In this document: positions 1 through 64,000 of the stretch, one piece after another | Numbering within the stretch: position 1 is the first letter of the stretch | Layout of the letters: the number at the start of each line of letters is the position of its first letter | Assembly: GCF_964036595.1 (NCBI RefSeq) | Contig: NZ_OZ038523.1 | Coordinates: 3,912,501-3,976,500 of the forward strand | DNA: 64,000 nucleotides | Direction of reading: 5' to 3' | Source of the DNA: Tenacibaculum sp. 190524A05c | Lineage (GTDB): Bacteria; Bacteroidota; Bacteroidia; Flavobacteriales; Flavobacteriaceae | Made by a program: the position numbers and the translations under genes | Notes under the pieces: model-generated | What the model saw: only the letters and a program-made list of their open reading frames with translations | Told to the model about the DNA's origin: nothing | The model's database searches: none

Positions 1-54
1 ATCGTATGAATTTATCAATATCAAAGTTAAGATTTTTAATGTATTTTCGTTTCG

Positions 55-1074
55 ATGAAACTAATTCGTTTTTTATTATTTCCATTTGCTATTGTATATG
101 ATTTTATCACGCGTTTGAGAAACTTTTTGTTTGATATAAACGTTTTAAAATCAACTTCATTTGATATTCCAGTAATTGCTGTTGGCAACTTAACAGTTGG
201 AGGTACTGGGAAAACTCCTCAAATTGAATATTTGATTCGATTATTAAAAGACCAATATAAAATAGCTGTTTTAAGTCGAGGGTATAAAAGAAAAACAAAG
301 GGTTTTCAGTTGCTTAATGACAAACATTCTGCAGAAGATGTTGGTGACGAGCCATTGCAGTTTTATTCGAAATTCGATGGAATTCATGTAGCTGTAGATG
401 CAGATAGAACAAATGGAATAACTGAATTACAAAAACAGATACAACCTGAAATAGTTCTATTGGATGATGCATATCAGCATAGAAAAGTGAAAGCTGGATT
501 TTATATACTGTTAACCAAGTACAATGATTTGTATGTAAATGACTTTTTATTGCCAACAGGTAATTTAAGAGAAAGTAGGAGTGGAGCTAAAAGAGCGGAT
601 ATGGTAGTGGTAACTAAATGTCCAAATGAACTTTCAATGCAGGAGCAGGAATCGATTCGTTTAAAATTGAAGTTAAATGGCAATCAAGAACTGTTTTTTA
701 GTAAAATAGAGTACAATCAAGAGTTAAAGGGGAATATCAATCCTTTGGCTTTAGATAGTTTAGAAGAAGAAGTTGTTTTGGTTACTGGAATAGCTAATCC
801 GATTAGTTTATTTGAGTATTTAAAAGAGGGAAAAGTAAACTACACACATATCAAATATCCTGATCATCATCATTTTTCAGAACATGATATCGAAGGGATT
901 AAAACAGCTCAAAGTAGATTAGAAACTGAGCATAAAATAGTATTAACTACTGAAAAAGATTATGTTAGATTAAAGGGAAAATTAGAGAACCTTTATTATC
1001 TAGAAATTCATAATTCTTTATTTAATCAAGAGAAAGCGTTTGCTTCAAGGATACTAGAATTTGTTGAAGGCTAA
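55..1074 (+). CDS. lpxK: Tetraacyldisaccharide 4'-kinase (lipid A synthesis)
   Basis: LpxK transfers phosphate from ATP to the 4' position of the lipid A disaccharide precursor at the cytoplasmic face of the inner membrane. The protein (339 aa, normal for the family) has a hydrophobic N-terminal anchor (residues 3-17), a Walker A loop GNLTVGGTGKTP at 44-55, a second family motif LLDDAYQHR at 135-143 and LPTGNLRES at 166-174. The ATG is the first in the open frame and only 54 bases of upstream sequence are present, so the promoter and any upstream operon partner cannot be judged. A secreted thioredoxin-like gene follows 54 bases later. Identification is firm. Confidence 0.96.
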   Translation: MKLIRFLLFPFAIVYDFITRLRNFLFDINVLKSTSFDIPVIAVGNLTVGGTGKTPQIEYLIRLLKDQYKIAVLSRGYKRKTKGFQLLNDKHSAEDVGDEPLQFYSKFDGIHVAVDADRTNGITELQKQIQPEIVLLDDAYQHRKVKAGFYILLTKYNDLYVNDFLLPTGNLRESRSGAKRADMVVVTKCPNELSMQEQESIRLKLKLNGNQELFFSKIEYNQELKGNINPLALDSLEEEVVLVTGIANPISLFEYLKEGKVNYTHIKYPDHHHFSEHDIEGIKTAQSRLETEHKIVLTTEKDYVRLKGKLENLYYLEIHNSLFNQEKAFASRILEFVEG

Positions 1075-1128
1075 TTTTCCGTATATTGGCACTGTTTTTG
1101 AAAGGTTTATGTTGTAAAGATTTTTTAA

Positions 1129-1581
1129 ATGAAACACTTTTTACTTTCTACGATATTGTTTTTTACAATTTCTTCCGTATTTGCTCAAGAGAAAATTCAT
1201 ATCAATTGGCAACCAACTTTACAAGATGCAATTGAAAAATCCAAAGACGAAAATAAACTTATTTTAGTTTATTTTACGGGTTCAGATTGGTGTGGGCCTT
1301 GCATCAACTTGGATAAAAATCTATTTCACACCGAAATATTTAAAAAGTTTTCAGAGGAGCATTTAGTATTATATATGGCTGATTTTCCTAGAAATAAAGA
1401 TTTAGTTTCTAAAGAAAATAGAAAAATAAATAAACAGCTGAGTGAAAAATACGGACAATCTTCGTTTCCAACAATTTTATTTGTTGATGATAAAGGTACT
1501 GAATACGGCCGAAAAAATGGATCGTACTTACCAGAATACTACTTCCCGTTTTTTGAAGAAATGGTTAATCAGTTTAAATAG
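1129..1581 (+). CDS. Secreted thioredoxin-family protein
   Basis: A 150-aa protein with a signal peptide (residues 1-19, ending SVFA) followed by a short thioredoxin fold. The redox motif WCGPC is at 54-58 and the cis-proline segment SSFPTILF lies near 111-118, so both catalytic elements are intact. It resembles the Thioredoxin_7 group common in Bacteroidota, which act as periplasmic disulfide reductases or chaperones; the client is unknown. It follows lpxK in the same direction with a 54-base gap and precedes another secreted protein. Compare the island protein at 61087-62058, where the second redox cysteine is missing. Confidence 0.85.
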   Translation: MKHFLLSTILFFTISSVFAQEKIHINWQPTLQDAIEKSKDENKLILVYFTGSDWCGPCINLDKNLFHTEIFKKFSEEHLVLYMADFPRNKDLVSKENRKINKQLSEKYGQSSFPTILFVDDKGTEYGRKNGSYLPEYYFPFFEEMVNQFK

Positions 1582-1621
1582 TTAAGTTTGTTGTGTAAAG
1601 CAACCATTCTATCTCACATAA

Positions 1622-2293
1622 ATGAAGTCATTCATATATCTATTTCTATTTTTAGGTTATATCAATATAGCTTATGGACAATTGGCAATTATTAAAGACG
1701 TTGATGGCTATACAAATGTGCGAGAGCTCCCTAATATTGACTCTAGAATAATTTATAAGTTAACAGAATCTGAGGTGTTTATTTTTGAATTACCAGAAGA
1801 AAATAAGGATTCGAATTGGATTCCTGTATTTATTTCAAAGAACAAGTATTCTTTAGGTAATTCAAAAAATTTAAATTATTTAGAAGGGTTTATTCATAAG
1901 TCACGTTTACAACCAATAGAAGAACTTCCCGATTACAATGGGAACAATTTTTTCTTTAAATACAAATTAGAGAGTTTTAGTGATAAGAACAAAATTTGTG
2001 ATTACAAGGATAATTTTCTAATGCAGATTAATGGCAGGAATATTTATGGGACAGATGGAAATAAACCTAAAACTGAGGTTAAAGGAATTGATATAAAATA
2101 TAATGGTGTATTAGTAGAAGTCCCAAAAATATTTTATGAAGATATTTTTGAGTGCTCCAATAATTTCAAAGTGATTAAGAATAAAGAAGACTTTATTTTG
2201 TATCAATGGAATAGTGATGGAGCTGGAGGTTATCTAATTGCATGGGTAATTGGAGATAATTCCATCAAACAGCGCCTGGTATTTATACCTTAA
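1622..2293 (+). CDS. Secreted SH3-like (SH3b) domain protein, function unknown
   Basis: A 223-aa protein with an N-terminal signal peptide (about residues 1-19, ending AYGQ). Residues about 24-90 look like a bacterial SH3 domain: the segment GYTNVREL followed by a variable loop and WIPVF is typical of SH3b repeats, which often bind cell-wall peptides. The rest (about 100-223) is not recognised. It ends 16 bases from the convergent gene at 2310-4181, and no clear terminator hairpin is visible between them. The SH3 call is by eye and moderate; no enzymatic function is implied. Confidence 0.6.
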   Translation: MKSFIYLFLFLGYINIAYGQLAIIKDVDGYTNVRELPNIDSRIIYKLTESEVFIFELPEENKDSNWIPVFISKNKYSLGNSKNLNYLEGFIHKSRLQPIEELPDYNGNNFFFKYKLESFSDKNKICDYKDNFLMQINGRNIYGTDGNKPKTEVKGIDIKYNGVLVEVPKIFYEDIFECSNNFKVIKNKEDFILYQWNSDGAGGYLIAWVIGDNSIKQRLVFIP

Positions 2294-2309
2294 CAACTAC
2301 TTTTAAATA

Positions 2310-4181
2310 TTACTTGCTACAATTCTCGCAATAGGTAGCTCTCAAATATTCATCTTCTAATAACTGAAATGTAACTCCTTTTTTAAGTGCAGAGTTATAT
2401 AAACTACAAAAACGTTTCTGATTCATATTTATAGCATTTAACATAACGGTTCTATATTCTTCTGTACTTGTGAGTTCTTCTTTTGTAATAGTTAAATTCA
2501 AATAATAGAAAAGTAAATCTTCATCAACAGTAATGTCATTCACTTTATTTTCTATGGTGTGAATTGCATCGTAAATACTAGAATAATATGTAAAGAATTG
2601 AGCGATACTCAAGTAATCAAAATCCGATAAGACTAAATCTTGATACGATTTTAAAACATAATCCACAGATTTATCTTTTCCGTCGTGATCGTTCTTACGT
2701 AAATCTTCTTCTGCTTTTATGATATGATAGTTAACAATCATCTTATCAATTAAGTCTTTAGAAATCCCATATTTTTCAAGATTTAAAATTTGATTCTTAA
2801 ACTGATTTCTATCTATTTTTCTGGCTTTATGCTTCCAGATAATAAACTTTAAAACCGCCAAATTGTATTTTAATCGTTTGTCGTTAGGTTCTAACTTTTC
2901 AAGCTGTAATAACTCTTTTTCAACATTTAAAGTTTGTCTTAAGTCTACGAAATACTTGAAAATACAATTTTTAGTAAGTAAACGTAAGTATCTTTTACTT
3001 TTAGGAATCTTCATGTTTTTCAATACCTGAGGTTTGAACTTATCACGAAGGCGATCTAAAATAGAATTTTGAATAGCGCATGCATCCTCTAATTTATCAG
3101 CGCGAACAGCTTTGTTGAAAAGTGTTACTAGTTGATCTACATGTAACTTCTTGTACTCGTCTTTCTTTTCTAAAGACAATACAACAACGGCTTTTCTGTG
3201 GTTTCTTAGTATCGGTTCTAAGTTAACGGCATATTCATTTATAAGTTTAGCTTTTACCTTTTTCTTCGGTAATGAAACTAATTTCTTATGCTTAGTTTTT
3301 TTAATGTCTTTAAAGAACTCTACCCAATTTTCCGAAGTAGAAATTTTCGTTACAATACTTGGTTCTTGAAAGGATTGTAGAGAACCAGCAATACTTTTGG
3401 CTCTTTGATTTTGAAGAGTGAAATTCCTTTCAGTACTTCCTTCTACAGATGCATAAGCATTAATGTCAATCTTTTTGATATTGTAATCTGTGAGTTGTAA
3501 CGAATCGTATAAAGGCTTTATGTCTTCTGGTTTATACTCTGATTTGTCTTTTTCAAAAGGTATAGAAAACGTTAGTTTCTTGTACTTTGTAACAATATCA
3601 TTTTTGTTAGATGTAATTTTTTTGTTCTTGTAGGTAATATCATCTAAATAAACTCCCATATCCAATAAACCTCTAGGATACTTTTCTAAGTTGTAAATTG
3701 TATAATATTTACAAAAGGCTTTATTGTGTAAGAATAACAAATTGAATTCGATTTCTTCCTTTTGCAAGTTTGGAGGAACTTTACCGATATAAACGCGATA
3801 TCTATTTCTACCAGCACTCTTTAATTTTCCAGGCTTATTAATTTCATAAACTGGAGGTAATAACACTCCACGAATTTGAGAAGGTTTTACTTCTTTATCA
3901 CAAGAATATCGTTTTCTTCTAACAATATCTACTGCAATTCCATCGCCTTTTTCTTTAAATAAAGCGTTGTACCAACTTTTATTGTTAACCTCAAAATATA
4001 GCTTATTGTCTTCTAAACGCACACCAAATCTTACGTAGTTAGGTTTTTGTTTAAAAACCTTTGTAAACGCATTACATTTATTTTCTCTGTCCCCATCAGG
4101 AAAATAAATACCATAGGTATGTTGTTGTGCACTTGCTATTAATGAAATAGCAAATGCTAGTAGTAAGAGTTTATTTTTCAT
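2310..4181 (-). CDS. Secreted protein with an OmpA-like segment
   Basis: A 623-aa exported protein with a signal peptide (residues 1-19, cut near SAQQ). Residues about 203-272 read like the OmpA/MotB peptidoglycan-associating fold: a beta strand (KLTFSIPFE), then DINAYASVEGS, then an ARG/ASN-rich helix NQRAKSI, as in OmpA families. The remaining C-terminal half (about 300-623) is lysine-rich, helical and unrecognised, with a Cys-x-x-Cys near the C-terminus (CENC). It may anchor to peptidoglycan. The ATG at 4181 lies about 90 bases downstream of a candidate promoter (-7 at 4278-4285), with a hairpin in the leader. Confidence 0.55.
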   Translation of the reverse strand: MKNKLLLLAFAISLIASAQQHTYGIYFPDGDRENKCNAFTKVFKQKPNYVRFGVRLEDNKLYFEVNNKSWYNALFKEKGDGIAVDIVRRKRYSCDKEVKPSQIRGVLLPPVYEINKPGKLKSAGRNRYRVYIGKVPPNLQKEEIEFNLLFLHNKAFCKYYTIYNLEKYPRGLLDMGVYLDDITYKNKKITSNKNDIVTKYKKLTFSIPFEKDKSEYKPEDIKPLYDSLQLTDYNIKKIDINAYASVEGSTERNFTLQNQRAKSIAGSLQSFQEPSIVTKISTSENWVEFFKDIKKTKHKKLVSLPKKKVKAKLINEYAVNLEPILRNHRKAVVVLSLEKKDEYKKLHVDQLVTLFNKAVRADKLEDACAIQNSILDRLRDKFKPQVLKNMKIPKSKRYLRLLTKNCIFKYFVDLRQTLNVEKELLQLEKLEPNDKRLKYNLAVLKFIIWKHKARKIDRNQFKNQILNLEKYGISKDLIDKMIVNYHIIKAEEDLRKNDHDGKDKSVDYVLKSYQDLVLSDFDYLSIAQFFTYYSSIYDAIHTIENKVNDITVDEDLLFYYLNLTITKEELTSTEEYRTVMLNAINMNQKRFCSLYNSALKKGVTFQLLEDEYLRATYCENCSK

Positions 4182-4241
4182 TTTTCCCCCAGCTTAAGAT
4201 ACGAAAATCTATAGCTATCATGTTAATATAGTATTACTTAA

Positions 4242-4265
4242 TGAATTGAAGCCCCATTCAATTCA
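4242..4265 (-). promoter_or_regulatory. Leader hairpin upstream of the 2310-4181 gene
   Basis: A perfect 9-bp inverted repeat (tgaattgaa, 6-base loop gcccca, ttcaattca) sits between the candidate promoter and the start codon at 4181. It would fold at the very 5' end of the transcript. It has no T-run, so it is not a terminator; an mRNA-stabilising or regulatory leader is inference. Confidence 0.35.
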
Positions 4266-4277
4266 AAAAGAAAACGC

Positions 4278-4285
4278 CAAAATTA
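4278..4285 (-). promoter_or_regulatory. Candidate -7 box for the 2310-4181 gene
   Basis: On the minus strand this reads TAATTTTG, matching the Bacteroidota -7 consensus TAnnTTTG. No good TTTG -33 box is seen at 17-23 bases upstream, so the call rests on the -7 box alone. Confidence 0.35.
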
Positions 4286-4472
4286 ACATAAAATTGTTCA
4301 TATTCTAATTTTTGTTAAAATTTATATGGATTAGTTGTTGAATAGGAGGGAGTTGAGGTTTTTGAATTTACTATTGAAATGATATTTAGTTAAAAGAATT
4401 CGGAATTGTAATTAGGATACTTTGTGTTATTAGTTAGTTAATTGGAAAAGGATTGAAGAATTCATAGCAATA

Positions 4473-4511
4473 AAACAATAAACCTCTGAGAATCTCAGAG
4501 GTTTATTGTTT
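4473..4511 (-). terminator. Intrinsic terminator of the manC operon
   Basis: An 18-bp perfect inverted repeat (arms 4473-4490 and 4494-4511, three-base loop aat) with an A/T-rich outer stem, 48 bases beyond the manC stop. In the 377-base gap 4182-4558 this hairpin, the leader hairpin and the candidate -7 box are all that is recognised; the stretch 4290-4470 holds nothing seen. Confidence 0.8.
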
Positions 4512-4558
4512 CTAAATATTTTAAATTGTAATGGTTAAGAACCTAAAGTGTTTACTAT

Positions 4559-5635
4559 CTAAACAAACTTTTTACCAAAAGAATCTCTTGCTTCAGCCAT
4601 TATTTTTTTAATGTCTTGATCATCTTTTCTAGGACAAATCATAATAATGTCCTTCTTTTCTACTACAATAAAATCTTCTAATCCTTGAATAACAACTCGT
4701 TTCCCGTTTTCAGTACGAATCATATTTCCTTTGGCATCTCTAAAGATTACGTTTGCACCAACTACAGCATTTTCATCTTCATCTTTTTTAAGCTTTCCGT
4801 ATAAAGATCCCCAAGTACCTAAATCGTTCCATCCAAAATCAACAGGAAGTACATGAACATTTTTCGCACGCTCCATAATTCCAAAGTCAATTGAAATGTT
4901 TTCGCAATTTTTATAGTTGTTCTTGATGAAGTCATCTTCAAAATCTGTGTTGTATACATTATTTCCATCATCAAGTACATTTACCATATCAGGTAAATAT
5001 TCCTTAAAAGCGTTTAAAATGCTTTTAGCAGACCAAACAAAAATACCAGCATTCCATAAATAATCACCACTAGATAAAAATGATTCAGCTGTTTCTAAAT
5101 CAGGTTTTTCGGTGAAGTTTTTTACTTTTTTTATTTCAGATTCAGCATTTTCATACTGAATATAGCCATATCCTGTATTTGGATGATCTGGTTGAATTCC
5201 TAAAGTCATTAAAATGTCATCTTTAGCGCAGGCTTCAAATGAAGTTTGAATATTTCTTAAGAATTCACCTTCGTCTTTAATCCAGTGATCTGATGGTGCT
5301 ACTAAAATCACAGCATCTGGATTTTGATTGTATATTTTTAAGGCAGAATACAAAATACAAGGTGCAGTATTTCGCATTACAGGTTCCAATAATAATTGTT
5401 TTGTATTAAGTTGGGGAATTTGTTGAAGTACTAATTTTTCGTAATTCTCATTCGTTGCAATTAAAATATTACTTGTTGGTACAAGTTCATTAATACGTTC
5501 AAAAGTTCTCTGGATTAAAGATTGTCCAGTTCCTAACATATCGTGAAATTGCTTTGGAAATTTTTGTGTACTTACTGGCCAGAATCTAGATCCGACTCCA
5601 CCAGCCATAATTACTGCATAAAAATTGTTCTTCAT
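4559..5635 (-). CDS. manC: Mannose-1-phosphate guanylyltransferase
   Basis: Makes GDP-mannose from mannose-1-phosphate and GTP for polysaccharide and LPS sugars. The 358-aa protein is of the single-domain form (no fused isomerase). It shows the nucleotidyltransferase signature AGGVGSRFWP at 11-20 with FPKQF next to it, the FTEKP motif, the WNAGIF segment and the GWNDLGTW metal/sugar motif. It is the last gene of a minus-strand run (DUF898, SDR, SprT-like, manC; gaps 6, 9 and 14 bases) and is followed by a strong terminator. The other members have no known link to GDP-mannose. Confidence 0.95.
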   Translation of the reverse strand: MKNNFYAVIMAGGVGSRFWPVSTQKFPKQFHDMLGTGQSLIQRTFERINELVPTSNILIATNENYEKLVLQQIPQLNTKQLLLEPVMRNTAPCILYSALKIYNQNPDAVILVAPSDHWIKDEGEFLRNIQTSFEACAKDDILMTLGIQPDHPNTGYGYIQYENAESEIKKVKNFTEKPDLETAESFLSSGDYLWNAGIFVWSAKSILNAFKEYLPDMVNVLDDGNNVYNTDFEDDFIKNNYKNCENISIDFGIMERAKNVHVLPVDFGWNDLGTWGSLYGKLKKDEDENAVVGANVIFRDAKGNMIRTENGKRVVIQGLEDFIVVEKKDIIMICPRKDDQDIKKIMAEARDSFGKKFV

Positions 5636-5649
5636 AGGAAAGTTTGATT

Positions 5650-6243
5650 TTATTGGTTAACGGGTATAACTTCAACATTTTGATTAAAAAGATAAACGCG
5701 TTTGTCAGTTAAGTTAAGGCATTCATAGCGCGTTCTTCTTTTATATCCACGTTTGTAAAGTGTATTTCTATATTGAAAAATACTGCCTTGTGGAATATCA
5801 AATATAAAACTCTTTCCCGGTTCTGCCATACCTTCTCGTAATGCTAATGATAATTTTACATCTGCATCGGTACTTGCTTTTGGGTTTTTCATATGATTTG
5901 CTAAGTACGGAAGTATGTTTGTTGGGTAAATATCTGGACGCAAAAAAGGTAGCATTAAATGCTGAAATACAGTTTTCCATTCTTTTCCATGAGGCTGCAC
6001 ACGTCCAAATTTTTTATACGTAACATGATGAGCAATTTCATGAATTAATGTCAATAAAAACTGATGTTTATTTAGGTTGTTATTAACTGTAATTTGTGTT
6101 TTTCCGTTTGGTAAGGTTCTGAAGTCACCATGTTTGGTTTGTCGTTGATTTACAATTTTCAGGTTTACCTTGTGTTCGTTAATTAAATAGATAACGATCG
6201 GAACAGCATTTTCGGAAATGTATTTTTGTAGGGTGTTCGTCAA
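5650..6243 (-). CDS. SprT-like zinc metallopeptidase-fold protein
   Basis: A 197-aa cytoplasmic protein with a zinc-peptidase helix HEIAHH at 68-73 and a third likely ligand histidine in QPHGKEW (H85), the pattern of SprT/Spartan-like domains. The C-terminal part has basic KRGYKRRTRYECLN that may form the small SprT zinc-ribbon-like tail, but the usual CxxC pairs are absent. SprT-like proteins are related to DNA-protein crosslink proteases; activity here is not shown. It lies 14 bases upstream of manC and 9 bases downstream of the SDR gene, so it is co-transcribed. Confidence 0.82.
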   Translation of the reverse strand: MTNTLQKYISENAVPIVIYLINEHKVNLKIVNQRQTKHGDFRTLPNGKTQITVNNNLNKHQFLLTLIHEIAHHVTYKKFGRVQPHGKEWKTVFQHLMLPFLRPDIYPTNILPYLANHMKNPKASTDADVKLSLALREGMAEPGKSFIFDIPQGSIFQYRNTLYKRGYKRRTRYECLNLTDKRVYLFNQNVEVIPVNQ

Positions 6244-6252
6244 TGTTTTTAT

Positions 6253-6939
6253 TTATGGCGTTGAGCTAGAAACTTGTAATACTTTACCATTATAAATTTT
6301 GTTACCAGTTAAAGCAAAATTAAAAATGTAATCGGCCATTTCTTTCGCAGTTATTGGCGCTTGATAACCAGGAAAAGCTTCTTCTAACATTTCTGTTTGA
6401 ACAGCTCCTAAAGCTAAAACATTAAATGCAATTCCTTTTTCTTTATATTCTTCAGCAAGCAATTCTGATAGTGTAATAACGGCTCCTTTTGCAGAACTAT
6501 AAGCAGCTAACCCAGGGAATTTCATACTTCCTTGAATACCTCCCATACTACTTATCGTTACAACATGACTTCCTGATTTCATTGCAGGAATTAGTTTTTG
6601 TGTAAGTTGAGCAACAGCAAAAACATTTACTTGGTATACTTTTAAAAAATCTTCAGCTGTAATCTCTTCAAATGGTTTGTTCACTAGCATTCCTGCATTG
6701 TTGATTAAAACATCAACTCGACCAAATTTTTCAAGTATAATTGAAGCCGCTTTTCCTAAAGAATTTTCATCCATTAAGTCGGTTGCGATAGGAAGTATAT
6801 TGGCATTGTTTACTTTTTCTAACGGACCACTATTCCTTGATAGTGCAATAACTTGATGTCCTTCCTGCGCAAATTGTTGTGCTAGTTGAAAACCAATTCC
6901 TCTACTAGTTCCTGTAATTACAATATTTTTTTTCATCAT
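6253..6939 (-). CDS. Short-chain dehydrogenase/reductase (SDR)
   Basis: A 228-aa classical SDR with the dinucleotide-binding motif TGTSRGIG at 9-16, NNAG at 80-83, catalytic serine in the TISSMGG segment (about 130-131) and the catalytic pair Y147/K151 (YSSAK). The arginine in TSRG fits NADP(H) preference in many classical members. The substrate is unknown. Two adjacent ATGs (6939 and 6936) could start it. It lies 6 bases after the DUF898 gene and 9 bases before the SprT-like gene in a four-gene run ending with manC. Confidence 0.88.
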   Translation of the reverse strand: MMKKNIVITGTSRGIGFQLAQQFAQEGHQVIALSRNSGPLEKVNNANILPIATDLMDENSLGKAASIILEKFGRVDVLINNAGMLVNKPFEEITAEDFLKVYQVNVFAVAQLTQKLIPAMKSGSHVVTISSMGGIQGSMKFPGLAAYSSAKGAVITLSELLAEEYKEKGIAFNVLALGAVQTEMLEEAFPGYQAPITAKEMADYIFNFALTGNKIYNGKVLQVSSSTP

Positions 6940-6945
6940 TTGGTT

Positions 6946-7917
6946 TTATAAAAGATCAAGTTCTAAGAAATCTAAAAAACTATCTCCAGAAGCATCGCTA
7001 TAATTGTCGTAGTTTATTTTTTGAATTGAGTCGGTGTTTAGTCCTTCTTCAATTTCAATAAATCTAAAGATAAAGGTTTGAGTTCTTACAATAATCCATG
7101 GTGTTGCTAGTCCTAATGTAAGAACAGCTAATAAGAAATTAACTACTAATAATTCGAATATATCACCAGCTTTGGCCGTGAAATTAAATCCAATGTTTCT
7201 TCCGTTTTGCGTTATTTTCGTGTTCTCTGCATAATAGCTATACAATTCTTTGATATACCAAATTGTATAAATTCCTAAGGTTAAATAAAACAAGAAAAAG
7301 AACTTTAGATTAATCCAGAAAAGAGTATCTCCTTTTCCTTCAAAATCAAATGATAGATTTCCAAATCGTAGGTGACTAAAAATATATTTTCTTAAATCAA
7401 CACTAAACCAAGCTCCATATATCCCTAAAGTTAGAATTGTTAATAATGTTCCGATTATACATTTCCAGAATAACTCCATTTTATCTCCTAAGTATGAAAA
7501 ATGAATTCCTTTCCATGAACTTTTTGAAGAACGATATTTTACAGCACCATGTATAGCGAATGGAATTAATAAAATAAGCAAAAGGTAAAATACTGCTACC
7601 GTTATACCGGTGAATTTAGGATTATCTGTAAAAGTTCCGTAAAACAAGAATGCGTAAAATAAGAATATTACAGCATAGACTTTAAGGAATCCCGTGAATA
7701 CTTCTTTACCTGTACCATGAAAAACAAAGCTATTTTTCTCTATTTCTGTTGATTTATAATGGTATTGTAACAGTTCTACTTTTGCCCAAGGATAATAAAT
7801 ACCAAGTGTAATTATAGTTAAGAAAATGTTCTTGAAAAAAATCAGCGCAAACTCGCTTCCTTTTCCAAAATAATTAAATTGTTTCTTATCCGAAAAAAGT
7901 CCAGAAAAACCTTCCAT
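6946..7917 (-). CDS. DUF898 (YjgN-like) multi-pass membrane protein
   Basis: A 323-aa inner-membrane protein with about six to seven hydrophobic segments. It contains the family's repeated pattern, a stretch ending in LTLGIYYPWAKVELLQY near residues 36-52, then again ITLGIYGAWF and LTLGIYTIWYIKELY; the third copy reads LTLGLATPWIIVRTQ. Repeated TLGIYxxW blocks are the hallmark of DUF898. The function of the family is unknown. It is the first gene of the run leading to manC and is divergent from the amidohydrolase gene at 8038. Confidence 0.85.
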   Translation of the reverse strand: MEGFSGLFSDKKQFNYFGKGSEFALIFFKNIFLTIITLGIYYPWAKVELLQYHYKSTEIEKNSFVFHGTGKEVFTGFLKVYAVIFLFYAFLFYGTFTDNPKFTGITVAVFYLLLILLIPFAIHGAVKYRSSKSSWKGIHFSYLGDKMELFWKCIIGTLLTILTLGIYGAWFSVDLRKYIFSHLRFGNLSFDFEGKGDTLFWINLKFFFLFYLTLGIYTIWYIKELYSYYAENTKITQNGRNIGFNFTAKAGDIFELLVVNFLLAVLTLGLATPWIIVRTQTFIFRFIEIEEGLNTDSIQKINYDNYSDASGDSFLDFLELDLL

Positions 7918-7974
7918 AAAATAACATGCTTATTAATAAATCAAAATTGCGATTTTATTTTCTGTTACACAACT

Positions 7975-8007
7975 TTTGACTTTTTATTACGAAATTATCT
8001 ATTTTAG
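7975..8007 (+). promoter_or_regulatory. Candidate promoter of the amidohydrolase gene
   Basis: TTTG at 7975-7978, a 21-base spacer, then TATTTTAG at 8000-8007 (7 of 8 match to TAnnTTTG). The start codon lies 30 bases on. Confidence 0.42.
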
Positions 8008-8037
8008 AGTTCTATTAAACTTAATTTTTTATTAAAA

Positions 8038-9321
8038 ATGAGAAAATTACTACTTCTTAGTCTTTTTTTATTTTCTGTAATGACCTTGGTAGGTCAAACT
8101 ACATATATCCATTGTGGGAAATTGATAGATACAAAAGCAGGAACAATTAAAACGAAGCAAACTATTATCGTTAATAAGAATAAAATAACTGGTGTTTTAG
8201 ATGGGTATGCTGTTCCTAGAAACGGTAAGGATAAGATTATTGATTTAAAAGATAAAGTTGTAATGCCAGGATTAATTGATTTGCATGTGCATATTGAAAA
8301 TGAGTTTGGACCAAGAACAAGATTAGAAAGATATGTTCTTGATGAAGCAGATGTTGCTTTTAATTCTGTAGGATTCGCGGAGACAACTTTGTTAAAAGGA
8401 TTTACAACCGTTAGAGATTTAGGTGGAACAGGAGTTAATATTTCAATTAGAAAAGCTATTGATGCAGGTAAAATTCCAGGACCAAGAGTGTTTACTGCAG
8501 GAAAAGCTTTAGCAAGTACAGGAGGGCATGCAGATCCAACTAATGGAAGTAGAAGAGTCTTAATTGGAAACCCAGGTCCAAAAGAAGGAATTGTAAATAG
8601 TGTTGAAGATGCAAAGAAAGCGGTTCGACAACGATATAAAAATGGCGCAGATTGTATAAAAATTACTGCAACGGGAGGAGTTTTAAGTGTAGCGAAAAGT
8701 GGAGATAATCCTCAATTTACAATTGAAGAGGTAAAAGCAATCTGTGATATGGCAAAAGATTATGGAATGCATGTAGCTGCTCATGCTCATGGAGATGACG
8801 GAATGCAACGCGCGGTTCTTGGTGGAGTAAAAACTATTGAGCATGGAACATATATGAGCGAAGCAACAATGGATTTAATGAAGAAATACGACGTGTATTT
8901 AGTTCCTACGATTACAGCGGGTAAAGAGGTTGTAGATAAAGCTAAGGTAAAAGGGTATTATCCTGAAGTTGTTGTTCCTAAAGCATTGGCTGTTGGACCT
9001 CAAATTCAAGGAACATTTGCAAAAGCATATAAAAGAGGAGTTGGGATTGCATTTGGTACGGATGCAGGTGTTTTTAAACATGGAGATAATGCAAAAGAAT
9101 TTGGTTTTATGGTGGAGGCAGGAATGCCAGCAATGGAAACAATTCAAGCTGCAACAGTTACTAATGCTAAAATTTTGAAAATGGAAAACGAAATTGGTCA
9201 AGTTAAAGCTGGTTTTTTCGCCGATATTGTAGCGGTAGACGAAGATCCAACGAAAAATATAAATACTATGGAAAAAGTAGTTTTTGTTATGAAAAATGGA
9301 GTGGTCTACAAGAATGAATAA
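8038..9321 (+). CDS. Secreted amidohydrolase / Xaa-Pro dipeptidase-like protein
   Basis: A 427-aa metal-dependent hydrolase of the amidohydrolase superfamily with a signal peptide (about 1-19, ending VGQT). The first metal pair is HVH at 83-85. A lysine in the DCIKITATGG segment is placed where subtype-I enzymes carry the carbamylated bridging lysine. Further ligands are the HAHGDDG and IEHGTY segments, and the final aspartate lies in FGTDAGVFKHG. This set resembles the imidazolonepropionase/prolidase-like group exported by Bacteroidota. The substrate is unknown; a peptide or cyclic amide is likely. It is followed 31 bases later by a membrane protein in the same direction. Confidence 0.88.
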   Translation: MRKLLLLSLFLFSVMTLVGQTTYIHCGKLIDTKAGTIKTKQTIIVNKNKITGVLDGYAVPRNGKDKIIDLKDKVVMPGLIDLHVHIENEFGPRTRLERYVLDEADVAFNSVGFAETTLLKGFTTVRDLGGTGVNISIRKAIDAGKIPGPRVFTAGKALASTGGHADPTNGSRRVLIGNPGPKEGIVNSVEDAKKAVRQRYKNGADCIKITATGGVLSVAKSGDNPQFTIEEVKAICDMAKDYGMHVAAHAHGDDGMQRAVLGGVKTIEHGTYMSEATMDLMKKYDVYLVPTITAGKEVVDKAKVKGYYPEVVVPKALAVGPQIQGTFAKAYKRGVGIAFGTDAGVFKHGDNAKEFGFMVEAGMPAMETIQAATVTNAKILKMENEIGQVKAGFFADIVAVDEDPTKNINTMEKVVFVMKNGVVYKNE

Positions 9322-9352
9322 AAAGTTCAAATTACACGTAACATAACCCTAA

Positions 9353-10387
9353 ATGTTTCTACTAATACGTATAAATAGATTAGTTATGTTTACACTAAAT
9401 AAATACTGGAGCAGGTTTAATTTTATAATTATCCCTGCTCTTCTTTTTTTAAGTCTGATAGTATTGTTGAAATCTGGTTCTTACAGCTCTCAATTATCTA
9501 ATTATATTATTATAGATTTTTTGATTACTATTCCATTATGCTATTTCTTTTTAATCAGAAAGAAGGAGATCCCAAAAATTACTATTGTCTCTGTATTTAT
9601 TATTGGAACGATTACTGCAAGCTTACTAATACCGAAAGAAGATCAGTCTTTATTAGATTGGGTGAAAGATTTTATTCTACCTGTTGTGGAGTTAGGAGTG
9701 TTAAGTTTTGTAATCTATAAAGCCAGATTAATTTTTAAATCGTTTAAAAAGAAAAAAGAAAATCTAGATTTCTATGATGCAATTCAAATTGCAACCAAGG
9801 AAATACTTCCTGAAAAAGTAGCTCATTTTCTAGCAACAGAACTTACTGTTTTTTACTATGTTTTTTTCGATTGGAAGAAATTAAAACCGAGTAAAAATTC
9901 ATTTACATACACTAAAGAAGGAACATACTCAGGAGTATTGTTAGGATTGATATTGGTAGTTGTAATAGAAACTTCGGTATTACACGTTTTAGTGTCAAAG
10001 TGGAATGTAGGTTTAGCTTGGTTTTTATCTATTGTAAGTGTGTATACATTATTACAACTTGTAGCTCTTTTTAAATCGATGTTAAAAAGACCGTTAGTGT
10101 ATAATGAAGAGAATAGAGAGTTACTGTTACGATTTGGTTTTGCCAGTTTTGCAAATGTTTCAATAAACAATATTGAAAAAATTGAATTAACCTCAAAAGA
10201 AATAGAGGATGATACTATTCAATACTTTTCATTTTTAGGAAAGTTATGCGGACATAACACAATTATTCATTTTAAAGAACCGATTGAATTTGAAAGTATT
10301 TACGGAATAAAAAAAGAAGCAAAATCACTGGCTTTAATTGTTGATGATAAACAAGCTTTCGTAAACTTAATTTCAGAATTGATTTGA
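9353..10387 (+). CDS. Multi-pass membrane protein, unknown function
   Basis: A 344-aa protein with about six hydrophobic segments: four in residues 25-130 and two in residues 195-245. A hydrophilic C-terminal part (about 260-344) is rich in beta-strand-like segments and resembles a PH-like or bPH domain only loosely. I do not recognise the family. The start is uncertain: ATG at 9353 gives eleven extra residues compared with ATG at 9386 (MFTLNKYW). It follows the amidohydrolase gene by 31 bases and may share its transcript. A weak hairpin follows the stop. Confidence 0.65.
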   Translation: MFLLIRINRLVMFTLNKYWSRFNFIIIPALLFLSLIVLLKSGSYSSQLSNYIIIDFLITIPLCYFFLIRKKEIPKITIVSVFIIGTITASLLIPKEDQSLLDWVKDFILPVVELGVLSFVIYKARLIFKSFKKKKENLDFYDAIQIATKEILPEKVAHFLATELTVFYYVFFDWKKLKPSKNSFTYTKEGTYSGVLLGLILVVVIETSVLHVLVSKWNVGLAWFLSIVSVYTLLQLVALFKSMLKRPLVYNEENRELLLRFGFASFANVSINNIEKIELTSKEIEDDTIQYFSFLGKLCGHNTIIHFKEPIEFESIYGIKKEAKSLALIVDDKQAFVNLISELI

Positions 10388-10407
10388 ATCAAAATAGGGT
10401 TAAATAG

Positions 10408-10442
10408 AAAGGACTACTCGTTATCCTAACAAATAGTCCTTT
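10408..10442 (+). terminator. Weak terminator-like hairpin
   Basis: Nine-base arms aaaggacta (10408-10416) and tagtccttt (10434-10442) enclose a 17-base loop that itself holds a short gtta/taac stem. There is no clean T-run. It may end the 9353-10387 transcript, the opposing 10578-12086 transcript, or both. Confidence 0.4.
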
Positions 10443-10577
10443 ACAAACCAAATTAACTACTATAAATAATTATAATGAAACAAACTTTGATACAAATATA
10501 CGTCAGAATTTCAGTGTGTTAAGTGAAATTCGATAAACGGTAGGAAGTGTTTAGTTAAATTAAAAAGGTCAAATAGA

Positions 10578-12086
10578 TTATTCGGAAATGATATGTTGAT
10601 ATGCACCAATATCTGGAGCAGTGGTTCTATCCATTCCTAATAAATCTATAGATATAGAAGTTGCTTTTGCTTTGTTAATTGCATCACTATCTCCACCAAT
10701 TCTAAAATCTTCATCAAATCGTCCAATAAAGTCTGGATTTCCATTAATGATATTGTTTAAATAATGTGTAGTGTCGTTAAAGTTTAATTCGTTATTGTTT
10801 ACGAATGAGTTATTAAAATCATCGAATTTAATTAAGTTGTTTTCGATGAAATAATTGAATAACCCACCATCTAATTTATCTAAAACAAATTCAACATTAT
10901 TACTACCATCAATAATACAGTTTGTAAAATTCGCAGCAATTAAATCTCTAGTTTCAGCAACCTCTTGGCCTTGATCATTTTCGAAAACAAAAAAGTTGTT
11001 AATTAATACGGCTGGTAAAGTTCGTAAACTATTGTTCCAGTAGTTAGCAAATGTAGAATGTGTAAAATTATATGAACCACCAACAGTTCCTGCTAAAGAA
11101 GCCTGTCCTGCATCTCCAATCACAGCATTACTTCCTTCAATTTGAGCTTCTCTTCCTAAAATTCCAAAACTAGAATTATTATAAATTTCGGTATTATCAA
11201 TTTTAAGTGTTGGTACACCAGCCGTTCCTAAACTATCTACTAAAACCCCGATAATACCATTTTTAATTACAGTATGATTTAATTCGTTGTCTTTACTTCC
11301 AGCTCTCATCCAAATAGTTCCCCATTGTCCTGGTACATTGTCAAAAAATGGTTCTAATCGATCGCCTTCAAAAGTAACCTTATCACTTAAAGTTCCGTTT
11401 ACTTTTAACGTTCCTTCATCATCAATAATTAATCCTGAATTGTCATGAAAATGAATTCGTGCACCAGCCTCAATAGTTAATGTTTTGTTTGCAGGCACTG
11501 CTGCATATCCATAAATTACATAAGGTTTTTCGTTAGTGAAAGTAAGTTCACTATCCTCTAAATATCTTCCTTGAATAGTTGTTGCCTGACCATCTAAGGT
11601 TAGTTGGTCTATTTCCATGGTTATAGGATCTCTCTCAGGGAAAATAAAAGTAGCATCTTGAACAAGTGTCACTAAATCTACATCTTGTTGATTATCTCCG
11701 TTATCAAAAAGAATTTTATCGGTGTATAAAGGATCTGGAACTGCGCTGAAGTCTATTGTAGTTTCAACAAAAACGAAAATACTATCGTTCGCTAAAATTT
11801 CAATATCCTGAAATATTTTTCCAGGAATTCCATCAACATTTAATCTATAATTTGAAGTAATACCATTTTCTAATCGAATTTGAGGAATACTAATTGCATC
11901 ATCACTACGATTATAAACTTTTAAATTATACGTAGATGAACCGATATTACTGAAAATAGTATCTAAAAATACAGTGTCCTTTGAGAATTCTAATTTACCA
12001 GAGCTAGCAATTGTACTAAAATCTTTTCTACAAGAACTAACAGCAATGATAGCTACTAAAATAAGAACAGTCTGTATATACTTCAT
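10578..12086 (-). CDS. Lipoprotein with right-handed beta-helix repeats
   Basis: A 502-aa exported lipoprotein: the signal ends in a lipobox-like AVSSC (cysteine at 19). Residues about 30-150 look like an immunoglobulin-like domain (LEFSKDTVFLDTIFSN), as in many Bacteroidota surface lipoproteins. The remainder has the parallel beta-helix pattern (repeated short strands with N/G/D turns, e.g. LTIEAGARIHFHDNSGL and LKVNGTLSDKVTF) and ends with the usual DIGAYQ tail. Such proteins often bind or cleave polysaccharide; no catalytic residues are assigned. It begins 8 bases after the glutaminyl-cyclase gene ends, so they form an operon. Confidence 0.85.
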   Translation of the reverse strand: MKYIQTVLILVAIIAVSSCRKDFSTIASSGKLEFSKDTVFLDTIFSNIGSSTYNLKVYNRSDDAISIPQIRLENGITSNYRLNVDGIPGKIFQDIEILANDSIFVFVETTIDFSAVPDPLYTDKILFDNGDNQQDVDLVTLVQDATFIFPERDPITMEIDQLTLDGQATTIQGRYLEDSELTFTNEKPYVIYGYAAVPANKTLTIEAGARIHFHDNSGLIIDDEGTLKVNGTLSDKVTFEGDRLEPFFDNVPGQWGTIWMRAGSKDNELNHTVIKNGIIGVLVDSLGTAGVPTLKIDNTEIYNNSSFGILGREAQIEGSNAVIGDAGQASLAGTVGGSYNFTHSTFANYWNNSLRTLPAVLINNFFVFENDQGQEVAETRDLIAANFTNCIIDGSNNVEFVLDKLDGGLFNYFIENNLIKFDDFNNSFVNNNELNFNDTTHYLNNIINGNPDFIGRFDEDFRIGGDSDAINKAKATSISIDLLGMDRTTAPDIGAYQHIISE

Positions 12087-12094
12087 AATTTGGA

Positions 12095-13138
12095 TTATTG
12101 CTTAATGATTTCTATTTCAAATAATTTACCCCAATTCTTCCCAGTTACAAATAAACGATTATTCTCTTTATCAAAGGCGATTCCATTTAAAACATCATCA
12201 CCATCGTTAATCTTTTGTGTTTTTTTGATTTCTTTTACTAAATCTTTTAAAACAACAACTCCATCAACAACTCCATTTTCAGGGTTTATTATAGCTATAA
12301 ACGGTTGTTGCCAATAATTAGCATATATTTTTCCATTTATATACTCTAATTCGTTTAATTTTTCTAAAGTTACTTTAGGAGTATATACCTGAATGCTTCT
12401 TTCTTCTTTTTGAGTTTTAGGATTTAAGAACCAAATTTTATTGGTTCCATCAGATTTTATAAGTTGAGTATCTGAATGTGTTAATCCCCAACCTTCAATA
12501 CTTTTTTGATATTTAAACTCTTTAATTATTTTAAAAGTATCTAAGTCAAAAATAAAACCTTTACCTGCTTTCCAAGTCAACCAAAAAATTTGATTGTCAA
12601 CAATAGTCATACCTTCACCAAAATATTTATCACTTAAATCGTATTGCTGTAGTACTTTTCCTGTTTCAATTTCTACTTTTCTTAACCAAGATTGTCCATT
12701 TCTTCCTGTTGTTTCATAGAGAAAACCATTATGATATTCTAATCCTTGTGTAAATGCTTTAGGATCATGTGGGAATGTATTAACTATTTTATATGTGTAA
12801 TTGTCATATTCTTTATTAGAGAAAACTTCAACTGAATTATTCACTCTTTTTACTTTTCCTGGTATAAAGGCTAATGCTGTAATAGGATGTTTACCAACAC
12901 CAAGTTCGGTAGTGTTAATCGTTGCTGAATTATTTTCTAAAGCTAAACGTTTCGTTCCTGCAAAAACATGAACACTGTCTATTTTGTTTCCATTTAATTG
13001 TTCAAATTTCACATTTACAGTTTGACCTAATGTCGTTTTATTTGGAACATTTAATTTGAAACGATAACTTGCTTCTCCACAAGAATTTAAAGTTAAAAGA
13101 AGTAAACTAAATATAGAAGCTTGTTTGATAAATTTCAT
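12095..13138 (-). CDS. Glutaminyl-peptide cyclotransferase (lipoprotein)
   Basis: Cyclises N-terminal glutamine of exported proteins to pyroglutamate. The 347-aa protein has a lipobox LNSC (cysteine at 20), an approximately 90-residue N-terminal domain, and then the five-bladed propeller of the plant/bacterial glutaminyl cyclase family (Glu_cyclase_2). Recognisable propeller segments are FTQGLEY, YETTGRNGQS, YFGEGMT, EGWGLTH, NELEYINGKIYANYW and LNGIAFD. It is upstream of the beta-helix lipoprotein (8-base gap). Bacteroidota export many proteins whose mature N-terminus is glutamine, which would be its substrates. Confidence 0.92.
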   Translation of the reverse strand: MKFIKQASIFSLLLLTLNSCGEASYRFKLNVPNKTTLGQTVNVKFEQLNGNKIDSVHVFAGTKRLALENNSATINTTELGVGKHPITALAFIPGKVKRVNNSVEVFSNKEYDNYTYKIVNTFPHDPKAFTQGLEYHNGFLYETTGRNGQSWLRKVEIETGKVLQQYDLSDKYFGEGMTIVDNQIFWLTWKAGKGFIFDLDTFKIIKEFKYQKSIEGWGLTHSDTQLIKSDGTNKIWFLNPKTQKEERSIQVYTPKVTLEKLNELEYINGKIYANYWQQPFIAIINPENGVVDGVVVLKDLVKEIKKTQKINDGDDVLNGIAFDKENNRLFVTGKNWGKLFEIEIIKQ

Positions 13139-13197
13139 ATTACTTTGGTTGTGGATTGTTTTTGTGTAATTTAATTACAAATAAACTAATTTATTTG

Positions 13198-13227
13198 TTT
13201 GCAATTTAAAAAAAAGGGTTAAATTTG
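13198..13227 (+). promoter_or_regulatory. Promoter of rpmE (strong Bacteroidota consensus)
   Basis: TTTG at 13198-13201, an 18-base spacer, then TAAATTTG at 13220-13227, a perfect match to TTTG-N17-23-TAnnTTTG. Transcription should start near 13235, leaving a leader of about 90 bases before the rpmE ATG. This promoter shows that the open frame upstream of 13327 is not translated. Confidence 0.75.
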
Positions 13228-13271
13228 CACCCTCAAATAGCCATTGCAGGTTTTTTGATTTTTCTGAAGGC

Positions 13272-13296
13272 GTTTAAAACCTTACCAATTTTAAAC
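13272..13296 (+). promoter_or_regulatory. Hairpin in the rpmE leader
   Basis: Arms gtttaaaa (13272-13279) and ttttaaac (13289-13296) with a 9-base loop, 30 bases before the rpmE start codon. Ribosomal protein leaders are often autoregulated by such structures; here that is only a suggestion. Confidence 0.35.
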
Positions 13297-13326
13297 AAAT
13301 TCAAATTAAATAAAAAGTTTACAAAG

Positions 13327-13578
13327 ATGAAAAAAGGTATACACCCAGAAAATTATAGAATGGTTGCATTTAAAGATATGTCTAACGGAGATGTATTTTT
13401 AACTAGATCTACAGCAAATACAAAAGAAACTTTAGATGTTGATGGTGTAGAGTATCCATTAGTAAAATTAGAAATTTCTAGAACTTCTCACCCGTTTTAT
13501 ACTGGTAAGTCTAAGTTAGTTGATACTGCTGGACGTATCGATAAGTTCAAAAACAAATATGCAAAGTTCAAAAAGTAA
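13327..13578 (+). CDS. rpmE2: 50S ribosomal protein L31, type B
   Basis: An 83-aa ribosomal protein of the large subunit. The sequence has the L31 signature ([17 protein letters not shown] near the N-terminus and [21 protein letters not shown] near the C-terminus). There is no cysteine, so it is the zinc-independent type B (C-minus) form. The ATG at 13327 is chosen over an in-frame extension to 13225, because that extension starts inside the promoter and has no L31 homology. It stands alone and is followed by a strong terminator. Confidence 0.96.
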
Positions 13579-13599
13579 TTTTAACTTTAGCACAATGTC

Positions 13600-13633
13600 A
13601 AAAGGCTCTAACTTTCAAGTTAGAGCTTTTTTT
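13600..13633 (+). terminator. Intrinsic terminator of rpmE
   Basis: Stem gctctaact/agttagagc with a ttca loop, an A-rich 5' flank and a run of eight Ts, starting 22 bases after the rpmE stop. A canonical rho-independent terminator. Confidence 0.88.
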
Positions 13634-13688
13634 ATGCGATAAATCTTGTATTTTTAAGCTCTAGAACACTAACAAAATTCGAAAAAAG

Positions 13689-15200
13689 ATGAGAGATACA
13701 ATTCTAGCAATAGTGATTGTTATTAACGCACTTTGTGGCGTATTAGTTTGGTTTATGCCTGATTTAGGAAATTATATTTTATTAACCATTGCTTCCGCAT
13801 TTACAGTTTTAGGAATATATGATGCTTTTCTGCAAAAAAAACATTCGCTGTTAAGAGCCTTTCCAATTATAGCTCGATTAAGATGGTTTTTCGAAGAAGA
13901 AAGAGAAAAGATTCAGCAGTATTTTATAGAAGATGATTTAAACGGAACGCCTATAAATAGGGAAAAAAGAAGTATTGTATATCAAAGGGCGAAAAAAGAA
14001 ATAGAAACAATTCCGTTCGGTACTCAACATGATCTTTATGAAAAAGGTTATGAATTTGTAAAACATTCTATTTTCCCAACAGATCATCATAACGTCATGG
14101 GCGAAGAAATTGTATTTGGTTCAGACAAGTGTACTCAAAAGTATAAAAGTTCAATTATTAATATATCGGCAATGTCTTTTGGTTCTCTAAGTAAAAATGC
14201 GATTATGGCATTAAATCAAGGAGCTAAAATGGGAAATTTTGCACATAATACTGGAGAAGGAGGAGTTTCTCCATATCACTTACAAGGAGGAGATTTAATT
14301 TTCCAAGTAGGTACAGGATATTTTGGGGCAGGAAAAACAATAGATGGTAAGCGTTATTTTGATGATGAGATTTTTAGAGAAAATGCAATCAGGCCAGAGG
14401 TAAAAATGATTGAAATTAAGTTGTCTCAAGGAGCAAAACCAGGTCATGGAGGAATTTTACCTGCTAAGAAAAATACTGAAGAGATTTCAAAGATTCGTTC
14501 AGTAGAACCTTTTACTCGTGTAGATTCTCCTCCAAGTCATTCTGCTTTTTCTAATTTCGAGGAAATGATTTCGTTTCTTCAAAAAGTAAGAGAATTAAGT
14601 AATGGAAAACCTATTGGAATTAAGTTTTGCGTTGGTAACAATGAGGAAATAGAAGAAATGATTACAAGTTTCGCTAAGGCTGGAAACTATCCTGATTTTA
14701 TTGCTGTAGATGGGGGAGAAGGAGGAACAGGTTCAGCTCCGTTGGAATTCACAAATTACGTGGGAACTCCATTACTAGAAGGTTTGTCTTTTGTTCATAA
14801 AACTTTAGTGAAGCATAATTTAAAAGATCAAATTAAGATTATTGCAAGTGGAAAAGCTATTGATGCTTTCGATATTATTAAACTTAAAGCAATGGGAGCA
14901 GATGCTATTGGAATGGCTAGAAGTTTTATGTTAAGTTTAGGTTGTATTCAAGCTAGAGAGTGTAATTTAGATACTTGTCCTGTTGGAGTTGCAACTCAAG
15001 ATGAAGATTTAGTAGAGGCTTTAGTGGTTGCTGATAAAAATGTTCGTGTAAAGAATTATCATGCTAAGACAATAGCGGCTGTTAAAGAAGTGGTTTCTTC
15101 TATGGGGAAAAAATCAATTGAAGAGGTTACGTCAAAAGATATTTTTAGAAGAAATAAAGCGGGAGATATTTCCTCGTTAGAGGAAATATATTTTAATTAA
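13689..15200 (+). CDS. FMN-binding glutamate synthase-family protein
   Basis: A 503-aa protein with two N-terminal membrane helices (residues about 4-45) and the FMN-binding GOGAT catalytic domain without the amidotransferase part. Motifs seen are MSFGSLS, GEGGVSPYH, KLSQGAKPGHGG, VDGGEGGTGSAP and the CNLDTCPVGVAT segment that in true glutamate synthase carries the 3Fe-4S cysteines. Stand-alone members are common in Bacteroidota; their reaction is unproven, so the name glutamate synthase large subunit should not be applied. It is followed 27 bases later by a methyltransferase gene. Confidence 0.92.
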   Translation: MRDTILAIVIVINALCGVLVWFMPDLGNYILLTIASAFTVLGIYDAFLQKKHSLLRAFPIIARLRWFFEEEREKIQQYFIEDDLNGTPINREKRSIVYQRAKKEIETIPFGTQHDLYEKGYEFVKHSIFPTDHHNVMGEEIVFGSDKCTQKYKSSIINISAMSFGSLSKNAIMALNQGAKMGNFAHNTGEGGVSPYHLQGGDLIFQVGTGYFGAGKTIDGKRYFDDEIFRENAIRPEVKMIEIKLSQGAKPGHGGILPAKKNTEEISKIRSVEPFTRVDSPPSHSAFSNFEEMISFLQKVRELSNGKPIGIKFCVGNNEEIEEMITSFAKAGNYPDFIAVDGGEGGTGSAPLEFTNYVGTPLLEGLSFVHKTLVKHNLKDQIKIIASGKAIDAFDIIKLKAMGADAIGMARSFMLSLGCIQARECNLDTCPVGVATQDEDLVEALVVADKNVRVKNYHAKTIAAVKEVVSSMGKKSIEEVTSKDIFRRNKAGDISSLEEIYFN

Positions 15201-15227
15201 TTGTTGAAGTAGATACTTAAATAACTT

Positions 15228-16316
15228 TTGGAGAAAATACTACAAATCAGTTCCAAAGAATTTGAATTAATACGTTATCCTGAAACCAATGATAATGCAC
15301 TACGTGCATGGAGCAATGCAGAGCTTTTAGCATTGGATTATGTTAAGGATTATAAAAAGAAGAAATTCCATTTGTTTAATGATAGATTTGGTGTTTGGAA
15401 TTGTGCATTGCATGATAAGCAAACCGAAACTATTTGGACTTATGCAAGTCAGAAAAAGGCTATAAATCGAAATTTAGAAAGGAATAACTTAACTACAGAT
15501 ATTCAATTTAAAACACCTTTAGACAATTTGGAAGTAGTTGATGTTGCCCTAATCAAAATTCCAAAGTCGTTAGAATTATTTGAGCTTTTTTTAAATCAAA
15601 TATTTCAAGGGTCTTATGAAGGTACTGAAGTTGTTTGTAGTTTTATGACAAAGTATTTTTCATCTGCATATCTAAAAATTGCATCCCAATATTTTGAGAA
15701 TGTTAGTCAGACTAAAGCTTGGAAAAAAGCTAGATTGTTAATTCTTAAAGAACCTAAATCAGATATACAGAAGGAGTTTATAAATAGAATCAACTGGAAT
15801 GATCATTTATTAAAACAATATTATGGTGTTTTTTCTTCTGATAAAATAGATATAGGAACTCAGTTTTTATTAAAACATTTAGAGGTAAGTAATCATGAAA
15901 TTGATGTTTTAGATGTTGCATCTGGTAATGGAATTATTTCACATGAAGTTTTGTTACAAAACAAGAAAGCTAATGTTACCTTAGTTGATGATTTTAACTT
16001 AGCAATTGAATCGTCTAAGCTTAATCTGCCTGAAACCAAATCAAAATTCATTTGTACGGATACTATTGAAGGAGTACAGGAGAATAATTTTGATCTGATA
16101 CTTTCTAATCCACCATTTCATTTTGAACATGAAAATAATATCGAAGTTACCCTAAGATTGTTTCAGAAGATAAAGACTTGCTTAAAGAAAGAAGGGCGTT
16201 TTGTAATGGTTGCTAATATTCATTTGAACTATAAAACTCATTTAGAGAAACTTTTTTCAAAGGTTTTAGTAAAAGACAAGAATACGAAATTCGTTATTTA
16301 CGAATGTTATTGTTAA
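15228..16316 (+). CDS. RlmG/RsmC-like rRNA guanine-N2 methyltransferase
   Basis: A 362-aa protein with the two-domain layout of RlmG/RsmC. The N-terminal domain is degenerate. The C-terminal S-adenosylmethionine domain begins after GVFSSDKIDIGTQFLL (about 200-215) and has the SAM loop DVASGNGI at 229-236 and the catalytic NPPFH at 294-298, the N-P-P-[FY] pattern of N2-guanine methyltransferases. It probably methylates a guanine in 23S or 16S rRNA. The start is TTG at 15228; no in-frame ATG lies near, and the N-terminal residues (EKILQISSKEF) fit the family start. Confidence 0.82.
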   Translation: MEKILQISSKEFELIRYPETNDNALRAWSNAELLALDYVKDYKKKKFHLFNDRFGVWNCALHDKQTETIWTYASQKKAINRNLERNNLTTDIQFKTPLDNLEVVDVALIKIPKSLELFELFLNQIFQGSYEGTEVVCSFMTKYFSSAYLKIASQYFENVSQTKAWKKARLLILKEPKSDIQKEFINRINWNDHLLKQYYGVFSSDKIDIGTQFLLKHLEVSNHEIDVLDVASGNGIISHEVLLQNKKANVTLVDDFNLAIESSKLNLPETKSKFICTDTIEGVQENNFDLILSNPPFHFEHENNIEVTLRLFQKIKTCLKKEGRFVMVANIHLNYKTHLEKLFSKVLVKDKNTKFVIYECYC

Positions 16317-16338
16317 TAAGTTTTTAATTAAATAAGGT

Positions 16339-16346
16339 TATTTTTG
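16339..16346 (+). promoter_or_regulatory. Candidate -7 box for the 16445 gene
   Basis: TATTTTTG matches TAnnTTTG; a -33 TTTG is not seen at the right distance. The transcript leader would be about 90 bases. Confidence 0.3.
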
Positions 16347-16444
16347 TGTTATTCTCATTATATTGCGTCCGTTGAATATAATGTGTTAGTAGTGCACTAT
16401 AAATAATTACAATATTCCTTATAATCCCTTAATTAAAAGTATTT

Positions 16445-16726
16445 ATGATTTCAAATGTTCAAACAATTGAAAAGGAGCAAATCAAGTTCCTTAAATTCCC
16501 TAAGAGTGAAGTTTTGCAAAAAACAAAAGATCGTGTAAATCGTTTATTAGAATTACAAAGAGCACTCATTCTTGGGAATTTAGAACGTCAAAAAGTTAAA
16601 ATTGTCTTTGCAGATAATGGAGGTTACAAAAAGGTTGAAACCACTATTTGGGGTATTACAGATAAGTCTGTAATACTGAAACAAGCAACTTTAATTCCGG
16701 TACAAAGAATAGTAAGCGTAGCATAA
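16445..16726 (+). CDS. Conserved small cytoplasmic protein, unknown function
   Basis: A 93-aa soluble protein, basic, with a helical N-terminal half (KDRVNRLLELQRALILGNLERQ) and a beta-rich C-terminal half (KVKIVFADNGGYKKVETTIWGIT, KSVILKQATLIPVQRIVSV). The C-terminal half looks like a small barrel that could bind RNA or act as an adaptor, but that is inference. I recognise it only as the kind of short protein kept across marine flavobacteria. It stands alone with its own leader and is followed by a bidirectional terminator. Confidence 0.75.
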   Translation: MISNVQTIEKEQIKFLKFPKSEVLQKTKDRVNRLLELQRALILGNLERQKVKIVFADNGGYKKVETTIWGITDKSVILKQATLIPVQRIVSVA

Positions 16727-16748
16727 ATACACAAGCTTAGTATAAAAT

Positions 16749-16787
16749 AAAACCTCTCTAATTCGAAATTAGAGAGGTTTTGTTTTT
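16749..16787 (+). terminator. Bidirectional intrinsic terminator
   Basis: A 15-bp stem (aaaacctctctaatt / aattagagaggtttt, loop cga) followed on the plus strand by gttttta and on the minus strand by ttattttat. It lies between two convergent genes and can serve both. Confidence 0.87.
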
Positions 16788-16808
16788 ATAAAAACTATAT
16801 TGTTGGTT

Positions 16809-17456
16809 TTACAGATAAAAGGTCAGTCCAAATAAAATGTTGGTGGCTTTTAAATCAAAATCAAAAGAGTCTTCGTAAGCATTATCCGAACTTGATTTAT
16901 TTCTTGAATTTTGGTGGCTATAACCTAATCTTCCTAAGTTCGCTTCAAATGCTAGGTTGTCAGTAATTAAATAGGTAATTCCTGGCCTAAAAGTTATACT
17001 GTATCTATTACTGATACTACCGGATGGATCATTCTGACTTGAAATATATTTGCTATCAGTATAAGTATAACCTAGTCCACCTTGAAGAGAGAACGAGAGT
17101 TTTTTAGAAACCGGCACATATTTTTTGATGTAAGAAGAAACGGAATACAAATTATTTATATTCACGTTGTTTGTGCTAGAGGATTCGAATTCTGATTCGT
17201 TGTAATTATATGCCAACCCTAATCCTATTGACAAGTTATCCGAAATAAAGTATTCTGCACTAGGAAGTATATTTAAATTAAATCTGGTACTTTCATTATC
17301 AGAAGCACTGTCAAATGTGGCTCTATCAGAACCTAATGAGAACTTTCCTGTTAATGCCCAAGTTCCTTTTTCTAGTTTAAATTTCTCATCTTTTTCCTGA
17401 GCATTTAAACAGTTCGTCATAGCTAATAACATAGCAGTTAGTAGTAGTTTTTTCAT
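16809..17456 (-). CDS. Outer-membrane beta-barrel protein (OmpW/OMP_b-brl type)
   Basis: A 215-aa exported protein: signal peptide 1-19 ending LNAQ, then alternating amphipathic strands typical of an eight-stranded barrel (e.g. LSIGLGLAYNYNES, KLSFSLQGGLGYTY, NLAFEANLGRLGY) and a terminal aromatic/hydrophobic strand (NILFGLTFYL). Such barrels in Bacteroidota are porin-like or assembly proteins, with no enzymatic role. It ends at the bidirectional terminator and has a leader of about 200 bases with nothing recognised. Confidence 0.83.
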   Translation of the reverse strand: MKKLLLTAMLLAMTNCLNAQEKDEKFKLEKGTWALTGKFSLGSDRATFDSASDNESTRFNLNILPSAEYFISDNLSIGLGLAYNYNESEFESSSTNNVNINNLYSVSSYIKKYVPVSKKLSFSLQGGLGYTYTDSKYISSQNDPSGSISNRYSITFRPGITYLITDNLAFEANLGRLGYSHQNSRNKSSSDNAYEDSFDFDLKATNILFGLTFYL

Positions 17457-17657
17457 AATTTTTAATTTTAAATTTATTCCAAAACTATTTATGAAAGAGA
17501 TAATAAGTTCTTAATAGGGAGTTAAGATGTCGTTAGATATTTTATAAAAAATGTCCCAGAAAATAGCTGTTTATGATAAATTATATTAACATTTCGGCTT
17601 TTAACTAAAGATTTGTTTAAAGAAGAAAAATAATTTGGGAGGAAGTTATTGTTTTTG

Positions 17658-18473
17658 TTAAATCTTATGATATAACGCTTTAATTGTCCCTTGGTTATAT
17701 TTTCGTTCTAATTTTCTTATAATAAAATGGCCTTGAGCCATATCTTGAAAGTGACTAATAAAGACAGTGTTGATTACTGCTCCTCCAGCAGCACCAATAA
17801 TTGGAACAGATTGAGCTATTGTTTTTTCTGTAACCTGTACTCCAAATTTTTTAGCGATCTTACTAATAATGTTAAGGAAAATAGGAGCACCTTCATTAAT
17901 AATACCTTGCTCAGTAACATACTTAGTAGCTTGACTCATCGAGTTTGATAAAAAAGTTCGTGTAGCATAGTATCCGGACTCAAGAGTGCTTTCATCTATT
18001 TTATCTCCGCCTAAGGCGAATACTTCTAAACAAGCCAGTTTAGTTTCAATTTCATTTATGCTTTCCCCGTTAGATCTAGCTATATCTGCTACTGATCTCA
18101 GTATTATTGTTGTTGTGATTGGTAATTCAATAGCTAGACCAGCAATTCCAAATACGCCGCCCATTGCACCTGTAGCTCCAGCAGAAATTTTATGAAATAG
18201 GTTTTGAGACGCCTTATTTTTATGTTCTTTTTTAAGGGTAAAAACAGCGGTATCTGCTGCTTTCAGTAATGCATTAGTGGTAATCTCACTAAGTTTTTCA
18301 TTCCAGTTCTTTGGTAAAAAACCCATTCCTTGTTGAATTGGACTGCCTAACACATTTGTAATTTTCATTGCAATTCCAGGATTTTCTAATAATCTCTTCG
18401 CAAGGTGTAATTCTTCTTTTTCTTTTGTGGTTAGTTGAAGGCTTAAGTTACTCATGATATTTAGCAATTTCAT
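17658..18473 (-). CDS. EcsC-family protein
   Basis: A 271-aa protein similar to EcsC, a small family of unknown function named after the third gene of the Bacillus ecs locus. Family-like features are a long helical N-terminus, a glycine/alanine-rich middle (AGATGAMGGVFGIAGLAIELP near 97-117) that may dip into the membrane, the EVFALGG segment near 150, and a second glycine-rich segment PIIGAAGGAVINT near 224-236. Two starts are possible, at 18473 and 18455. It stands alone, convergent with nothing, and the stretch up to gcvP holds only RNA-like structure. Confidence 0.7.
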   Translation of the reverse strand: MKLLNIMSNLSLQLTTKEKEELHLAKRLLENPGIAMKITNVLGSPIQQGMGFLPKNWNEKLSEITTNALLKAADTAVFTLKKEHKNKASQNLFHKISAGATGAMGGVFGIAGLAIELPITTTIILRSVADIARSNGESINEIETKLACLEVFALGGDKIDESTLESGYYATRTFLSNSMSQATKYVTEQGIINEGAPIFLNIISKIAKKFGVQVTEKTIAQSVPIIGAAGGAVINTVFISHFQDMAQGHFIIRKLERKYNQGTIKALYHKI

Positions 18474-18705
18474 TTAAATAGTAGTCTAAAAATAGAAGTA
18501 TTTAAAGAATCGTCCAAACCGATAGGATTTAATCTGGAATATAACAATAGAAGTTGTGAATATATTAACATTTAAATTTTTGCTGGATTAGCAAAAAGAG
18601 GTAAATTGCTGTAGCTATGAAACGTGTTGCTATGTTTTTACAAAACGTTTTATTATAAAAATGGTTTACTAAAATTTTTTTAGTGAAGAATATTTCCTTT
18701 TTGCC

Positions 18706-18826
18706 TGTATGAGGTAATGAGGATACTACAAGTTTAATACTAGATATAAGTAGGGGTTTAACTAGTATTAATTTTTCTCATACATTAGTTTTTGACCGCA
18801 ATTATTCTTTAATAGTTGCGGTTTTT
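18706..18826 (+). ncRNA. Candidate structured small RNA (unnamed)
   Basis: Three nested or successive inverted repeats occur on the plus strand with no plus-strand gene upstream. An 8-bp outer stem pairs 18706-18713 (tgtatgag) with 18777-18784 (ctcataca). An inner 10-bp stem pairs 18734-18743 with 18762-18771. A terminator hairpin follows at 18795-18826. The shape, about 120 bases with an enclosed hairpin and terminator, fits an intergenic sRNA. No promoter of the TTTG/TAnnTTTG form is clear, and no Rfam family is recognised, so this is a candidate only. The rest of the 414-base gap 18474-18887 holds one further hairpin near 18577-18597 and the gcvP terminator. Confidence 0.35.
18795..18826 (+). 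terminator. Plus-strand terminator without a gene upstream
   Basis: Stem accgcaa/ttgcggt extended by three further pairs, one of them a wobble, then five Ts (18822-18826). No plus-strand gene precedes it for kilobases, which is why the small-RNA candidate is proposed. Confidence 0.65.
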
Positions 18827-18836
18827 ATGTATAAAA

Positions 18837-18865
18837 AAACCACTATATATTGAATATAGTGGTTT
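18837..18865 (-). terminator. Intrinsic terminator of gcvP
   Basis: A 12-bp perfect stem (aaaccactatat / atatagtggttt, loop attga) preceded on the plus strand by a run of As, i.e. a T-run on the minus strand. It lies 22 bases beyond the gcvP stop. Confidence 0.85.
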
Positions 18866-18887
18866 AGTAATATTTATTACTTAAGTT

Positions 18888-21743
18888 TTAAGCTTCAGCT
18901 TCCATGTAATCTTCAATAGGATTACAAGAACAAATTAGGTTACGATCTCCGTAAGCATCGTCAACTCTTCTAACTGAAGGCCAAAATTTATTATCTGCGA
19001 TATAATCTAAAGGGAATGCAGCTTCTTTTCTTGAGTAAGGTAAATCCCATGAATCTGAAGTTAACATTTCTTGAGTATGAGGAGCATTTTTAAGTACATT
19101 ATTAGGGTTTTCTTTAGTTGCGTTTTCAATCTCTTTTCTAATTGAGATTAACGCGTCACAAAAACGATCTAATTCAGTTATACTTTCACTTTCTGTTGGT
19201 TCTACCATTATTGTTCCAGCAACTGGGAAAGAAACGGTAGGAGCGTGGAATCCATAGTCCATTAACCTTTTGGCAATATCAACTACCTCAATACCTTTTT
19301 GCTTGAACTCTCTACAATCCAAAATCATTTCATGAGCAGCTCTACCCATTTCACCTGTATATAAAGTGCTAAAATGCCCTTGTAAACGTTCTTTCATATA
19401 GTTGGCATTTAAAATAGCCACTTTTGTAGAATCAGTTAATCCTTGAGCGCCTAACATTGTAATGTATCCGTATGAAATTAAACAAGCTAATGCAGATCCC
19501 CAAGGTGCAGCTGAAATTGCCGTAATAGGATTATCTCCACCAGTGTTAATAACTGGATTAGTAGGTAAGAAAGGAACGAGTTGAGGAGCAACACAAATTG
19601 GTCCAACTCCAGGTCCACCACCTCCATGAGGAATTGCAAATGTTTTATGTAGATTTAAGTGACAAACATCAGCTCCAATTGTAGCAGGATTGGTTAATCC
19701 AACTTGAGCGTTCATGTTTGCTCCATCCATATATACTTGTCCTCCATTATCATGAATAACTTGAGTGATTTCCTGAATAGCCTTTTCAAATACACCGTGT
19801 GTAGAAGGATAAGTAACCATTAAGGCAGCTAAATTATCTTTGTGTAATTCTGCTTTTGCTTTTAAATCTTCTACATCAATATTACCTTTCTCATCGGTTT
19901 TTGTAACCACTACTTTCATTCCAGCCATTACAGCAGATGCTGGATTGGTACCATGAGCAGAAGCAGGAATTAAACAAATATTTCTGTGGTCATCACCGTT
20001 AGCTAAATGATAAGCTCTAATAACCATTAAACCTGCAAATTCTCCTTGTGCACCTGAGTTTGGTTGTAATGATGTTGCAGCAAAACCTGTTACAACATTT
20101 AATTGGTGTTCTAAGTTTTTAAGAACGGTTTGATATCCTTCTGCTTGATCTAAGGGAACAAAAGGGTGAATATTACCCCATTGCGGATTACTTAAAGGAA
20201 GCATTTCAGATGCAGCATTTAATTTCATTGTACATGATCCTAAAGAAATCATAGAATGATTTAACGCTAAATCTTTACGCTCTAATTTTTTAATATATCG
20301 CATCATATCAGTTTCAGAATGATATGAGTTGAAGATTTCATTGTCTAAGAATGAAGTATTTCTTTTAATACTTGAAGGAATTACATCAGTATGTGTAAAC
20401 TCAGTAATAGTAATATCTTGAATGTTAAAAGTTTGTTCAAAACAATCAACAATAGCATTAATTTCTTTTAAACCAACAGTTTCGTTAACAGATATTGAAA
20501 CGTGATTCTTATCAACATAATTAAAGTTGATTCCGTTTGATTCTGCAACAGGTTTTAACTTCTCAGCTTCAACTTCAACTAAGATTGTATCAAAATAAGA
20601 ACTGTTCTTTTGTTTGAAACCAAGTCTTTCTAAAGCGGCTGTTAATGTAGTAGCTGCTGTATTTACATTGTTTGCTATATATTGAATTCCTTCTTTTCCA
20701 TGATATACAGCATACATACCGGCCATTACAGCTAATAATACTTGTGCAGTACAAATGTTTGATGTTGCTCTTTCTCTTTTAATATGCTGCTCACGAGTTT
20801 GTAGAGCCATTCTAAGTGCTCTTTTCTCATTTGCATCCTTAGTTACTCCAATGATTCTTCCTGGAATACTTCTTTTATAAGCTTCTTTAGTAGCAAAATA
20901 TCCCGCGTGAGGACCACCATATCCTAAAGGAATTCCAAATCGTTGCGTCGTACCAACTACAACGTCAACTCCAAATTCACCTGGAGCTTTTAAAAGTGCT
21001 AGTGATAAAATATCTGCTGCAACAGCAACTTTGATATTATTAGCATTAGAATTTCCTACGAAATCAGTATAATCATAAACTTGACCATGCTTACCAGGAT
21101 ATTGTAGAATTGCTCCAAAATAATCATCGGCGAAGTCGAATTTAGAGTGGTCTCCAATAACTAATTCAATTCCGATAGGAATAGCTCTAGTCTTTAAAAC
21201 AGATAAGGTTTGAGGTAAAATTTCTTCCGATACAAAGAATTTATTTGCTCCAGCTTTTTTCTTCGCTCTATCTCTAACATCAAAAAGTAAAGCCATAGCT
21301 TCTGCTGCAGCTGTTCCTTCATCCAAAAGAGAAGCGTTTGCTAACTCCATACCTGTTAAATCACAAACCATAGTTTGATAATTTAATAAAGCTTCTAAAC
21401 GACCTTGGGCTATTTCAGCTTGATAAGGAGTGTAGGCTGTATACCAACCTGGATTTTCTAAAATATTTCTTTGAATTACACCAGGTAAAATTGCCTCATG
21501 ATATCCTAATCCTATATAACTTTTGAAAACCTTATTTTTTGCACCTAATTCGTTAATATGATTTAAATACTCATATTCACTTAATGCTTCCGGTAAATCA
21601 AGTGAGTTTTTCAAACGGATATCGTCTGGAATTGTTTCGTAAATTAATTGGTCTAAACTGTCTACTCCAACAGTTTTTAACATAGTTTCTTGTTCTCTAG
21701 TTCTAGGACCAATGTGACGTAATTGAAACGAATTTGTATTCAT
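18888..21743 (-). CDS. gcvP: Glycine dehydrogenase (decarboxylating), single-chain P protein
   Basis: The P protein of the glycine cleavage system decarboxylates glycine using pyridoxal phosphate and passes the aminomethyl group to the lipoyl H protein. At 951 aa it is the fused homodimeric form (GcvPA+GcvPB). The PLP lysine is K700 in the HKTF segment, next to a glycine-rich loop ([11 protein letters not shown]). The N-terminal half has the LRHIGPRT start and the [20 protein letters not shown] segment. It stands alone here without gcvT or gcvH. The AT-rich region upstream shows no glycine riboswitch. Its start is the ATG at 21743. Confidence 0.98.
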
Positions 21744-21769
21744 TAATTGTGTTGTTGTATTTCGGTTAG

Positions 21770-21804
21770 CAAAAATAACTAAAACTTAAGGATTTTATAA
21801 CAAC
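21770..21804 (-). promoter_or_regulatory. Candidate gcvP promoter
   Basis: On the minus strand TATTTTTG at 21770-21777 matches TAnnTTTG. A GTTG at 21801-21804, 23 bases upstream, is a weak -33 box. Confidence 0.42.
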
Positions 21805-21831
21805 TGAATTCTTAAATTATTAACTGAATTT

Positions 21832-22680
21832 ATGGGTTATAAACAATTCAATTACCTTTGTAATGTGAAAGTATTGAAAGTAACTTTTGATTTTTATATC
21901 AATTCAAGTTTACACGTTGCGCTCGCCGTATACGCCCTGGTAAGAATTACGGAATTTTATTTTGGGTTATCTTATAATGAACCTCTTTGTTATTTCATTT
22001 TTTATGGAACTATAACGGGGTATAATTTTGTTAAATATGCTGGTATTGCCGGGCTACACCATTTGAGTTTAACCAAGAATTTACGGTTAATACAGATGTT
22101 TTCTTTTGTAGCTTTCTTATTGATGATGTTTTATGGATATCAATTACATCTAAATACGTTCACTTATTTTATTCCATTTGCTATACTCACTTTTTTTTAC
22201 GCTGTTCCGGTATTTAAGAAGTTCTCGCTAAATTTAAGAAGCATAGGATCACTTAAAATCGTTGTTATTAGTTTGGTTTGGGGAGGAGTAACATTTTTTG
22301 TTCCGTTAATGGAAAGTAAATCAGAAGTAAATTCAGAATTTGTACTTGGTTTTATTCAACGATTTTTATTTATAATTGTTTTGACACTGCCTTTTGATAT
22401 CAGGGATTTACGTTTTGATAAGAAGCAGTTAAATACGATTCCTCAATTAATTGGTATAGAAAGAACTAAGAAGTTGGGATTCGTATTGCTTTCACTAACA
22501 ATGGTAATAGAGTTTTTAATTACTCCAAACAGCAGATTTAAGTTTGTGTATTTAGTGGTTTTTATAATGTTGTTGTTATTACTCCAAAGAGCTAAAGGAA
22601 AACAATCTAAATATTATGCCTCTTTTTGGGTAGAAGCAATTCCTGTATTTTGGTGGGTTGGTCTTGAGGTAATGCAATAA
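21832..22680 (+). CDS. UbiA-like multi-pass membrane protein
   Basis: Up to 282 aa with about eight to nine hydrophobic segments. It shows the second aspartate-rich motif of UbiA prenyltransferases in the segment LPFDIRDLRFDKKQLNTIPQ (D-x-R-D-x-x-x-D), but the first motif (NDxxD) is not seen; the matching region has only GYNFVKYAG. It may be a divergent or inactive UbiA member. A TACCTTTG box at 21853-21860, inside the ORF, raises the chance that translation really starts at GTG 21865 or TTG 21874, which would remove 11-14 hydrophilic residues. It ends in a bidirectional terminator. Confidence 0.62.
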   Translation: MGYKQFNYLCNVKVLKVTFDFYINSSLHVALAVYALVRITEFYFGLSYNEPLCYFIFYGTITGYNFVKYAGIAGLHHLSLTKNLRLIQMFSFVAFLLMMFYGYQLHLNTFTYFIPFAILTFFYAVPVFKKFSLNLRSIGSLKIVVISLVWGGVTFFVPLMESKSEVNSEFVLGFIQRFLFIIVLTLPFDIRDLRFDKKQLNTIPQLIGIERTKKLGFVLLSLTMVIEFLITPNSRFKFVYLVVFIMLLLLLQRAKGKQSKYYASFWVEAIPVFWWVGLEVMQ

Positions 22681-22706
22681 AAAAAGGCTTTTAAAAAAGC
22701 CTTTGA
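22678..22706 (+). terminator. Bidirectional terminator
   Basis: An A/T-rich stem with a GC core (aaaggctttt / aaaagccttt) abutting the stop of the UbiA-like gene and 25 bases before the stop of the opposing gene. Confidence 0.7.
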
Positions 22707-22728
22707 GATATTTTGAAATAGTGAAATT

Positions 22729-23310
22729 CTAATTATTGTTAATGCTACTTTTAGCTGATTTTAGAACTTTCTTTTTTCCTGATAATTTACATAAAGAAGA
22801 ATACGTGATTTTATTATTACATGATAATTTTTCACCTTCACTCCAAGCATTTACCTTTTTATTTCCTTTGGTTGCAACAGCTTTAGATAAGATTGAAAGA
22901 CAATTCATCTTTTTGATTTTACCAAGAGGAATTATATAAGAAAATTCTTTCACCCCAGAATTATGGTTTTTTCTATAAGTTATGGATTTTAAATCCGGAC
23001 AACCATTTTCTTTTAAAGGTAGTTCACTTAAATCTCCAATAAATACTCTACTTTTTTCCAGCGTCCAACCTTTTTTCATTTTGAACGTAACTAGGAAATT
23101 AGTCCTATCTTTCGTAGCTATAGTTAAATTACCAACATGTTTATCTCCTCCGATCAATTTAGATTTAAAAACAACTTTTCCTTTTTTTAAATCAGGATTA
23201 GTAAAGACATCGTAATTAAATGGAGTAGTGTAGTTTGAAAAAAGTATAGTTAGACAGAAAATAAATAATAAATTTTTAACTTTTCTCATATTGTATTGAT
23301 TTAATAACAT
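22729..23310 (-). CDS. Secreted protein, paralogue of the 23390-24124 protein
   Basis: A 193-aa protein with an N-terminal hydrophobic export segment (about residues 11-28). From about residue 45 it aligns by eye with the lipoprotein encoded next door: NFLVTFKMKKGWTL, VFIGDLSELPL, a short SITYRKN segment, EFSYIIPLGKIKKMNCL, AWSEGEK, and a YSSLC ending. The shared pattern (aromatic strand, PL motif, paired cysteines, AW-G-K/N, SLC) suggests a beta-sandwich with one or two disulfides. The family is not recognised. Start ATG at 23310; an alternative ATG seven codons on gives MRKVKNL. Confidence 0.7.
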   Translation of the reverse strand: MLLNQYNMRKVKNLLFIFCLTILFSNYTTPFNYDVFTNPDLKKGKVVFKSKLIGGDKHVGNLTIATKDRTNFLVTFKMKKGWTLEKSRVFIGDLSELPLKENGCPDLKSITYRKNHNSGVKEFSYIIPLGKIKKMNCLSILSKAVATKGNKKVNAWSEGEKLSCNNKITYSSLCKLSGKKKVLKSAKSSINNN

Positions 23311-23313
23311 TTA

Positions 23314-23321
23314 CAAATATA
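23314..23321 (-). promoter_or_regulatory. Candidate -7 box for the 22729-23310 gene
   Basis: Minus-strand TATATTTG fits TAnnTTTG exactly, but it lies only 4 bases before the ATG at 23310 and no -33 TTTG has the proper spacing (one is at 11 bases). If used, the downstream ATG would be the start. Confidence 0.3.
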
Positions 23322-23339
23322 ACTTTTTATTACAAAAAA

Positions 23340-23370
23340 TAAGAGTCATAGTAATTAACTATGACTCTTA
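23340..23370 (-). terminator. Intrinsic terminator of the 23390-24124 gene
   Basis: A 13-bp perfect stem (taagagtcatagt / actatgactctta, loop aatta) followed on the minus strand by a T-run. It separates the two paralogous genes into two transcripts. Confidence 0.87.
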
Positions 23371-23389
23371 CCTATGCTTTATGAACTAA

Positions 23390-24124
23390 TTAGTTTGTGT
23401 CAATCGGATCATCATCTCCTCCGCCATCATTATCACATAATGAAAAATAAGTAGCAGGACATCTTGTTCCTTCAAAATTGTTTCCGTCTCCCCATGCAGA
23501 ATATACCCAACACCATCCTCTATAATAGATAGATAACTTAGAATGAGCTGCAATTGTAATACACTCAACACCTTTAAGATCTGCTAAAGGAATAGAGTAA
23601 GTATATTCACCTATACGAGATGTTCTATGACTTTCTCTGTATGGGAATTTTCTGTAATCAGGGTATCCATAATATAATGGGATACTATCCTTTTGTCCAA
23701 CAAATAAATTTGTTTTCCAAAGATTCCAGCATCTGTTTGTTTTGTAAGTAACTAATAAATTACTTTTTCCCTCAATACTTACAGTTACAGTACCAGCTTT
23801 GTAACTTCTTCCGATAATTAAATCGGTAGTTTTTAAAACAGTTGATTTGTTAGCTGATTCTTTTGAACTAGTCTGTCTTTCTCGACTAGAAGACTCATTT
23901 GGTAATTGAATTTGAACTTCGGCAACAATGTCCTGTAATTCCATTTCCTGTTGTGGATTTAGAATAACTTCTGGTTGCTCAATAATTCTTTCTTGTGAAT
24001 CAACAATTTGTTCTTGTTGTAAATTCGATTCTTGGTTTTCGATTGAAGATACGTCTTCATTATTATTACACCCCACGAAAGCTAATAATAAAGCCGACAT
24101 AAAAACACAAATCTTTCCCCTCAT
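23390..24124 (-). CDS. Lipoprotein, paralogue of the 22729-23310 protein
   Basis: A 244-aa lipoprotein: signal with lipobox LAFVGC (cysteine at 19), then a Gln/Glu-rich tether (about 25-85), then a domain shared with the neighbour: NLLVTYKTNRCWNL, LFVGQKDSIPL, FPYRESH, EYTYSIPLADLKGVECI, AWGDGNNF, YFSLC. The domain has several cysteines. It ends in a DDD/G-rich tail. Function is unknown; a surface-exposed beta-sandwich is likely. Promoter and terminator are both clear, so it is transcribed alone. Confidence 0.75.
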   Translation of the reverse strand: MRGKICVFMSALLLAFVGCNNNEDVSSIENQESNLQQEQIVDSQERIIEQPEVILNPQQEMELQDIVAEVQIQLPNESSSRERQTSSKESANKSTVLKTTDLIIGRSYKAGTVTVSIEGKSNLLVTYKTNRCWNLWKTNLFVGQKDSIPLYYGYPDYRKFPYRESHRTSRIGEYTYSIPLADLKGVECITIAAHSKLSIYYRGWCWVYSAWGDGNNFEGTRCPATYFSLCDNDGGGDDDPIDTN

Positions 24125-24162
24125 AATTCTTGTTTTTATGGATTATTAAAAATATTTGACAG

Positions 24163-24191
24163 CAAATATAATTTATTTTTTTGAAGACAAA
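24163..24191 (-). promoter_or_regulatory. Promoter of the 23390-24124 lipoprotein gene
   Basis: On the minus strand TTTG (24191-24188), a 17-base spacer, then TATATTTG (24170-24163): a perfect fit to the Bacteroidota consensus, about 38 bases before the start codon. Confidence 0.75.
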
Positions 24192-24260
24192 ACTATTTTT
24201 AAAACTTTATGTATTCATAACGAATCACTTAACTTGTTTTATGGTTTCGCAAAACTATTG

Positions 24261-24268
24261 TAATTTTG
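24261..24268 (+). promoter_or_regulatory. Candidate -7 box for yaaA
   Basis: TAATTTTG fits TAnnTTTG, 21 bases before the start codon; the -33 region (24234-24240) is T-rich but not TTTG. Confidence 0.4.
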
Positions 24269-24289
24269 TTGTGTAAAATTTAAGCTTTA

Positions 24290-25048
24290 ATGAAGATTAT
24301 TATTTCTCCTGCAAAATCATTGGATTTTGAATCTAAACCAAATGTAACAGAATTTACTGAACCTCGTTTTTTAGAGCAATCGCAAAAACTGAACAAAAAG
24401 TTAAAGACATTATCAAGAAAGAAATTGTCTGAATTAATGAAGATTTCAAATGACTTAGCTTCATTAAACTACGATAGAAATCAATCTTGGGAACTACCTT
24501 TTACTTCGGATAATGCTAAACAGGCAGTTTATAGTTTTACTGGTGAAGTATTTAGAGGTATAGATGTAAATACAATAGAAGAGAATAAAGTTTCTGTTTT
24601 ACAAGATAAACTTCGAATTTTATCGGGTCTTTATGGTTTGTTAAAACCTTTAGATTTAATTCAGCCATATCGTTTGGAAATGGGTACGAGATTAAAGGTA
24701 GGAAGAAAAGATAATTTATATCAATTTTGGGGAGATACTCTAGCAAATGCGTTAAACGAAGAATTGAAAGATGATGAATTGTTAATTAATCTGGCGAGTT
24801 CAGAGTATTTCAAAGCACTACCAAAAAAGGTTTTGAAGGTTCCAATGATTACTCCTGTTTTTAAAGATTTTAAAAATGGACAATATAAAACCATCATGAC
24901 CTTTGCTAAAAAGGCCAGAGGTTTAATGGTTCGTTATATTATAGAAAATGATGTCGAAAATCTAGAAGACTTAAAATCATTCGATGTTGATGGCTACAGA
25001 TTTACTGAAGAGATGTCAACTGAACATGATTTGGTTTTTACTAGATAG
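24290..25048 (+). CDS. yaaA: Peroxide stress protein YaaA
   Basis: A 252-aa cytoplasmic protein of the YaaA/DUF328 family, which in Escherichia coli lowers free iron and protects DNA under hydrogen peroxide. The family start MKIIISPAKSLDFE is intact, as are the ELMKISNDLASLNYDR segment, YSFTGEVFRGID, LRILSGLYGLLKPLD and the C-terminal FAKKARGLMVRYI. Family length is about 250 aa. It stands alone, convergent with the serine dehydratase gene (8 bases between stops). Confidence 0.95.
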   Translation: MKIIISPAKSLDFESKPNVTEFTEPRFLEQSQKLNKKLKTLSRKKLSELMKISNDLASLNYDRNQSWELPFTSDNAKQAVYSFTGEVFRGIDVNTIEENKVSVLQDKLRILSGLYGLLKPLDLIQPYRLEMGTRLKVGRKDNLYQFWGDTLANALNEELKDDELLINLASSEYFKALPKKVLKVPMITPVFKDFKNGQYKTIMTFAKKARGLMVRYIIENDVENLEDLKSFDVDGYRFTEEMSTEHDLVFTR

Positions 25049-25056
25049 TTGTTAGT

Positions 25057-26481
25057 TTAACAATCAGCTAAACCAACTGTAATAGCTAATCCACCTTCAG
25101 AAGTTTCTTTATAATTTCTGTTCATATCTTTAGCTGTTTCCCACATGGTTTCAATAACTTTATCAAGAGGAACAACAGCGTCTTCAGGATTTCGTTCAAG
25201 AGCTAACTCAGCAGCGTTAATTGCTTTAATTGCTCCCATTGCGTTCCTTTCGATGCATGGAATTTGAACTAAACCTCCAATGGGATCGCAAGTTAAACCT
25301 AAATGGTGTTCCATGGCAATTTCAGAAGCTTCAAGACATTGAGAAGGAGTTCCTCCTAATAATTCTGTTAACGCTGCTGCAGCCATTGCAGAAGACACTC
25401 CAATTTCAGCTTGACAACCTCCCATAGCGGCAGAGATAGTAGCATTCTTTTTGAACAGACTTCCAATTTCTCCAGCGGTTAATAGGAACTTTCTAACATG
25501 TTCAATTGTAGCGTTATGATTTTCAATAACCATATAGTACATTAAAACAGCAGGTATAACTCCAGCACTTCCATTCGTAGGCGCGGTTACAACTCTTCCT
25601 AATGAAGCGTTTACTTCATTTACTGCTAAAGCCAAACAACTTACCCATTTTAAAATTTCTCTGAATTTAACTTCAGTACCACGTATTCCAGAGATCCACT
25701 CCTCAATTCCACTATATGTGGTGTCTTTAATCAGTTTTTCATGTGTGGAAAATGCTCTTCTTTTTACATTTAAACCACCTGGTAAAATTCCTTCTGTATG
25801 ACAACCAATATACATGCATTCTAGCATTGTATTCCAGATGTTATCTAACTTATCATAAATTTCGTCAGGTGAGTTTAAAACGGTTTCATTTTCAAAAACT
25901 ATTTCAGAAATTGATTTTTGTTGCTCTTTACAGTATCTGTCTAAATCAACAGCTTTATTTATTGGATATGGAAAGGTTTTTTGTGTTTCTTCTAAGTTTT
26001 TGTTTTGATTTCCCTCTTGGATAACAAACCCACCTCCAATTGAATAATACGTTTCGGTAGAGATTTCTTTATTGTTTTTATCAAAACCTCTAAAGGTTAA
26101 TCCATTTGCATGAAAAGGTAAAAATTCTCTATTAAACACAATGGAACTCATTGAGAAATCTAATGATTGAGTTGCGTCAAATTGAAGTTTGTTGTTCTTT
26201 TTTATGAGTTCAATTATTCCTTCAATATCATCAATCGGAATGAATTCTGGATCAGTACCACTTAAACCTAAAGCTACCGCTAAATCAGTGGCATGCCCCT
26301 TTCCAGTTAAAGATAAAGAACCATATAAATCAACTTTAATTGAATTGACTTCTACGAAAAGGTTTTCGTTCTTTAGTTTTTGAATCCAATTTTGAGCAGC
26401 TCTCCAAGGACCTAAAGTATGAGAGCTGGACGGACCAACTCCTATTTTTAGCATGTCAAAGACACTAATAAATTGATGCAT
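25057..26481 (-). CDS. sdaA: L-serine ammonia-lyase (iron-sulfur type)
   Basis: Converts L-serine to pyruvate and ammonia with a [4Fe-4S] cluster. The 474-aa single-chain form joins the beta domain (SSSHTLGPWRAA near residue 18) to the alpha domain (PTNGSAGVIPAVL, GSLFKKNATISAAMGGCQAEIG). The cluster cysteines are in the GGCQAEIG, GLTCDPIGG and IPCIERN segments. The ATG at 26481 (MHQFISVFDM) is chosen because an upstream extension (to 26541) is not family-like and overlaps the preceding terminator. It is transcribed alone and is convergent with yaaA. Confidence 0.95.
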   Translation of the reverse strand: MHQFISVFDMLKIGVGPSSSHTLGPWRAAQNWIQKLKNENLFVEVNSIKVDLYGSLSLTGKGHATDLAVALGLSGTDPEFIPIDDIEGIIELIKKNNKLQFDATQSLDFSMSSIVFNREFLPFHANGLTFRGFDKNNKEISTETYYSIGGGFVIQEGNQNKNLEETQKTFPYPINKAVDLDRYCKEQQKSISEIVFENETVLNSPDEIYDKLDNIWNTMLECMYIGCHTEGILPGGLNVKRRAFSTHEKLIKDTTYSGIEEWISGIRGTEVKFREILKWVSCLALAVNEVNASLGRVVTAPTNGSAGVIPAVLMYYMVIENHNATIEHVRKFLLTAGEIGSLFKKNATISAAMGGCQAEIGVSSAMAAAALTELLGGTPSQCLEASEIAMEHHLGLTCDPIGGLVQIPCIERNAMGAIKAINAAELALERNPEDAVVPLDKVIETMWETAKDMNRNYKETSEGGLAITVGLADC

Positions 26482-26521
26482 AAAGTAATTGTCGTTGTTT
26501 GTTTGGTAAGAACAAAAATAA

Positions 26522-26551
26522 AAAACCTGTATTGAAAACAATACAGGTTTT
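26522..26551 (-). terminator. Intrinsic terminator of the DUF2853 gene
   Basis: A 13-bp perfect stem (aaaacctgtattg / caatacaggtttt, loop aaaa) followed on the minus strand by a T-rich run. It separates the DUF2853 gene from sdaA. Confidence 0.87.
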
Positions 26552-26573
26552 AAAATTTTATTCTAGTAAGAAA

Positions 26574-26915
26574 TTACTTTCCGTAAACTGATTCTTTACC
26601 AAACTTTTTCGCTAAAAGATAGTATACAACCGCACGGTATTTATTTCTTTCCGACTTACCAACTTGTTCGATTACCTCAGCAATCCCTTCATCTAATTTT
26701 GGGCCATCTGCTAAACCTAATTTCTTGATTAAGAAGTTTTTCTTAACTGTTTCAAGTTCTTTAGGGTCAGTTCCAGAAACTGTTTCAGCATCTTTTTTGT
26801 AGATAGAAGGTCCTAAACCTTTAGTAACTGCTGATAATAAATCTGCATCAAAACTTAATCCTTTGTCATTCATAAATTTTTTGTACAGCTCCACTTTTTC
26901 GTCGAATTTGCTCAT
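26574..26915 (-). CDS. DUF2853 family protein
   Basis: A 113-aa all-helical acidic/basic protein matching the DUF2853 family by its start MSKFDEKVELYKKFMNDKG, the GLGPSIYKKDAETVS segment and the C-terminal RAVVYYLLAKKFGKESVY. The function of the family is unknown. The gene has its own near-perfect promoter and a strong terminator, suggesting a well-expressed single-gene transcript. Confidence 0.88.
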   Translation of the reverse strand: MSKFDEKVELYKKFMNDKGLSFDADLLSAVTKGLGPSIYKKDAETVSGTDPKELETVKKNFLIKKLGLADGPKLDEGIAEVIEQVGKSERNKYRAVVYYLLAKKFGKESVYGK

Positions 26916-26954
26916 AATTTTTGTTATTTAGTTAATTTGTATTTCAACTCTTTC

Positions 26955-26985
26955 CAAATATAGAAAAATAATTAACTATTTCAAA
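26955..26985 (-). promoter_or_regulatory. Promoter of the DUF2853 gene
   Basis: On the minus strand TTTG (26985-26982), a 19-base spacer, then TATATTTG (26962-26955): a perfect Bacteroidota promoter about 40 bases before the start codon. Confidence 0.77.
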
Positions 26986-27132
26986 TTGAATAGAAACAAA
27001 TACTTGCTAATGATTTGGTTACGTTTTATCTAGGAAATATTGTTAATTATTTTGTTGAAAACTAAAAGAACTTCTTGTCTAAGAAAATGCTTCTTGTAGT
27101 AGATTTATATAAGAAATTCAAATCTGCATCTT

Positions 27133-28491
27133 ATGTCTTTATCAAAGTTTGAATCTATGTTAAAAACTAATGACGTGTATTTTTTTGATGCTACAGAATT
27201 TGAACAGATTATACAGCATTATTTAAATATAGGGAAACACGCATTAGCCAAGAAAGCAATCCAGCTTGGATTGAGTCAACATCCACACTCTATTGCTCTT
27301 AAATTATTAAAAATTGAAGTTTTTATTTTTGAAGATAATTTTGAGTCAGCTGTAACTTTGATAACAGAAATTGAAGCTGTAGAACCACATAATGACGAGC
27401 TTTTTATTCAAAAGGCTGTTATCCTTTCCAAGTATAAGAAGCATAAAGAAGCTATAGAAGTTCTGAAAAAGTCATTGGATTATGTAGAGGATCCAGTTGA
27501 TATTTGGGCAATGATCGGTATGGAGTATTTGTATCTTGACGATTACGATAATGCCAGATTGAACTTTGCAAAGTGTATAGATGTTGATTTTGAAGATTAC
27601 TCTTCGTTATACAATATCGTTTATTGCTTTGAGATGCAGGAAGACTTTGAACAATCGATTAAATTCTTAGAAAAGTATATTGATAAAAATCCATACAGCG
27701 AGGTGGCTTGGCATCAATTAGGGAAACAATATTTCGAAGTTCAAGATTATGAAAATGCATTGAGAGCCTTTGATTATGCCGTGATTATTGATGAATCTTT
27801 TATTGGAGGTTATCTAGAGAAAGCCAAGACTTTGGAACAGTTAGGTTCATATGAAGAGGCAATTGAAAATTACTTGGTGACTCTTGAATTAGATGATCCT
27901 ACTGCATACGCTTACGTGAGGATAGGACAGTGTTATGAAAAATTGGAATCTCCAGGAACGGCAATCGAATATTACAAAAAAGCCGTTTATGAAGATCCAT
28001 TGTTAGATAAAGCTTGGTTATTATTGACTAACTTGTATTTCGAGGCAGAGAATTATCAGAAGGCGGTTTATTACATAAATAAAGCATTACAAATTGACGA
28101 TTCTAATATTATGTATTGGAGAAAGTATGCTGAAATTAATGTGAAATTGAATTTTTTCGAAGAAACCGTTAATGCTTTTCAAAAGTGTATAGAACTTGGT
28201 GATATAGATATTGAAATATACATAGCTCTTGCCGATGTTTTGATGTATTTAGGGGAGTTTAAGGATGCACTTCAAATATTAATTAAAGCCAAAAAAACGT
28301 ACAAAGAATTTGCGGAATTAGAATATCGATTATTCGGTTTGTTTATGATCGATGAAAAAGAAGATTATGCATATATGCATTTAAAGAATGCATTAAGTAT
28401 AGATTTTGAAGGTCATTCTTTAATTGAAGATTTATTTCCAGTTATTTCAAAAGAAGAAAAAACTAAACATATAATAGCTCAGTATTCTTAA
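27133..28491 (+). CDS. Tetratricopeptide repeat protein
   Basis: A 452-aa cytoplasmic protein (no signal peptide) made almost wholly of TPR helices, about eleven to twelve repeats; clear units include WHQLGKQYFEVQDYENALRAFDYA, AYVRIGQCYEKLESPGTAIEYY and AWLLLTNLYFEAENYQKAV. It is acidic and likely an adaptor in a protein complex; no partner is shown by the context. It ends 42 bases from the convergent symporter gene and no terminator hairpin is evident there. Confidence 0.9.
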   Translation: MSLSKFESMLKTNDVYFFDATEFEQIIQHYLNIGKHALAKKAIQLGLSQHPHSIALKLLKIEVFIFEDNFESAVTLITEIEAVEPHNDELFIQKAVILSKYKKHKEAIEVLKKSLDYVEDPVDIWAMIGMEYLYLDDYDNARLNFAKCIDVDFEDYSSLYNIVYCFEMQEDFEQSIKFLEKYIDKNPYSEVAWHQLGKQYFEVQDYENALRAFDYAVIIDESFIGGYLEKAKTLEQLGSYEEAIENYLVTLELDDPTAYAYVRIGQCYEKLESPGTAIEYYKKAVYEDPLLDKAWLLLTNLYFEAENYQKAVYYINKALQIDDSNIMYWRKYAEINVKLNFFEETVNAFQKCIELGDIDIEIYIALADVLMYLGEFKDALQILIKAKKTYKEFAELEYRLFGLFMIDEKEDYAYMHLKNALSIDFEGHSLIEDLFPVISKEEKTKHIIAQYS

Positions 28492-28533
28492 GTTTAGTTT
28501 TTATTTAATTTGTTTTCCAATCTTAACCTGTTA

Positions 28534-30267
28534 TTATTCCAATAACTTTCTTTTCCATAATTGTTGAATTATAATCATACAAACTATAGAAACAACTGAT
28601 AAGATTACAGCTTTAACTGTTTCTCCATAGATCCAATTTCCAGTAGCGAATAAAAAGCAATAAATTCCAATTGTTCCAGTAAAGAAAGCAACTACTTTAC
28701 TACCGATGTTTTTAAATTTATTTTCTGAACCAAAAATTAGAGTGTTGAAATTCTTTAATGTTTCTTCTTGAGTTGGTTTGGTTAATAGAGTAACTAAAAT
28801 CCATCCGACTGTAGTTATACTTACACCCAATACTAATTGCATATATCCTGGAATAGAAATAAATGGATCATCTAGTTTTCCATTGATAAAAAAGAAAATG
28901 GCTATAGAGAATGATATAATCATTGCTGCAATTTCGCTATATGGGTTAATTCTGTGCCAGAACCATCTTAAAATAAATAATAAACCTGTTCCTGCTCCGA
29001 TTTGTAATAGTAAGTCAAATACATCTTTGGCAGATTGCAAGTAAAATGAAAATAAGGCAGCACATAACATGAGTAATGCTGTAGTGATTCTTCCAACAAC
29101 TACTTTTTGTTTTTCTGATGCGTTTGTGTTTACAAAACGCGCATAAAAATCATTAACCACATAAGAACTTCCCCAGTTTAATTGTGTTGAAATTGTACTC
29201 ATAAATGCCGCTATTAAAGATGTCAAAACTATTCCTAAAAGCCCAGCTGGTAAGTAAGTCATCATTGCTGCATAAGCAACATCTTCTCCTTGCATTTCTT
29301 TTGTAATGTTAGGGAAGGTCTCATTTATACTTTGTAAGTCAGGGAATAAAACTAACGACGCCAATCCAACAACAATCCATGGCCATGGACGTAATGCGTA
29401 GTGAGCGAAATTAAAAAATAGCGTAGCCCAAGTTGCATTTTTTTCATCTTTAGCAGCTAACATTCTCTGTGCAATATATCCACCTCCTCCTGGTTCTGCA
29501 CCAGGATACCACGTACTCCACCATTGTACGGCAAATGGAATGATGAATAATGTAATCAGACTTTCAGTATCTGAAAAATCTGGTAGAATATTCAATTTGT
29601 TTGATACGTTAGGCTGTGATAGTAATTCACTAATACCACCGATTTCAGGTAAGTTAACAATATAAATTGTTGCCCAAATTGAACCAATCATTGCAATAAT
29701 GAATTGGACAAAATCTGTTAATAGTACACCTTTTAATCCACCTAATGATGAATAGATGACAACTATAATTGAGGAGTATATTAACATTTCAACTTGTGAA
29801 ATGCCTAATAGGATAGCCGCTATTTTCGCTCCAGCTAAACACACACCAGCCATTGTAATTATGTTGAATATTACACCTAAATAAATGGCTCTAAAACCTC
29901 TTAAAAACCCAGCAATCTTGCCAGAATAACGTAACTCGTAAAATTCAAGGTCGGTTGTTATACCAGATTTTCTCCACAATTTTGCATAGAAAAATACAGT
30001 AAGCATACCTGTTAAAAGCATTGCCCACCAAACCCAGTTTCCTGAAACTCCGTTGTTTCTTACCAATTCAGTTACTAATCCAGGGGTATCTGCAGCAAAA
30101 GTTGTAGCTACCATTGATACTCCAAGTAACCACCATGGCATGTTTCTTCCAGAAAGGAAAAATTCTGAACTATTTTTCCCAGCTGTTTTTGAAGCTCTAA
30201 TTCCAATTAATAAAGAGACAATAAAAAAAACAATAATGATGCTGTAATCAAGTAAGGTAAGTTTCAT
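28534..30267 (-). CDS. Sodium:solute symporter family protein
   Basis: A 577-aa inner-membrane transporter of the SSS family with about 13-14 membrane segments. Family motifs seen are SEFFLSGRNMPWWLLGVSM near residues 34-52, the YSSLGGLKGVLLTDFVQF segment (sodium-site helix) and the GAEPGGGGYIAQRML segment. The substrate is not evident; Bacteroidota copies are assigned to sugars, sialic acid or proline without firm ground. It stands alone and is divergent from pfkA; the shared 128-base region contains the pfkA -7 box. Confidence 0.9.
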   Translation of the reverse strand: MKLTLLDYSIIIVFFIVSLLIGIRASKTAGKNSSEFFLSGRNMPWWLLGVSMVATTFAADTPGLVTELVRNNGVSGNWVWWAMLLTGMLTVFFYAKLWRKSGITTDLEFYELRYSGKIAGFLRGFRAIYLGVIFNIITMAGVCLAGAKIAAILLGISQVEMLIYSSIIVVIYSSLGGLKGVLLTDFVQFIIAMIGSIWATIYIVNLPEIGGISELLSQPNVSNKLNILPDFSDTESLITLFIIPFAVQWWSTWYPGAEPGGGGYIAQRMLAAKDEKNATWATLFFNFAHYALRPWPWIVVGLASLVLFPDLQSINETFPNITKEMQGEDVAYAAMMTYLPAGLLGIVLTSLIAAFMSTISTQLNWGSSYVVNDFYARFVNTNASEKQKVVVGRITTALLMLCAALFSFYLQSAKDVFDLLLQIGAGTGLLFILRWFWHRINPYSEIAAMIISFSIAIFFFINGKLDDPFISIPGYMQLVLGVSITTVGWILVTLLTKPTQEETLKNFNTLIFGSENKFKNIGSKVVAFFTGTIGIYCFLFATGNWIYGETVKAVILSVVSIVCMIIIQQLWKRKLLE

Positions 30268-30376
30268 AATTTAGGTTTAAATGCTAATGTAAATAAATAA
30301 TTTAAAAAGGCTTTAAAATCATTGAAAATCGAAAACGATTTCGCATTTTTATGAATGAATATTGATAATAAGTAAG

Positions 30377-30384
30377 TAAATTTG
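30377..30384 (+). promoter_or_regulatory. Candidate -7 box of the pfkA-gapA operon
   Basis: TAAATTTG fits TAnnTTTG exactly. It lies 11 bases before the pfkA ATG, so the leader would be only a few bases. No -33 TTTG is at the usual distance (the region there is tttttatg). Confidence 0.42.
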
Positions 30385-30395
30385 ACTTCGAACAT

Positions 30396-31382
30396 ATGGG
30401 AAATAAAATTAAAAAAATAGCAGTAATGACATCAGGAGGAGATTCTCCTGGAATGAACGCAGCAATTAGATCTGTAGTAAGAGCATGTGCATATTACAGA
30501 ACGGAATGTATTGGTATTTATAGAGGATATCAAGGTATGATTGAAGGTGATTTTGTAAGTCTTTCTGCAAGAAGTGTAAATAATATAATTCATAAAGGAG
30601 GAACTATATTAAAATCAGCAAGATCAAATGATTTTAGAACCGAAGAAGGAAGAAAAAAAGCATTTGAGAATTTACAAGAACATGGGATTGACGGGTTGGT
30701 TGTTATTGGAGGAGATGGTTCTTTTACAGGAGGTGTAGTATTTAATAGTGAATATGATTTTCCGGTTATAGGAATTCCGGGAACTATTGATAATGACATT
30801 TACGGTACATCACATACTTTAGGATATGATACTGCTTTAAATACAGCAATGGAGGCTATCGATAAAATTAGAGATACAGCATCTTCTCATAATAGATTAT
30901 TCTTCGTAGAAGTAATGGGAAGAGATGCAGGTTTTATCGCATTAAACGCAGGAGTAGGAGCAGGAGCAGAGGAAATACTAGTTCCTGAAGAAGATCTTGG
31001 TTTAGAAAGAATGCTAGAGTCTTTAAAGAAAAGTAGACGATCAGGAAAGTCATCTAGTATAGTTGTTGTAGCTGAAGGTGATAAATCTGGTAAGAATGTA
31101 TACCAATTAGCCGACTATGTAGAAGAAAATATGCCAGAATATGAAGTAAGAGTTTCTGTGTTAGGGCATATGCAAAGAGGTGGATCACCATCTTGTTTTG
31201 ATCGCGTATTAGCATCTCGATTAGGAGTGAAGGCTGTTGAGTTAATAATTGACGGTAAATCTAACTTAATGGTAGGGTTACGTGATAATAAAGTTGTTGC
31301 TACAGATTTAGAAAAAGCAATTAAAGGGCAACATTCAATTGATAAAGAATTGTTAAGAGTGTCGGATATAATGACGACATAA
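30396..31382 (+). CDS. pfkA: ATP-dependent 6-phosphofructokinase
   Basis: Phosphorylates fructose 6-phosphate to fructose 1,6-bisphosphate in glycolysis. The 328-aa protein has the ATP loop [10 protein letters not shown] at 13-22, the GGDGSFTGG motif (glycine where pyrophosphate-dependent enzymes have aspartate, so ATP-dependent), the catalytic PGTIDND segment and [13 protein letters not shown]. It is followed 34 bases later by gapA, forming a glycolytic operon. Confidence 0.97.
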
Positions 31383-31416
31383 ATCATATAAATATATACA
31401 AACAAACAATTTAGAA

Positions 31417-32409
31417 ATGATAAAAATAGGAATTAATGGATTTGGGAGAATCGGACGTTTAGCGTTTCGTTCTGCAATGCAAAGAGATAATGTACAAGTA
31501 GTAGCTATAAATGATTTATTAGACGTAGAATATTTAGCATACTTATTAAAATATGATTCTGTTCATGGACGTTTCAACGGAACTGTTGAGGTGAAAGATG
31601 GAAACTTAGTTGTGAATGGTCAATCAATTAGAATTACTGCAGATAGAAATCCTGAGAATTTAAAATGGGATGAAGCTGGAGCAGATTACGTAATCGAATC
31701 TACAGGTTTCTTTTTAACTAAAGAAAAAGCTGGTTTACATATAAAAGGAGGAGCGAAAAAAGTTATTATTTCTGCACCTTCTAAAGATGCCAACATGTAT
31801 GTTATGGGAGTAAACCATAATGAACTAGGAAAAGATGAAGCTATCTTTTCAAATGCATCATGTACTACAAACTGTTTAGCTCCGTTAGCTAAAGTTGTTC
31901 ATGATCACTTCGGATTAGAAGAAGGGTTAATGACAACAATTCACTCTGCAACTTCTGGACAAGATGCAGTTGATGGACCAAATTCAAAATGGAGAAGAGG
32001 ACGTTCGGTATTAAGAAATATGATTCCTACATCTACAGGAGCTGCTGTTGCTGTAACTAAGGTAATTCCAGAATTAGAAGGTAAATTAACTGGAATGGCT
32101 GTACGTGTACCTACTGCAGATGTTTCTTTAGTTGATTTAACGTTTAGAACTAAAAAAGCAACTTCTTTAAAAGAGATTTTAGAAAAGTTAGAAGAGGCTT
32201 CTAAAGGAGAATTTAAAAATATCATCGGTTATACAGATGAAGAAGTAGTTTCTCAAGATTTCGTATCAGATATTAGAACTTCAATTATTGATGCTGGAGC
32301 TAGTATTGAATTAAACGAAAATTTCTTTAAAATCATCTCATGGTATGATAATGAGTATGGTTATGCTACTAAAATAGTGGATTTATTGGAGCATGCTGCT
32401 TCTATGTAA
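31417..32409 (+). CDS. gapA: Type I glyceraldehyde-3-phosphate dehydrogenase
   Basis: Oxidises glyceraldehyde 3-phosphate to 1,3-bisphosphoglycerate. The 330-aa protein has the Rossmann start [10 protein letters not shown] at 5-14, an aspartate at 33 (IND) favouring NAD, the catalytic motif SCTTNC at 148-153 with C149, and the IHSATSGQD and WYDNEYGY segments. It is the second gene of the pfkA-gapA transcript and ends at a strong terminator. Type I GAPDH is the usual glycolytic form. Confidence 0.98.
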
Positions 32410-32432
32410 ATATTTGTTAAGTTTAAATGATG

Positions 32433-32464
32433 AAAAAACCACATAGTTTCCTATGTGGTTTTTT
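32433..32464 (+). terminator. Intrinsic terminator of pfkA-gapA
   Basis: A 14-bp stem (aaaaaaccacatag / ctatgtggtttttt, loop tttc) with further T-rich sequence, 24 bases beyond the gapA stop. Confidence 0.9.
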
Positions 32465-32536
32465 GTTTTAAGAACTATTTAATTTTTAAGGACAATAAAA
32501 ATTAAATCTAATGATTCCTCAAATTGGGAAATAAAA

Positions 32537-32560
32537 GACTCATTTAAATTTAAATGAGTC
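32537..32560 (-). terminator. Terminator-like palindrome of the 32599 gene
   Basis: A perfect 24-base palindrome gactcattt-aaattt-aaatgagtc followed on the minus strand by a T-run (ttttattt). It lies 39 bases beyond the lipoprotein stop. Confidence 0.75.
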
Positions 32561-32598
32561 CCTATTAATTCAAAAAATTGAAATGAAAATTAGAGGGA

Positions 32599-33312
32599 TT
32601 ACCAAGAGAATGTTTCTCCGGTTTGATAGTTTATTAATGTTCCGTTTCCGCTGGCGTTCCAAGTACATTTTACACTTAAAGAACCATCTTCAAATACTTC
32701 TAATGTACCAGAGTTATCACTATTTGCAATTAAAATAAATTGAGATCCTGCATTATCTTTTACATCTAAAGTTGCTGTTCCATTAATGTAAGACCATTTC
32801 ATAGTAAGTGAAGTTCCTCCTGCATCGTACATATTTAATTCAGCTAAACTTTCATCTTTTAAGCTAAATCCATCCATTACCTTTCCAGTGAAGCTTGGAC
32901 TTTCAATGGAATAGCTAAAAGTATAACGGTCAACTAATTCAGTAACTGTATAGTTAATTGTAGATTGTCCATCAGACCATGTATAGGTTTGAGTATTTCC
33001 AGTAGCAGCGTTCTTAGCAGCTACATTTGGTTTTTGAGCTGTTGCATTACTTGGTACTGTAAAAAAGGCAGAGAAGATTAATCCATAACTTTTAACTACA
33101 TTAATATAAGTCGCCGTAGTTTGAGCATTTGCATCTGAACTATTTGTTAATCCTGCAGGGATTTGAATGTCATTTATTTTTTCTTGAAATCCTTGCATTA
33201 CTTCAGATAAATCTCTGTCGTTAAGGTCATCAATATTTTTTTCATCGCTATTGCTACATGCAGATAATACGACTACTCCTAAGATTACTAGTAAATTTTT
33301 TAAATTTTTCAT
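32599..33312 (-). CDS. Lipoprotein, unknown function
   Basis: A 237-aa lipoprotein: signal with lipobox LSAC (cysteine at 19). The mature protein has an acidic, low-complexity linker (about 25-70), then beta-rich sequence (TYTWSDGQSTINYTVTELVDRYTF, SLTMKWSYINGTATLDVKD, GSLSVKCTWNASGNGT) that suggests a beta-barrel or lipocalin-like fold of the sort common in flavobacterial lipoproteins. The family is not identified. It lies 27 bases downstream of the barrel gene at 33340 and probably shares its transcript. Confidence 0.72.
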   Translation of the reverse strand: MKNLKNLLVILGVVVLSACSNSDEKNIDDLNDRDLSEVMQGFQEKINDIQIPAGLTNSSDANAQTTATYINVVKSYGLIFSAFFTVPSNATAQKPNVAAKNAATGNTQTYTWSDGQSTINYTVTELVDRYTFSYSIESPSFTGKVMDGFSLKDESLAELNMYDAGGTSLTMKWSYINGTATLDVKDNAGSQFILIANSDNSGTLEVFEDGSLSVKCTWNASGNGTLINYQTGETFSW

Positions 33313-33339
33313 GAGTTTTTATTTTAAATTGTTTTGTTA

Positions 33340-33810
33340 TTATAAATTATAAAGTACTCCAACACTGAATATCGCTTGATCAAAAGCGCTTAAAACATAC
33401 TTAGCCTCGAATACTCCTGTTAGAGATGAAGACAGTTCATAGTTTAAACCACCACCAACGTTAAATCCGATTTCTGTTGAAGAAGCACTGATCCCTAAAA
33501 CAGTGGCACTAGAACGTGTGAAGTTAATTCCAGCTAAAGGATATAATGATAAACCATTGTTATCTGAGACGATATAATGAGCATCGGCATTTATTCCTAA
33601 TACCGAAGTGCTAGCTCCTTGAACGCTTTCACCAAAAAAGTAATTAATAGATGGAGAAGCTAAGAATTTGTCAGATATTCCGAAAGATGCTTTAGCTCCA
33701 ATACCAAAGTCTGTGTTTGTTCCGTAAGCAGCTTGAAGTCCAATTTTTGTTTGAGAATACATTACAGTAGTTGCTACTATAAATAAAAAAGTAAATGTTA
33801 ATTTTTTCAT
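33340..33810 (-). CDS. Outer-membrane beta-barrel protein
   Basis: A 156-aa exported protein: signal peptide 1-19 (ending VMYSQ), then alternating strands of a small barrel (IGLQAAYGTN, FLASPSINYFFGES, LSLYPLAGINFTRS, GFNVGGGLNYEL) and a C-terminal strand ending in leucine (FSVGVLYNL). It has the size of an eight-stranded OmpX/OmpW-like barrel. It is upstream of a lipoprotein gene with a 27-base gap, as an outer-membrane pair. Confidence 0.82.
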   Translation of the reverse strand: MKKLTFTFLFIVATTVMYSQTKIGLQAAYGTNTDFGIGAKASFGISDKFLASPSINYFFGESVQGASTSVLGINADAHYIVSDNNGLSLYPLAGINFTRSSATVLGISASSTEIGFNVGGGLNYELSSSLTGVFEAKYVLSAFDQAIFSVGVLYNL

Positions 33811-34010
33811 CTTATTATTTGTTGTTTTACACTTCTTAATGATGAAAAAAATTAAGGGTTAACATTTTTTTTTATTTTTTTTCAAATTTAATTCTGGATT
33901 GATGATTTAGAGTTGATTTTAAGTGTCTTGATCGTATTTAAAAAAAAGTGATTACAAAATGTTTACTTTTTTTAGGAAGGAACACTAAAGGATATAAAAA
34001 CCTAAAATCA

Positions 34011-34739
34011 ATGAATAAGTCCCTCCTAATTGATAAGTATTTAACTAATAAATTATCATCACAAGAACAAAACGTTGTCAATCAATTATTATCTAGAGAT
34101 CGTGAGTTTCATAAAGAGTTTATGTACATACGAGATGTACAACAGGCTATCTATTTTCTTGAAAGGCGAAGGTTGAAGAAAGAGTTACAAGAAGTTGAAA
34201 AGTTAAGATCCAAAACAAGAAGAAGTATTTTCATTCGAAGATGTTCTATAGCTGCTTCTATCGCATTACTTGTCGGGATATTTGGATTGAACTTATTTAA
34301 GAATGATTCAATGACAAATTTTGATAGTCTTTACAATACTCATTTTTCTCCTTATGAAAATATTGTTCACCCATTACAAAGAGGTGAATCCAATGATTAT
34401 TTAAAAAATATAGCTTTTACTGCGTATGAGAAACAACAGTATCAGGAAGCGGCAGATGCATTTTTCAACGCGTATAAAAAGAATGAGGAGTCAGAATTAT
34501 TATTCTATTTGGGAGTTTCTTTATTGGCCAATAAAGAATATAATGAAGGAAATGCAGTGTTAAAGAAATGTCTTCATTTAAATTCTAAATTCGAATCACA
34601 AATTCATTGGTATTTAGGATTATCTCATATGAAATTGAATAAGATTAAAACAGCAAAGCGCCATCTAAAATTTGTTGGGAATACTAAACAAGGCTTTAAA
34701 CAAGTTGAGGCAAAAATTTTACTTGAAAAGCTGAAATAA
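34011..34739 (+). CDS. TPR protein with a single membrane helix
   Basis: A 242-aa protein. Residues 1-75 are helical and polar (LIDKYLTNKLSSQEQNVV), like the cytoplasmic domain of anti-sigma-like proteins in Bacteroidota. A membrane helix at about 77-96 (SIAASIALLVGIFGLNLF) follows, then a periplasmic region with about three TPR units (YEKQQYQEAADAFFNAYK, LLFYLGVSLLANKEYNEGNAVL, HWYLGLSHMKLN). The ATG at 34011 is chosen; the extension to 33948 is hydrophobic noise. Its 3' end overlaps the end of the CHAT gene by 21 bases. No sigma factor is next to it here. Confidence 0.8.
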   Translation: MNKSLLIDKYLTNKLSSQEQNVVNQLLSRDREFHKEFMYIRDVQQAIYFLERRRLKKELQEVEKLRSKTRRSIFIRRCSIAASIALLVGIFGLNLFKNDSMTNFDSLYNTHFSPYENIVHPLQRGESNDYLKNIAFTAYEKQQYQEAADAFFNAYKKNEESELLFYLGVSLLANKEYNEGNAVLKKCLHLNSKFESQIHWYLGLSHMKLNKIKTAKRHLKFVGNTKQGFKQVEAKILLEKLK

Positions 34740-37517
34740 CTTTTTTCTGAATAGTATCATAAGTCCAACTACAAATACAATTAATAAAACCCAAACATAA
34801 TTGTTTGAAGATTTTATTGGGTTTGTATCTCCATTAATAACAAATCCGGCCCAATAAAAAGGATGTTGAAGTTCTTTAATAGTTGTATTTAAGTATTCCT
34901 TTTTAGCATTTTGTAATGCCGCCTTTTTATTTTCTCCTCTTTTCAATTCTTTGTAAAAAGTGCTCATGATTTCGGATGAAGACCTATCATTTACTTTCCA
35001 TAAACTCTTAACTAAAGATTTCGCTCCCGCATAAGAGAAAGCCCTAGCTAAACTGATATTTCCTTCTCCGTTTTCTAATTTTCCTATTCCGGTTTGACAT
35101 GCACTTAAAGCCACCAAATCCGCATTAAGTTTAGTATTATAAATATCCTTTATATACCAAAGATTGCTTTTATTCTCTGTTGGTGTAAATGCTAAATATG
35201 AAAAATCAGGATATTCATCATTTGCAGAAGCATGAGTGGCAAAGTGTAAAACTTGAAAATCTTTTAGTTGACCTTCGATATTGTCTAAAGTTGCATTCTT
35301 TCCAATGATAGTATCTGTATCAAAAATTGCTGCGATATTTTGAACTTCTTTTGTGTTAAAAATTAAAGGGCTAAAATCAGCTCTTGTTTCCGTACTTTGA
35401 GAATTGTAAAATTCGGGAGCTACAGCAAGAATTTTCTTTTTAGTGGATGTCTTGGGTTGAATTTTCTTGATCTCTTCTAATAAAGTAAAAGAATTACCGT
35501 AGCTAATGGCTGTTGAGTTTAGCAGATAGTTTACTCCGGAAGAAGAACTTGATAAGGCTTCAAAAGGAATATAGTATAAAAATCCGTCGGGTAATATGGT
35601 GATGTCAGATTTATCTTTTAGGGAATCAGGAATTAAACTATTGAATAAATTAAATGCCGTTTCTGCATTGTATTCACTTTTGAAATTCGATACTACTTCA
35701 TAAAAATTAAAAAGCTCTTTTTGAAAAACATGGCTGTTTTCAAATCTTAGTAAATCAACTTTGTCTTGTGTTATAATAAATTGATAAATGTGATTTTTAC
35801 CATAAAGGAATGATAATTTACCCTCATTTTCCTTTAGGTCATTTTTAATGTTATTCAAAGAAATTACTTCATAATTATATTTTAGGTTATGGTATTTTGG
35901 TTGATTTTGTTTAATAGAGTCTAGAAATGTATTGTAAGATTCTCTGGCTTGAATTAACTCTTGTTGTTTTTCTTTCGATGTTTTTGAAATATAAATATCT
36001 GTTTCTATTCTAGAAATGTTTGCTTGAAGTTGTTGCTCTTTATCGATAATTCGTTGAGGAATATTATTGAAATTAACAGCTTTGGTTAAGTTTAATACCT
36101 CAAGTAGCTGGGTAGATTTACTTCTTTCTAAAATAGTAAATGCATCATTTAAATATTTCTGTTCCTTGGTAGAATTGTATAATAAAAAACATTGGTTCAG
36201 AGCAGTTTCAAAAATTGGATAAACATTATTAATCAAGAATTGTTTATCATTTTTATTTTCTAAAGTTGGTTTGATTACATCCAGAACGTCAAGTGCAAAT
36301 TTACTAGCTCGTAATGCTTTATCAAGATCTGCATTATTTGTAGTCTTATTATAAAGTTGCGTAAGAATTTTAGATTTTAAATGCAAAATCTCAATTGTAT
36401 CATCATTGGTAAGTAAATCATTTACGGAATCAATGGTACCCGATGTGTTGTTTAAACTCAGGTTTTGTAAAGATTCATTGATGTAATCTAATGCTTTGTC
36501 TAATTTATTAGCGGAATAATAAGTGTTAGATATTTTCTTTAGAATTATAGCAATATCACTGTGCTTTTCATGATTTCGATATAGCTTATACTGTTCATGA
36601 GATTGATGATAATATTCTAATGCTTTTGAATATTGTTCTCTCTTGGCATAAACATCTCCATACAATTCTAATAAGATTTTATAGAAAGGATCGTTTTTGC
36701 GATACACTTTTTCTGATTTTGATAAAAGTTGAATTGCTTTATCTGTGTTGTTTGAAATAATATAGGAGTTTATTAAAGCTTGATACGATGTGATTAAAGA
36801 GTTGGTATAGGATTTCTTCTCATAAAAGTTAACCAGTTCCTCTAAAAGAGCAGTACCGTTTTTATATTGTTTTCTGTTATTGTAGATGGTAGCTAAGTAT
36901 CCTTTCAAAAGCATTTTTCTCGATTCAACATCATCAAAATATTCTGGATATTGATCTAATAGAATTTCGGCTTTTTCATTAAAACTCGCTGCAAGATTAT
37001 ATTTTCCCTCACTTGTGTAAATACTAGTCAAAAAAGAATAAATACTAGCTAAACTTGTAATGCTTTCTTGAGTTTTTTGAGATTTTAATGAGTTATATAA
37101 TTCAAGGAATAGTGGCTTAGCTCTCTTGTAATCTTCCAATTTATAATAGTAATTCCCTTTGTTTAATTGAAATAAGGAAAGAGTGGCTGAATAAGATTCG
37201 GAACTTAAGGAGTCTTTATAATTAGTTAATAACGATTCAAGATGGTTTAGGTTTTGCTTTAAAACAGGTAAGTTATAGTGATAGTCACTAACATAAATGA
37301 TGTATGATAAAACATTTGCTTCGTATTCATACCATCTTTGTTTTTTGCTTATATCTAATGCAGTGTTAAAATAATGATATGCACTATCTTGATTCGTATA
37401 TAAAAATTGATATGCTTGATTTGTATATTCTTGAAACTTAGAATTATTTATAGAATCGTTCTGAGAATAAGAGTAGAAGAATAGGGGGAGGAATAAAAAA
37501 AGTAGTTTAGCTTTCAT
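34719..37517 (-). CDS. Exported TPR-CHAT (caspase-like) protein with C-terminal anchor
   Basis: A 932-aa protein: signal peptide (about 1-18, ending YSQ), about ten TPR-like helix pairs (about 30-450), a coiled region (about 480-560), the CHAT domain (about 640-890) and a C-terminal membrane helix (about 908-923) with a basic tail. The CHAT catalytic pair is intact: the second histidine of HFATH (H762) and C807 in ALSACQTG. CHAT domains are caspase-fold proteases or peptidase-like regulators. Placement outside the cytoplasm, anchored in the inner membrane, is inferred from the signal and C-terminal helix. Its coding sequence overlaps that of the opposing TPR gene by 21 bases. Confidence 0.88.
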   Translation of the reverse strand: MKAKLLFLFLPLFFYSYSQNDSINNSKFQEYTNQAYQFLYTNQDSAYHYFNTALDISKKQRWYEYEANVLSYIIYVSDYHYNLPVLKQNLNHLESLLTNYKDSLSSESYSATLSLFQLNKGNYYYKLEDYKRAKPLFLELYNSLKSQKTQESITSLASIYSFLTSIYTSEGKYNLAASFNEKAEILLDQYPEYFDDVESRKMLLKGYLATIYNNRKQYKNGTALLEELVNFYEKKSYTNSLITSYQALINSYIISNNTDKAIQLLSKSEKVYRKNDPFYKILLELYGDVYAKREQYSKALEYYHQSHEQYKLYRNHEKHSDIAIILKKISNTYYSANKLDKALDYINESLQNLSLNNTSGTIDSVNDLLTNDDTIEILHLKSKILTQLYNKTTNNADLDKALRASKFALDVLDVIKPTLENKNDKQFLINNVYPIFETALNQCFLLYNSTKEQKYLNDAFTILERSKSTQLLEVLNLTKAVNFNNIPQRIIDKEQQLQANISRIETDIYISKTSKEKQQELIQARESYNTFLDSIKQNQPKYHNLKYNYEVISLNNIKNDLKENEGKLSFLYGKNHIYQFIITQDKVDLLRFENSHVFQKELFNFYEVVSNFKSEYNAETAFNLFNSLIPDSLKDKSDITILPDGFLYYIPFEALSSSSSGVNYLLNSTAISYGNSFTLLEEIKKIQPKTSTKKKILAVAPEFYNSQSTETRADFSPLIFNTKEVQNIAAIFDTDTIIGKNATLDNIEGQLKDFQVLHFATHASANDEYPDFSYLAFTPTENKSNLWYIKDIYNTKLNADLVALSACQTGIGKLENGEGNISLARAFSYAGAKSLVKSLWKVNDRSSSEIMSTFYKELKRGENKKAALQNAKKEYLNTTIKELQHPFYWAGFVINGDTNPIKSSNNYVWVLLIVFVVGLMILFRKKLFQLFK

Positions 37518-37572
37518 AATCCAATTGATATGATAGCTAAACTACTAATTTTTTTATCAATAAAATAAATTT

Positions 37573-38223
37573 CTATTCGATATAAGCATTTACCTCATAA
37601 GAGATATTTTTTTCAAGATAAGGATCGTACTTACTTATGCTTAATACTACATTACCTTGAAATCCTTTTTTGTTGATTTGAGTTGCTGGAAATCCTTCAA
37701 AGTTATCTGCTGCGAATAATTCGCCGTTTTCACTTATTACTTCACCTTTTTCAGTAGTTAATTTAACAACAACTTTTTCGATATTTTTATTAAACAAGAT
37801 GAAATCATAGTTTGTTAAAGGAATTCTACAGCTCGTAGTTCTTTTAGGACATGGAACTGGTGGAGGTGGAAGTTTAGGCATAACCGGACGAATTTGAACA
37901 AACTCTAGTGTTTTTTCGTTCTCCTTAATTTCCTTTTGTAGTTGCTCTAATTTTTCAATTAAATCTTCTTCTCCTTCTTCTATTTTTAGTAAATATTCTT
38001 CCTTAAGTTGATATTGTTTGGCAAGAGTAGATTCTAAATAATAGATATACAAATGTTCTTCATAATACGTGTTCTCGACATTTGGTTCTTCTTCAGAAGA
38101 TCTCTGAGCTTGCTTAAGTTCTGATCTTTGTTGTTCGTTTTCCAATGTTTCTGTGTCAGCGTTGTTAGAGCATGAAAAAATTAACAAAGGAGCAATTAGT
38201 AATTTTAATAGTGATGTTTTCAT
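37573..38223 (-). CDS. Lipoprotein with a coiled-coil and proline-rich segment
   Basis: A 216-aa lipoprotein: lipobox LIFSC (cysteine at 18), a Gln/Glu-rich acidic coiled region (about 22-105), a proline-rich PPPPVPCP segment with a nearby second cysteine (CPKRTTSC), then a beta-rich C-terminal domain (about 130-216). Function is unknown. It is 55 bases upstream of the CHAT gene on the same strand, so the two may be co-transcribed and work together. Confidence 0.72.
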   Translation of the reverse strand: MKTSLLKLLIAPLLIFSCSNNADTETLENEQQRSELKQAQRSSEEEPNVENTYYEEHLYIYYLESTLAKQYQLKEEYLLKIEEGEEDLIEKLEQLQKEIKENEKTLEFVQIRPVMPKLPPPPVPCPKRTTSCRIPLTNYDFILFNKNIEKVVVKLTTEKGEVISENGELFAADNFEGFPATQINKKGFQGNVVLSISKYDPYLEKNISYEVNAYIE

Positions 38224-38310
38224 TTTTTCGTTTTATATATTATATGTTCCTATTCGTTAGTGTAAACGAAACTTGAAAGGTTAACAAAAAAACAAAAAAA
38301 AAGTAAAATT

Positions 38311-38694
38311 TTAGCTTTTTACGGCAATCATACTAATTTCAACATTCACAAACTTAGGTAAGTTAGCTACTTCTACAGTTTCTCTTGCAGGTGCATTTTC
38401 ATCATTAAAATACGAGCCATAAACCTCATTAATTTGAGAAAAATTGTTCATGTCAGAAATGAAAATCGAAGTCTTAATCACATTTTCAAAAGTCATTCCA
38501 CCTGCATCTAAAACAGCTTTCATGTTTTCCATTACTTGCTTAGTTTCAGTTTTAATATCATCTAAAACTAATTCTCCTGTTTCAGGATTAATAGCGATTT
38601 GACCTGAAGTATATAATGTGTTTCCTGATAATACTGCCTGGTTATATGGGCCTATTGGTGCAGGTGCTTTACTTGTGTTGATTATTTTTTTCAT
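38311..38694 (-). CDS. ridA: RidA-family reactive imine deaminase
   Basis: A 127-aa protein of the RidA (YjgF/YER057c) family, which hydrolyses reactive 2-aminoacrylate and related imines. Family motifs are the N-terminal SKAPAPIGPYNQAV, TSGQIAINPETGEL, and PARETVEVANLP with the substrate-binding arginine (R104). Length is typical. It is downstream of lptD by 22 bases on the same strand. Confidence 0.95.
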   Translation of the reverse strand: MKKIINTSKAPAPIGPYNQAVLSGNTLYTSGQIAINPETGELVLDDIKTETKQVMENMKAVLDAGGMTFENVIKTSIFISDMNNFSQINEVYGSYFNDENAPARETVEVANLPKFVNVEISMIAVKS

Positions 38695-38716
38695 CGAAAT
38701 TAGGTTAGAGTTGTTT

Positions 38717-41434
38717 TTAAAATAAACGTCTATCTGGTGGTTGGTTTTTATCCCATTTTAAGTCACTTAACATAGATGATTTAATTCCTATGAAGAAGTA
38801 GTAAGATGTAAATCTTCCGAAAGGAGTCCAGTTGAAATTGAATCTCCAACTATCTAAGTCTCTAGTAAAATTAAATGTAGCATTTGTAAATGCTCCCTCG
38901 GTAAAGTTATATCCAGAGTTTACACCTAATTTCCACTTTGGAGTTAAATCAATACTTCCATTAAATGAAGTAACGTGATTTCTAATACCAGCAGAACTAA
39001 TACCATTATTATTATAAGCAATACCATAAGTAAAACTTAAGTTCCAAGGCATTTTATTATTGTAGAGTTCGGCGACTTTTTCTTCACGTTTGCCCGATTT
39101 ACCAGTGGATGCTCTGTTTGCAAAATCACGATTAGGATTAGTATTTGTTCCTAATGGATCTGGTAAATTATTGCTATCGGTATTGTTGTTTTGATCTTCT
39201 TTTTTATCGTCGTCCTTCTTTTCAAAATCTTTACTAGATAAAGAATAACCTGTAGTTAGTGATAAGTTTTCCAATCTAAAAAGTCCAGGGTTAAACTTAT
39301 TTATTCTTTGGCCACTTTCGTTCAGTTGATAAGGATCCATTGTTCCACTGAAATTCAGCATCATTTTATTTTTAAATAATGGAATACCCATGTTGAAATT
39401 TACTTTACTCCAACGTACAGAATCAGCAGCAATATTATAACTCGTACTAAAATTCAAGTTATTAATAAGTGTAACTTTTCGATCTTCTTCATCACTATCC
39501 TCATCTTTAGGTTTTACCTTAGCTTCTAAAGTATTGTTTACAGCAAAGGTTAATAAGTTAGAAACACCAGATTGTGGAGTTCCATAAATTCCTCCTTCAA
39601 ATGGAGTATAGGTTAATAAGTCTGTTGGATCATCACTTTGCTGAACGGTAAGTTCGTGTTGCTCCGCGAAATTTGGTCGGAATGACCAAGAAACTGTTGG
39701 TATGATGGTATGACGAAGAGCACTTACACGCCCTTTTTTAAACGAAAAGTTACCATAGATTCGCGTGTTAAGAGAAACTCCAAAGTTATATCCGTTGAAT
39801 CTGTTGAAACCACTAATAGTATCGTTCACAACAGTTCCTGAATTTCCTGCTGCCGTATTTGGAATTGATGTGTCGTATCTTTTACGAATACTATTAAAGT
39901 ACCATACATCACTATAATTAAAAGAAGGTGTTAATGTGAAATATTTAAAAGCTTTAATATTCGTATTTGCTCTAACTTCATGTCTAATTCCTGATCTAGC
40001 TCCTTCGAACATTTTAGAAGTTAAAAAGTCTTCTTCGTTTGTATTAATGTCTAATCTACCTTGAAGGTTATAGTTCGTTCCAATTTTTTGAATTGGATTC
40101 TTTTTTACTCCACCTTTTCCTGCAAAAGGATAAATTCTATCCATATTAACCTGTACGGATGGCAAAGTCATTGTAATACTTTCGTTATTTGAGTTTTGTT
40201 GATGACTTAATGTAACTGTTGTATTAAATGGAGTACCGACAAAGTTTTTATAATAACTAATAGAAGAGTTAAAACTGTTGTTGAATTGCTGTCCTTGATC
40301 AATTTGATTTAAGGATTGCCTAAAGAATTGACTACTACTACTTAAATTAACCGAAGCAGTTAAGTTTGAATTCGGACTCGTTTTTGGATCTTGTCTATGA
40401 CTCCACGAGATATTATAGTTTGCAGATTTGGAAAAATCACTAAATCCTTTAATTCCATTGGTCAAATTCTGATATCTAAAACTTAGTCTACCAGAATATT
40501 TATAACGCGCTCTATAGGATGAGTTCGAATTAATTGCCCAACTCCCGTTAGAATAAATATCTCCCGTTAATTCTAAATCAAAATAGTCATTAACTGCAAA
40601 ATAGTATCCACCATTTTGTAAAAAGAATCCTTGTTGATTGTTTTCTCCCCAAGTAGGAATTATAAAACCAGAAGTTCTTCCTTTAGTTAAAGGAAAATAT
40701 GCAAAAGGTAAATATAAAGGTGTAGGTACATCTGCAAGTACTAAATTACTTCCTCCAACTATAATTTTTTTTCCAGGAACTAATTTGGCTTTGTTTGTGG
40801 CGATATAATAATCTGGAATTTTTTTCTTTGAAGTGGTAAAACGTAATTTACTCATATATACAGTTGAGTCATTTATACGTTTCGTTTTTTCACCATAAGT
40901 AATCATTTCACCTTGAACAGTTTTAATTCCGTAAATAAGAGCTTTCTCACTTTTGAAATTATATAGAATAGAATCTTGTTCTGATTCTTGATTCCCTTGT
41001 TTGAAAACAGGTCGTTGTACATATCCTGTACTATCCTTTATTCCTGTTGCATAAACAGTGTTGTTTTTATAATCTATAATTATTTTACCTGCTTTCAAGT
41101 TAATGTCACCATAGTCAACTTCAGCTTCATTATATAAAGTAATCGTTTTGTTTTTTGCGTTTTGAATAGTGTAATCTTGAGCATTGTGCAGAATTTTATA
41201 CTCAATAACTTCCTTTGGTTTAATGATAGAATCAGAACGAGTAGAATCAACTTCTACCGTAGGTTTCTTTCCTTTTTTTAAGTCAACTTGTGCTTTTTTG
41301 CTAATTGTTTTGGCTGAATCCTTTTTAATAGCGTCTTGTTTTGGAATCTCATTTTTTCCAAGTTCCTGAGCTATACCTTTTTGAAAACAAAAAAAGGATA
41401 AAACTAAAAGTATGTACAATGTATTTGCTTTCAA
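38717..41434 (-). CDS. lptD: LPS-assembly protein LptD
   Basis: Outer-membrane protein that delivers lipopolysaccharide to the cell surface. At 905 aa it has an N-terminal signal, a linker, an OstA-like periplasmic domain (about 90-250, e.g. VDYGDINLKAGKIIIDYKNNTVYATG), and the large C-terminal barrel (e.g. YPFAGKGG, YSDVWYF). A linker rich in D, K and N (about 745-770) is low complexity. The start appears to be TTG at 41434; upstream in-frame codons offer no ATG. It is divergent from the amidase gene with 91 bases between them, a neighbourhood seen in other flavobacteria. Confidence 0.93.
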   Translation of the reverse strand: MKANTLYILLVLSFFCFQKGIAQELGKNEIPKQDAIKKDSAKTISKKAQVDLKKGKKPTVEVDSTRSDSIIKPKEVIEYKILHNAQDYTIQNAKNKTITLYNEAEVDYGDINLKAGKIIIDYKNNTVYATGIKDSTGYVQRPVFKQGNQESEQDSILYNFKSEKALIYGIKTVQGEMITYGEKTKRINDSTVYMSKLRFTTSKKKIPDYYIATNKAKLVPGKKIIVGGSNLVLADVPTPLYLPFAYFPLTKGRTSGFIIPTWGENNQQGFFLQNGGYYFAVNDYFDLELTGDIYSNGSWAINSNSSYRARYKYSGRLSFRYQNLTNGIKGFSDFSKSANYNISWSHRQDPKTSPNSNLTASVNLSSSSQFFRQSLNQIDQGQQFNNSFNSSISYYKNFVGTPFNTTVTLSHQQNSNNESITMTLPSVQVNMDRIYPFAGKGGVKKNPIQKIGTNYNLQGRLDINTNEEDFLTSKMFEGARSGIRHEVRANTNIKAFKYFTLTPSFNYSDVWYFNSIRKRYDTSIPNTAAGNSGTVVNDTISGFNRFNGYNFGVSLNTRIYGNFSFKKGRVSALRHTIIPTVSWSFRPNFAEQHELTVQQSDDPTDLLTYTPFEGGIYGTPQSGVSNLLTFAVNNTLEAKVKPKDEDSDEEDRKVTLINNLNFSTSYNIAADSVRWSKVNFNMGIPLFKNKMMLNFSGTMDPYQLNESGQRINKFNPGLFRLENLSLTTGYSLSSKDFEKKDDDKKEDQNNNTDSNNLPDPLGTNTNPNRDFANRASTGKSGKREEKVAELYNNKMPWNLSFTYGIAYNNNGISSAGIRNHVTSFNGSIDLTPKWKLGVNSGYNFTEGAFTNATFNFTRDLDSWRFNFNWTPFGRFTSYYFFIGIKSSMLSDLKWDKNQPPDRRLF

Positions 41435-41525
41435 CCCGATAAATGCTATTTTTGTGTGAAATAAAAGTATGGCTCAATATTTGGAGTACCAAATTTCAGA
41501 AGCCAAAAATAGTTAAATTTTATTG

Positions 41526-42941
41526 ATGCAATTCTTAAAATTCAGCAAATATAAAAGCAACATATCTTCTTTGTGTTTTGTTTTGTTTTCAATCTTTTTT
41601 ATTTCAAATCATTTTGAAGTAAATGCACAAAAAAAATATACAGTTGTTTTAGATGCAGGTCATGGGGGAAAAGATCCTGGAAATTTAGGTAACGGTTATA
41701 AAGAATCGATTATAGCTCTTAAAGTTGTTCTTGAGGTTGGTAAAAAGCTTAAGAAGAACAAAGAGATCAATGTAATTTTTACGAGAAACAAGGATGTTTT
41801 TGTTGAATTACACAATCGAGCTAAAATAGCCAATGATAGTAAGGCAGATTTATTTGTGTCTGTACATTGTGATTCTTATACCAATCCTAGAGCTCATGGA
41901 GCAGGTACTTTTGTTTTAGGATTAAGTGGGAATAAACAAAACTTAGAAATTGCTAAAAGAGAGAACTCTGTAATTTTATTAGAGGATAATTATAAACAGA
42001 ATTATGATTACGATCCGAATTCTCCAGAATCGGTTATCAGTTTATCTATGTTACAAGAGGAAAATCTTGATGAAAGTTTAGAGTTTGCAAGTATCGTTCA
42101 GAAAAACTTTAGGACAGCAAAAAGATTTGGACGTAGTGTAAAACAAAACAATTTTCTGGTATTGAGAGAAACGGTTATGCCAAGTGTTTTAATTGAGCTT
42201 GGGTTTTTAACGAATAAAGCAGAAGGGAAGTTTTTAAATTCTAGTTCTGGTCAAATAAGAATGGCAGGAGCAATTGCTCAAGGTATAGAAAGATATGTTG
42301 AAAGACTTAAGTTAAATACTCTAGAAGATAAAAAAGCTGCCAATAAAGGAAGTGCTGGGAAAAAGAAGAATAACAGTGTAGCTCTTGTAACTGTTGTTGA
42401 GAGAAAAAAAACTTATGAGAGAAATACAAAGCCTAAGAGTAATTTAGATAGTAAGGATTTTAAAGTTGTAGTTACTCCTCCAAAGAAAAAAGTTAAAGAA
42501 GTTAAGTCGGTTAAGAAACCTGAAACTAAAAAAAGTATACCAAAAGAAAATACTCCTAAAGTAACTCCACCTAAAAAGGAAATTAAAGAGACTGTTGTAG
42601 TTAAGAAGGAAGAACCTAAACCAAAAACAACTCCGTCTAAGAAAGTTGCTGAGTCTGTTAAGAAAGTATCTAATAAGCCTGAGCAAATTGAGTTTAAAGT
42701 TCAAATTGCAGCTTCTAAGAGATACTTATCTCAGGATAATTTTAATTTCAGAGGGTTAGAAAATGTAGAGGTGCTTGTAATAGACGAATACTACAAATAT
42801 TATTACGGATCTTCAGAAAGCTTTAAAAAAGCGAAAGTAGCTCTTGTAAAAGCTAGAGAAGCTGGGCATAAAGATGCGTTTATTGTCGCTTTTGCCGATG
42901 GAACTAAAATATCGGTGCGAGAAGCCTTAAAAAAACAATAA
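41526..42941 (+). CDS. N-acetylmuramoyl-L-alanine amidase with C-terminal SPOR-like domain
   Basis: A 471-aa secreted cell-wall hydrolase. The signal is about 1-35 (ending NAQK). The Amidase_3 domain (about 37-255) shows the zinc ligands in VLDAGHGGKDPGN, an E in NGYKES, the histidine in SVHCDSYTN and the glutamate in VLIELGFLTN. A long basic linker rich in K, P, E and V (about 260-395) follows, then a beta-rich domain (about 396-471) like SPOR, which binds denuded glycan strands at the septum. The ATG at 41526 is chosen over TTG at 41523. Confidence 0.93.
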   Translation: MQFLKFSKYKSNISSLCFVLFSIFFISNHFEVNAQKKYTVVLDAGHGGKDPGNLGNGYKESIIALKVVLEVGKKLKKNKEINVIFTRNKDVFVELHNRAKIANDSKADLFVSVHCDSYTNPRAHGAGTFVLGLSGNKQNLEIAKRENSVILLEDNYKQNYDYDPNSPESVISLSMLQEENLDESLEFASIVQKNFRTAKRFGRSVKQNNFLVLRETVMPSVLIELGFLTNKAEGKFLNSSSGQIRMAGAIAQGIERYVERLKLNTLEDKKAANKGSAGKKKNNSVALVTVVERKKTYERNTKPKSNLDSKDFKVVVTPPKKKVKEVKSVKKPETKKSIPKENTPKVTPPKKEIKETVVVKKEEPKPKTTPSKKVAESVKKVSNKPEQIEFKVQIAASKRYLSQDNFNFRGLENVEVLVIDEYYKYYYGSSESFKKAKVALVKAREAGHKDAFIVAFADGTKISVREALKKQ

Positions 42942-43007
42942 TTTAGAAAAAATCTAATCTATTCTCAAAAAAATAATTAGTAATTTCGTCACTAGCAAAC
43001 TTTGCTT

Positions 43008-43973
43008 ATGTCGAAAGAACTAAAAACAGGAATAATAGCATTATTAATTATAGCTCTAGGTGTTTGGGGGTATAATTTCATGAAGAGACAAGATTTATTT
43101 AGTCCAAACTCACGTTACTTTTTTGTTGAATATAAAAATATTAATGGGTTAAGTGAAGCCAGTGTTGTAACTATAAATGGTTTACAAGTTGGAAAAGTAG
43201 ATGCGATCAACTTTAATGCAGAACCAGGTAAAAGAGGAACTTTATTAGTAAAATTATCTTTAGAAGATAATTTCGAATTTTCAAAAAAGAGTGTTGCTAA
43301 AATTTATTCTGCAGGATTAATGGGCGGTCAAAATTTAGCAATTATTCCTAATTATGAAGGAGAAATGGCCGTTTCAGGTGATTACCTTCAGGGTGAAATA
43401 GAGTCAGATTTATTTTCGTCAGTAGGTGAAAAGTTAAATCCAATACAAGCTAAACTAGAGAATGTTTTAGTGGAAGCAGATTCTTTATTGATTGGATTGA
43501 ATGAGGTTTTAGATAAAAAAGCAAGACAAAGTTTAAATAGAAGCGTTTTAGGTATAGAAAGTACTATTGCTAGTTTAAATAAAACGATGGCAACTTTTAA
43601 TAATGTACTTGAGGAGAACAAATCTAAAATTGGCGTTACTCTAGATAATACCAAAAAAATCACGGAAGATTTTTCAAAGGTTTCTTCTGATTTGGCGAAA
43701 GCAGATTTAGGAGCAACGGTTAAGAAATTAGAATCAACATTATCTAATGTAAATACCTTAATTAAAGGTATTGAAAGTGGTAAAGGAACTGTTGGAAAAC
43801 TTATGTCAGATGATAAGTTGTATACCAACTTAACTAATGCCACTAAGGAAATGGAAGAATTATTAAGAGAAATGAAGTTAAATCCAAAACGTTTTGTGCA
43901 CTTCTCTTTATTCGGTAAAAAACCAAAGCCTTACAACGAAGACAATAACAATAAAAATGTAAGTAATCAATAG
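43008..43973 (+). CDS. MlaD/MCE-family protein
   Basis: A 321-aa protein with one N-terminal membrane helix (about 7-25) and an MCE/MlaD domain (about 35-120; FFVEYKNINGLSEASVVTINGLQVGKVD), then a helical C-terminal coil (about 130-300). MCE proteins form hexameric rings that carry phospholipids between membranes, with an ABC permease MlaE and ATPase MlaF, which are not in this window. ATG at 43008 is used; a TTG two codons earlier is in frame. It follows the amidase gene. Confidence 0.9.
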   Translation: MSKELKTGIIALLIIALGVWGYNFMKRQDLFSPNSRYFFVEYKNINGLSEASVVTINGLQVGKVDAINFNAEPGKRGTLLVKLSLEDNFEFSKKSVAKIYSAGLMGGQNLAIIPNYEGEMAVSGDYLQGEIESDLFSSVGEKLNPIQAKLENVLVEADSLLIGLNEVLDKKARQSLNRSVLGIESTIASLNKTMATFNNVLEENKSKIGVTLDNTKKITEDFSKVSSDLAKADLGATVKKLESTLSNVNTLIKGIESGKGTVGKLMSDDKLYTNLTNATKEMEELLREMKLNPKRFVHFSLFGKKPKPYNEDNNNKNVSNQ

Positions 43974-44047
43974 GTTATTACATTTACTATCATAACAAAC
44001 AACTATACTGTAATTTTAATTAATTAAATTTTATAATCACTATTTAC

Positions 44048-45364
44048 ATGGAAAAATACGTACCAAACATCTTTTTTGCTATTATTTTAATTGCGGGTAT
44101 AGGGTATTTTGTAATGAATGTTCGAAAACTTATTCGCAACATAAAATTAGGAAAGGATATAGACAGAACTGATAGAAAGCCAGAACGTTGGAAAAATATG
44201 GCTAAAATTGCTTTAGGGCAATACAAGATGGTTCGCCGACCTGTATCAGGAATTTTGCATATTGTTGTTTATATCGGTTTCATTCTTATTAATATTGAGA
44301 TGCTCGAAATCGTTATCGATGGTTTATTCGGGACACACCGTGTCTTCCAACCAATAATTGGTAATGGGTTATACGGTTTCTTAATAGGATCATTTGAAAT
44401 TTTAGCATTACTAGTTTTAGTTGCTGTAATTATTTTCTGGTTCAGAAGAAATATTGAAAAAATTAAAAGATTCTGGAATCCTGAAATGGAAGGATGGCCG
44501 AAAAACGATGGTAATATTATCTTATACTTTGAAATCGTTTTAATGACGCTTTTCTTAGTGATGAATGCGACGGATACACCATTCCAAGAGGCAGGAGCAG
44601 GAAATGTAATTTCACAATTTATTGCGCCATGGTTTGATGGTTATTCACATGATGCTCTTCACACGATTGAGAAAACCGCTTGGTGGTTACATATCGTTGG
44701 AATTTTAATATTCTTAAATTATTTATACTATTCAAAGCACTTACACATTTTATTAGCTTTCCCAAATACATTCTTTGCGAATTTAAAACCTAAAGGAGAG
44801 TTCAATAATTTAGAATCAGTTACGAATGAAGTAAAAATGATGATGGATCCTTCAGCTGATCCTTATGCAATGCCAGAAGATGGAGCAGAGGAAGAGGTTC
44901 CGGAAAAATTTGGAGCTTCAGATGTTGCAGATTTAAACTGGGTGCAATTAATGAATGCATATACGTGTACAGAATGTGGACGTTGTACTTCTTCTTGTCC
45001 GGCAAATTTAACAGGGAAGAAACTTTCGCCTCGTAAAATTATGATGGATACACGTGATCGTTTAGAAGAAGTTGGAAAAAATATTGATGCTAACGGAGGT
45101 GAGTTTAAGCCAGATGGAAAGCAATTATTAGATGATTATATTTCAAGAGAGGAACTTTGGGCATGTACAAGTTGTAATGCTTGTGTTCAAGAATGTCCTG
45201 TAAATATCGATCCATTATCTATTATTATGGATATGAGAAGATATTTAGTAATGGAAGAGTCTGCTGCGCCACAAGAATTGAACATGATGATGACAAACAT
45301 CGAGAACAATGGTGCGCCTTGGCAGTATAGTCAAATGGATAGATTAAACTGGAAAGACGAATAA
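44048..45364 (+). CDS. Membrane-bound iron-sulfur oxidoreductase subunit (NarI-like + 2 x 4Fe-4S)
   Basis: A 438-aa protein with about five membrane helices in residues 5-235 (a NarI/DsrM-like quinone/heme module; histidines at 71, 201, 205, 215 and 231-233 could bind heme) and a C-terminal dicluster domain: CTECGRCTSSCP at 307-318 and CTSCNACVQECP at 373-384. This resembles a fusion of DsrM with the Fe-S domain of DsrK/HdrD. It probably exchanges electrons with menaquinone and passes them to the next protein. The donor is unknown. Confidence 0.85.
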   Translation: MEKYVPNIFFAIILIAGIGYFVMNVRKLIRNIKLGKDIDRTDRKPERWKNMAKIALGQYKMVRRPVSGILHIVVYIGFILINIEMLEIVIDGLFGTHRVFQPIIGNGLYGFLIGSFEILALLVLVAVIIFWFRRNIEKIKRFWNPEMEGWPKNDGNIILYFEIVLMTLFLVMNATDTPFQEAGAGNVISQFIAPWFDGYSHDALHTIEKTAWWLHIVGILIFLNYLYYSKHLHILLAFPNTFFANLKPKGEFNNLESVTNEVKMMMDPSADPYAMPEDGAEEEVPEKFGASDVADLNWVQLMNAYTCTECGRCTSSCPANLTGKKLSPRKIMMDTRDRLEEVGKNIDANGGEFKPDGKQLLDDYISREELWACTSCNACVQECPVNIDPLSIIMDMRRYLVMEESAAPQELNMMMTNIENNGAPWQYSQMDRLNWKDE

Positions 45365-45430
45365 TCTTCAATTTAATTATCAAACTAATTTTTATTTTAA
45401 TTTAAAGATCAACTTAAACGATACAATATT

Positions 45431-46210
45431 ATGAACGTACCAACAATGGCAGATATGATGGCTCAAGGAAAACAACCAGAAGTGTTGTTTTGGGTAGGAG
45501 CTGCAGGTAGTTACGATGATAGAGCCAAAAAAATAACTAAATCTTTCGTTAAGATTTTACACCAAGCTAATGTTGATTTTGCAGTATTAGGTACAGAAGA
45601 AAGTTCAACAGGAGATGCTGCTAAAAGAGCTGGAAATGAGTTTTTATTTCAGATGCAAGCAATGACAAATATTGAAATTTTAAATGCTTACGAAGTAAAA
45701 ACAATTGTTACTTGTGATCCTCACTCTTTCAATACTTTAAAAAACGAATACCCAAGCTTAGGAGGGAAATATAAAGTATATCACCATACGCAATACATTA
45801 ACAAGTTAATTGCTGATGGTAGATTAAGTATTGAAGGTGAAAACTTAAAAGGAAAACGTTTAACATACCACGATCCTTGTTATTTAGGACGTGCGAATGA
45901 TGTGTATGAAACACCTCGTGATTTAATTCGCCGATTAGGAGTTAAGTCTACAGAAATGAAACGTAATAAATCTACAGCATTATGTTGTGGAGCTGGAGGA
46001 GCGCAAATGTTCAAAGAACCTGAAAAAGGGGATATGGATATTAATATCTTAAGAACAAAAGATGCTTTAGAAACAAATCCAGAAATTATAGCAACAGGTT
46101 GTCCTTATTGTAATACGATGATGACGGATGGTGTGAAGTTCCATTTAAAAGAAGATTCTATTGTTGTTAAAGATATCGCAGAACTAATTGCAGAATCAAA
46201 TAATTTATAA
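45431..46210 (+). CDS. Cysteine-rich (CCG) iron-sulfur protein, N-terminal half degenerate
   Basis: A 259-aa protein of the HdrB/HdrD/LutA CCG class. The C-terminal half has a full cysteine set: C150 (HDPCYLGR), C185-C186 (CCGAGG), C224 and C227 (GCPYC). In the N-terminal half the family pattern V-G-C-A-G-S reads VGAAGS (A24), the E-S-C-T-G-D pattern reads ESSTGD (S59), and C-P-H-C-F-N reads DPHSFN (D96, S99), with a lone C95. One noncubane [4Fe-4S] cluster is therefore probably lost. It follows the membrane subunit with a 66-base gap and likely forms its soluble partner. Confidence 0.85.
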   Translation: MNVPTMADMMAQGKQPEVLFWVGAAGSYDDRAKKITKSFVKILHQANVDFAVLGTEESSTGDAAKRAGNEFLFQMQAMTNIEILNAYEVKTIVTCDPHSFNTLKNEYPSLGGKYKVYHHTQYINKLIADGRLSIEGENLKGKRLTYHDPCYLGRANDVYETPRDLIRRLGVKSTEMKRNKSTALCCGAGGAQMFKEPEKGDMDINILRTKDALETNPEIIATGCPYCNTMMTDGVKFHLKEDSIVVKDIAELIAESNNL

Positions 46211-46220
46211 AATAAAAACT

Positions 46221-46841
46221 ATGTTAAAGAAAATTACGGTCTTATTAATCTCATTATTCTCATTTGCAAATGTAATGGCGCAAGATTCGGCATTAGATAA
46301 AATGGCAAAAGATATTTGTGAGTATTTTAATAAGAACGAGAAGGAGTTTAAAAATATGTCTACTGATGATTTAACAGCAAAGTTAGGTGTTCAGATGGTG
46401 CAGTCTTATTTAAAATATAAAGACGAGTTAGCTAAAGAAGGAATAGTATTTGATTTAACCAAAGGAAGAGCTGAAGGTGAAAAGATGGGAGCGAAAGTAG
46501 GATTAGGAATGGTTAAATTTTGTCCTGATGTTTTAATGGCTATCGCCGGAGACGAAATTTATGAAGATGAAGAAGAGACTCCTGCCGAGTCTTATTTAGA
46601 AGGAACTTTAAGGAAAGTAAGTGGAGATGATTTGTTTATTGTAGAACTTAAAGATACTGATGGTAAGACACAAAAGTTTGTATGGTTAACAAACTTTGAA
46701 GGTTCAGATAAATTAATTGATTTAGGTAAAGATGTAAAAGGAGTTCAAGTAAGAGTAGCGTATACCAACCTTGAATACTTTTCTCCGAAGCTTAAAGAAT
46801 ATATCGTGAGAAAAAAAATCACACGATTAGAATTTTTATAA
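46221..46841 (+). CDS. Secreted protein, unknown function
   Basis: A 206-aa exported protein: signal peptide 1-19 (ending VMAQD). The mature part is acidic; an N-terminal helical region (about 22-110) is followed by a beta-rich domain (about 125-206: GTLRKVSGDDLFIVELKDT, FVWLTNFEGS, VQVRVAYTNLEYFSPKLKEY) that may be a small OB-like barrel. The ATG at 46221 is chosen over an extension to 46188 that overlaps the CCG gene. It lies 10 bases after that gene and 7 before menA. Confidence 0.75.
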   Translation: MLKKITVLLISLFSFANVMAQDSALDKMAKDICEYFNKNEKEFKNMSTDDLTAKLGVQMVQSYLKYKDELAKEGIVFDLTKGRAEGEKMGAKVGLGMVKFCPDVLMAIAGDEIYEDEEETPAESYLEGTLRKVSGDDLFIVELKDTDGKTQKFVWLTNFEGSDKLIDLGKDVKGVQVRVAYTNLEYFSPKLKEYIVRKKITRLEFL

Positions 46842-46848
46842 TAGATAC

Positions 46849-47799
46849 ATGTTTAAAAATTATATAAAAGCGGCCAGGTTGAGAACCTTGCCGCTTTCTG
46901 TTTCAGGAATCATAGTTGGAGCTTATTTAGGTTCATATGATGTGTTTTCAACAATATTAAATCAAAATTTGGAGTCTACAATTGAAGTGATTAGAACGCC
47001 ACTGTATCAATCACCAATCTTTTGGTTGGCTATTCTAACTACTATTGGATTTCAAGTATTGTCGAATTTTGCTAATGACTATGGAGATGGAATAAAAGGA
47101 ACAGATAAAAATAGAGAAGGAGAGGAAAGAATGGTAGCATCAGGAGCTATTACTCCGAAGCAAATGAAAAGAGCTATGATTGTCACTACTATTTTCACTT
47201 TGGTGGTTGCGATAGCATTAATTTATGTTGCTTTCGGAAAAGATAATTTCGGGTTTTCTCTATTGTTTTTCGGTTTAGGAATTGCCTCGATTGTTGCGGC
47301 AATAAAATATACAGTAGGTAATTCTGCTTATGGTTATAGTGGATTTGGTGATTTATTTGTTTTCCTATTTTTTGGTTTACTAGGAGTTGTAGGAACTTAT
47401 TTTTTATACACAAAGCAAGTTAGCTTTACTATTTTCTTACCAGCATTTACTATTGGTGCATTAAGTACAGCGGTTTTAAATCTTAATAATATGCGAGATC
47501 GTGTAAATGATGCGAAAGTTGGGAAAAATACTCTCGTAGTTAAAATAGGAGCTGAATTCGCTAAATACTATCATTATTATTTAATTGCAAGCTCATTTTT
47601 ATTTGCACTTTTATACGTGGTAATTCACTTTAGAAGTCCATTTCAATTTTTATTTCTAATCGCCTATTTGCCATTAATTAAACATTTGATATTTGTTTAC
47701 AATAATAAAGAAGAAGCGCTTTTGGATGGAGAACTAAAGAAAGTTGCTTTAAGTACTTTTTTATTTGCCATACTTTTTGGGCTAGGAAACGTTTTGTAA
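46849..47799 (+). CDS. menA: 1,4-dihydroxy-2-naphthoate polyprenyltransferase
   Basis: Attaches the polyprenyl chain to 1,4-dihydroxy-2-naphthoate in menaquinone synthesis at the inner membrane. The 316-aa protein has about eight to nine membrane helices and both prenyl-diphosphate motifs: FANDYGDGIKGTD (N-D-x-x-D type) and LNNMRDRVNDAKVGK. It lies in one plus-strand run with menC and menE. It should not be confused with the degenerate UbiA-like protein at 21832. Confidence 0.95.
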   Translation: MFKNYIKAARLRTLPLSVSGIIVGAYLGSYDVFSTILNQNLESTIEVIRTPLYQSPIFWLAILTTIGFQVLSNFANDYGDGIKGTDKNREGEERMVASGAITPKQMKRAMIVTTIFTLVVAIALIYVAFGKDNFGFSLLFFGLGIASIVAAIKYTVGNSAYGYSGFGDLFVFLFFGLLGVVGTYFLYTKQVSFTIFLPAFTIGALSTAVLNLNNMRDRVNDAKVGKNTLVVKIGAEFAKYYHYYLIASSFLFALLYVVIHFRSPFQFLFLIAYLPLIKHLIFVYNNKEEALLDGELKKVALSTFLFAILFGLGNVL

Positions 47800-47833
47800 C
47801 TTTACTAATAACATCAAACAACTAAGTTAATTC

Positions 47834-48511
47834 ATGAAAATAACATTTTACGGGCATGCCTGTTTTGGTATCGAAATAGCCAACACGCACATTTTAATAG
47901 ATCCTTTTATTACGGGAAACCCGAAAGCTTCACATATAGATATTAATCAAATTAAAGCTGATTATATATTGGTAACTCATGCACACCAAGATCATATTTT
48001 AGATGTTGAAGCTGTAGCTAAAAATACTGGAGCTGTAATTGTATCTAATTATGAAATTTATATGCACTATACAGCAAAAGATTTCAAAGCACATCCATTG
48101 AATCATGGAGGAACTTTTAGAACAGAATCTTTTTCTGCTAAATATGTAAATGCAATACATACCTCTTCTTTTCCAGATGGAAGCTATGGAGGTCAACCGG
48201 GCGGATTTGTAATTACTGCAGGTGATAAATCATTATACGTTGCAGGTGATACTGCAGTTACTATGGATATGAAGTTAATTCCAATGTCTACTCAATTAAC
48301 AGCATCTATTTTACCAATTGGCGACAATTTTACTATGGGTGTTGAAGATGCAATCATCGCTACGGATTTAGTAGCTTGTGATAAAGTAATTGGTTGTCAT
48401 TTTAATACATTTCCACCAATTGAAATTAATGTAGATGATGCTAAGAAAAAGTTTACCGAAGCAAACAAAGAATTATTAATCCTAGAAATAGGCACATCTG
48501 TAGAAATTTAA
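47834..48511 (+). CDS. MBL-fold metal-dependent hydrolase (UPF0173)
   Basis: A 225-aa metallo-beta-lactamase-fold protein with the metal motif HAHQDH at 49-54, the start FYGHACFGIEI, LIDPFITGNP, an ASHIDI segment and YVAGDTAV. UPF0173 members have no settled substrate. It lies between menA (34-base gap) and the SRPBCC gene (2-base gap), an arrangement that recurs in flavobacteria, but no role in menaquinone synthesis is shown. Confidence 0.93.
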   Translation: MKITFYGHACFGIEIANTHILIDPFITGNPKASHIDINQIKADYILVTHAHQDHILDVEAVAKNTGAVIVSNYEIYMHYTAKDFKAHPLNHGGTFRTESFSAKYVNAIHTSSFPDGSYGGQPGGFVITAGDKSLYVAGDTAVTMDMKLIPMSTQLTASILPIGDNFTMGVEDAIIATDLVACDKVIGCHFNTFPPIEINVDDAKKKFTEANKELLILEIGTSVEI

Positions 48512-48513
48512 GA

Positions 48514-49032
48514 ATGAAGAGAATCAAAATTATATTAGGAATCATAATAGCCTTTGCGGTTATTTTCTTGTCAACGGGATTAATTTTTAAAGAAACAGCT
48601 TACACAACACAGGTTGAAGTTCATAAACCATTAGCTGAAGTGTTTTCAGTTTTTAATGACAGTTCAAAAATCAACAACTGGATTCCAGAGTTAAAATCAA
48701 TTGAACCAATTGATGTAAAACCAGAGAAAACGGGTAGTACGTACAAAATGGTTGTGAGTGATCCAAAGGGACAAGAAATTACATTAAGGGAAAAGATTAT
48801 GGCTTTTGTTCCGAATGAAAAAGTTACCCTGTTTTTTAATACAGATGTAATGTTTAAAAAAGATGATTACACTTTTAATTTTAATAATGGAGTAACTACT
48901 ATTACGAATAATTCTATTTGTAGAGGTAACTCATATTTGTTCAGTTGTGTTCTTCCATATTTTAAATCTAAAATAAAAGAACAAGATCAAGAGCATCTAA
49001 ATAATTTCAAATCATTCATAGAGAAAAATTAA
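48514..49032 (+). CDS. Membrane-anchored SRPBCC (START-like) protein
   Basis: A 172-aa protein with one N-terminal membrane helix (about 5-24) and a polyketide-cyclase/SRPBCC-like domain (about 30-170): EVHKPLAEVFSVFNDSSKINNWIP is a typical start for the fold and ITLREKIMAFVPNEKVTLFF a strand segment. Ligand unknown. It starts 2 bases after the MBL gene and ends 4 bases before menC, so it is translationally tied to them. Confidence 0.78.
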   Translation: MKRIKIILGIIIAFAVIFLSTGLIFKETAYTTQVEVHKPLAEVFSVFNDSSKINNWIPELKSIEPIDVKPEKTGSTYKMVVSDPKGQEITLREKIMAFVPNEKVTLFFNTDVMFKKDDYTFNFNNGVTTITNNSICRGNSYLFSCVLPYFKSKIKEQDQEHLNNFKSFIEKN

Positions 49033-49036
49033 AAGA

Positions 49037-50077
49037 TTGATAAAGGCAAAATTCTACAAGTACGTTTTAAATTTTAAACAACCTAGCGGAACTTCAAGAG
49101 GAGTTTTAAGAACTAAAGAAACTTACTTTTTAGTATTAAGTAAGGACGGAAACGAAGGTGTTGGAGAATGTGGATTGTTTAGAGGTTTGAGTATTGATGA
49201 TACACCAGATTATGAAGAGAAGTTGAACTGGGTATGTGAAAACATTAACTTAGATTTAAAGGAGTTACTTCAGGAAACTATTGAGTATCCTTCAATTCAG
49301 TTTGGTTTAGAACAAGCATTTTTATCATTAAAGAGTTCGAATAAATTCGAATTATATCCTTCTGATTTTACGAAAAATCAAAATCCAATTTCAATAAATG
49401 GATTGATCTGGATGGGAGATAAGCAATTCATGAAAACCCAAATTCAGGATAAAATTGAACAAGGATTTTCATGTATAAAAATGAAAATCGGAGCTATTGA
49501 CTTTGAGGAGGAATTGCGATTATTAGAATTTATCAGATCACAATTTTCTGAGAAAGATATAGAATTAAGAGTTGATGCTAATGGCGCTTTTTCTCCGGAT
49601 ACTGCACTGGAAAAGTTAGAAAAATTGTCTAAGTATAAATTACATTCTATAGAACAACCAATTAAACAAGGTCAATGGAATGAAATGGCTAAACTCTGCG
49701 AAACTACACCGCTTCCCATTGCTTTAGATGAGGAATTAATTGGTGTTTTTCATAAGACTAAAAAAGAAGAGTTAATAGAAGCAATACAACCACAATATAT
49801 TATTTTAAAACCAAGCCTAGTTGGAGGAATTGGTGGAAGTAATGAATGGATAGAGATTTCTGAAAATAATAATATTGGTTGGTGGATTACATCTGCTCTT
49901 GAGAGTAATATTGGTTTAAATGCCATTGCACAGTGGACTTATACGTTAAAAAGTAACATGCCACAAGGTTTGGGAACTGGAGGATTATTTACAAATAATT
50001 TTGATAGCCCTCTTTATGTGGAACGAGGAAGTTTGGTGTATGATCCAAAACTCAATTGGGAATTTAATTTAAGTTAA
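49037..50077 (+). CDS. menC: o-Succinylbenzoate synthase
   Basis: Dehydrates SHCHC to o-succinylbenzoate in menaquinone synthesis; an enolase-superfamily enzyme. In the 346-aa protein the catalytic lysines are K148 and K150 (KMK), metal ligands D180 (RVDANG), E206 (EQPI) and D231 (ALDEE), and the second acid/base lysine is K258 (LKPSLVGG). The start is TTG at 49037, since the first in-frame ATG is far inside the domain. It starts 4 bases after the SRPBCC gene. Confidence 0.94.
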   Translation: MIKAKFYKYVLNFKQPSGTSRGVLRTKETYFLVLSKDGNEGVGECGLFRGLSIDDTPDYEEKLNWVCENINLDLKELLQETIEYPSIQFGLEQAFLSLKSSNKFELYPSDFTKNQNPISINGLIWMGDKQFMKTQIQDKIEQGFSCIKMKIGAIDFEEELRLLEFIRSQFSEKDIELRVDANGAFSPDTALEKLEKLSKYKLHSIEQPIKQGQWNEMAKLCETTPLPIALDEELIGVFHKTKKEELIEAIQPQYIILKPSLVGGIGGSNEWIEISENNNIGWWITSALESNIGLNAIAQWTYTLKSNMPQGLGTGGLFTNNFDSPLYVERGSLVYDPKLNWEFNLS

Positions 50078-50079
50078 AA

Positions 50080-51018
50080 ATGAACTACATACAACAAGCA
50101 TATAAAGGCGATTTAGGATTTTGGAAGTATACCGTTATTCCAGTTTTATTTATTGGAATGGTTGTGCTCAATATGATTGCTATTGAAATGTTTGATATCG
50201 ATCAAGGTCAAGTAATCAGAGATGAAATAGCAAAAAAAGGAGAAAATTTAATGCTGATTGAATCGTTAGCAACCTTTGTCGTTTTTCTTGCTGTGTTATT
50301 ATTGTGGGTTAAATTTATTCATAGACAATCCTTAACATCACTAACAACTTCAAGGAGTAAGATAGATTGGAAACGTATTTGGTTCGCTTTTTTTGTCTGG
50401 GGTGGAATTACAGCCGCTTATGTTTTTGTAGGCTATTTAATTGATCCAGATGCGCTTCAATGGAATTTTAAACCGAATAAGTTTTTAGGTTTATTAGTAA
50501 TTGGTGTTTTAATGATTCCGTTACAAACAAGTTTTGAGGAATATTTATTCAGAGGATATCTATTACAAGGAATGGGAGCAAAGCTTAAAAATAGAATGAT
50601 TCCATTGATTGTTACTTCGGTAATTTTCGGACTTTTACATTTTGCAAATCCAGAAGTTGGTAAATTTGGAAATGTTGTAATGCTTTATTACATAGGGACT
50701 GGATTGTTTTTAGGTATTATTACGCTATTAGATGAAGGATTGGAATTGGCTTTAGGATTTCATGCTGCTAATAATTTGATAGGTGCTTTATTGGTAACAG
50801 CAGATTGGACAGCCTTCCAAACGAATTCAATATTTAAAGATCTTTCTGAACCAAATGTGTATATAAATATTTTAATTCCAGTATTCATATTCTATCCTTT
50901 GTTATTGTTGCTTTTTGCTAAAAAGTATTCTTGGAATAATTGGAAAGAGAAGATAATGGGTAAAGTAGAAAGACCAACTGATATAGATCCAATTAATGAA
51001 ATAGAAGGTATCGTTTAA
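50080..51018 (+). CDS. CPBP-family intramembrane metalloprotease
   Basis: A 312-aa protein with about seven membrane helices and the three CPBP (Abi/CAAX-like) motifs: EEYLFRG at 153-159, an FGLLHF histidine (H187) and HAANN with H228, which together form the intramembrane glutamic-protease site. Substrate unknown. It lies 2 bases after menC and 9 before menE; the close packing suggests it may act on the same membrane system, but that is only a guess. Confidence 0.88.
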   Translation: MNYIQQAYKGDLGFWKYTVIPVLFIGMVVLNMIAIEMFDIDQGQVIRDEIAKKGENLMLIESLATFVVFLAVLLLWVKFIHRQSLTSLTTSRSKIDWKRIWFAFFVWGGITAAYVFVGYLIDPDALQWNFKPNKFLGLLVIGVLMIPLQTSFEEYLFRGYLLQGMGAKLKNRMIPLIVTSVIFGLLHFANPEVGKFGNVVMLYYIGTGLFLGIITLLDEGLELALGFHAANNLIGALLVTADWTAFQTNSIFKDLSEPNVYINILIPVFIFYPLLLLLFAKKYSWNNWKEKIMGKVERPTDIDPINEIEGIV

Positions 51019-51027
51019 AATCTATAA

Positions 51028-52089
51028 ATGGATTTCATAAAAACACATCCTCGTTTTAAATTAAACGGAAATAATTTCCAAACGAAGCATGAGCTTTTAG
51101 AATATGCGGATCAATTTTCGTCTTCTGTAAAAGCTTTTTTAGAAGATTGGTTTAATGATGATGCTTTTGTAATAGTTCAAACTTCCGGATCAACGGGAAA
51201 GCCGAAACCAATCAAACTACAAAAAGATCATATGATAAACTCTGCTAAAGCAACGGGAGAGTTTTTTAGTTTAAAAGAAAATACCACAGCGTTACTCTGT
51301 ATGTCTTCGGAGTACATCGCAGGAAAAATGATGTTGGTTAGAGCAATGGTTTTAGGTTGGAATATTGATGTTGTAGAGCCTGTATCTAATCCTTTGAAAG
51401 GAGTTGATAAAAATTACGATTTCTCGGCAATGGTTCCAATGCAGCTTCAAAATTCGTTGAAAGAACTGCATAAAGTAAAAAGTTTAATTGTTGGTGGAGG
51501 TGTAGTTTCAGAAACATTAAAACAACAAATTTCAGACGTTCAGACTAAAGTGTATGCCACATATGGAATGACGGAAACTATTACTCATATAGCAGTTAAA
51601 AAATTAAATCACTTTAATACAGTTCCTGCTTTTTATAAGATTTTACCAAATGTAGATATCAGTGTAGATTCTAGAGGATGCTTAATTATAAACGCTTCGA
51701 AAGTTGCTAAGGACCTTGTGGTAACTAATGATGTGGTACAATTAGTTTCTGAAAATGAGTTTGAATGGTTGGGTAGATACGATAACGTGATTAATTCTGG
51801 AGGAATTAAATTACATCCTGAGAAAATTGAACATAAACTATCAAAGGTAATTCAGAATCGATTTTTTGTAGCAGGAATTACTGATGAATTGTTAGGAGAG
51901 AAGTTAGTCTTAATCATTGAGGATAAAGAAGGTGAAATTAACGTTGAGAAGTTGTTAAATGTTATTTCTAAAAATAAGGATGTAACTAAGTATGAAATTC
52001 CTAAAGAAGTTTTTTTTGTTGAGGAATTTATAGAAACGGAAACAAAAAAAATCCAACGTTCGAAAACATTGGATTTAATTATTAAATAA
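51028..52089 (+). CDS. menE: o-Succinylbenzoate-CoA ligase
   Basis: Activates o-succinylbenzoate as its CoA thioester for menaquinone synthesis; an AMP-binding (ANL) enzyme. The 353-aa protein is short for the superfamily, as in Bacteroidota MenE. The P-loop TSGSTGKPKP is at 52-61, the A5-type motif YGMTET and the A7/A8 motif WLGRYDNVINSGG follow, and the C-terminal catalytic lysine is in the TKKIQRSK segment. It ends the plus-strand run and is convergent with the next gene (10 bases between). Confidence 0.94.
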   Translation: MDFIKTHPRFKLNGNNFQTKHELLEYADQFSSSVKAFLEDWFNDDAFVIVQTSGSTGKPKPIKLQKDHMINSAKATGEFFSLKENTTALLCMSSEYIAGKMMLVRAMVLGWNIDVVEPVSNPLKGVDKNYDFSAMVPMQLQNSLKELHKVKSLIVGGGVVSETLKQQISDVQTKVYATYGMTETITHIAVKKLNHFNTVPAFYKILPNVDISVDSRGCLIINASKVAKDLVVTNDVVQLVSENEFEWLGRYDNVINSGGIKLHPEKIEHKLSKVIQNRFFVAGITDELLGEKLVLIIEDKEGEINVEKLLNVISKNKDVTKYEIPKEVFFVEEFIETETKKIQRSKTLDLIIK

Positions 52090-52099
52090 TCTTTAACGA

Positions 52100-52699
52100 T
52101 TACCTGTCTACATCTAAAAACTCTTTAGTGTCAAACATTTTCTGGTAATCACTCAAAGAAATTCCGTACACTTCTTCAGTGTAATTAGAAGCTTTATCAA
52201 TTTTATATAACTTGCTCTGTCTTTCTATTTCATAAGTGTTTTGAGCAAAATAAACTGAGTCATTTTCTACACGAGTTATTTTTAAAGTAGAATAAAAGTC
52301 TGATGGTTTATATTCAACTATATCTCCAGCTTGTGGCGCTTTAATATATTCTATAACATCTTTTTCGTGCTGGTTCACCGAGTAAATTCCAAAAGCAATT
52401 ACGGCTAATAAAATTAAAGAACCAATCCAATAGGTGATTGGTGTTTTTGTATCTCTATGAACGTTATCATACTTTAATCGTAAATGATCATCCATTTGTT
52501 TAGGCTCTAAAGTAACTTTACAGTTATCGCATTCGGCAACACCTTTTTTGGGTAGTGGGAAAACAGGTATCCAATACAAATAGGCATATCTTCCGAAAAT
52601 ACTTACTGTGTAAGTTGTTTGTTGTTCGCAGTGAGCACACTTTGTCACGCTAACTTTTTCGCTCTTTAAATGAGCGCCTTTAGTTCCATAAAAAATCAT
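52100..52699 (-). CDS. Zinc-ribbon membrane protein, unknown function
   Basis: A 199-aa protein with an N-terminal zinc ribbon (CAHC at about 21-24 and CDNC at about 57-60), one membrane helix (about 90-110) and a C-terminal domain rich in beta strands (about 120-199: IVEYKPSDFYSTLKITRVENDSVYF). The layout is that of a membrane-tethered sensor or adaptor; no partner is evident. It is convergent with menE and has no recognisable promoter. Confidence 0.72.
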   Translation of the reverse strand: MIFYGTKGAHLKSEKVSVTKCAHCEQQTTYTVSIFGRYAYLYWIPVFPLPKKGVAECDNCKVTLEPKQMDDHLRLKYDNVHRDTKTPITYWIGSLILLAVIAFGIYSVNQHEKDVIEYIKAPQAGDIVEYKPSDFYSTLKITRVENDSVYFAQNTYEIERQSKLYKIDKASNYTEEVYGISLSDYQKMFDTKEFLDVDR

Positions 52700-52831
52700 G
52701 ATTATCTTTTTTGTTAGTTTTTCTTTCTCGTAAATCTAAAAAAAAAATGTCACTTATTCTTTTTGGGGTTAAGTATAACTAAAACAAGATGTTATTAGTA
52801 GTAAAAATAACTACGTAATGTTAATACATAT

Positions 52832-54052
52832 CTAGTTTTGATATGCTAAAAGAGGTTGAGTCACATGTTGATTTTTATTATTCCATTCTTCTTTTATAAT
52901 GTTTTTAAATACTAAATAATCAGCATCACTATTCGGGGTGAACTGTTCAATATTTGTGTTTTCTAAATAATCAAAATACTCGTAATGTTTTGTGTTTGCT
53001 TCTCCATACATATAACATTGAATGGTAATACAAGATGGTCCGCCTATATTTTTATTATGTAACTGATGAATTTGGTTATATCTAGGACTAATCCATGTGA
53101 TCTCATCTTTTCTAAATGTTGCAGATTTAAAAGGTGTTTTATGATATTCTGATAACATAGGGAATAAAGAAACGTTTATTTCTCCGTGTAGAACTCTAAT
53201 TACGGCATTGGCATCACCATGATTGTGAATTGGAGAATAATGATTTGGCGGCCATATTTCAATAACATACGGTATTCCAGGAGAATCACCTTGATTCGCT
53301 CCTAAAGTAATTCTTAAGTAGGTTTCATCAGGATTTTCCTCTCCGAATTCATCAGCTTTTTCCTTTAATGTTTCATAACACCAGCATCCAGGAGTTTTAA
53401 TACTATATTCAATGGCATCAGTAAAATCAGGAAAGTCTGAAGTATTTAACTTAAAGTTTTTACCTGAGATGTTATTATATAATTTTTGACAGCTTTCGGT
53501 TAAATCTGTAGGAACAACATAATTATTTAAAGCAATGTCTTCAATAGTTATTTCATCCGTTGAAATAATTTTTAAAGAAGGATCATATACTATCGGATCT
53601 CTATATAGTGTCACAGGTTCCGTATTGTCAGATGGTTCAATAGTATCAATATTATGAACCCATTTTAAGTTGGTTTCAAATTCAAATTGAGTTAAATCAT
53701 TTCTAACTTCTCCAATTCCGAATTTAAAAACTCCATTTAGTCCATTTAAACTTACCCAGTATGTAGCGTCTATATCTTGATCAAGAATAACCTGATTAGA
53801 TTCAGTCAGTAATTCTTTTTTACCATCAATTACACTAAATAATTGAGAGTTGTGCTTGTTAATTGAGAACAATAAAGCGTTTTCCTTTGCAACGAGTTTA
53901 ATTTCGAATCCGTCGGAATTAGTTGTTTTTAAGGCAAAAGTTCCTTGGCCAATAACAATTAACTTGATGTTGTTTGAATTGGAACGATCCTGACTTTTAT
54001 TAAATGTTAATAGTTGTGGCGATCTTAAAAAAGATTCATTTGCATGTGACAT
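52832..54052 (-). CDS. Two-domain protein with a C-terminal cysteine-dioxygenase-like cupin
   Basis: A 406-aa cytoplasmic protein. Residues about 30-120 resemble the FAMeT/Methyltransf_FA fold (WVSLNGLNGVFKFGIGEV). Residues about 190-380 read as a cysteine dioxygenase: metal ligands H276 and H278 (HNHGDA) and H329 (QIHQL). The position that carries the cross-linking cysteine in mammalian enzymes is glycine (G290), as in bacterial forms, and Y348 is kept. Typical CDOs are about 200 aa without the first domain. The substrate (cysteine or another thiol) is not certain. Confidence 0.75.
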   Translation of the reverse strand: MSHANESFLRSPQLLTFNKSQDRSNSNNIKLIVIGQGTFALKTTNSDGFEIKLVAKENALLFSINKHNSQLFSVIDGKKELLTESNQVILDQDIDATYWVSLNGLNGVFKFGIGEVRNDLTQFEFETNLKWVHNIDTIEPSDNTEPVTLYRDPIVYDPSLKIISTDEITIEDIALNNYVVPTDLTESCQKLYNNISGKNFKLNTSDFPDFTDAIEYSIKTPGCWCYETLKEKADEFGEENPDETYLRITLGANQGDSPGIPYVIEIWPPNHYSPIHNHGDANAVIRVLHGEINVSLFPMLSEYHKTPFKSATFRKDEITWISPRYNQIHQLHNKNIGGPSCITIQCYMYGEANTKHYEYFDYLENTNIEQFTPNSDADYLVFKNIIKEEWNNKNQHVTQPLLAYQN

Positions 54053-54318
54053 GGGATGTTATTTTAGTTAGTAAATTTTCTAATAAATTTAAAAGACTAT
54101 ATAAAGAGAATAAGAACAATAACCTTAAGCGTAACAAATTTGAGTATAGGTGATTTAGGTTATGAGATGTTTAAATAGAATTGTAAGATTTGAATATTTC
54201 AGTTTCACTTTAACTCATTCTACAATAGAGTTTACTGAAAGAATAATTCCGTTAACTAATTCCCGATTTCCTAAAAACATATATATCAATAGTTTTATCA
54301 TCAATAAACTAATAGACT

Positions 54319-56382
54319 ATGATAAAAAAAATGGTATTCGTATTACTGATAAGTAGCTTATCGTTAATACAAGCGCAACAAAAAACAATTACGGGAATAG
54401 TTTCAGATGAAAGTGGTCCGTTACCAGGAGTACAAGTTTTAGTAAAAGGAACTACTAACGGAGCAGAAACCGATTTTGATGGTAAATATGTTATAAAGGC
54501 TTCTAACACAGATATTTTGGTGTTTTTCTTTGTAGGGATGAAAACCGAAGAACGAAAAGTTGGAAGTAAAAAAACAATTGATGTCTTATTAAAACCTGAT
54601 GATAATGTTTTGGATGAAGTTGTAGTTACGGCATATGGATCAACTAAAAAATCAGCGTATACTACATCCAGTAGTTTTGTTTCTCGACCTAGGAAAGTGA
54701 ATAAACTTCATCAGAAAATAGCAAGTCAACTGCAAAGTGTAAAAGGAGTTGGAACAGGAAAGCCTAATACAAAAGTTAATATGTACAATGCAAAAGATCC
54801 GTTGTATATCGTAGATGGAAAACCTGTTAATCCACAATACAACTTTGTGGTTAAAGATTTAGACAAAAAAGAAATTGAAAGTGTAAATGTGTACAAGCCA
54901 TATAAGGCAAAACAATTGTTTGGAAAATCAGCGAAGAATGGATGTATTGTTATTACAACTAAAAGAGGAAGCTATCAAGTAGAAAATCAAGATGCGTATG
55001 CTGCAATTCAAGAAAATCAATTTGAACATGTGTCTGCTTCTCCATTATCTACCTTTTCTATTGATGTTGATAAAGCATCGTATAGTAATATCAGAAGAAT
55101 GATTAATAATGGTCAAGAAATAGCTGCTGATGCTGTTAAGATTGAAGAAATGATTAATTATTTTGATTATGATTATCCTCAACCTCAAGGAAAAGATCCT
55201 TTTTCTATCAATACAGAAGTAGTAAAAACACCATGGAATTCAGATACAAAATTGGTAAAGATTGGGTTACAAGGGAAAACCTACGAAAATGAAGATTTAC
55301 CGCCTTCAAATCTGACCTTTTTAATTGATGTTTCTGGATCAATGAGTTCAAGTAACAAATTACCACTATTAAAAAAGGCATTTAAGTTACTAGTAAATCA
55401 ATTAAGACAAGAAGATCGAGTTTCAATTGTAGTTTATGCTGGAGCGGCTGGAGTTGTATTAAAGCCAACTTCGGGAAGCAATAAAGAAAAGATTTTAGCA
55501 GCTTTAGATAATTTGGAAGCTGGTGGTTCTACGGCAGGAGGAGAAGGAATTGAATTGGCTTATAAATTGGCTCAAAAGAATTTTAGAAAAAGAGGAAATA
55601 ATAGAGTGATTTTAGCAACTGATGGAGATTTTAATGTTGGAAGAACTTCAAATAAAGCTATGGAAGAGTTAATTGAAGAAAAACGAAAATCAGGAGTGTT
55701 TTTATCGGTTTTAGGATTTGGATACGGAAACTATAAAGATGATAAATTAGAAATTTTAGCAGATAAAGGAAATGGAAATCATGCTTATATTGATACTATG
55801 CAAGAAGCTCAAAAAGTATTCGTAAAAGAGTTTGGAGGAACATTACATACTATTGCTAAAGATGTGAAAATTCAAGTAGAATTTAATCCTGAAAAAGTAC
55901 AAGCATATCGTTTAATTGGATATGAAAATAGAATGTTAAATGCCGAAGATTTTATTGATGATACAAAAGATGCGGGAGAGTTAGGAAGTGGACATACGGT
56001 AACTGCTTTGTATGAAGTAATTCCAGTAGGAGTTAAGAGTGAGTTTTTAAGTGAAGTGTACGATTTGAAGTATACGAAAAAGACAAAGTCGAGTTATGAT
56101 GATGAATTACTAACAGTAAAATTCAGATATAAAAAGCCGGATGGTAAAAAGAGTATAGAAATGGTAAGCGTTGTTAAAGATCAGATTACTATTCCAAGTA
56201 CAGATATGAATTTTGCATCGTCGGTTGCTTTGTTTGGAATGCAATTAAGAAATTCAAAATTTAAAAATACAGGAACTTTAGAAGATGTAGTTGAATTAGC
56301 TTTAAAAGGAAAGGGAATTGATAAAGATGGATATCGAAGTGAGTTTGTTCGGTTAGTTAGGGCTTACAATGATGTCAATTAA
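54319..56382 (+). CDS. Secreted von Willebrand A protein with SusC-like N-terminus (YfbK-like)
   Basis: A 687-aa exported protein. Signal 1-20 (ending AQ); CarboxypepD_reg-like domain (about 22-93); a TonB-plug-like segment (about 95-216: LDEVVVTAYGS, DPLYIVDGKPV, KNGCIVITTKRG); then the vWA domain with the metal site DVSGSMS at 337-343; and a C-terminal DUF3520-type domain (about 530-687). The first 200 residues thus copy the start of a SusC receptor but have no barrel. vWA/DUF3520 proteins are widespread in Bacteroidota with unknown role. A terminator follows. Confidence 0.9.
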   Translation: MIKKMVFVLLISSLSLIQAQQKTITGIVSDESGPLPGVQVLVKGTTNGAETDFDGKYVIKASNTDILVFFFVGMKTEERKVGSKKTIDVLLKPDDNVLDEVVVTAYGSTKKSAYTTSSSFVSRPRKVNKLHQKIASQLQSVKGVGTGKPNTKVNMYNAKDPLYIVDGKPVNPQYNFVVKDLDKKEIESVNVYKPYKAKQLFGKSAKNGCIVITTKRGSYQVENQDAYAAIQENQFEHVSASPLSTFSIDVDKASYSNIRRMINNGQEIAADAVKIEEMINYFDYDYPQPQGKDPFSINTEVVKTPWNSDTKLVKIGLQGKTYENEDLPPSNLTFLIDVSGSMSSSNKLPLLKKAFKLLVNQLRQEDRVSIVVYAGAAGVVLKPTSGSNKEKILAALDNLEAGGSTAGGEGIELAYKLAQKNFRKRGNNRVILATDGDFNVGRTSNKAMEELIEEKRKSGVFLSVLGFGYGNYKDDKLEILADKGNGNHAYIDTMQEAQKVFVKEFGGTLHTIAKDVKIQVEFNPEKVQAYRLIGYENRMLNAEDFIDDTKDAGELGSGHTVTALYEVIPVGVKSEFLSEVYDLKYTKKTKSSYDDELLTVKFRYKKPDGKKSIEMVSVVKDQITIPSTDMNFASSVALFGMQLRNSKFKNTGTLEDVVELALKGKGIDKDGYRSEFVRLVRAYNDVN

Positions 56383-56385
56383 ATG

Positions 56386-56414
56386 AAAAGCACCGTTTTA
56401 AACGGTGCTTTTTT
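56386..56414 (+). terminator. Intrinsic terminator of the vWA gene
   Basis: Stem gcaccg/cggtgc with a T/A loop, 5' As and a six-base T-run, just past the stop. Core genes end here; the accessory minus-strand genes lie beyond. Confidence 0.85.
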
Positions 56415-56461
56415 ATTTTGTACATGTTTGCCATTTCTAATTCCAATTAGAACTTCATAAC

Positions 56462-57004
56462 TTATTTCGGAATTTTAATTGTAACTCTATTACTTTCCAA
56501 GTTTAGGTCTGATAGTTTTTCAAATTGCTTGATGCTAGCACTATCATTATCATAAACTCTTTTTAAGTAATTGATGTATTCTTCGTTTGACGAATCAAAC
56601 TGATAGGATACTTGGAAATCTATAGATTTTCCACTGATCTCTTCACAAGCTCCTGAAAAAGCTTCTTTGTAGGTAAAGCTTTTTTTAGTATTTGCTTTAA
56701 TTTCAATAATATGAGTCAAAGGTTTTACTTCCGTTTCACTGATTTCACATTGTTCTATATTTGGAAAGGTTTGAGTATTAAAAAATTCAGGAGTTCCATG
56801 TGTTCCATCATTTGGAATGATAATAAAAATTGATTTATCCGAATTATTTTTTAATTGTAAATCTAAATCCAGACTTCCGTATTTATAGGAGTATGAAGTG
56901 ATAGATAGTTCAAGAGTATTAGTATCTTTTCCTTTTTGAGCGTTTAAAGTTGAGGTAAAACTAAACATAAAAAATGCTAGTACACAAAGCAGTGTTTTTT
57001 TCAT
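56462..57004 (-). CDS. Secreted beta-sandwich-like protein, unknown
   Basis: A 180-aa protein with a signal peptide (about 1-22, ending LNAQ). The mature part is beta-rich (about 30-110: LELSITSYSYKYGSLDLDLQLKN, SIFIIIPNDG) and ends in DLNLESNRVTIKIP. I do not recognise the family. It is the most left-hand gene of the minus-strand run and ends 75 bases from the vWA stop, beyond the terminator. Confidence 0.68.
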   Translation of the reverse strand: MKKTLLCVLAFFMFSFTSTLNAQKGKDTNTLELSITSYSYKYGSLDLDLQLKNNSDKSIFIIIPNDGTHGTPEFFNTQTFPNIEQCEISETEVKPLTHIIEIKANTKKSFTYKEAFSGACEEISGKSIDFQVSYQFDSSNEEYINYLKRVYDNDSASIKQFEKLSDLNLESNRVTIKIPK

Positions 57005-57158
57005 AGTGTTTTAATTTTTAAAATTTGATTTAATCTTTGAGATAAACTGATAGCTACAGATTTTCTCAGGCTGGCAAATTTGATAAAACAATTTGAATTA
57101 GTAAAAGATTGGAGGTAAGTTTTTATGTAAAAAGAGGTGAATAATAGAGATGAAGATT

Positions 57159-57491
57159 TTATTGCAATTCAAGATCTCCTATTTCTAAGGTTTTATAATT
57201 GTCCAAGTTTGGATTTCTTAAATCATTTAAGTGTTTCTCTTCTATCCATATTCCCTCCAAGAAAATAAGATTTAGATATTCATCTTCATTTTTTTGATTT
57301 GTTATATTTAGATAATCTTTTTCAAATGGAATATAATCGAAATCAAATACATTGCAAGAATTCAATTTAGTTATAATCTCAGTTTTTAATGTTTGAATTA
57401 AGCCATTTTCAGAAGAAGAAGGGAAATAATCTATTTCTATTGTATTAGAATTATTTGTACTAATAATTCTTTCCAACGTCCATTTATACAA
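57159..57491 (-). CDS. Small protein, unknown function, no ATG start
   Basis: A 110-aa acidic cytoplasmic protein (e.g. NNSNTIEIDYFPSS, YLNLIFLEGIWIEEKHLNDL). The best start is TTG at 57491; the frame stays open without an ATG for about 40 codons upstream and then meets a stop. It could be a 5'-truncated gene or use a non-ATG start. Function is unknown. Composition is AT-rich like its neighbours. Confidence 0.5.
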   Translation of the reverse strand: MYKWTLERIISTNNSNTIEIDYFPSSSENGLIQTLKTEIITKLNSCNVFDFDYIPFEKDYLNITNQKNEDEYLNLIFLEGIWIEEKHLNDLRNPNLDNYKTLEIGDLELQ

Positions 57492-57674
57492 TTTTCTGTT
57501 TTTATTCTTTCGAGAGTTTTTGTTGTGCGTAATTCTCTTTATAGAAATTAGTTTTAATTCTTTGATTGCAGAACGTTTTTTAATTAATGATTGTGTTTTT
57601 ATGTTTTACCTTTTCTAAGATAATTAATAAGATTTTAGGTAGGGAAGTTAGTAATAATTGATTATACATTTACT

Positions 57675-58058
57675 TCAACTATTGCGTTTTTGCTCTATAT
57701 CAATATCTTTAATTAGCATGTATTTGTATTGTTTTACTATTTTTTCTGTCAATTCTATTTGATCTGATTCAAGAATCATCTCTATCATTAAATTTTTAAA
57801 GCCTTCACTCCACTTAAGTTTTTCTTTTCTAATGTATAAATCAATTTGATAAGACCATCCTAAAGCTTTTCCATTAATGCCATGTTTTTTTGTTATAAAA
57901 TCGTTTAAGGATTTAGTCCATAAGGGACCATCAAGCTTTCCTATATCAACGCCGTGCACAAAAGAAACAATGTTTTCTTTGTTGATATTTACGATATACA
58001 TATTCATTCTGTATAGAAAATGTATCATTCTTTCAATTTCAATTTCAATTTCTTTCAT
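57675..58058 (-). CDS. Small helical protein, unknown function
   Basis: A 127-aa soluble protein, mostly helical, with an acidic start (MKEIEIEIERMIHF) and the segment GPLWTKSLNDFITKKHG near the middle. It is not recognised. It lies 31 bases downstream of the 58090-58455 gene on the same strand and may be co-transcribed. Typical of the small proteins that fill this island. Confidence 0.58.
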   Translation of the reverse strand: MKEIEIEIERMIHFLYRMNMYIVNINKENIVSFVHGVDIGKLDGPLWTKSLNDFITKKHGINGKALGWSYQIDLYIRKEKLKWSEGFKNLMIEMILESDQIELTEKIVKQYKYMLIKDIDIEQKRNS

Positions 58059-58089
58059 TTTTATAGATTAGGATTCTATTTAGTTTCAT

Positions 58090-58455
58090 TTAATAACAAA
58101 GCAGAATGAAATTTTCATTTTCTTTAAATTTTTGCATAAAATTCTCTTCAAAAGATTTTAGATGTTCTTTGTCAATGCAATCTCTTAGCTTTAATAATTG
58201 GTCAAAAGAGAAAATAAAGTCATCAGTTTTGAATAACTTAAAAAATTTTGAGGTTACTCCTTTTCGTTGGTAAGCAATATCTAAGGTATGATATCCTATT
58301 TCAAATTCAACTTCACCATTTTCCAATTCAATTTTACGAGTTGATAAGAACTTCGAAAAATAAGCTCTTAATTCAGGGTTTTCTTTATCGGTTAACCAAT
58401 CGTATTTTGACTTTGGTTCTGGTACAATTTTTATTAAGTAAATATCTAATCCCAT
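58090..58455 (-). CDS. Small soluble protein (MGLDIYL-type), unknown
   Basis: A 121-aa protein starting MGLDIYLIKI, a start seen in a loose group of small Bacteroidota and phage-associated proteins of unknown function. The rest is mixed alpha/beta (e.g. GEVEFEIGYHTLDIAYQRKG and FSFDQLLKLRDCIDKE). It lies 17 bases downstream of the 51-aa gene at 58473. Function is unknown. Confidence 0.6.
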   Translation of the reverse strand: MGLDIYLIKIVPEPKSKYDWLTDKENPELRAYFSKFLSTRKIELENGEVEFEIGYHTLDIAYQRKGVTSKFFKLFKTDDFIFSFDQLLKLRDCIDKEHLKSFEENFMQKFKENENFILLCY

Positions 58456-58472
58456 TCAATTTTTCAAATTAA

Positions 58473-58628
58473 CTATAATGTTTTGTTGATGAATTTATTT
58501 GGAGAAATGTCCAGTTCTAAATCATACTTGAATTCAGGTTTTAAATCATTTTTTACAAATTCTTTTGCGAACTTGATTGAAGCATAACTTGCTCCAAGTA
58601 GTAAGAATAAGAAATTAGGTTTATTCAT
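58473..58628 (-). CDS. Short 51-aa protein overlapping its upstream neighbour
   Basis: A 51-aa open frame with an ATG at 58628, translating to a hydrophobic start (PNFLFLLLGASYASIKF) and a charged tail. It is too short for a standard ORF cut-off. Its start lies inside the last codons of the 58621-58875 gene: the ATG is followed within five bases by that gene's TAA stop, the usual sign of translational coupling. The gap between this stop and the next gene is 17 bases. Function is unknown; a small membrane or exported peptide is likely. Confidence 0.55.
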   Translation of the reverse strand: MNKPNFLFLLLGASYASIKFAKEFVKNDLKPEFKYDLELDISPNKFINKTL

Positions 58629-58875
58629 TAATTATTTTTTCTAATTCGAATTTAAAATCTTCCCACTCATTAAATGTCTTGTCGGGTATCGTGTTAAAAT
58701 CAATTTCTTCTGTTACTTTACTTATACCAAATTTGTAATCAAATAATTGTATACAATAAAATCCATTATTTATCCAAATGTCTATTATATAAGCGTTAGA
58801 ATCAAAAGAATGAATTTCATATCGAATATTTTTATTTTCGATTAGATCAGATATTTCTTCAATGTGTTGTTTCAT
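58621..58875 (-). CDS. Small acidic protein, unknown function
   Basis: An 84-aa acidic soluble protein (IEEISDLIENKNIRYEIHSFDS, PDKTFNEWEDFKFELEKII). Size and acidity are like many immunity or anti-toxin proteins, but no family is recognised. It overlaps the next (51-aa) gene by 8 bases and follows the 58894-59619 gene by 18 bases, so the three are probably on one transcript. Confidence 0.55.
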   Translation of the reverse strand: MKQHIEEISDLIENKNIRYEIHSFDSNAYIIDIWINNGFYCIQLFDYKFGISKVTEEIDFNTIPDKTFNEWEDFKFELEKIINE

Positions 58876-58893
58876 CTAATGTTACACGTAGGT

Positions 58894-59619
58894 TTATTCT
58901 ATTCTCCAAAAGGTCGAAAGCGTAAAATTGAATTCATCTCCAATATTTACTTCTTCCATCATGATTTTAGTTTCTGGATGATTCTTATTTAAAATTTTAA
59001 CTTTAAAAAACACATTTGTATCACTGTTAATATTATACTTATCAGTAATTACTCCCCTTATAAAAAGGTCTTTTGATTCATTAAATATCCACTCTAAAGT
59101 TCCGTTTGAGCAAGGATAATCTATAACGCTATTATTCTCGCCAACAGGCATTTTTATGCTTAAAGTGTCTCCAGTTTTATATTTGTTATAAAGCTTAACT
59201 GCTTTTAATTTCATATTCTTTTGACATTCAATTATTGGTTTCCAATATTCCACATATTTATCGACTTGTGATTGTAATTCTATATCTTGATTATTTAAAT
59301 ATCTGTGATAAGAAGTCAGAATTATTGAGGACATATCATCGTAATGACGAATTCCGATGGAGTTGAAAAAATTGGTTAGATTTTTTGATTGTTCATTATG
59401 TCTCAAGAGATTATTTCTTAAGTGCATTCCAATACCAAAGTGATATTTTCTAGGTGTGGTAGAATCATTTTCTGTAATATTCTTAAAAATTTCAATTTCT
59501 TTCTTCTCCCAATTTTTATCAAGATATTCAAATGAGTATTTCAGCTCTTTTGGAATCCTTTCTTGAGCTTTACAACAAATAATAGAAATAAAAATAAATA
59601 TAAAAAGTAGGTTTTTCAT
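58894..59619 (-). CDS. Lipoprotein/secreted protein with DUF6794-like segment
   Basis: A 241-aa protein with an export signal (residues 1-18, IICCKAQ, possibly a lipobox). Residues about 20-120 resemble a family described in Bacteroidota as DUF6794: IPKELKYSFEYLDK, then YHFGIGMHLRNNLLRH, then GIRHYDDMSSIILTSYHRYLN. The C-terminal part (about 130-241) is beta-rich. Function is unknown; related sequences occur next to small unrelated genes in variable loci. The DUF number is from memory and should be checked. Confidence 0.6.
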   Translation of the reverse strand: MKNLLFIFIFISIICCKAQERIPKELKYSFEYLDKNWEKKEIEIFKNITENDSTTPRKYHFGIGMHLRNNLLRHNEQSKNLTNFFNSIGIRHYDDMSSIILTSYHRYLNNQDIELQSQVDKYVEYWKPIIECQKNMKLKAVKLYNKYKTGDTLSIKMPVGENNSVIDYPCSNGTLEWIFNESKDLFIRGVITDKYNINSDTNVFFKVKILNKNHPETKIMMEEVNIGDEFNFTLSTFWRIE

Positions 59620-59635
59620 AAACAGTTTAGTTGTT

Positions 59636-59944
59636 TCATTCAGTTAACATTCTTTTGTTTCCACAAGCTGCACATAATTTAGCTTTGGGAGTTCTGTATG
59701 GTTTTCCGCATTTTTCACAGTCAGGTCCAATTTGTTCAAGTGAGTGATGCATAATTGCATTCGGTTCAGTTTCTTTAAATCCAGTTAGGTTATTATAGTA
59801 ATCTAATAATTCTTTAAATCTTTCTTGTCTGTCTTTTTTCAGTACTCGAAAACCTTTTTGATATAGTGCAGAGGCAATTTCGAATTCTTCCTTATTGAGC
59901 ATAGGAACTTCCATTTTACACCTCCAACAGTTTTTAATCTCCAT
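59636..59944 (-). CDS. Zinc-ribbon protein, unknown function
   Basis: A 102-aa cytoplasmic protein with three cysteine pairs: CWRC near the N-terminus (6-9), CEKC (about 75-78) and CAAC (about 91-94), which together look like one split or two zinc ribbons, with a helical middle (KDRQERFKELLDYYNNL). Its first codons overlap the stop of the 59934-60314 gene by 11 bases, so it is probably coupled to it. Function is unknown. Confidence 0.62.
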   Translation of the reverse strand: MEIKNCWRCKMEVPMLNKEEFEIASALYQKGFRVLKKDRQERFKELLDYYNNLTGFKETEPNAIMHHSLEQIGPDCEKCGKPYRTPKAKLCAACGNKRMLTE

Positions 59945-60314
59945 TTAATAAACCTTTGTTTTCATCAGAATCAGGACTGAAGAATTTGAATTCATTTGTC
60001 TGTCCAATTTCAATCGCAATTCTACCACAATTTTCACATTCAAAAATTACCTGAGTTTTATCTATTATATTAAGTGAATCGTGAATCATTGAAGATTCTT
60101 TTAGATTCGTTGGATATGAAGGAACATCAAAGTTGTTTTTAATCCATTCTAATCTTTTTCCGTTTTTAATTGCTGTTAGTAAAGAGTCTATGTTATTAGT
60201 CAAGTTGTCTGAAACTTCATCAACATAAATATCTGGCAAAATATACCCTTTGTATTTAAGATTGTCGGTCTGATCTACAATTATATGTCCGCACTTGCAC
60301 TTTAGTTTCCCCAT
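59934..60314 (-). CDS. Protein with two cysteine pairs, likely zinc-binding, unknown
   Basis: A 126-aa soluble protein with CKC at residues 6-8 and CENC in FECENCGRIAIEIGQ (about 95-98), a common arrangement for a zinc-bound N- and C-terminal ribbon. The middle is helical. Its stop overlaps the start of the next zinc-ribbon gene by 11 bases. Function is unknown. No promoter or terminator is evident in the 146-base gap upstream. Confidence 0.58.
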   Translation of the reverse strand: MGKLKCKCGHIIVDQTDNLKYKGYILPDIYVDEVSDNLTNNIDSLLTAIKNGKRLEWIKNNFDVPSYPTNLKESSMIHDSLNIIDKTQVIFECENCGRIAIEIGQTNEFKFFSPDSDENKGLLNGD

Positions 60315-60460
60315 TAACTTTTTCTAGTTTGTCACATTGTATTTGTGTGTGTTCTTTTCCTTTGTTGTTGAAAGATAATTTATAAGATTGAATTTCTTCT
60401 GAGGTCCCGAAACTTCGTAACAAACGTAATTAACTATAGGTTTTGTAAGCTTTTGTTTTT

Positions 60461-61015
60461 TTACTTAACAATTTTTTCGATCTCAGATATCTTATCATCA
60501 AACTTGGTTTTATCAAATTCCTCTATCTCTTTTTTTAATCCATGTTCTTGGCAAAATTCTAATAAACTATCATTCATTTTCTGGGAAGTTTCAAGACCTG
60601 ATTGTATAAAAACAAACATTTCTCTTAACAACTTTGTGTTATTACTTAAATTTTGCATACTAGTTTCAATTATGGGTTTGAAAAATTTTGTTAATCCATT
60701 TTCGCAGAATTTTATATAAGATAGCCCTTCTTTCTGTAAGTCAATTTTAGAATCTATATTTTCTAAATCTTCAATTAATTTTCTACAAGCTTTGATAGTT
60801 ATATAGGATTTATCATAAAGATCTTTTAATTCATTTGTATTGTCAATCCCTTTCAATTTTTTCTCATTAATTGCGCGAATCATTTTATTAACGCAAGAAG
60901 AACTTCTTTTTATTGATAATTCGATTGTTTTTTTTACATTTTCTATTTTTTCTTTTTGCTCTACATTAGAGCAATTTATAAATACTAGAAAAGATAATAA
61001 TATGGTATTTTTCAT
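60461..61015 (-). CDS. Helical lipoprotein, unknown function
   Basis: A 184-aa lipoprotein: the signal ends in a lipobox (FINC, cysteine at about 15) and the mature protein is almost entirely helical (IELSIKRSSSCVNKMIRA, LEDLENIDSKI). It may be a periplasmic four-helix bundle. The ATG at 61015 is preferred over a TTG two codons upstream. The spacer downstream (60315-60460) holds no recognised feature apart from an ACGAAGTTTCGGGAC stretch on the minus strand. Confidence 0.6.
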   Translation of the reverse strand: MKNTILLSFLVFINCSNVEQKEKIENVKKTIELSIKRSSSCVNKMIRAINEKKLKGIDNTNELKDLYDKSYITIKACRKLIEDLENIDSKIDLQKEGLSYIKFCENGLTKFFKPIIETSMQNLSNNTKLLREMFVFIQSGLETSQKMNDSLLEFCQEHGLKKEIEEFDKTKFDDKISEIEKIVK

Positions 61016-61086
61016 ATTCAAATTAGATACAACTCTGAATTAAAGGCAAAGGAAGTATTAATTGTAGTCAATTTTATTGTAAGTAG

Positions 61087-62058
61087 TTATTCAATAAATT
61101 TAGTAAAAGTATCTAAATCTGAATATCCTTGACTTTTTATAATTTCTCCGTTTCCATCTATGATCACAAAGTAAGGTTGAATTCCTGATTTAAATTTAGT
61201 TATTTGTAATTCATAGTTTTTTCTACCTACCGTTTTTATAAGTTTGCCTTTTCTCGATGTAACCCATTTCTTTTCAGGTAGAGGTTTATTATCATCAACA
61301 TAAACACTAACAAAATTGAAGTCGGTTTTTAACTTATCAATTATTTGTTTTTGTGATAATACCCTTTGTTCCATTTTAACTGCATTTACACAAGCGTAAC
61401 CTGTGAAATATAGTAAAATTGGTTTTTTATTTGTTTTACTTTTTTCTAAAATCTTTTCATAATCTATTTCACCATAGTTTTCAAAAATTTTGTCCTGATT
61501 GTATTCAACAGGTTGAAACTCTATATTGTTTTTTGGGGTATTGTTGGTCTCAATTCTTTCGAGTATTTGTTTATAGGTTTGGTCTTTATCAGAGCTGTTT
61601 TTTAATTCATTGAATAGTTTCTCGATATATTTTTCTGGTATTTCTAACTTTTTAAGTGTTAGTTTATCCGATTCCCAATTTTTAATATGAGCCTTTTTTT
61701 TAGTGAAACCAATTAATGTTTTATATCTAGGCTTGATGTTTTTTTGATAATTTTCTGTTTCTGTAATTAATAATAGTTTATCTAATATTGTTTGGTATGT
61801 ATAAGGTTCGGTATTTTCCTTAGCCAATATGTCCATCATAATACTAGTCATAATAGGACTATTATTAAATATTTCTAAATCTGTTTTATCTAACCCGCAC
61901 CTTTCAAGTGAATTCAGTTTTTGAGCAAATGTTAATAAGCTTTCTTTATCATTAGGGGTTATTTGAACTTTCTCATTCAGAATTTCAGTATTACAATCAT
62001 CCTGACAAAAAATGAGTTGAGTAGATAAGAGTATTGTTATTAAGAGTAGTTTTTTCAT
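61087..62058 (-). CDS. Secreted thioredoxin-fold protein with a broken CxxC (CVNA)
   Basis: A 323-aa exported protein: signal peptide 1-18, ending FCQD. The N-terminal part (about 20-180) is helical and unrecognised. A thioredoxin domain (about 190-320) follows: YFTGYACVNAVKME at 218-230, then the cis-proline segment IQPYFVIID. DsbD-like and related flavobacterial proteins have C-V-N-C-R-K-M-E here, but this copy reads C-V-N-A-V-K-M-E, so the resolving cysteine is replaced by alanine (codon gca). It is thus either a single-cysteine thiol protein or inactive. Its neighbours are unrelated small genes. Confidence 0.75.
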   Translation of the reverse strand: MKKLLLITILLSTQLIFCQDDCNTEILNEKVQITPNDKESLLTFAQKLNSLERCGLDKTDLEIFNNSPIMTSIMMDILAKENTEPYTYQTILDKLLLITETENYQKNIKPRYKTLIGFTKKKAHIKNWESDKLTLKKLEIPEKYIEKLFNELKNSSDKDQTYKQILERIETNNTPKNNIEFQPVEYNQDKIFENYGEIDYEKILEKSKTNKKPILLYFTGYACVNAVKMEQRVLSQKQIIDKLKTDFNFVSVYVDDNKPLPEKKWVTSRKGKLIKTVGRKNYELQITKFKSGIQPYFVIIDGNGEIIKSQGYSDLDTFTKFIE

Positions 62059-62121
62059 TCTTTTAATTTGTTCTAATGCGCAGTATAAAATTGGAACATT
62101 TCGATGAGAGGCTGTTATTTA

Positions 62122-62568
62122 TTATGCAGTTTTAGTTGGTTGACTAGATTTATAATTATTGTCTTTTAGTTTCAATCGCAATCTCGTAATTCCTTTTAAT
62201 ATTTCATTGCGGTTCTTTTTATTTTTAATCCATTGAGGAAGTCGACTAGCTAAACTTTTATTGATGTTTGGAATCCGTTCTCTTAAATCAGATTCGACAT
62301 ATCTTTCAAGAAAATCTAAATGCTCTAGGTTTATTGCCCATAGAGTATTTCCGCAACAAGGTGTTTTTAGAAAAATTTCCATGTCCACTGTTAAAGGAGC
62401 GAGTTTAGAGGAAGAATCCATAGGTTTTAATTCTTTATTGTAACCACAATGAGTACAAGTGACTTTCAAGTTTGAAAAATCAACTGGTTTAGTACATTTT
62501 GGACATGTAACAATTCTATAATTATAAAAATGACTTAATAGTTCTCCTTTATCATCAAATTTTTTCAT
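62122..62568 (-). CDS. Zinc-ribbon protein with CCGN segment, unknown
   Basis: A 148-aa soluble protein with two cysteine pairs, CPKC (about 22-25) and CTHC (about 37-40), which would form a zinc ribbon, then a second part with TPCCGNTLWAINLEHLDFLE and ESDLRERIP. The second part is a pattern I associate with small proteins in variable bacterial loci. The C-terminus is basic. It overlaps the end of the 62555 gene by 14 bases, so the two are likely translated together. Confidence 0.62.
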   Translation of the reverse strand: MKKFDDKGELLSHFYNYRIVTCPKCTKPVDFSNLKVTCTHCGYNKELKPMDSSSKLAPLTVDMEIFLKTPCCGNTLWAINLEHLDFLERYVESDLRERIPNINKSLASRLPQWIKNKKNRNEILKGITRLRLKLKDNNYKSSQPTKTA

Positions 62569-62896
62569 AGCTATCCAATAATTGACTTAACCAATATAAA
62601 TCTAGAATGTCTGGTTCAATTTGATGTCTTTTACCATAATTGTCAATAAATGTTACCTGAGATGTACCTACAATAATATCTTCACCAATATGGAGACTGA
62701 AATCAGGATCCGCAATTAACTCTTTAGCATAAAACCAACTATCTCCATCAGTTGTTAAGGATAAACCTATAGGGTTTTCATCTCTTGGATACGTAACATC
62801 AAGTAATTCTGGGAATTTTGCTCCTTTTTTTACGAGGTTTTCAAATTCTATCCAAAGTTCCTCTCTTAAGGATATGTATTTATTAAAATATTTCAT
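62555..62896 (-). CDS. Small acidic protein, unknown function
   Basis: A 113-aa soluble protein, acidic, mixed alpha/beta (e.g. LREELWIEFENLVKKG, DGDSWFYAKELIAD, DLYWLSQLLDSYE). Size, acidity and mixed fold are like SUKH-type or Imm proteins, but I cannot assign a family. It is upstream of the zinc-ribbon gene (14-base overlap). The start codon is ATG at 62896. Confidence 0.56.
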   Translation of the reverse strand: MKYFNKYISLREELWIEFENLVKKGAKFPELLDVTYPRDENPIGLSLTTDGDSWFYAKELIADPDFSLHIGEDIIVGTSQVTFIDNYGKRHQIEPDILDLYWLSQLLDSYEKI

Positions 62897-63004
62897 TTTT
62901 CAATTGTAGCTAACTATTTGTGTATGATTTTTTGTGGGCAAAGTACACGAATCATTTCCATTGTTACGTAAAGATAATTATTGCGGTATTGTGTGTTCGT
63001 TTTG

Positions 63005-63544
63005 TTATTCTTTCTTTAATTCTATCATATTATATACTTTTCCTTTACTTGCAATTGGTGTGTTACAAACATACTTTTCAGCCTCTTCTATTTTTAGCAT
63101 TTTCCTTTCAAATTTCATTCCGTCTTTTCCTTTGATTTCTACTCTCAAGACAATGTCATTGACTTGTTTTGAAATTCTAAAATCATATATGTGCTGATGC
63201 TTTCTATTAAACTTGAATTGACGAAATGAATAATAAAATTCGTTATCATAAGTTATAAGGAAATCATTTTCACCATATTCATTTATAATTTCATTCAACT
63301 GTTTTCCATCGTAGATTGTTGTATACCTTTCTCTATCAGAGAATAAAACCATATCATTTGTTCTGCTAATGGTATTAACACTAATTCCGAATTCAATCTT
63401 TACTTTTTCTGATGTCAACGGACTTTCAGTTTCAACATTTACCTCGTTGGTATTCCATAGCATCAAAAAGTCATTATTTATTTTTAGAAATGATAAAATT
63501 CCAATGGCTATAAATCCAATTATGATTAATGACTTTTTATTCAA
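63005..63544 (-). CDS. Membrane-anchored protein, unknown function
   Basis: A 179-aa protein with one N-terminal membrane helix (about 5-20) and a predicted exported, beta-rich domain (about 40-179: TSEKVKIEFGISVNTI, FYYSFRQFKFNRKHQH, IVLRVEIKGKDG). The start is TTG at 63544; the next in-frame ATG is 27 codons downstream and would remove the membrane helix. Function is unknown. The non-coding spacer 63545-63651 separates it from the DUF1963-like gene. Confidence 0.58.
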   Translation of the reverse strand: MNKKSLIIIGFIAIGILSFLKINNDFLMLWNTNEVNVETESPLTSEKVKIEFGISVNTISRTNDMVLFSDRERYTTIYDGKQLNEIINEYGENDFLITYDNEFYYSFRQFKFNRKHQHIYDFRISKQVNDIVLRVEIKGKDGMKFERKMLKIEEAEKYVCNTPIASKGKVYNMIELKKE

Positions 63545-63651
63545 AATAATGAGTTTTTCTTAATGATTAACAACGTTTATTGTATTAAGTTTAGCTTGCC
63601 GTTAGGTGTCGATGATTTGTTATACATTGTTGCCTGTAGTTTATTATTCGT
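63545..63651 (-). other. Non-coding spacer with an imperfect inverted repeat
   Basis: On the minus strand this spacer contains AACAATG (63631-63625) which can pair with CGTTGTT (63575-63569) over seven positions with one G-U, and the intervening CCTAACGGC stretch. It resembles recombination spacers between gene cassettes in a general way, but no full attC core is certain. Reported as an element of unknown role. Confidence 0.25.
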
Positions 63652-64000
63652 TTAATAAAAATCATAATATAAACTCCATTCATTAGTCTGTTCGTTTTTA
63701 GCAAACATTAGACTTCCATTGTCGATTACATTAAGGTTTATTTTTTCGTCAGATGTAATTTGAAATACAAACTCAAATCCATCACCAAATCCATCGTAAA
63801 TTCCAATTCCAGATTGGCAATAGGAAGGAAATCCACCTATTTTATGCTCATACTGATGAAAGTCAGCTATATCATAATAATCTTCAATTTCTCCATTATT
63901 TTCCAGTTCGAGTATTTCATCTTCTAATTCTTCTGATAAACCACCACCATCCCAAATTGGACAATCTTGTCTTTTTTCTGCTTTTAGAGGAAACGGCTTT
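63652..64000 (-). CDS. DUF1963/YwqG-like protein, C-terminal part (runs off the window)
   Basis: The minus-strand frame from the window edge to a TAA at 63652 has no stop in 115 codons and no in-window start, so it is the C-terminal part of a gene that continues beyond 64000. The sequence includes QDCPIWDGGGLSEEL, HKIGGFPSYCQSGIG, GDGFEFVFQITSDEK and WSLYYDFY, the pattern of DUF1963 (YwqG-like) proteins, which recur in Bacteroidota variable loci and beside toxin-immunity genes. It reads on through the right-hand edge. Confidence 0.78.
   Translation of the reverse strand, partial: KPFPLKAEKRQDCPIWDGGGLSEELEDEILELENNGEIEDYYDIADFHQYEHKIGGFPSYCQSGIGIYDGFGDGFEFVFQITSDEKINLNVIDNGSLMFAKNEQTNEWSLYYDFY

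Follow-up and report, generated by a model that had tools for sequence, protein, structure and literature searches.

A candidate periplasmic CHAT protease linked to a predicted ECF sigma/anti-sigma circuit in Tenacibaculum

We analysed a 64,000-nucleotide stretch of the Tenacibaculum sp. 190524A05c genome (the window), in which a TPR-CHAT gene, a TPR membrane protein gene and a lipoprotein gene lie side by side. This trio rather probably represents the protease and receptor half of an envelope-signaling sigma/anti-sigma circuit, with CHAT as site-1 protease. The module and its wiring, as read from gene order and a promoter-like motif, are strongly supported, and from these we infer that CHAT cleaves its periplasmic TPR partner. 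In marine flavobacteria, the gene order, together with a promoter motif common to CHAT, the anti-sigma-like gene and the sigma gene, points to a stress switch not recognised before, whereby a protease would cut the anti-sigma factor and free the sigma factor.

Results

The 932-aa protein matches the Pfam CHAT family (PF12770, 5.2e-60), with TPR hits in its N-terminal part. A signal peptide, a TPR solenoid and the CHAT domain (633-897) are followed by a C-terminal transmembrane helix (~905-922) and a positively charged tail, RKKLFQLFK. The signal peptide, C-terminal helix and H762/C807 pair reported in the first-pass annotation were all confirmed, and H758, H762 and C807 are invariant in 60/60 aligned CHAT proteins. 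Topology is also conserved in the family, with a signal peptide or lipobox in 58/59 members, a C-terminal helix in 56/59 and a positive tail in 59/59. We assign the protein to the CHAT family with a His/Cys dyad and predict peptidase activity. Elsewhere in the same genome, a CHAT paralogue (L059) has neither a sigma nor a TPR gene beside it, and tandem extra CHAT copies were seen beside a single sigma gene at another locus (L070).

The TPR gene is, as first described, on the opposite strand; it converges on the CHAT gene with an overlap of exactly 21 bp (34719-34739) and encodes a protein with a single membrane helix. This protein comprises a cytoplasmic helical domain (1-67), the transmembrane helix (~77-97, with positive charge on its N side), a conserved juxtamembrane linker (98-126) and periplasmic TPRs (127-240). 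R124 in the linker is kept in 154/158 sequences, a strict conservation that could reflect structure. The earlier label of "anti-sigma-like" fits, since residues 8-106 of relatives match anti-sigma profiles and an ECF sigma gene precedes their genes. The best of these profile matches (3.5e-8) is below the curated cut-offs, as are those of the 12/41 and 10/41 family members that matched anti-sigma models; the window protein itself matches weakly (E 0.2). Some family members that still adjoin a sigma gene have a shorter cytoplasmic domain.

The lipoprotein was indeed found 55 bases 5' of CHAT. It combines a lipobox (LIFSC), a charged helix-like middle, a PPPPxPC...C segment and a C-terminal domain, and in many convergent loci a member of its family is the gene immediately 5' of CHAT. 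Next to the trio, the window holds an OMP gene and a second lipoprotein gene (Table 1); where the locus is unsplit, the orthologues of both are close to the sigma gene.

Table 1. Features of the window and of the trans sigma locus
Feature	Position	Strand	Details
Lipoprotein gene	32599..33312	(-)	237 aa; predicted operon with OMP gene
OMP beta-barrel gene	33340..33810	(-)	156 aa; predicted regulon member
Sigma promoter-like motif	33836..33864	(-)	TGTTAACCCT-N13-CATTAA; upstream of OMP/lipoprotein pair
Sigma promoter-like motif	33960..33988	(+)	TGTTTACTTT-N13-CACTAA; upstream of TPR gene
TPR membrane anti-sigma-like gene	34011..34739	(+)	242 aa
TPR-CHAT gene	34719..37517	(-)	932 aa; periplasmic membrane-tethered protease candidate
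Cys807 codon	35097..35099	(-)	catalytic (CHAT), from sequence; invariant 60/60
His762 codon	35232..35234	(-)	catalytic (CHAT), from sequence; invariant 60/60
CHAT-linked lipoprotein gene	37573..38223	(-)	216 aa; 55 bp upstream of CHAT
Sigma promoter-like motif	38257..38286	(-)	TGTTAACCTT-N14-CACTAA; upstream of predicted lipoprotein-CHAT operon
Trans ECF sigma gene	G000:C1:2824968-2825516		same genome; about 1.1 Mb from window trio

An ECF sigma gene stands directly upstream of the TPR gene at 82/82 sites other than the window, and CHAT is encoded near it at all 61 sites surveyed (61/61), in convergent order at 36/61 of these sites, in other genomes. A second survey used the sigma alignment alone as query against GTDB contigs (84,980 genomes), and the best 80 loci were taken; TPR was present in 80/80, CHAT in 76/80 and the lipoprotein family in 32. 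Of the four loci without CHAT, two belong to split genomes and two lie at contig ends. Some genomes are common to the two surveys. In the relatives examined, as here, anti-sigma and CHAT are separate genes. The module occurs in very many Flavobacteriaceae genera, plus a few records outside, and the window locus is flanked by housekeeping genes and conserved in three genomes. Given the near-universal linkage, both in the TPR family and when starting from sigma, the gene trio is not accidental. With topology conserved as well, the idea of a system stands on the two points, loss of linkage and loss of topology, on which the first-pass annotation had expected that it might fail. As judged from these comparisons, the family unit is an ECF sigma factor, a single-pass TPR anti-sigma-like protein and a predicted periplasmic, tethered TPR-CHAT protein, often with a lipoprotein.

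No ECF sigma gene precedes the window TPR gene in cis, where 200 bp separate it from the next gene, and a sigma remnant was considered and rejected, as no sigma ORF is listed in these 200 bp. A sigma gene is found in trans in the same genome, at a locus that carries a second TPR copy, and the same split was observed in two further Tenacibaculum genomes. The ECF identity of the sigma factor relies on Sigma70_r2 (18/20) and a SigW chain match (5e-6); the Sigma70_r2/r4 and SigW matches were obtained for the sigma family and for the trans partner. The window TPR copy clusters with the TPR proteins of unsplit loci, and a comparison of the domain-wise divergence of the TPR copies, made for a CHAT-binding face, gave no clear difference. 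Another locus considered as a second orphan TPR (L078) was rejected, its sigma gene being intact. Taken together, the sequences indicate that an ancestral single locus is split in this genome: sigma and a TPR copy stayed at the ancestral site, and TPR, CHAT, the lipoprotein and the OMP pair are found here. The three-gene signaling set proposed at first was thus right as a linked system, but it left out the sigma factor, about 1.1 Mb away, and the OMP/lipoprotein pair.

The 29-30 bp promoter-like motif, whose boundaries were picked by eye from the loci and scanned afterwards, has nine sites across 4.13 Mb, against 1 for a reversed-pattern control. Three lie at the sigma locus, where the motif precedes the sigma gene, and three in the window, where 0.01 were expected. 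The two other split Tenacibaculum genomes also have it at each of the two loci (controls, 0). One match, at G000:C1:2753264, falls within an ORF resembling enoyl-CoA hydratase and was taken as chance. For loci of the divergent type, another motif, GTTACCCA, was considered but dropped (3/23 loci). The common motif would place the OMP/lipoprotein pair in the sigma circuit with TPR and CHAT.

Discussion

CHAT is most likely the periplasmic site-1 protease of the membrane anti-sigma factor. The cytoplasmic domain of the TPR protein would keep sigma at the membrane, and its periplasmic TPRs would dock onto the TPR solenoid of CHAT, gated by a lipoprotein reporting the state of the envelope. Once active, CHAT might use His762/Cys807 to make a site-1 cut in the juxtamembrane linker, with R124 as a candidate, and an M50 site-2 protease, of which the genome has one, would complete the cleavage. 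Released sigma could then drive transcription of lipoproteins, OMP proteins and more CHAT; since freed sigma would make more CHAT, we propose that the loop is positive.

CHAT might also be an active protease that belongs to the output of the regulon, where sigma turns it on and its substrate is the lipoprotein transcribed with it, or some other envelope protein, rather than the anti-sigma factor. The predicted operon of CHAT and lipoprotein under a sigma-type motif agrees with this, as do the paralogue lacking sigma and TPR neighbours (L059) and the tandem copies with one sigma (L070). We nevertheless regard it as unlikely, because 76/80 sigma loci have CHAT next to sigma-TPR and the CHAT and TPR genes mostly converge, a linkage tighter than expected of one target among many. 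Moreover, the TPR copy that moved with CHAT groups with that of unsplit loci, and Csx29 and DdvA link CHAT directly to anti-sigma control. Less probable again is a sensor or scaffold role, in which CHAT would bind the TPR anti-sigma factor and alter its grip without cutting, as the CHAT of DdvA may do: DdvA has CHAT and anti-sigma in the same chain, and TPR-TPR contacts could be enough for allostery, but a pure scaffold does not need the H758, H762 and C807 that are invariant in 60/60 proteins. Although CHAT proteases are known from gasdermin and type III-E CRISPR systems (PMC10028731), an anti-phage or suicide effector like those is very improbable here, as PADLOC gave no match for the trio or 18 CHAT relatives, the ORFs surrounding the trio include no recognised gasdermin, cas7-11/CRISPR or Csx30 gene, the CHAT protein is exported, and in three genomes housekeeping genes flank the conserved locus.

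More broadly, CHAT as site-1 protease might represent a widespread, undescribed kind of envelope signaling of Bacteroidia. In it, an anti-sigma factor of the TPR type would have its own membrane-tethered periplasmic caspase-like protease and its own lipoprotein as sensor, and a genome would hold several such circuits, insulated from one another. We hold this extension tentatively, at somewhat below an even chance. Should the site-1 role of CHAT hold, bacteria would regularly use caspase-like proteases to switch envelope gene expression, and such proteases would not be confined to CRISPR and cell-death systems. The module names sigma, anti-sigma, protease, lipoprotein and promoter together.

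Our literature search returned no paper on CHAT with anti-sigma in Bacteroidota, nor on Tenacibaculum ECF sigma factors; for the CHAT domain with anti-sigma, the single match was the Craspase paper (PMC10028731). ECF54 sigma factors have CHAT, subtilase or carboxypeptidase neighbours, and proteolytic control has been proposed for them (PMC8999054). They resemble the present system in having CHAT encoded near an ECF sigma factor, but they were described without an anti-sigma factor, with an example from Geodermatophilus (PMC8999054). The RseA-DegS-RseP-RseB sigma-E pathway shares with the circuit predicted here a membrane anti-sigma factor, a tethered periplasmic protease (here the proposed site-1 protease), an available M50 site-2 protease and an envelope lipoprotein/OMP-type regulon. 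It differs in using a PDZ serine protease in place of CHAT and the RseA periplasmic domain in place of TPR, and no RseB-like protein was recognised here.

By fold, CHAT is closest to Csx29 (7e-15, best PDB match) and DdvA (6e-14), the CHAT of DdvA being matched also by sequence (6.5e-6, over the His/Cys region). In Myxococcus xanthus, DdvA (PDB 8rot/8rw5) is a transmembrane anti-sigma factor with CHAT, deposited as "CHAT domain-containing protein"; it is one fused chain, whereas here anti-sigma and CHAT are separate and convergently encoded, with a lipoprotein in addition. In Craspase, Csx29 cleaves Csx30, an inhibitor of an ECF sigma factor (CASP-sigma), and relief of sigma inhibition has been proposed (PMC10028731). 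Both systems would thus pair a TPR-CHAT protease with an ECF sigma inhibitor as substrate, which is the presumed target here. In contrast to the cytoplasmic Csx29, activated by guide and target RNA, CHAT is here exported and tethered, and unlike Csx30, which is not membrane-bound, the predicted anti-sigma factor spans the membrane; no Cas gene lies near the trio. If CHAT is indeed the site-1 protease, the cytoplasmic Craspase circuit would gain a transmembrane counterpart.

Results

Comparison with relatives indicates that the three genes (Table) are a conserved unit from which a fourth part, an ECF sigma factor gene, is missing in the window. At 21 of 21 sites in relatives, a same-strand gene encoding roughly 180 aa precedes the TPR homologue, in most cases overlapping it or separated from it by a few bases. 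The products of these genes are ECF sigma factors (Sigma70_r2 recognized in 18 of 20; SigW chain match, 5e-6). A further survey covered 61 TPR sites in 60 genomes, all from the family of the window organism: a sigma ORF was called at 60 sites and recognized by eye at the last (L078), CHAT lay within 9.4 kb at 58 and, at the other three, at the margin of the retrieved sequence or just past it; at 36 sites TPR and CHAT converge as they do in the window. The sigma alone, used as query against 84,980 species genomes, gave 80 best loci. These came from Tenacibaculum, Polaribacter, Aquimarina, Winogradskyella, Maribacter, Flavobacterium and further taxa, plus one record each from Spirosomataceae and Mangrovivirga. 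TPR was immediately downstream of sigma in all 80 (including L193, whose sigma ORF was uncalled but has a tblastn match) and CHAT was present in 76; some genomes are common to both surveys, which are not fully independent. The linkage of CHAT with TPR supposed by the first-pass annotation thus extends to other genomes. Among 61 genomes sampled from the phylum, members of the TPR family were seen only in the window's class, Bacteroidia. Three or more tandem CHAT genes accompany one sigma-TPR pair at two loci (L070, 6863-15661; L066, 2083-13975, with one broken copy). In Polaribacter sp. MSW5, CHAT (L149, 8214-10979) falls into three ORFs, through decay or sequencing error, and a lone CHAT paralogue of the window genome (L059, 7165-9846), close to the L056 CHAT, has neither sigma nor TPR gene.

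The genes themselves are as first described, including the 21-bp TPR/CHAT overlap, the 55-bp lipoprotein-CHAT gap and CHAT residues H762 and C807. AlphaFold2 models were confident for the TPR protein (pLDDT 88.9; helices 3-67, TM helix 77-97, TPR helices 127-240) and for CHAT (pLDDT 85.6; TPR solenoid, CHAT fold, C-terminal helix). Charge and hydropathy place the TPR protein N-terminus and the short CHAT tail on the predicted cytoplasmic side, and the TPR arrays of both proteins in the periplasm.

Table. Coordinates of the trio and of related features at compared loci
Feature	Locus	Position	Strand
CHAT gene	window	34719-37517	-
TPR gene	window	34011-34739	+
Lipoprotein gene	window	37573-38223	-
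TPR protein, shortened cytoplasmic domain	L063	5930-6529	
TPR protein, shortened cytoplasmic domain	L064	2393-3010	
TPR protein, shortened cytoplasmic domain	L065	7806-8414	
AQFWKKLKKK family	L057	6102-6860	
AQFWKKLKKK family	L060	7352-8167	
AQFWKKLKKK family	L063, L064, L065; 18-locus cluster		

In several TPR relatives, the cytoplasmic domain and TM (about residues 8-106) match curated anti-sigma models, the best at 3.5e-8 and 9.2e-5 and none reaching the cut-offs; the window protein itself matches only weakly. Together with the fixed position of the TPR gene after an ECF sigma gene, these matches make an anti-sigma role, as first suggested, likely. Some TPR anti-sigma-like proteins have a cytoplasmic domain shortened by its first 35-40 residues and still follow a sigma gene.

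The lipoprotein, judged by sequence, also belongs to the unit. A profile built from 19 lipoproteins encoded immediately before CHAT at other loci, the window member left out, matched it at 3.8e-35, and single members at up to 5e-22 (both in a small database of 21 sequences). A family member lies immediately upstream of CHAT in 32 sigma-first loci, bearing out this linkage too; in divergent-type loci, other exported proteins occupy the position.

In uncultured Tenacibaculum G012 and T. holothuriorum the locus is unsplit, in the order OMP/lipoprotein pair, AQFWKK-type operon, sigma-TPR, CHAT, lipoprotein, followed by the same flanking genes. The corresponding site of the window genome (L057) has the AQFWKK operon and sigma with a TPR copy, and lacks CHAT; the window half holds TPR, CHAT, lipoprotein and OMP pair between gapA-like and RidA-like genes. 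Tenacibaculum isolates 4-47 and 4-641-3Z have the same half loci in the same contexts (CHAT identity, 69 and 68%). The window-type TPR clusters with that of unsplit loci, and the copy next to sigma falls outside this group (moderate support). The exported AQFWKKLKKK family, one member of which carries DUF4412, is repeatedly divergent from sigma.

The upstream regions of sigma and the lipoprotein-CHAT operon share TGTTWACYYT-N13/14-CAYYAA. The window has three matches (0.01 expected), before TPR, lipoprotein-CHAT and the OMP pair. The whole 4.13 Mb has nine, against 1 for the reversed-pattern control: besides the window matches, three lie at the sigma locus L057, one inside an unrelated ORF, and two before other genes. 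One of the latter (L135, G000:C1:987485) encodes an exported protein that carries a thiol-activated cytolysin domain (PF01289, 1.6e-26) and is predicted to belong to the same sigma regulon; the other (L143, G000:C1:4021416) encodes a collagen-like SPEDGxDG lipoprotein. Genes for such lipoproteins bear the motif across several genera, in some cases twice (L143, L120, L127, L131), and by this motif these lipoproteins are a recurrent putative regulon member. Both half loci of the two other split genomes have the motif (controls, 0), and the core TGTTWAC lies within 200 bp of sigma in 29/37 adjacent-type versus 5/23 divergent loci. The motif is absent from the paralogous modules L055, L056 and L058 and from L059 of the window genome, so sigma modules within one genome appear insulated from each other.

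Discussion

Against the PDB, the CHAT model matched Csx29 of the Cas7-11/Csx30 complex best, followed closely by the transmembrane anti-sigma DdvA, whose C-terminal CHAT region also ranked first among sequence matches to the CHAT profile (6.5e-6). DdvA fuses anti-sigma and CHAT in one protein, whereas here they are separate. Csx29 cleaves Csx30, a cut proposed to relieve ECF sigma inhibition (PMC10028731); in this Craspase system a CHAT protease acts on a sigma inhibitor, as CHAT might on the TPR anti-sigma. These parallels argue that the separate CHAT and TPR proteins act together, and we therefore propose CHAT as a putative site-1 protease of the TPR anti-sigma. The lipoprotein would gate CHAT, and the site-2 cut would fall to an M50 protease, of which the window genome has a single one. 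A preference for Arg or Lys is common among clan CD proteases; R124 in the TPR juxtamembrane linker, conserved in 154/158, could be the residue that is recognized or cut.

In the literature searched, which is of incomplete coverage, we found no description of a periplasmic, membrane-tethered CHAT accompanied by a lipoprotein and by a TPR anti-sigma encoded as its own protein. CHAT genes near ECF genes have been noted in ECF54, without an anti-sigma (PMC8999054), and CHAT-linked sigma control in Craspase.
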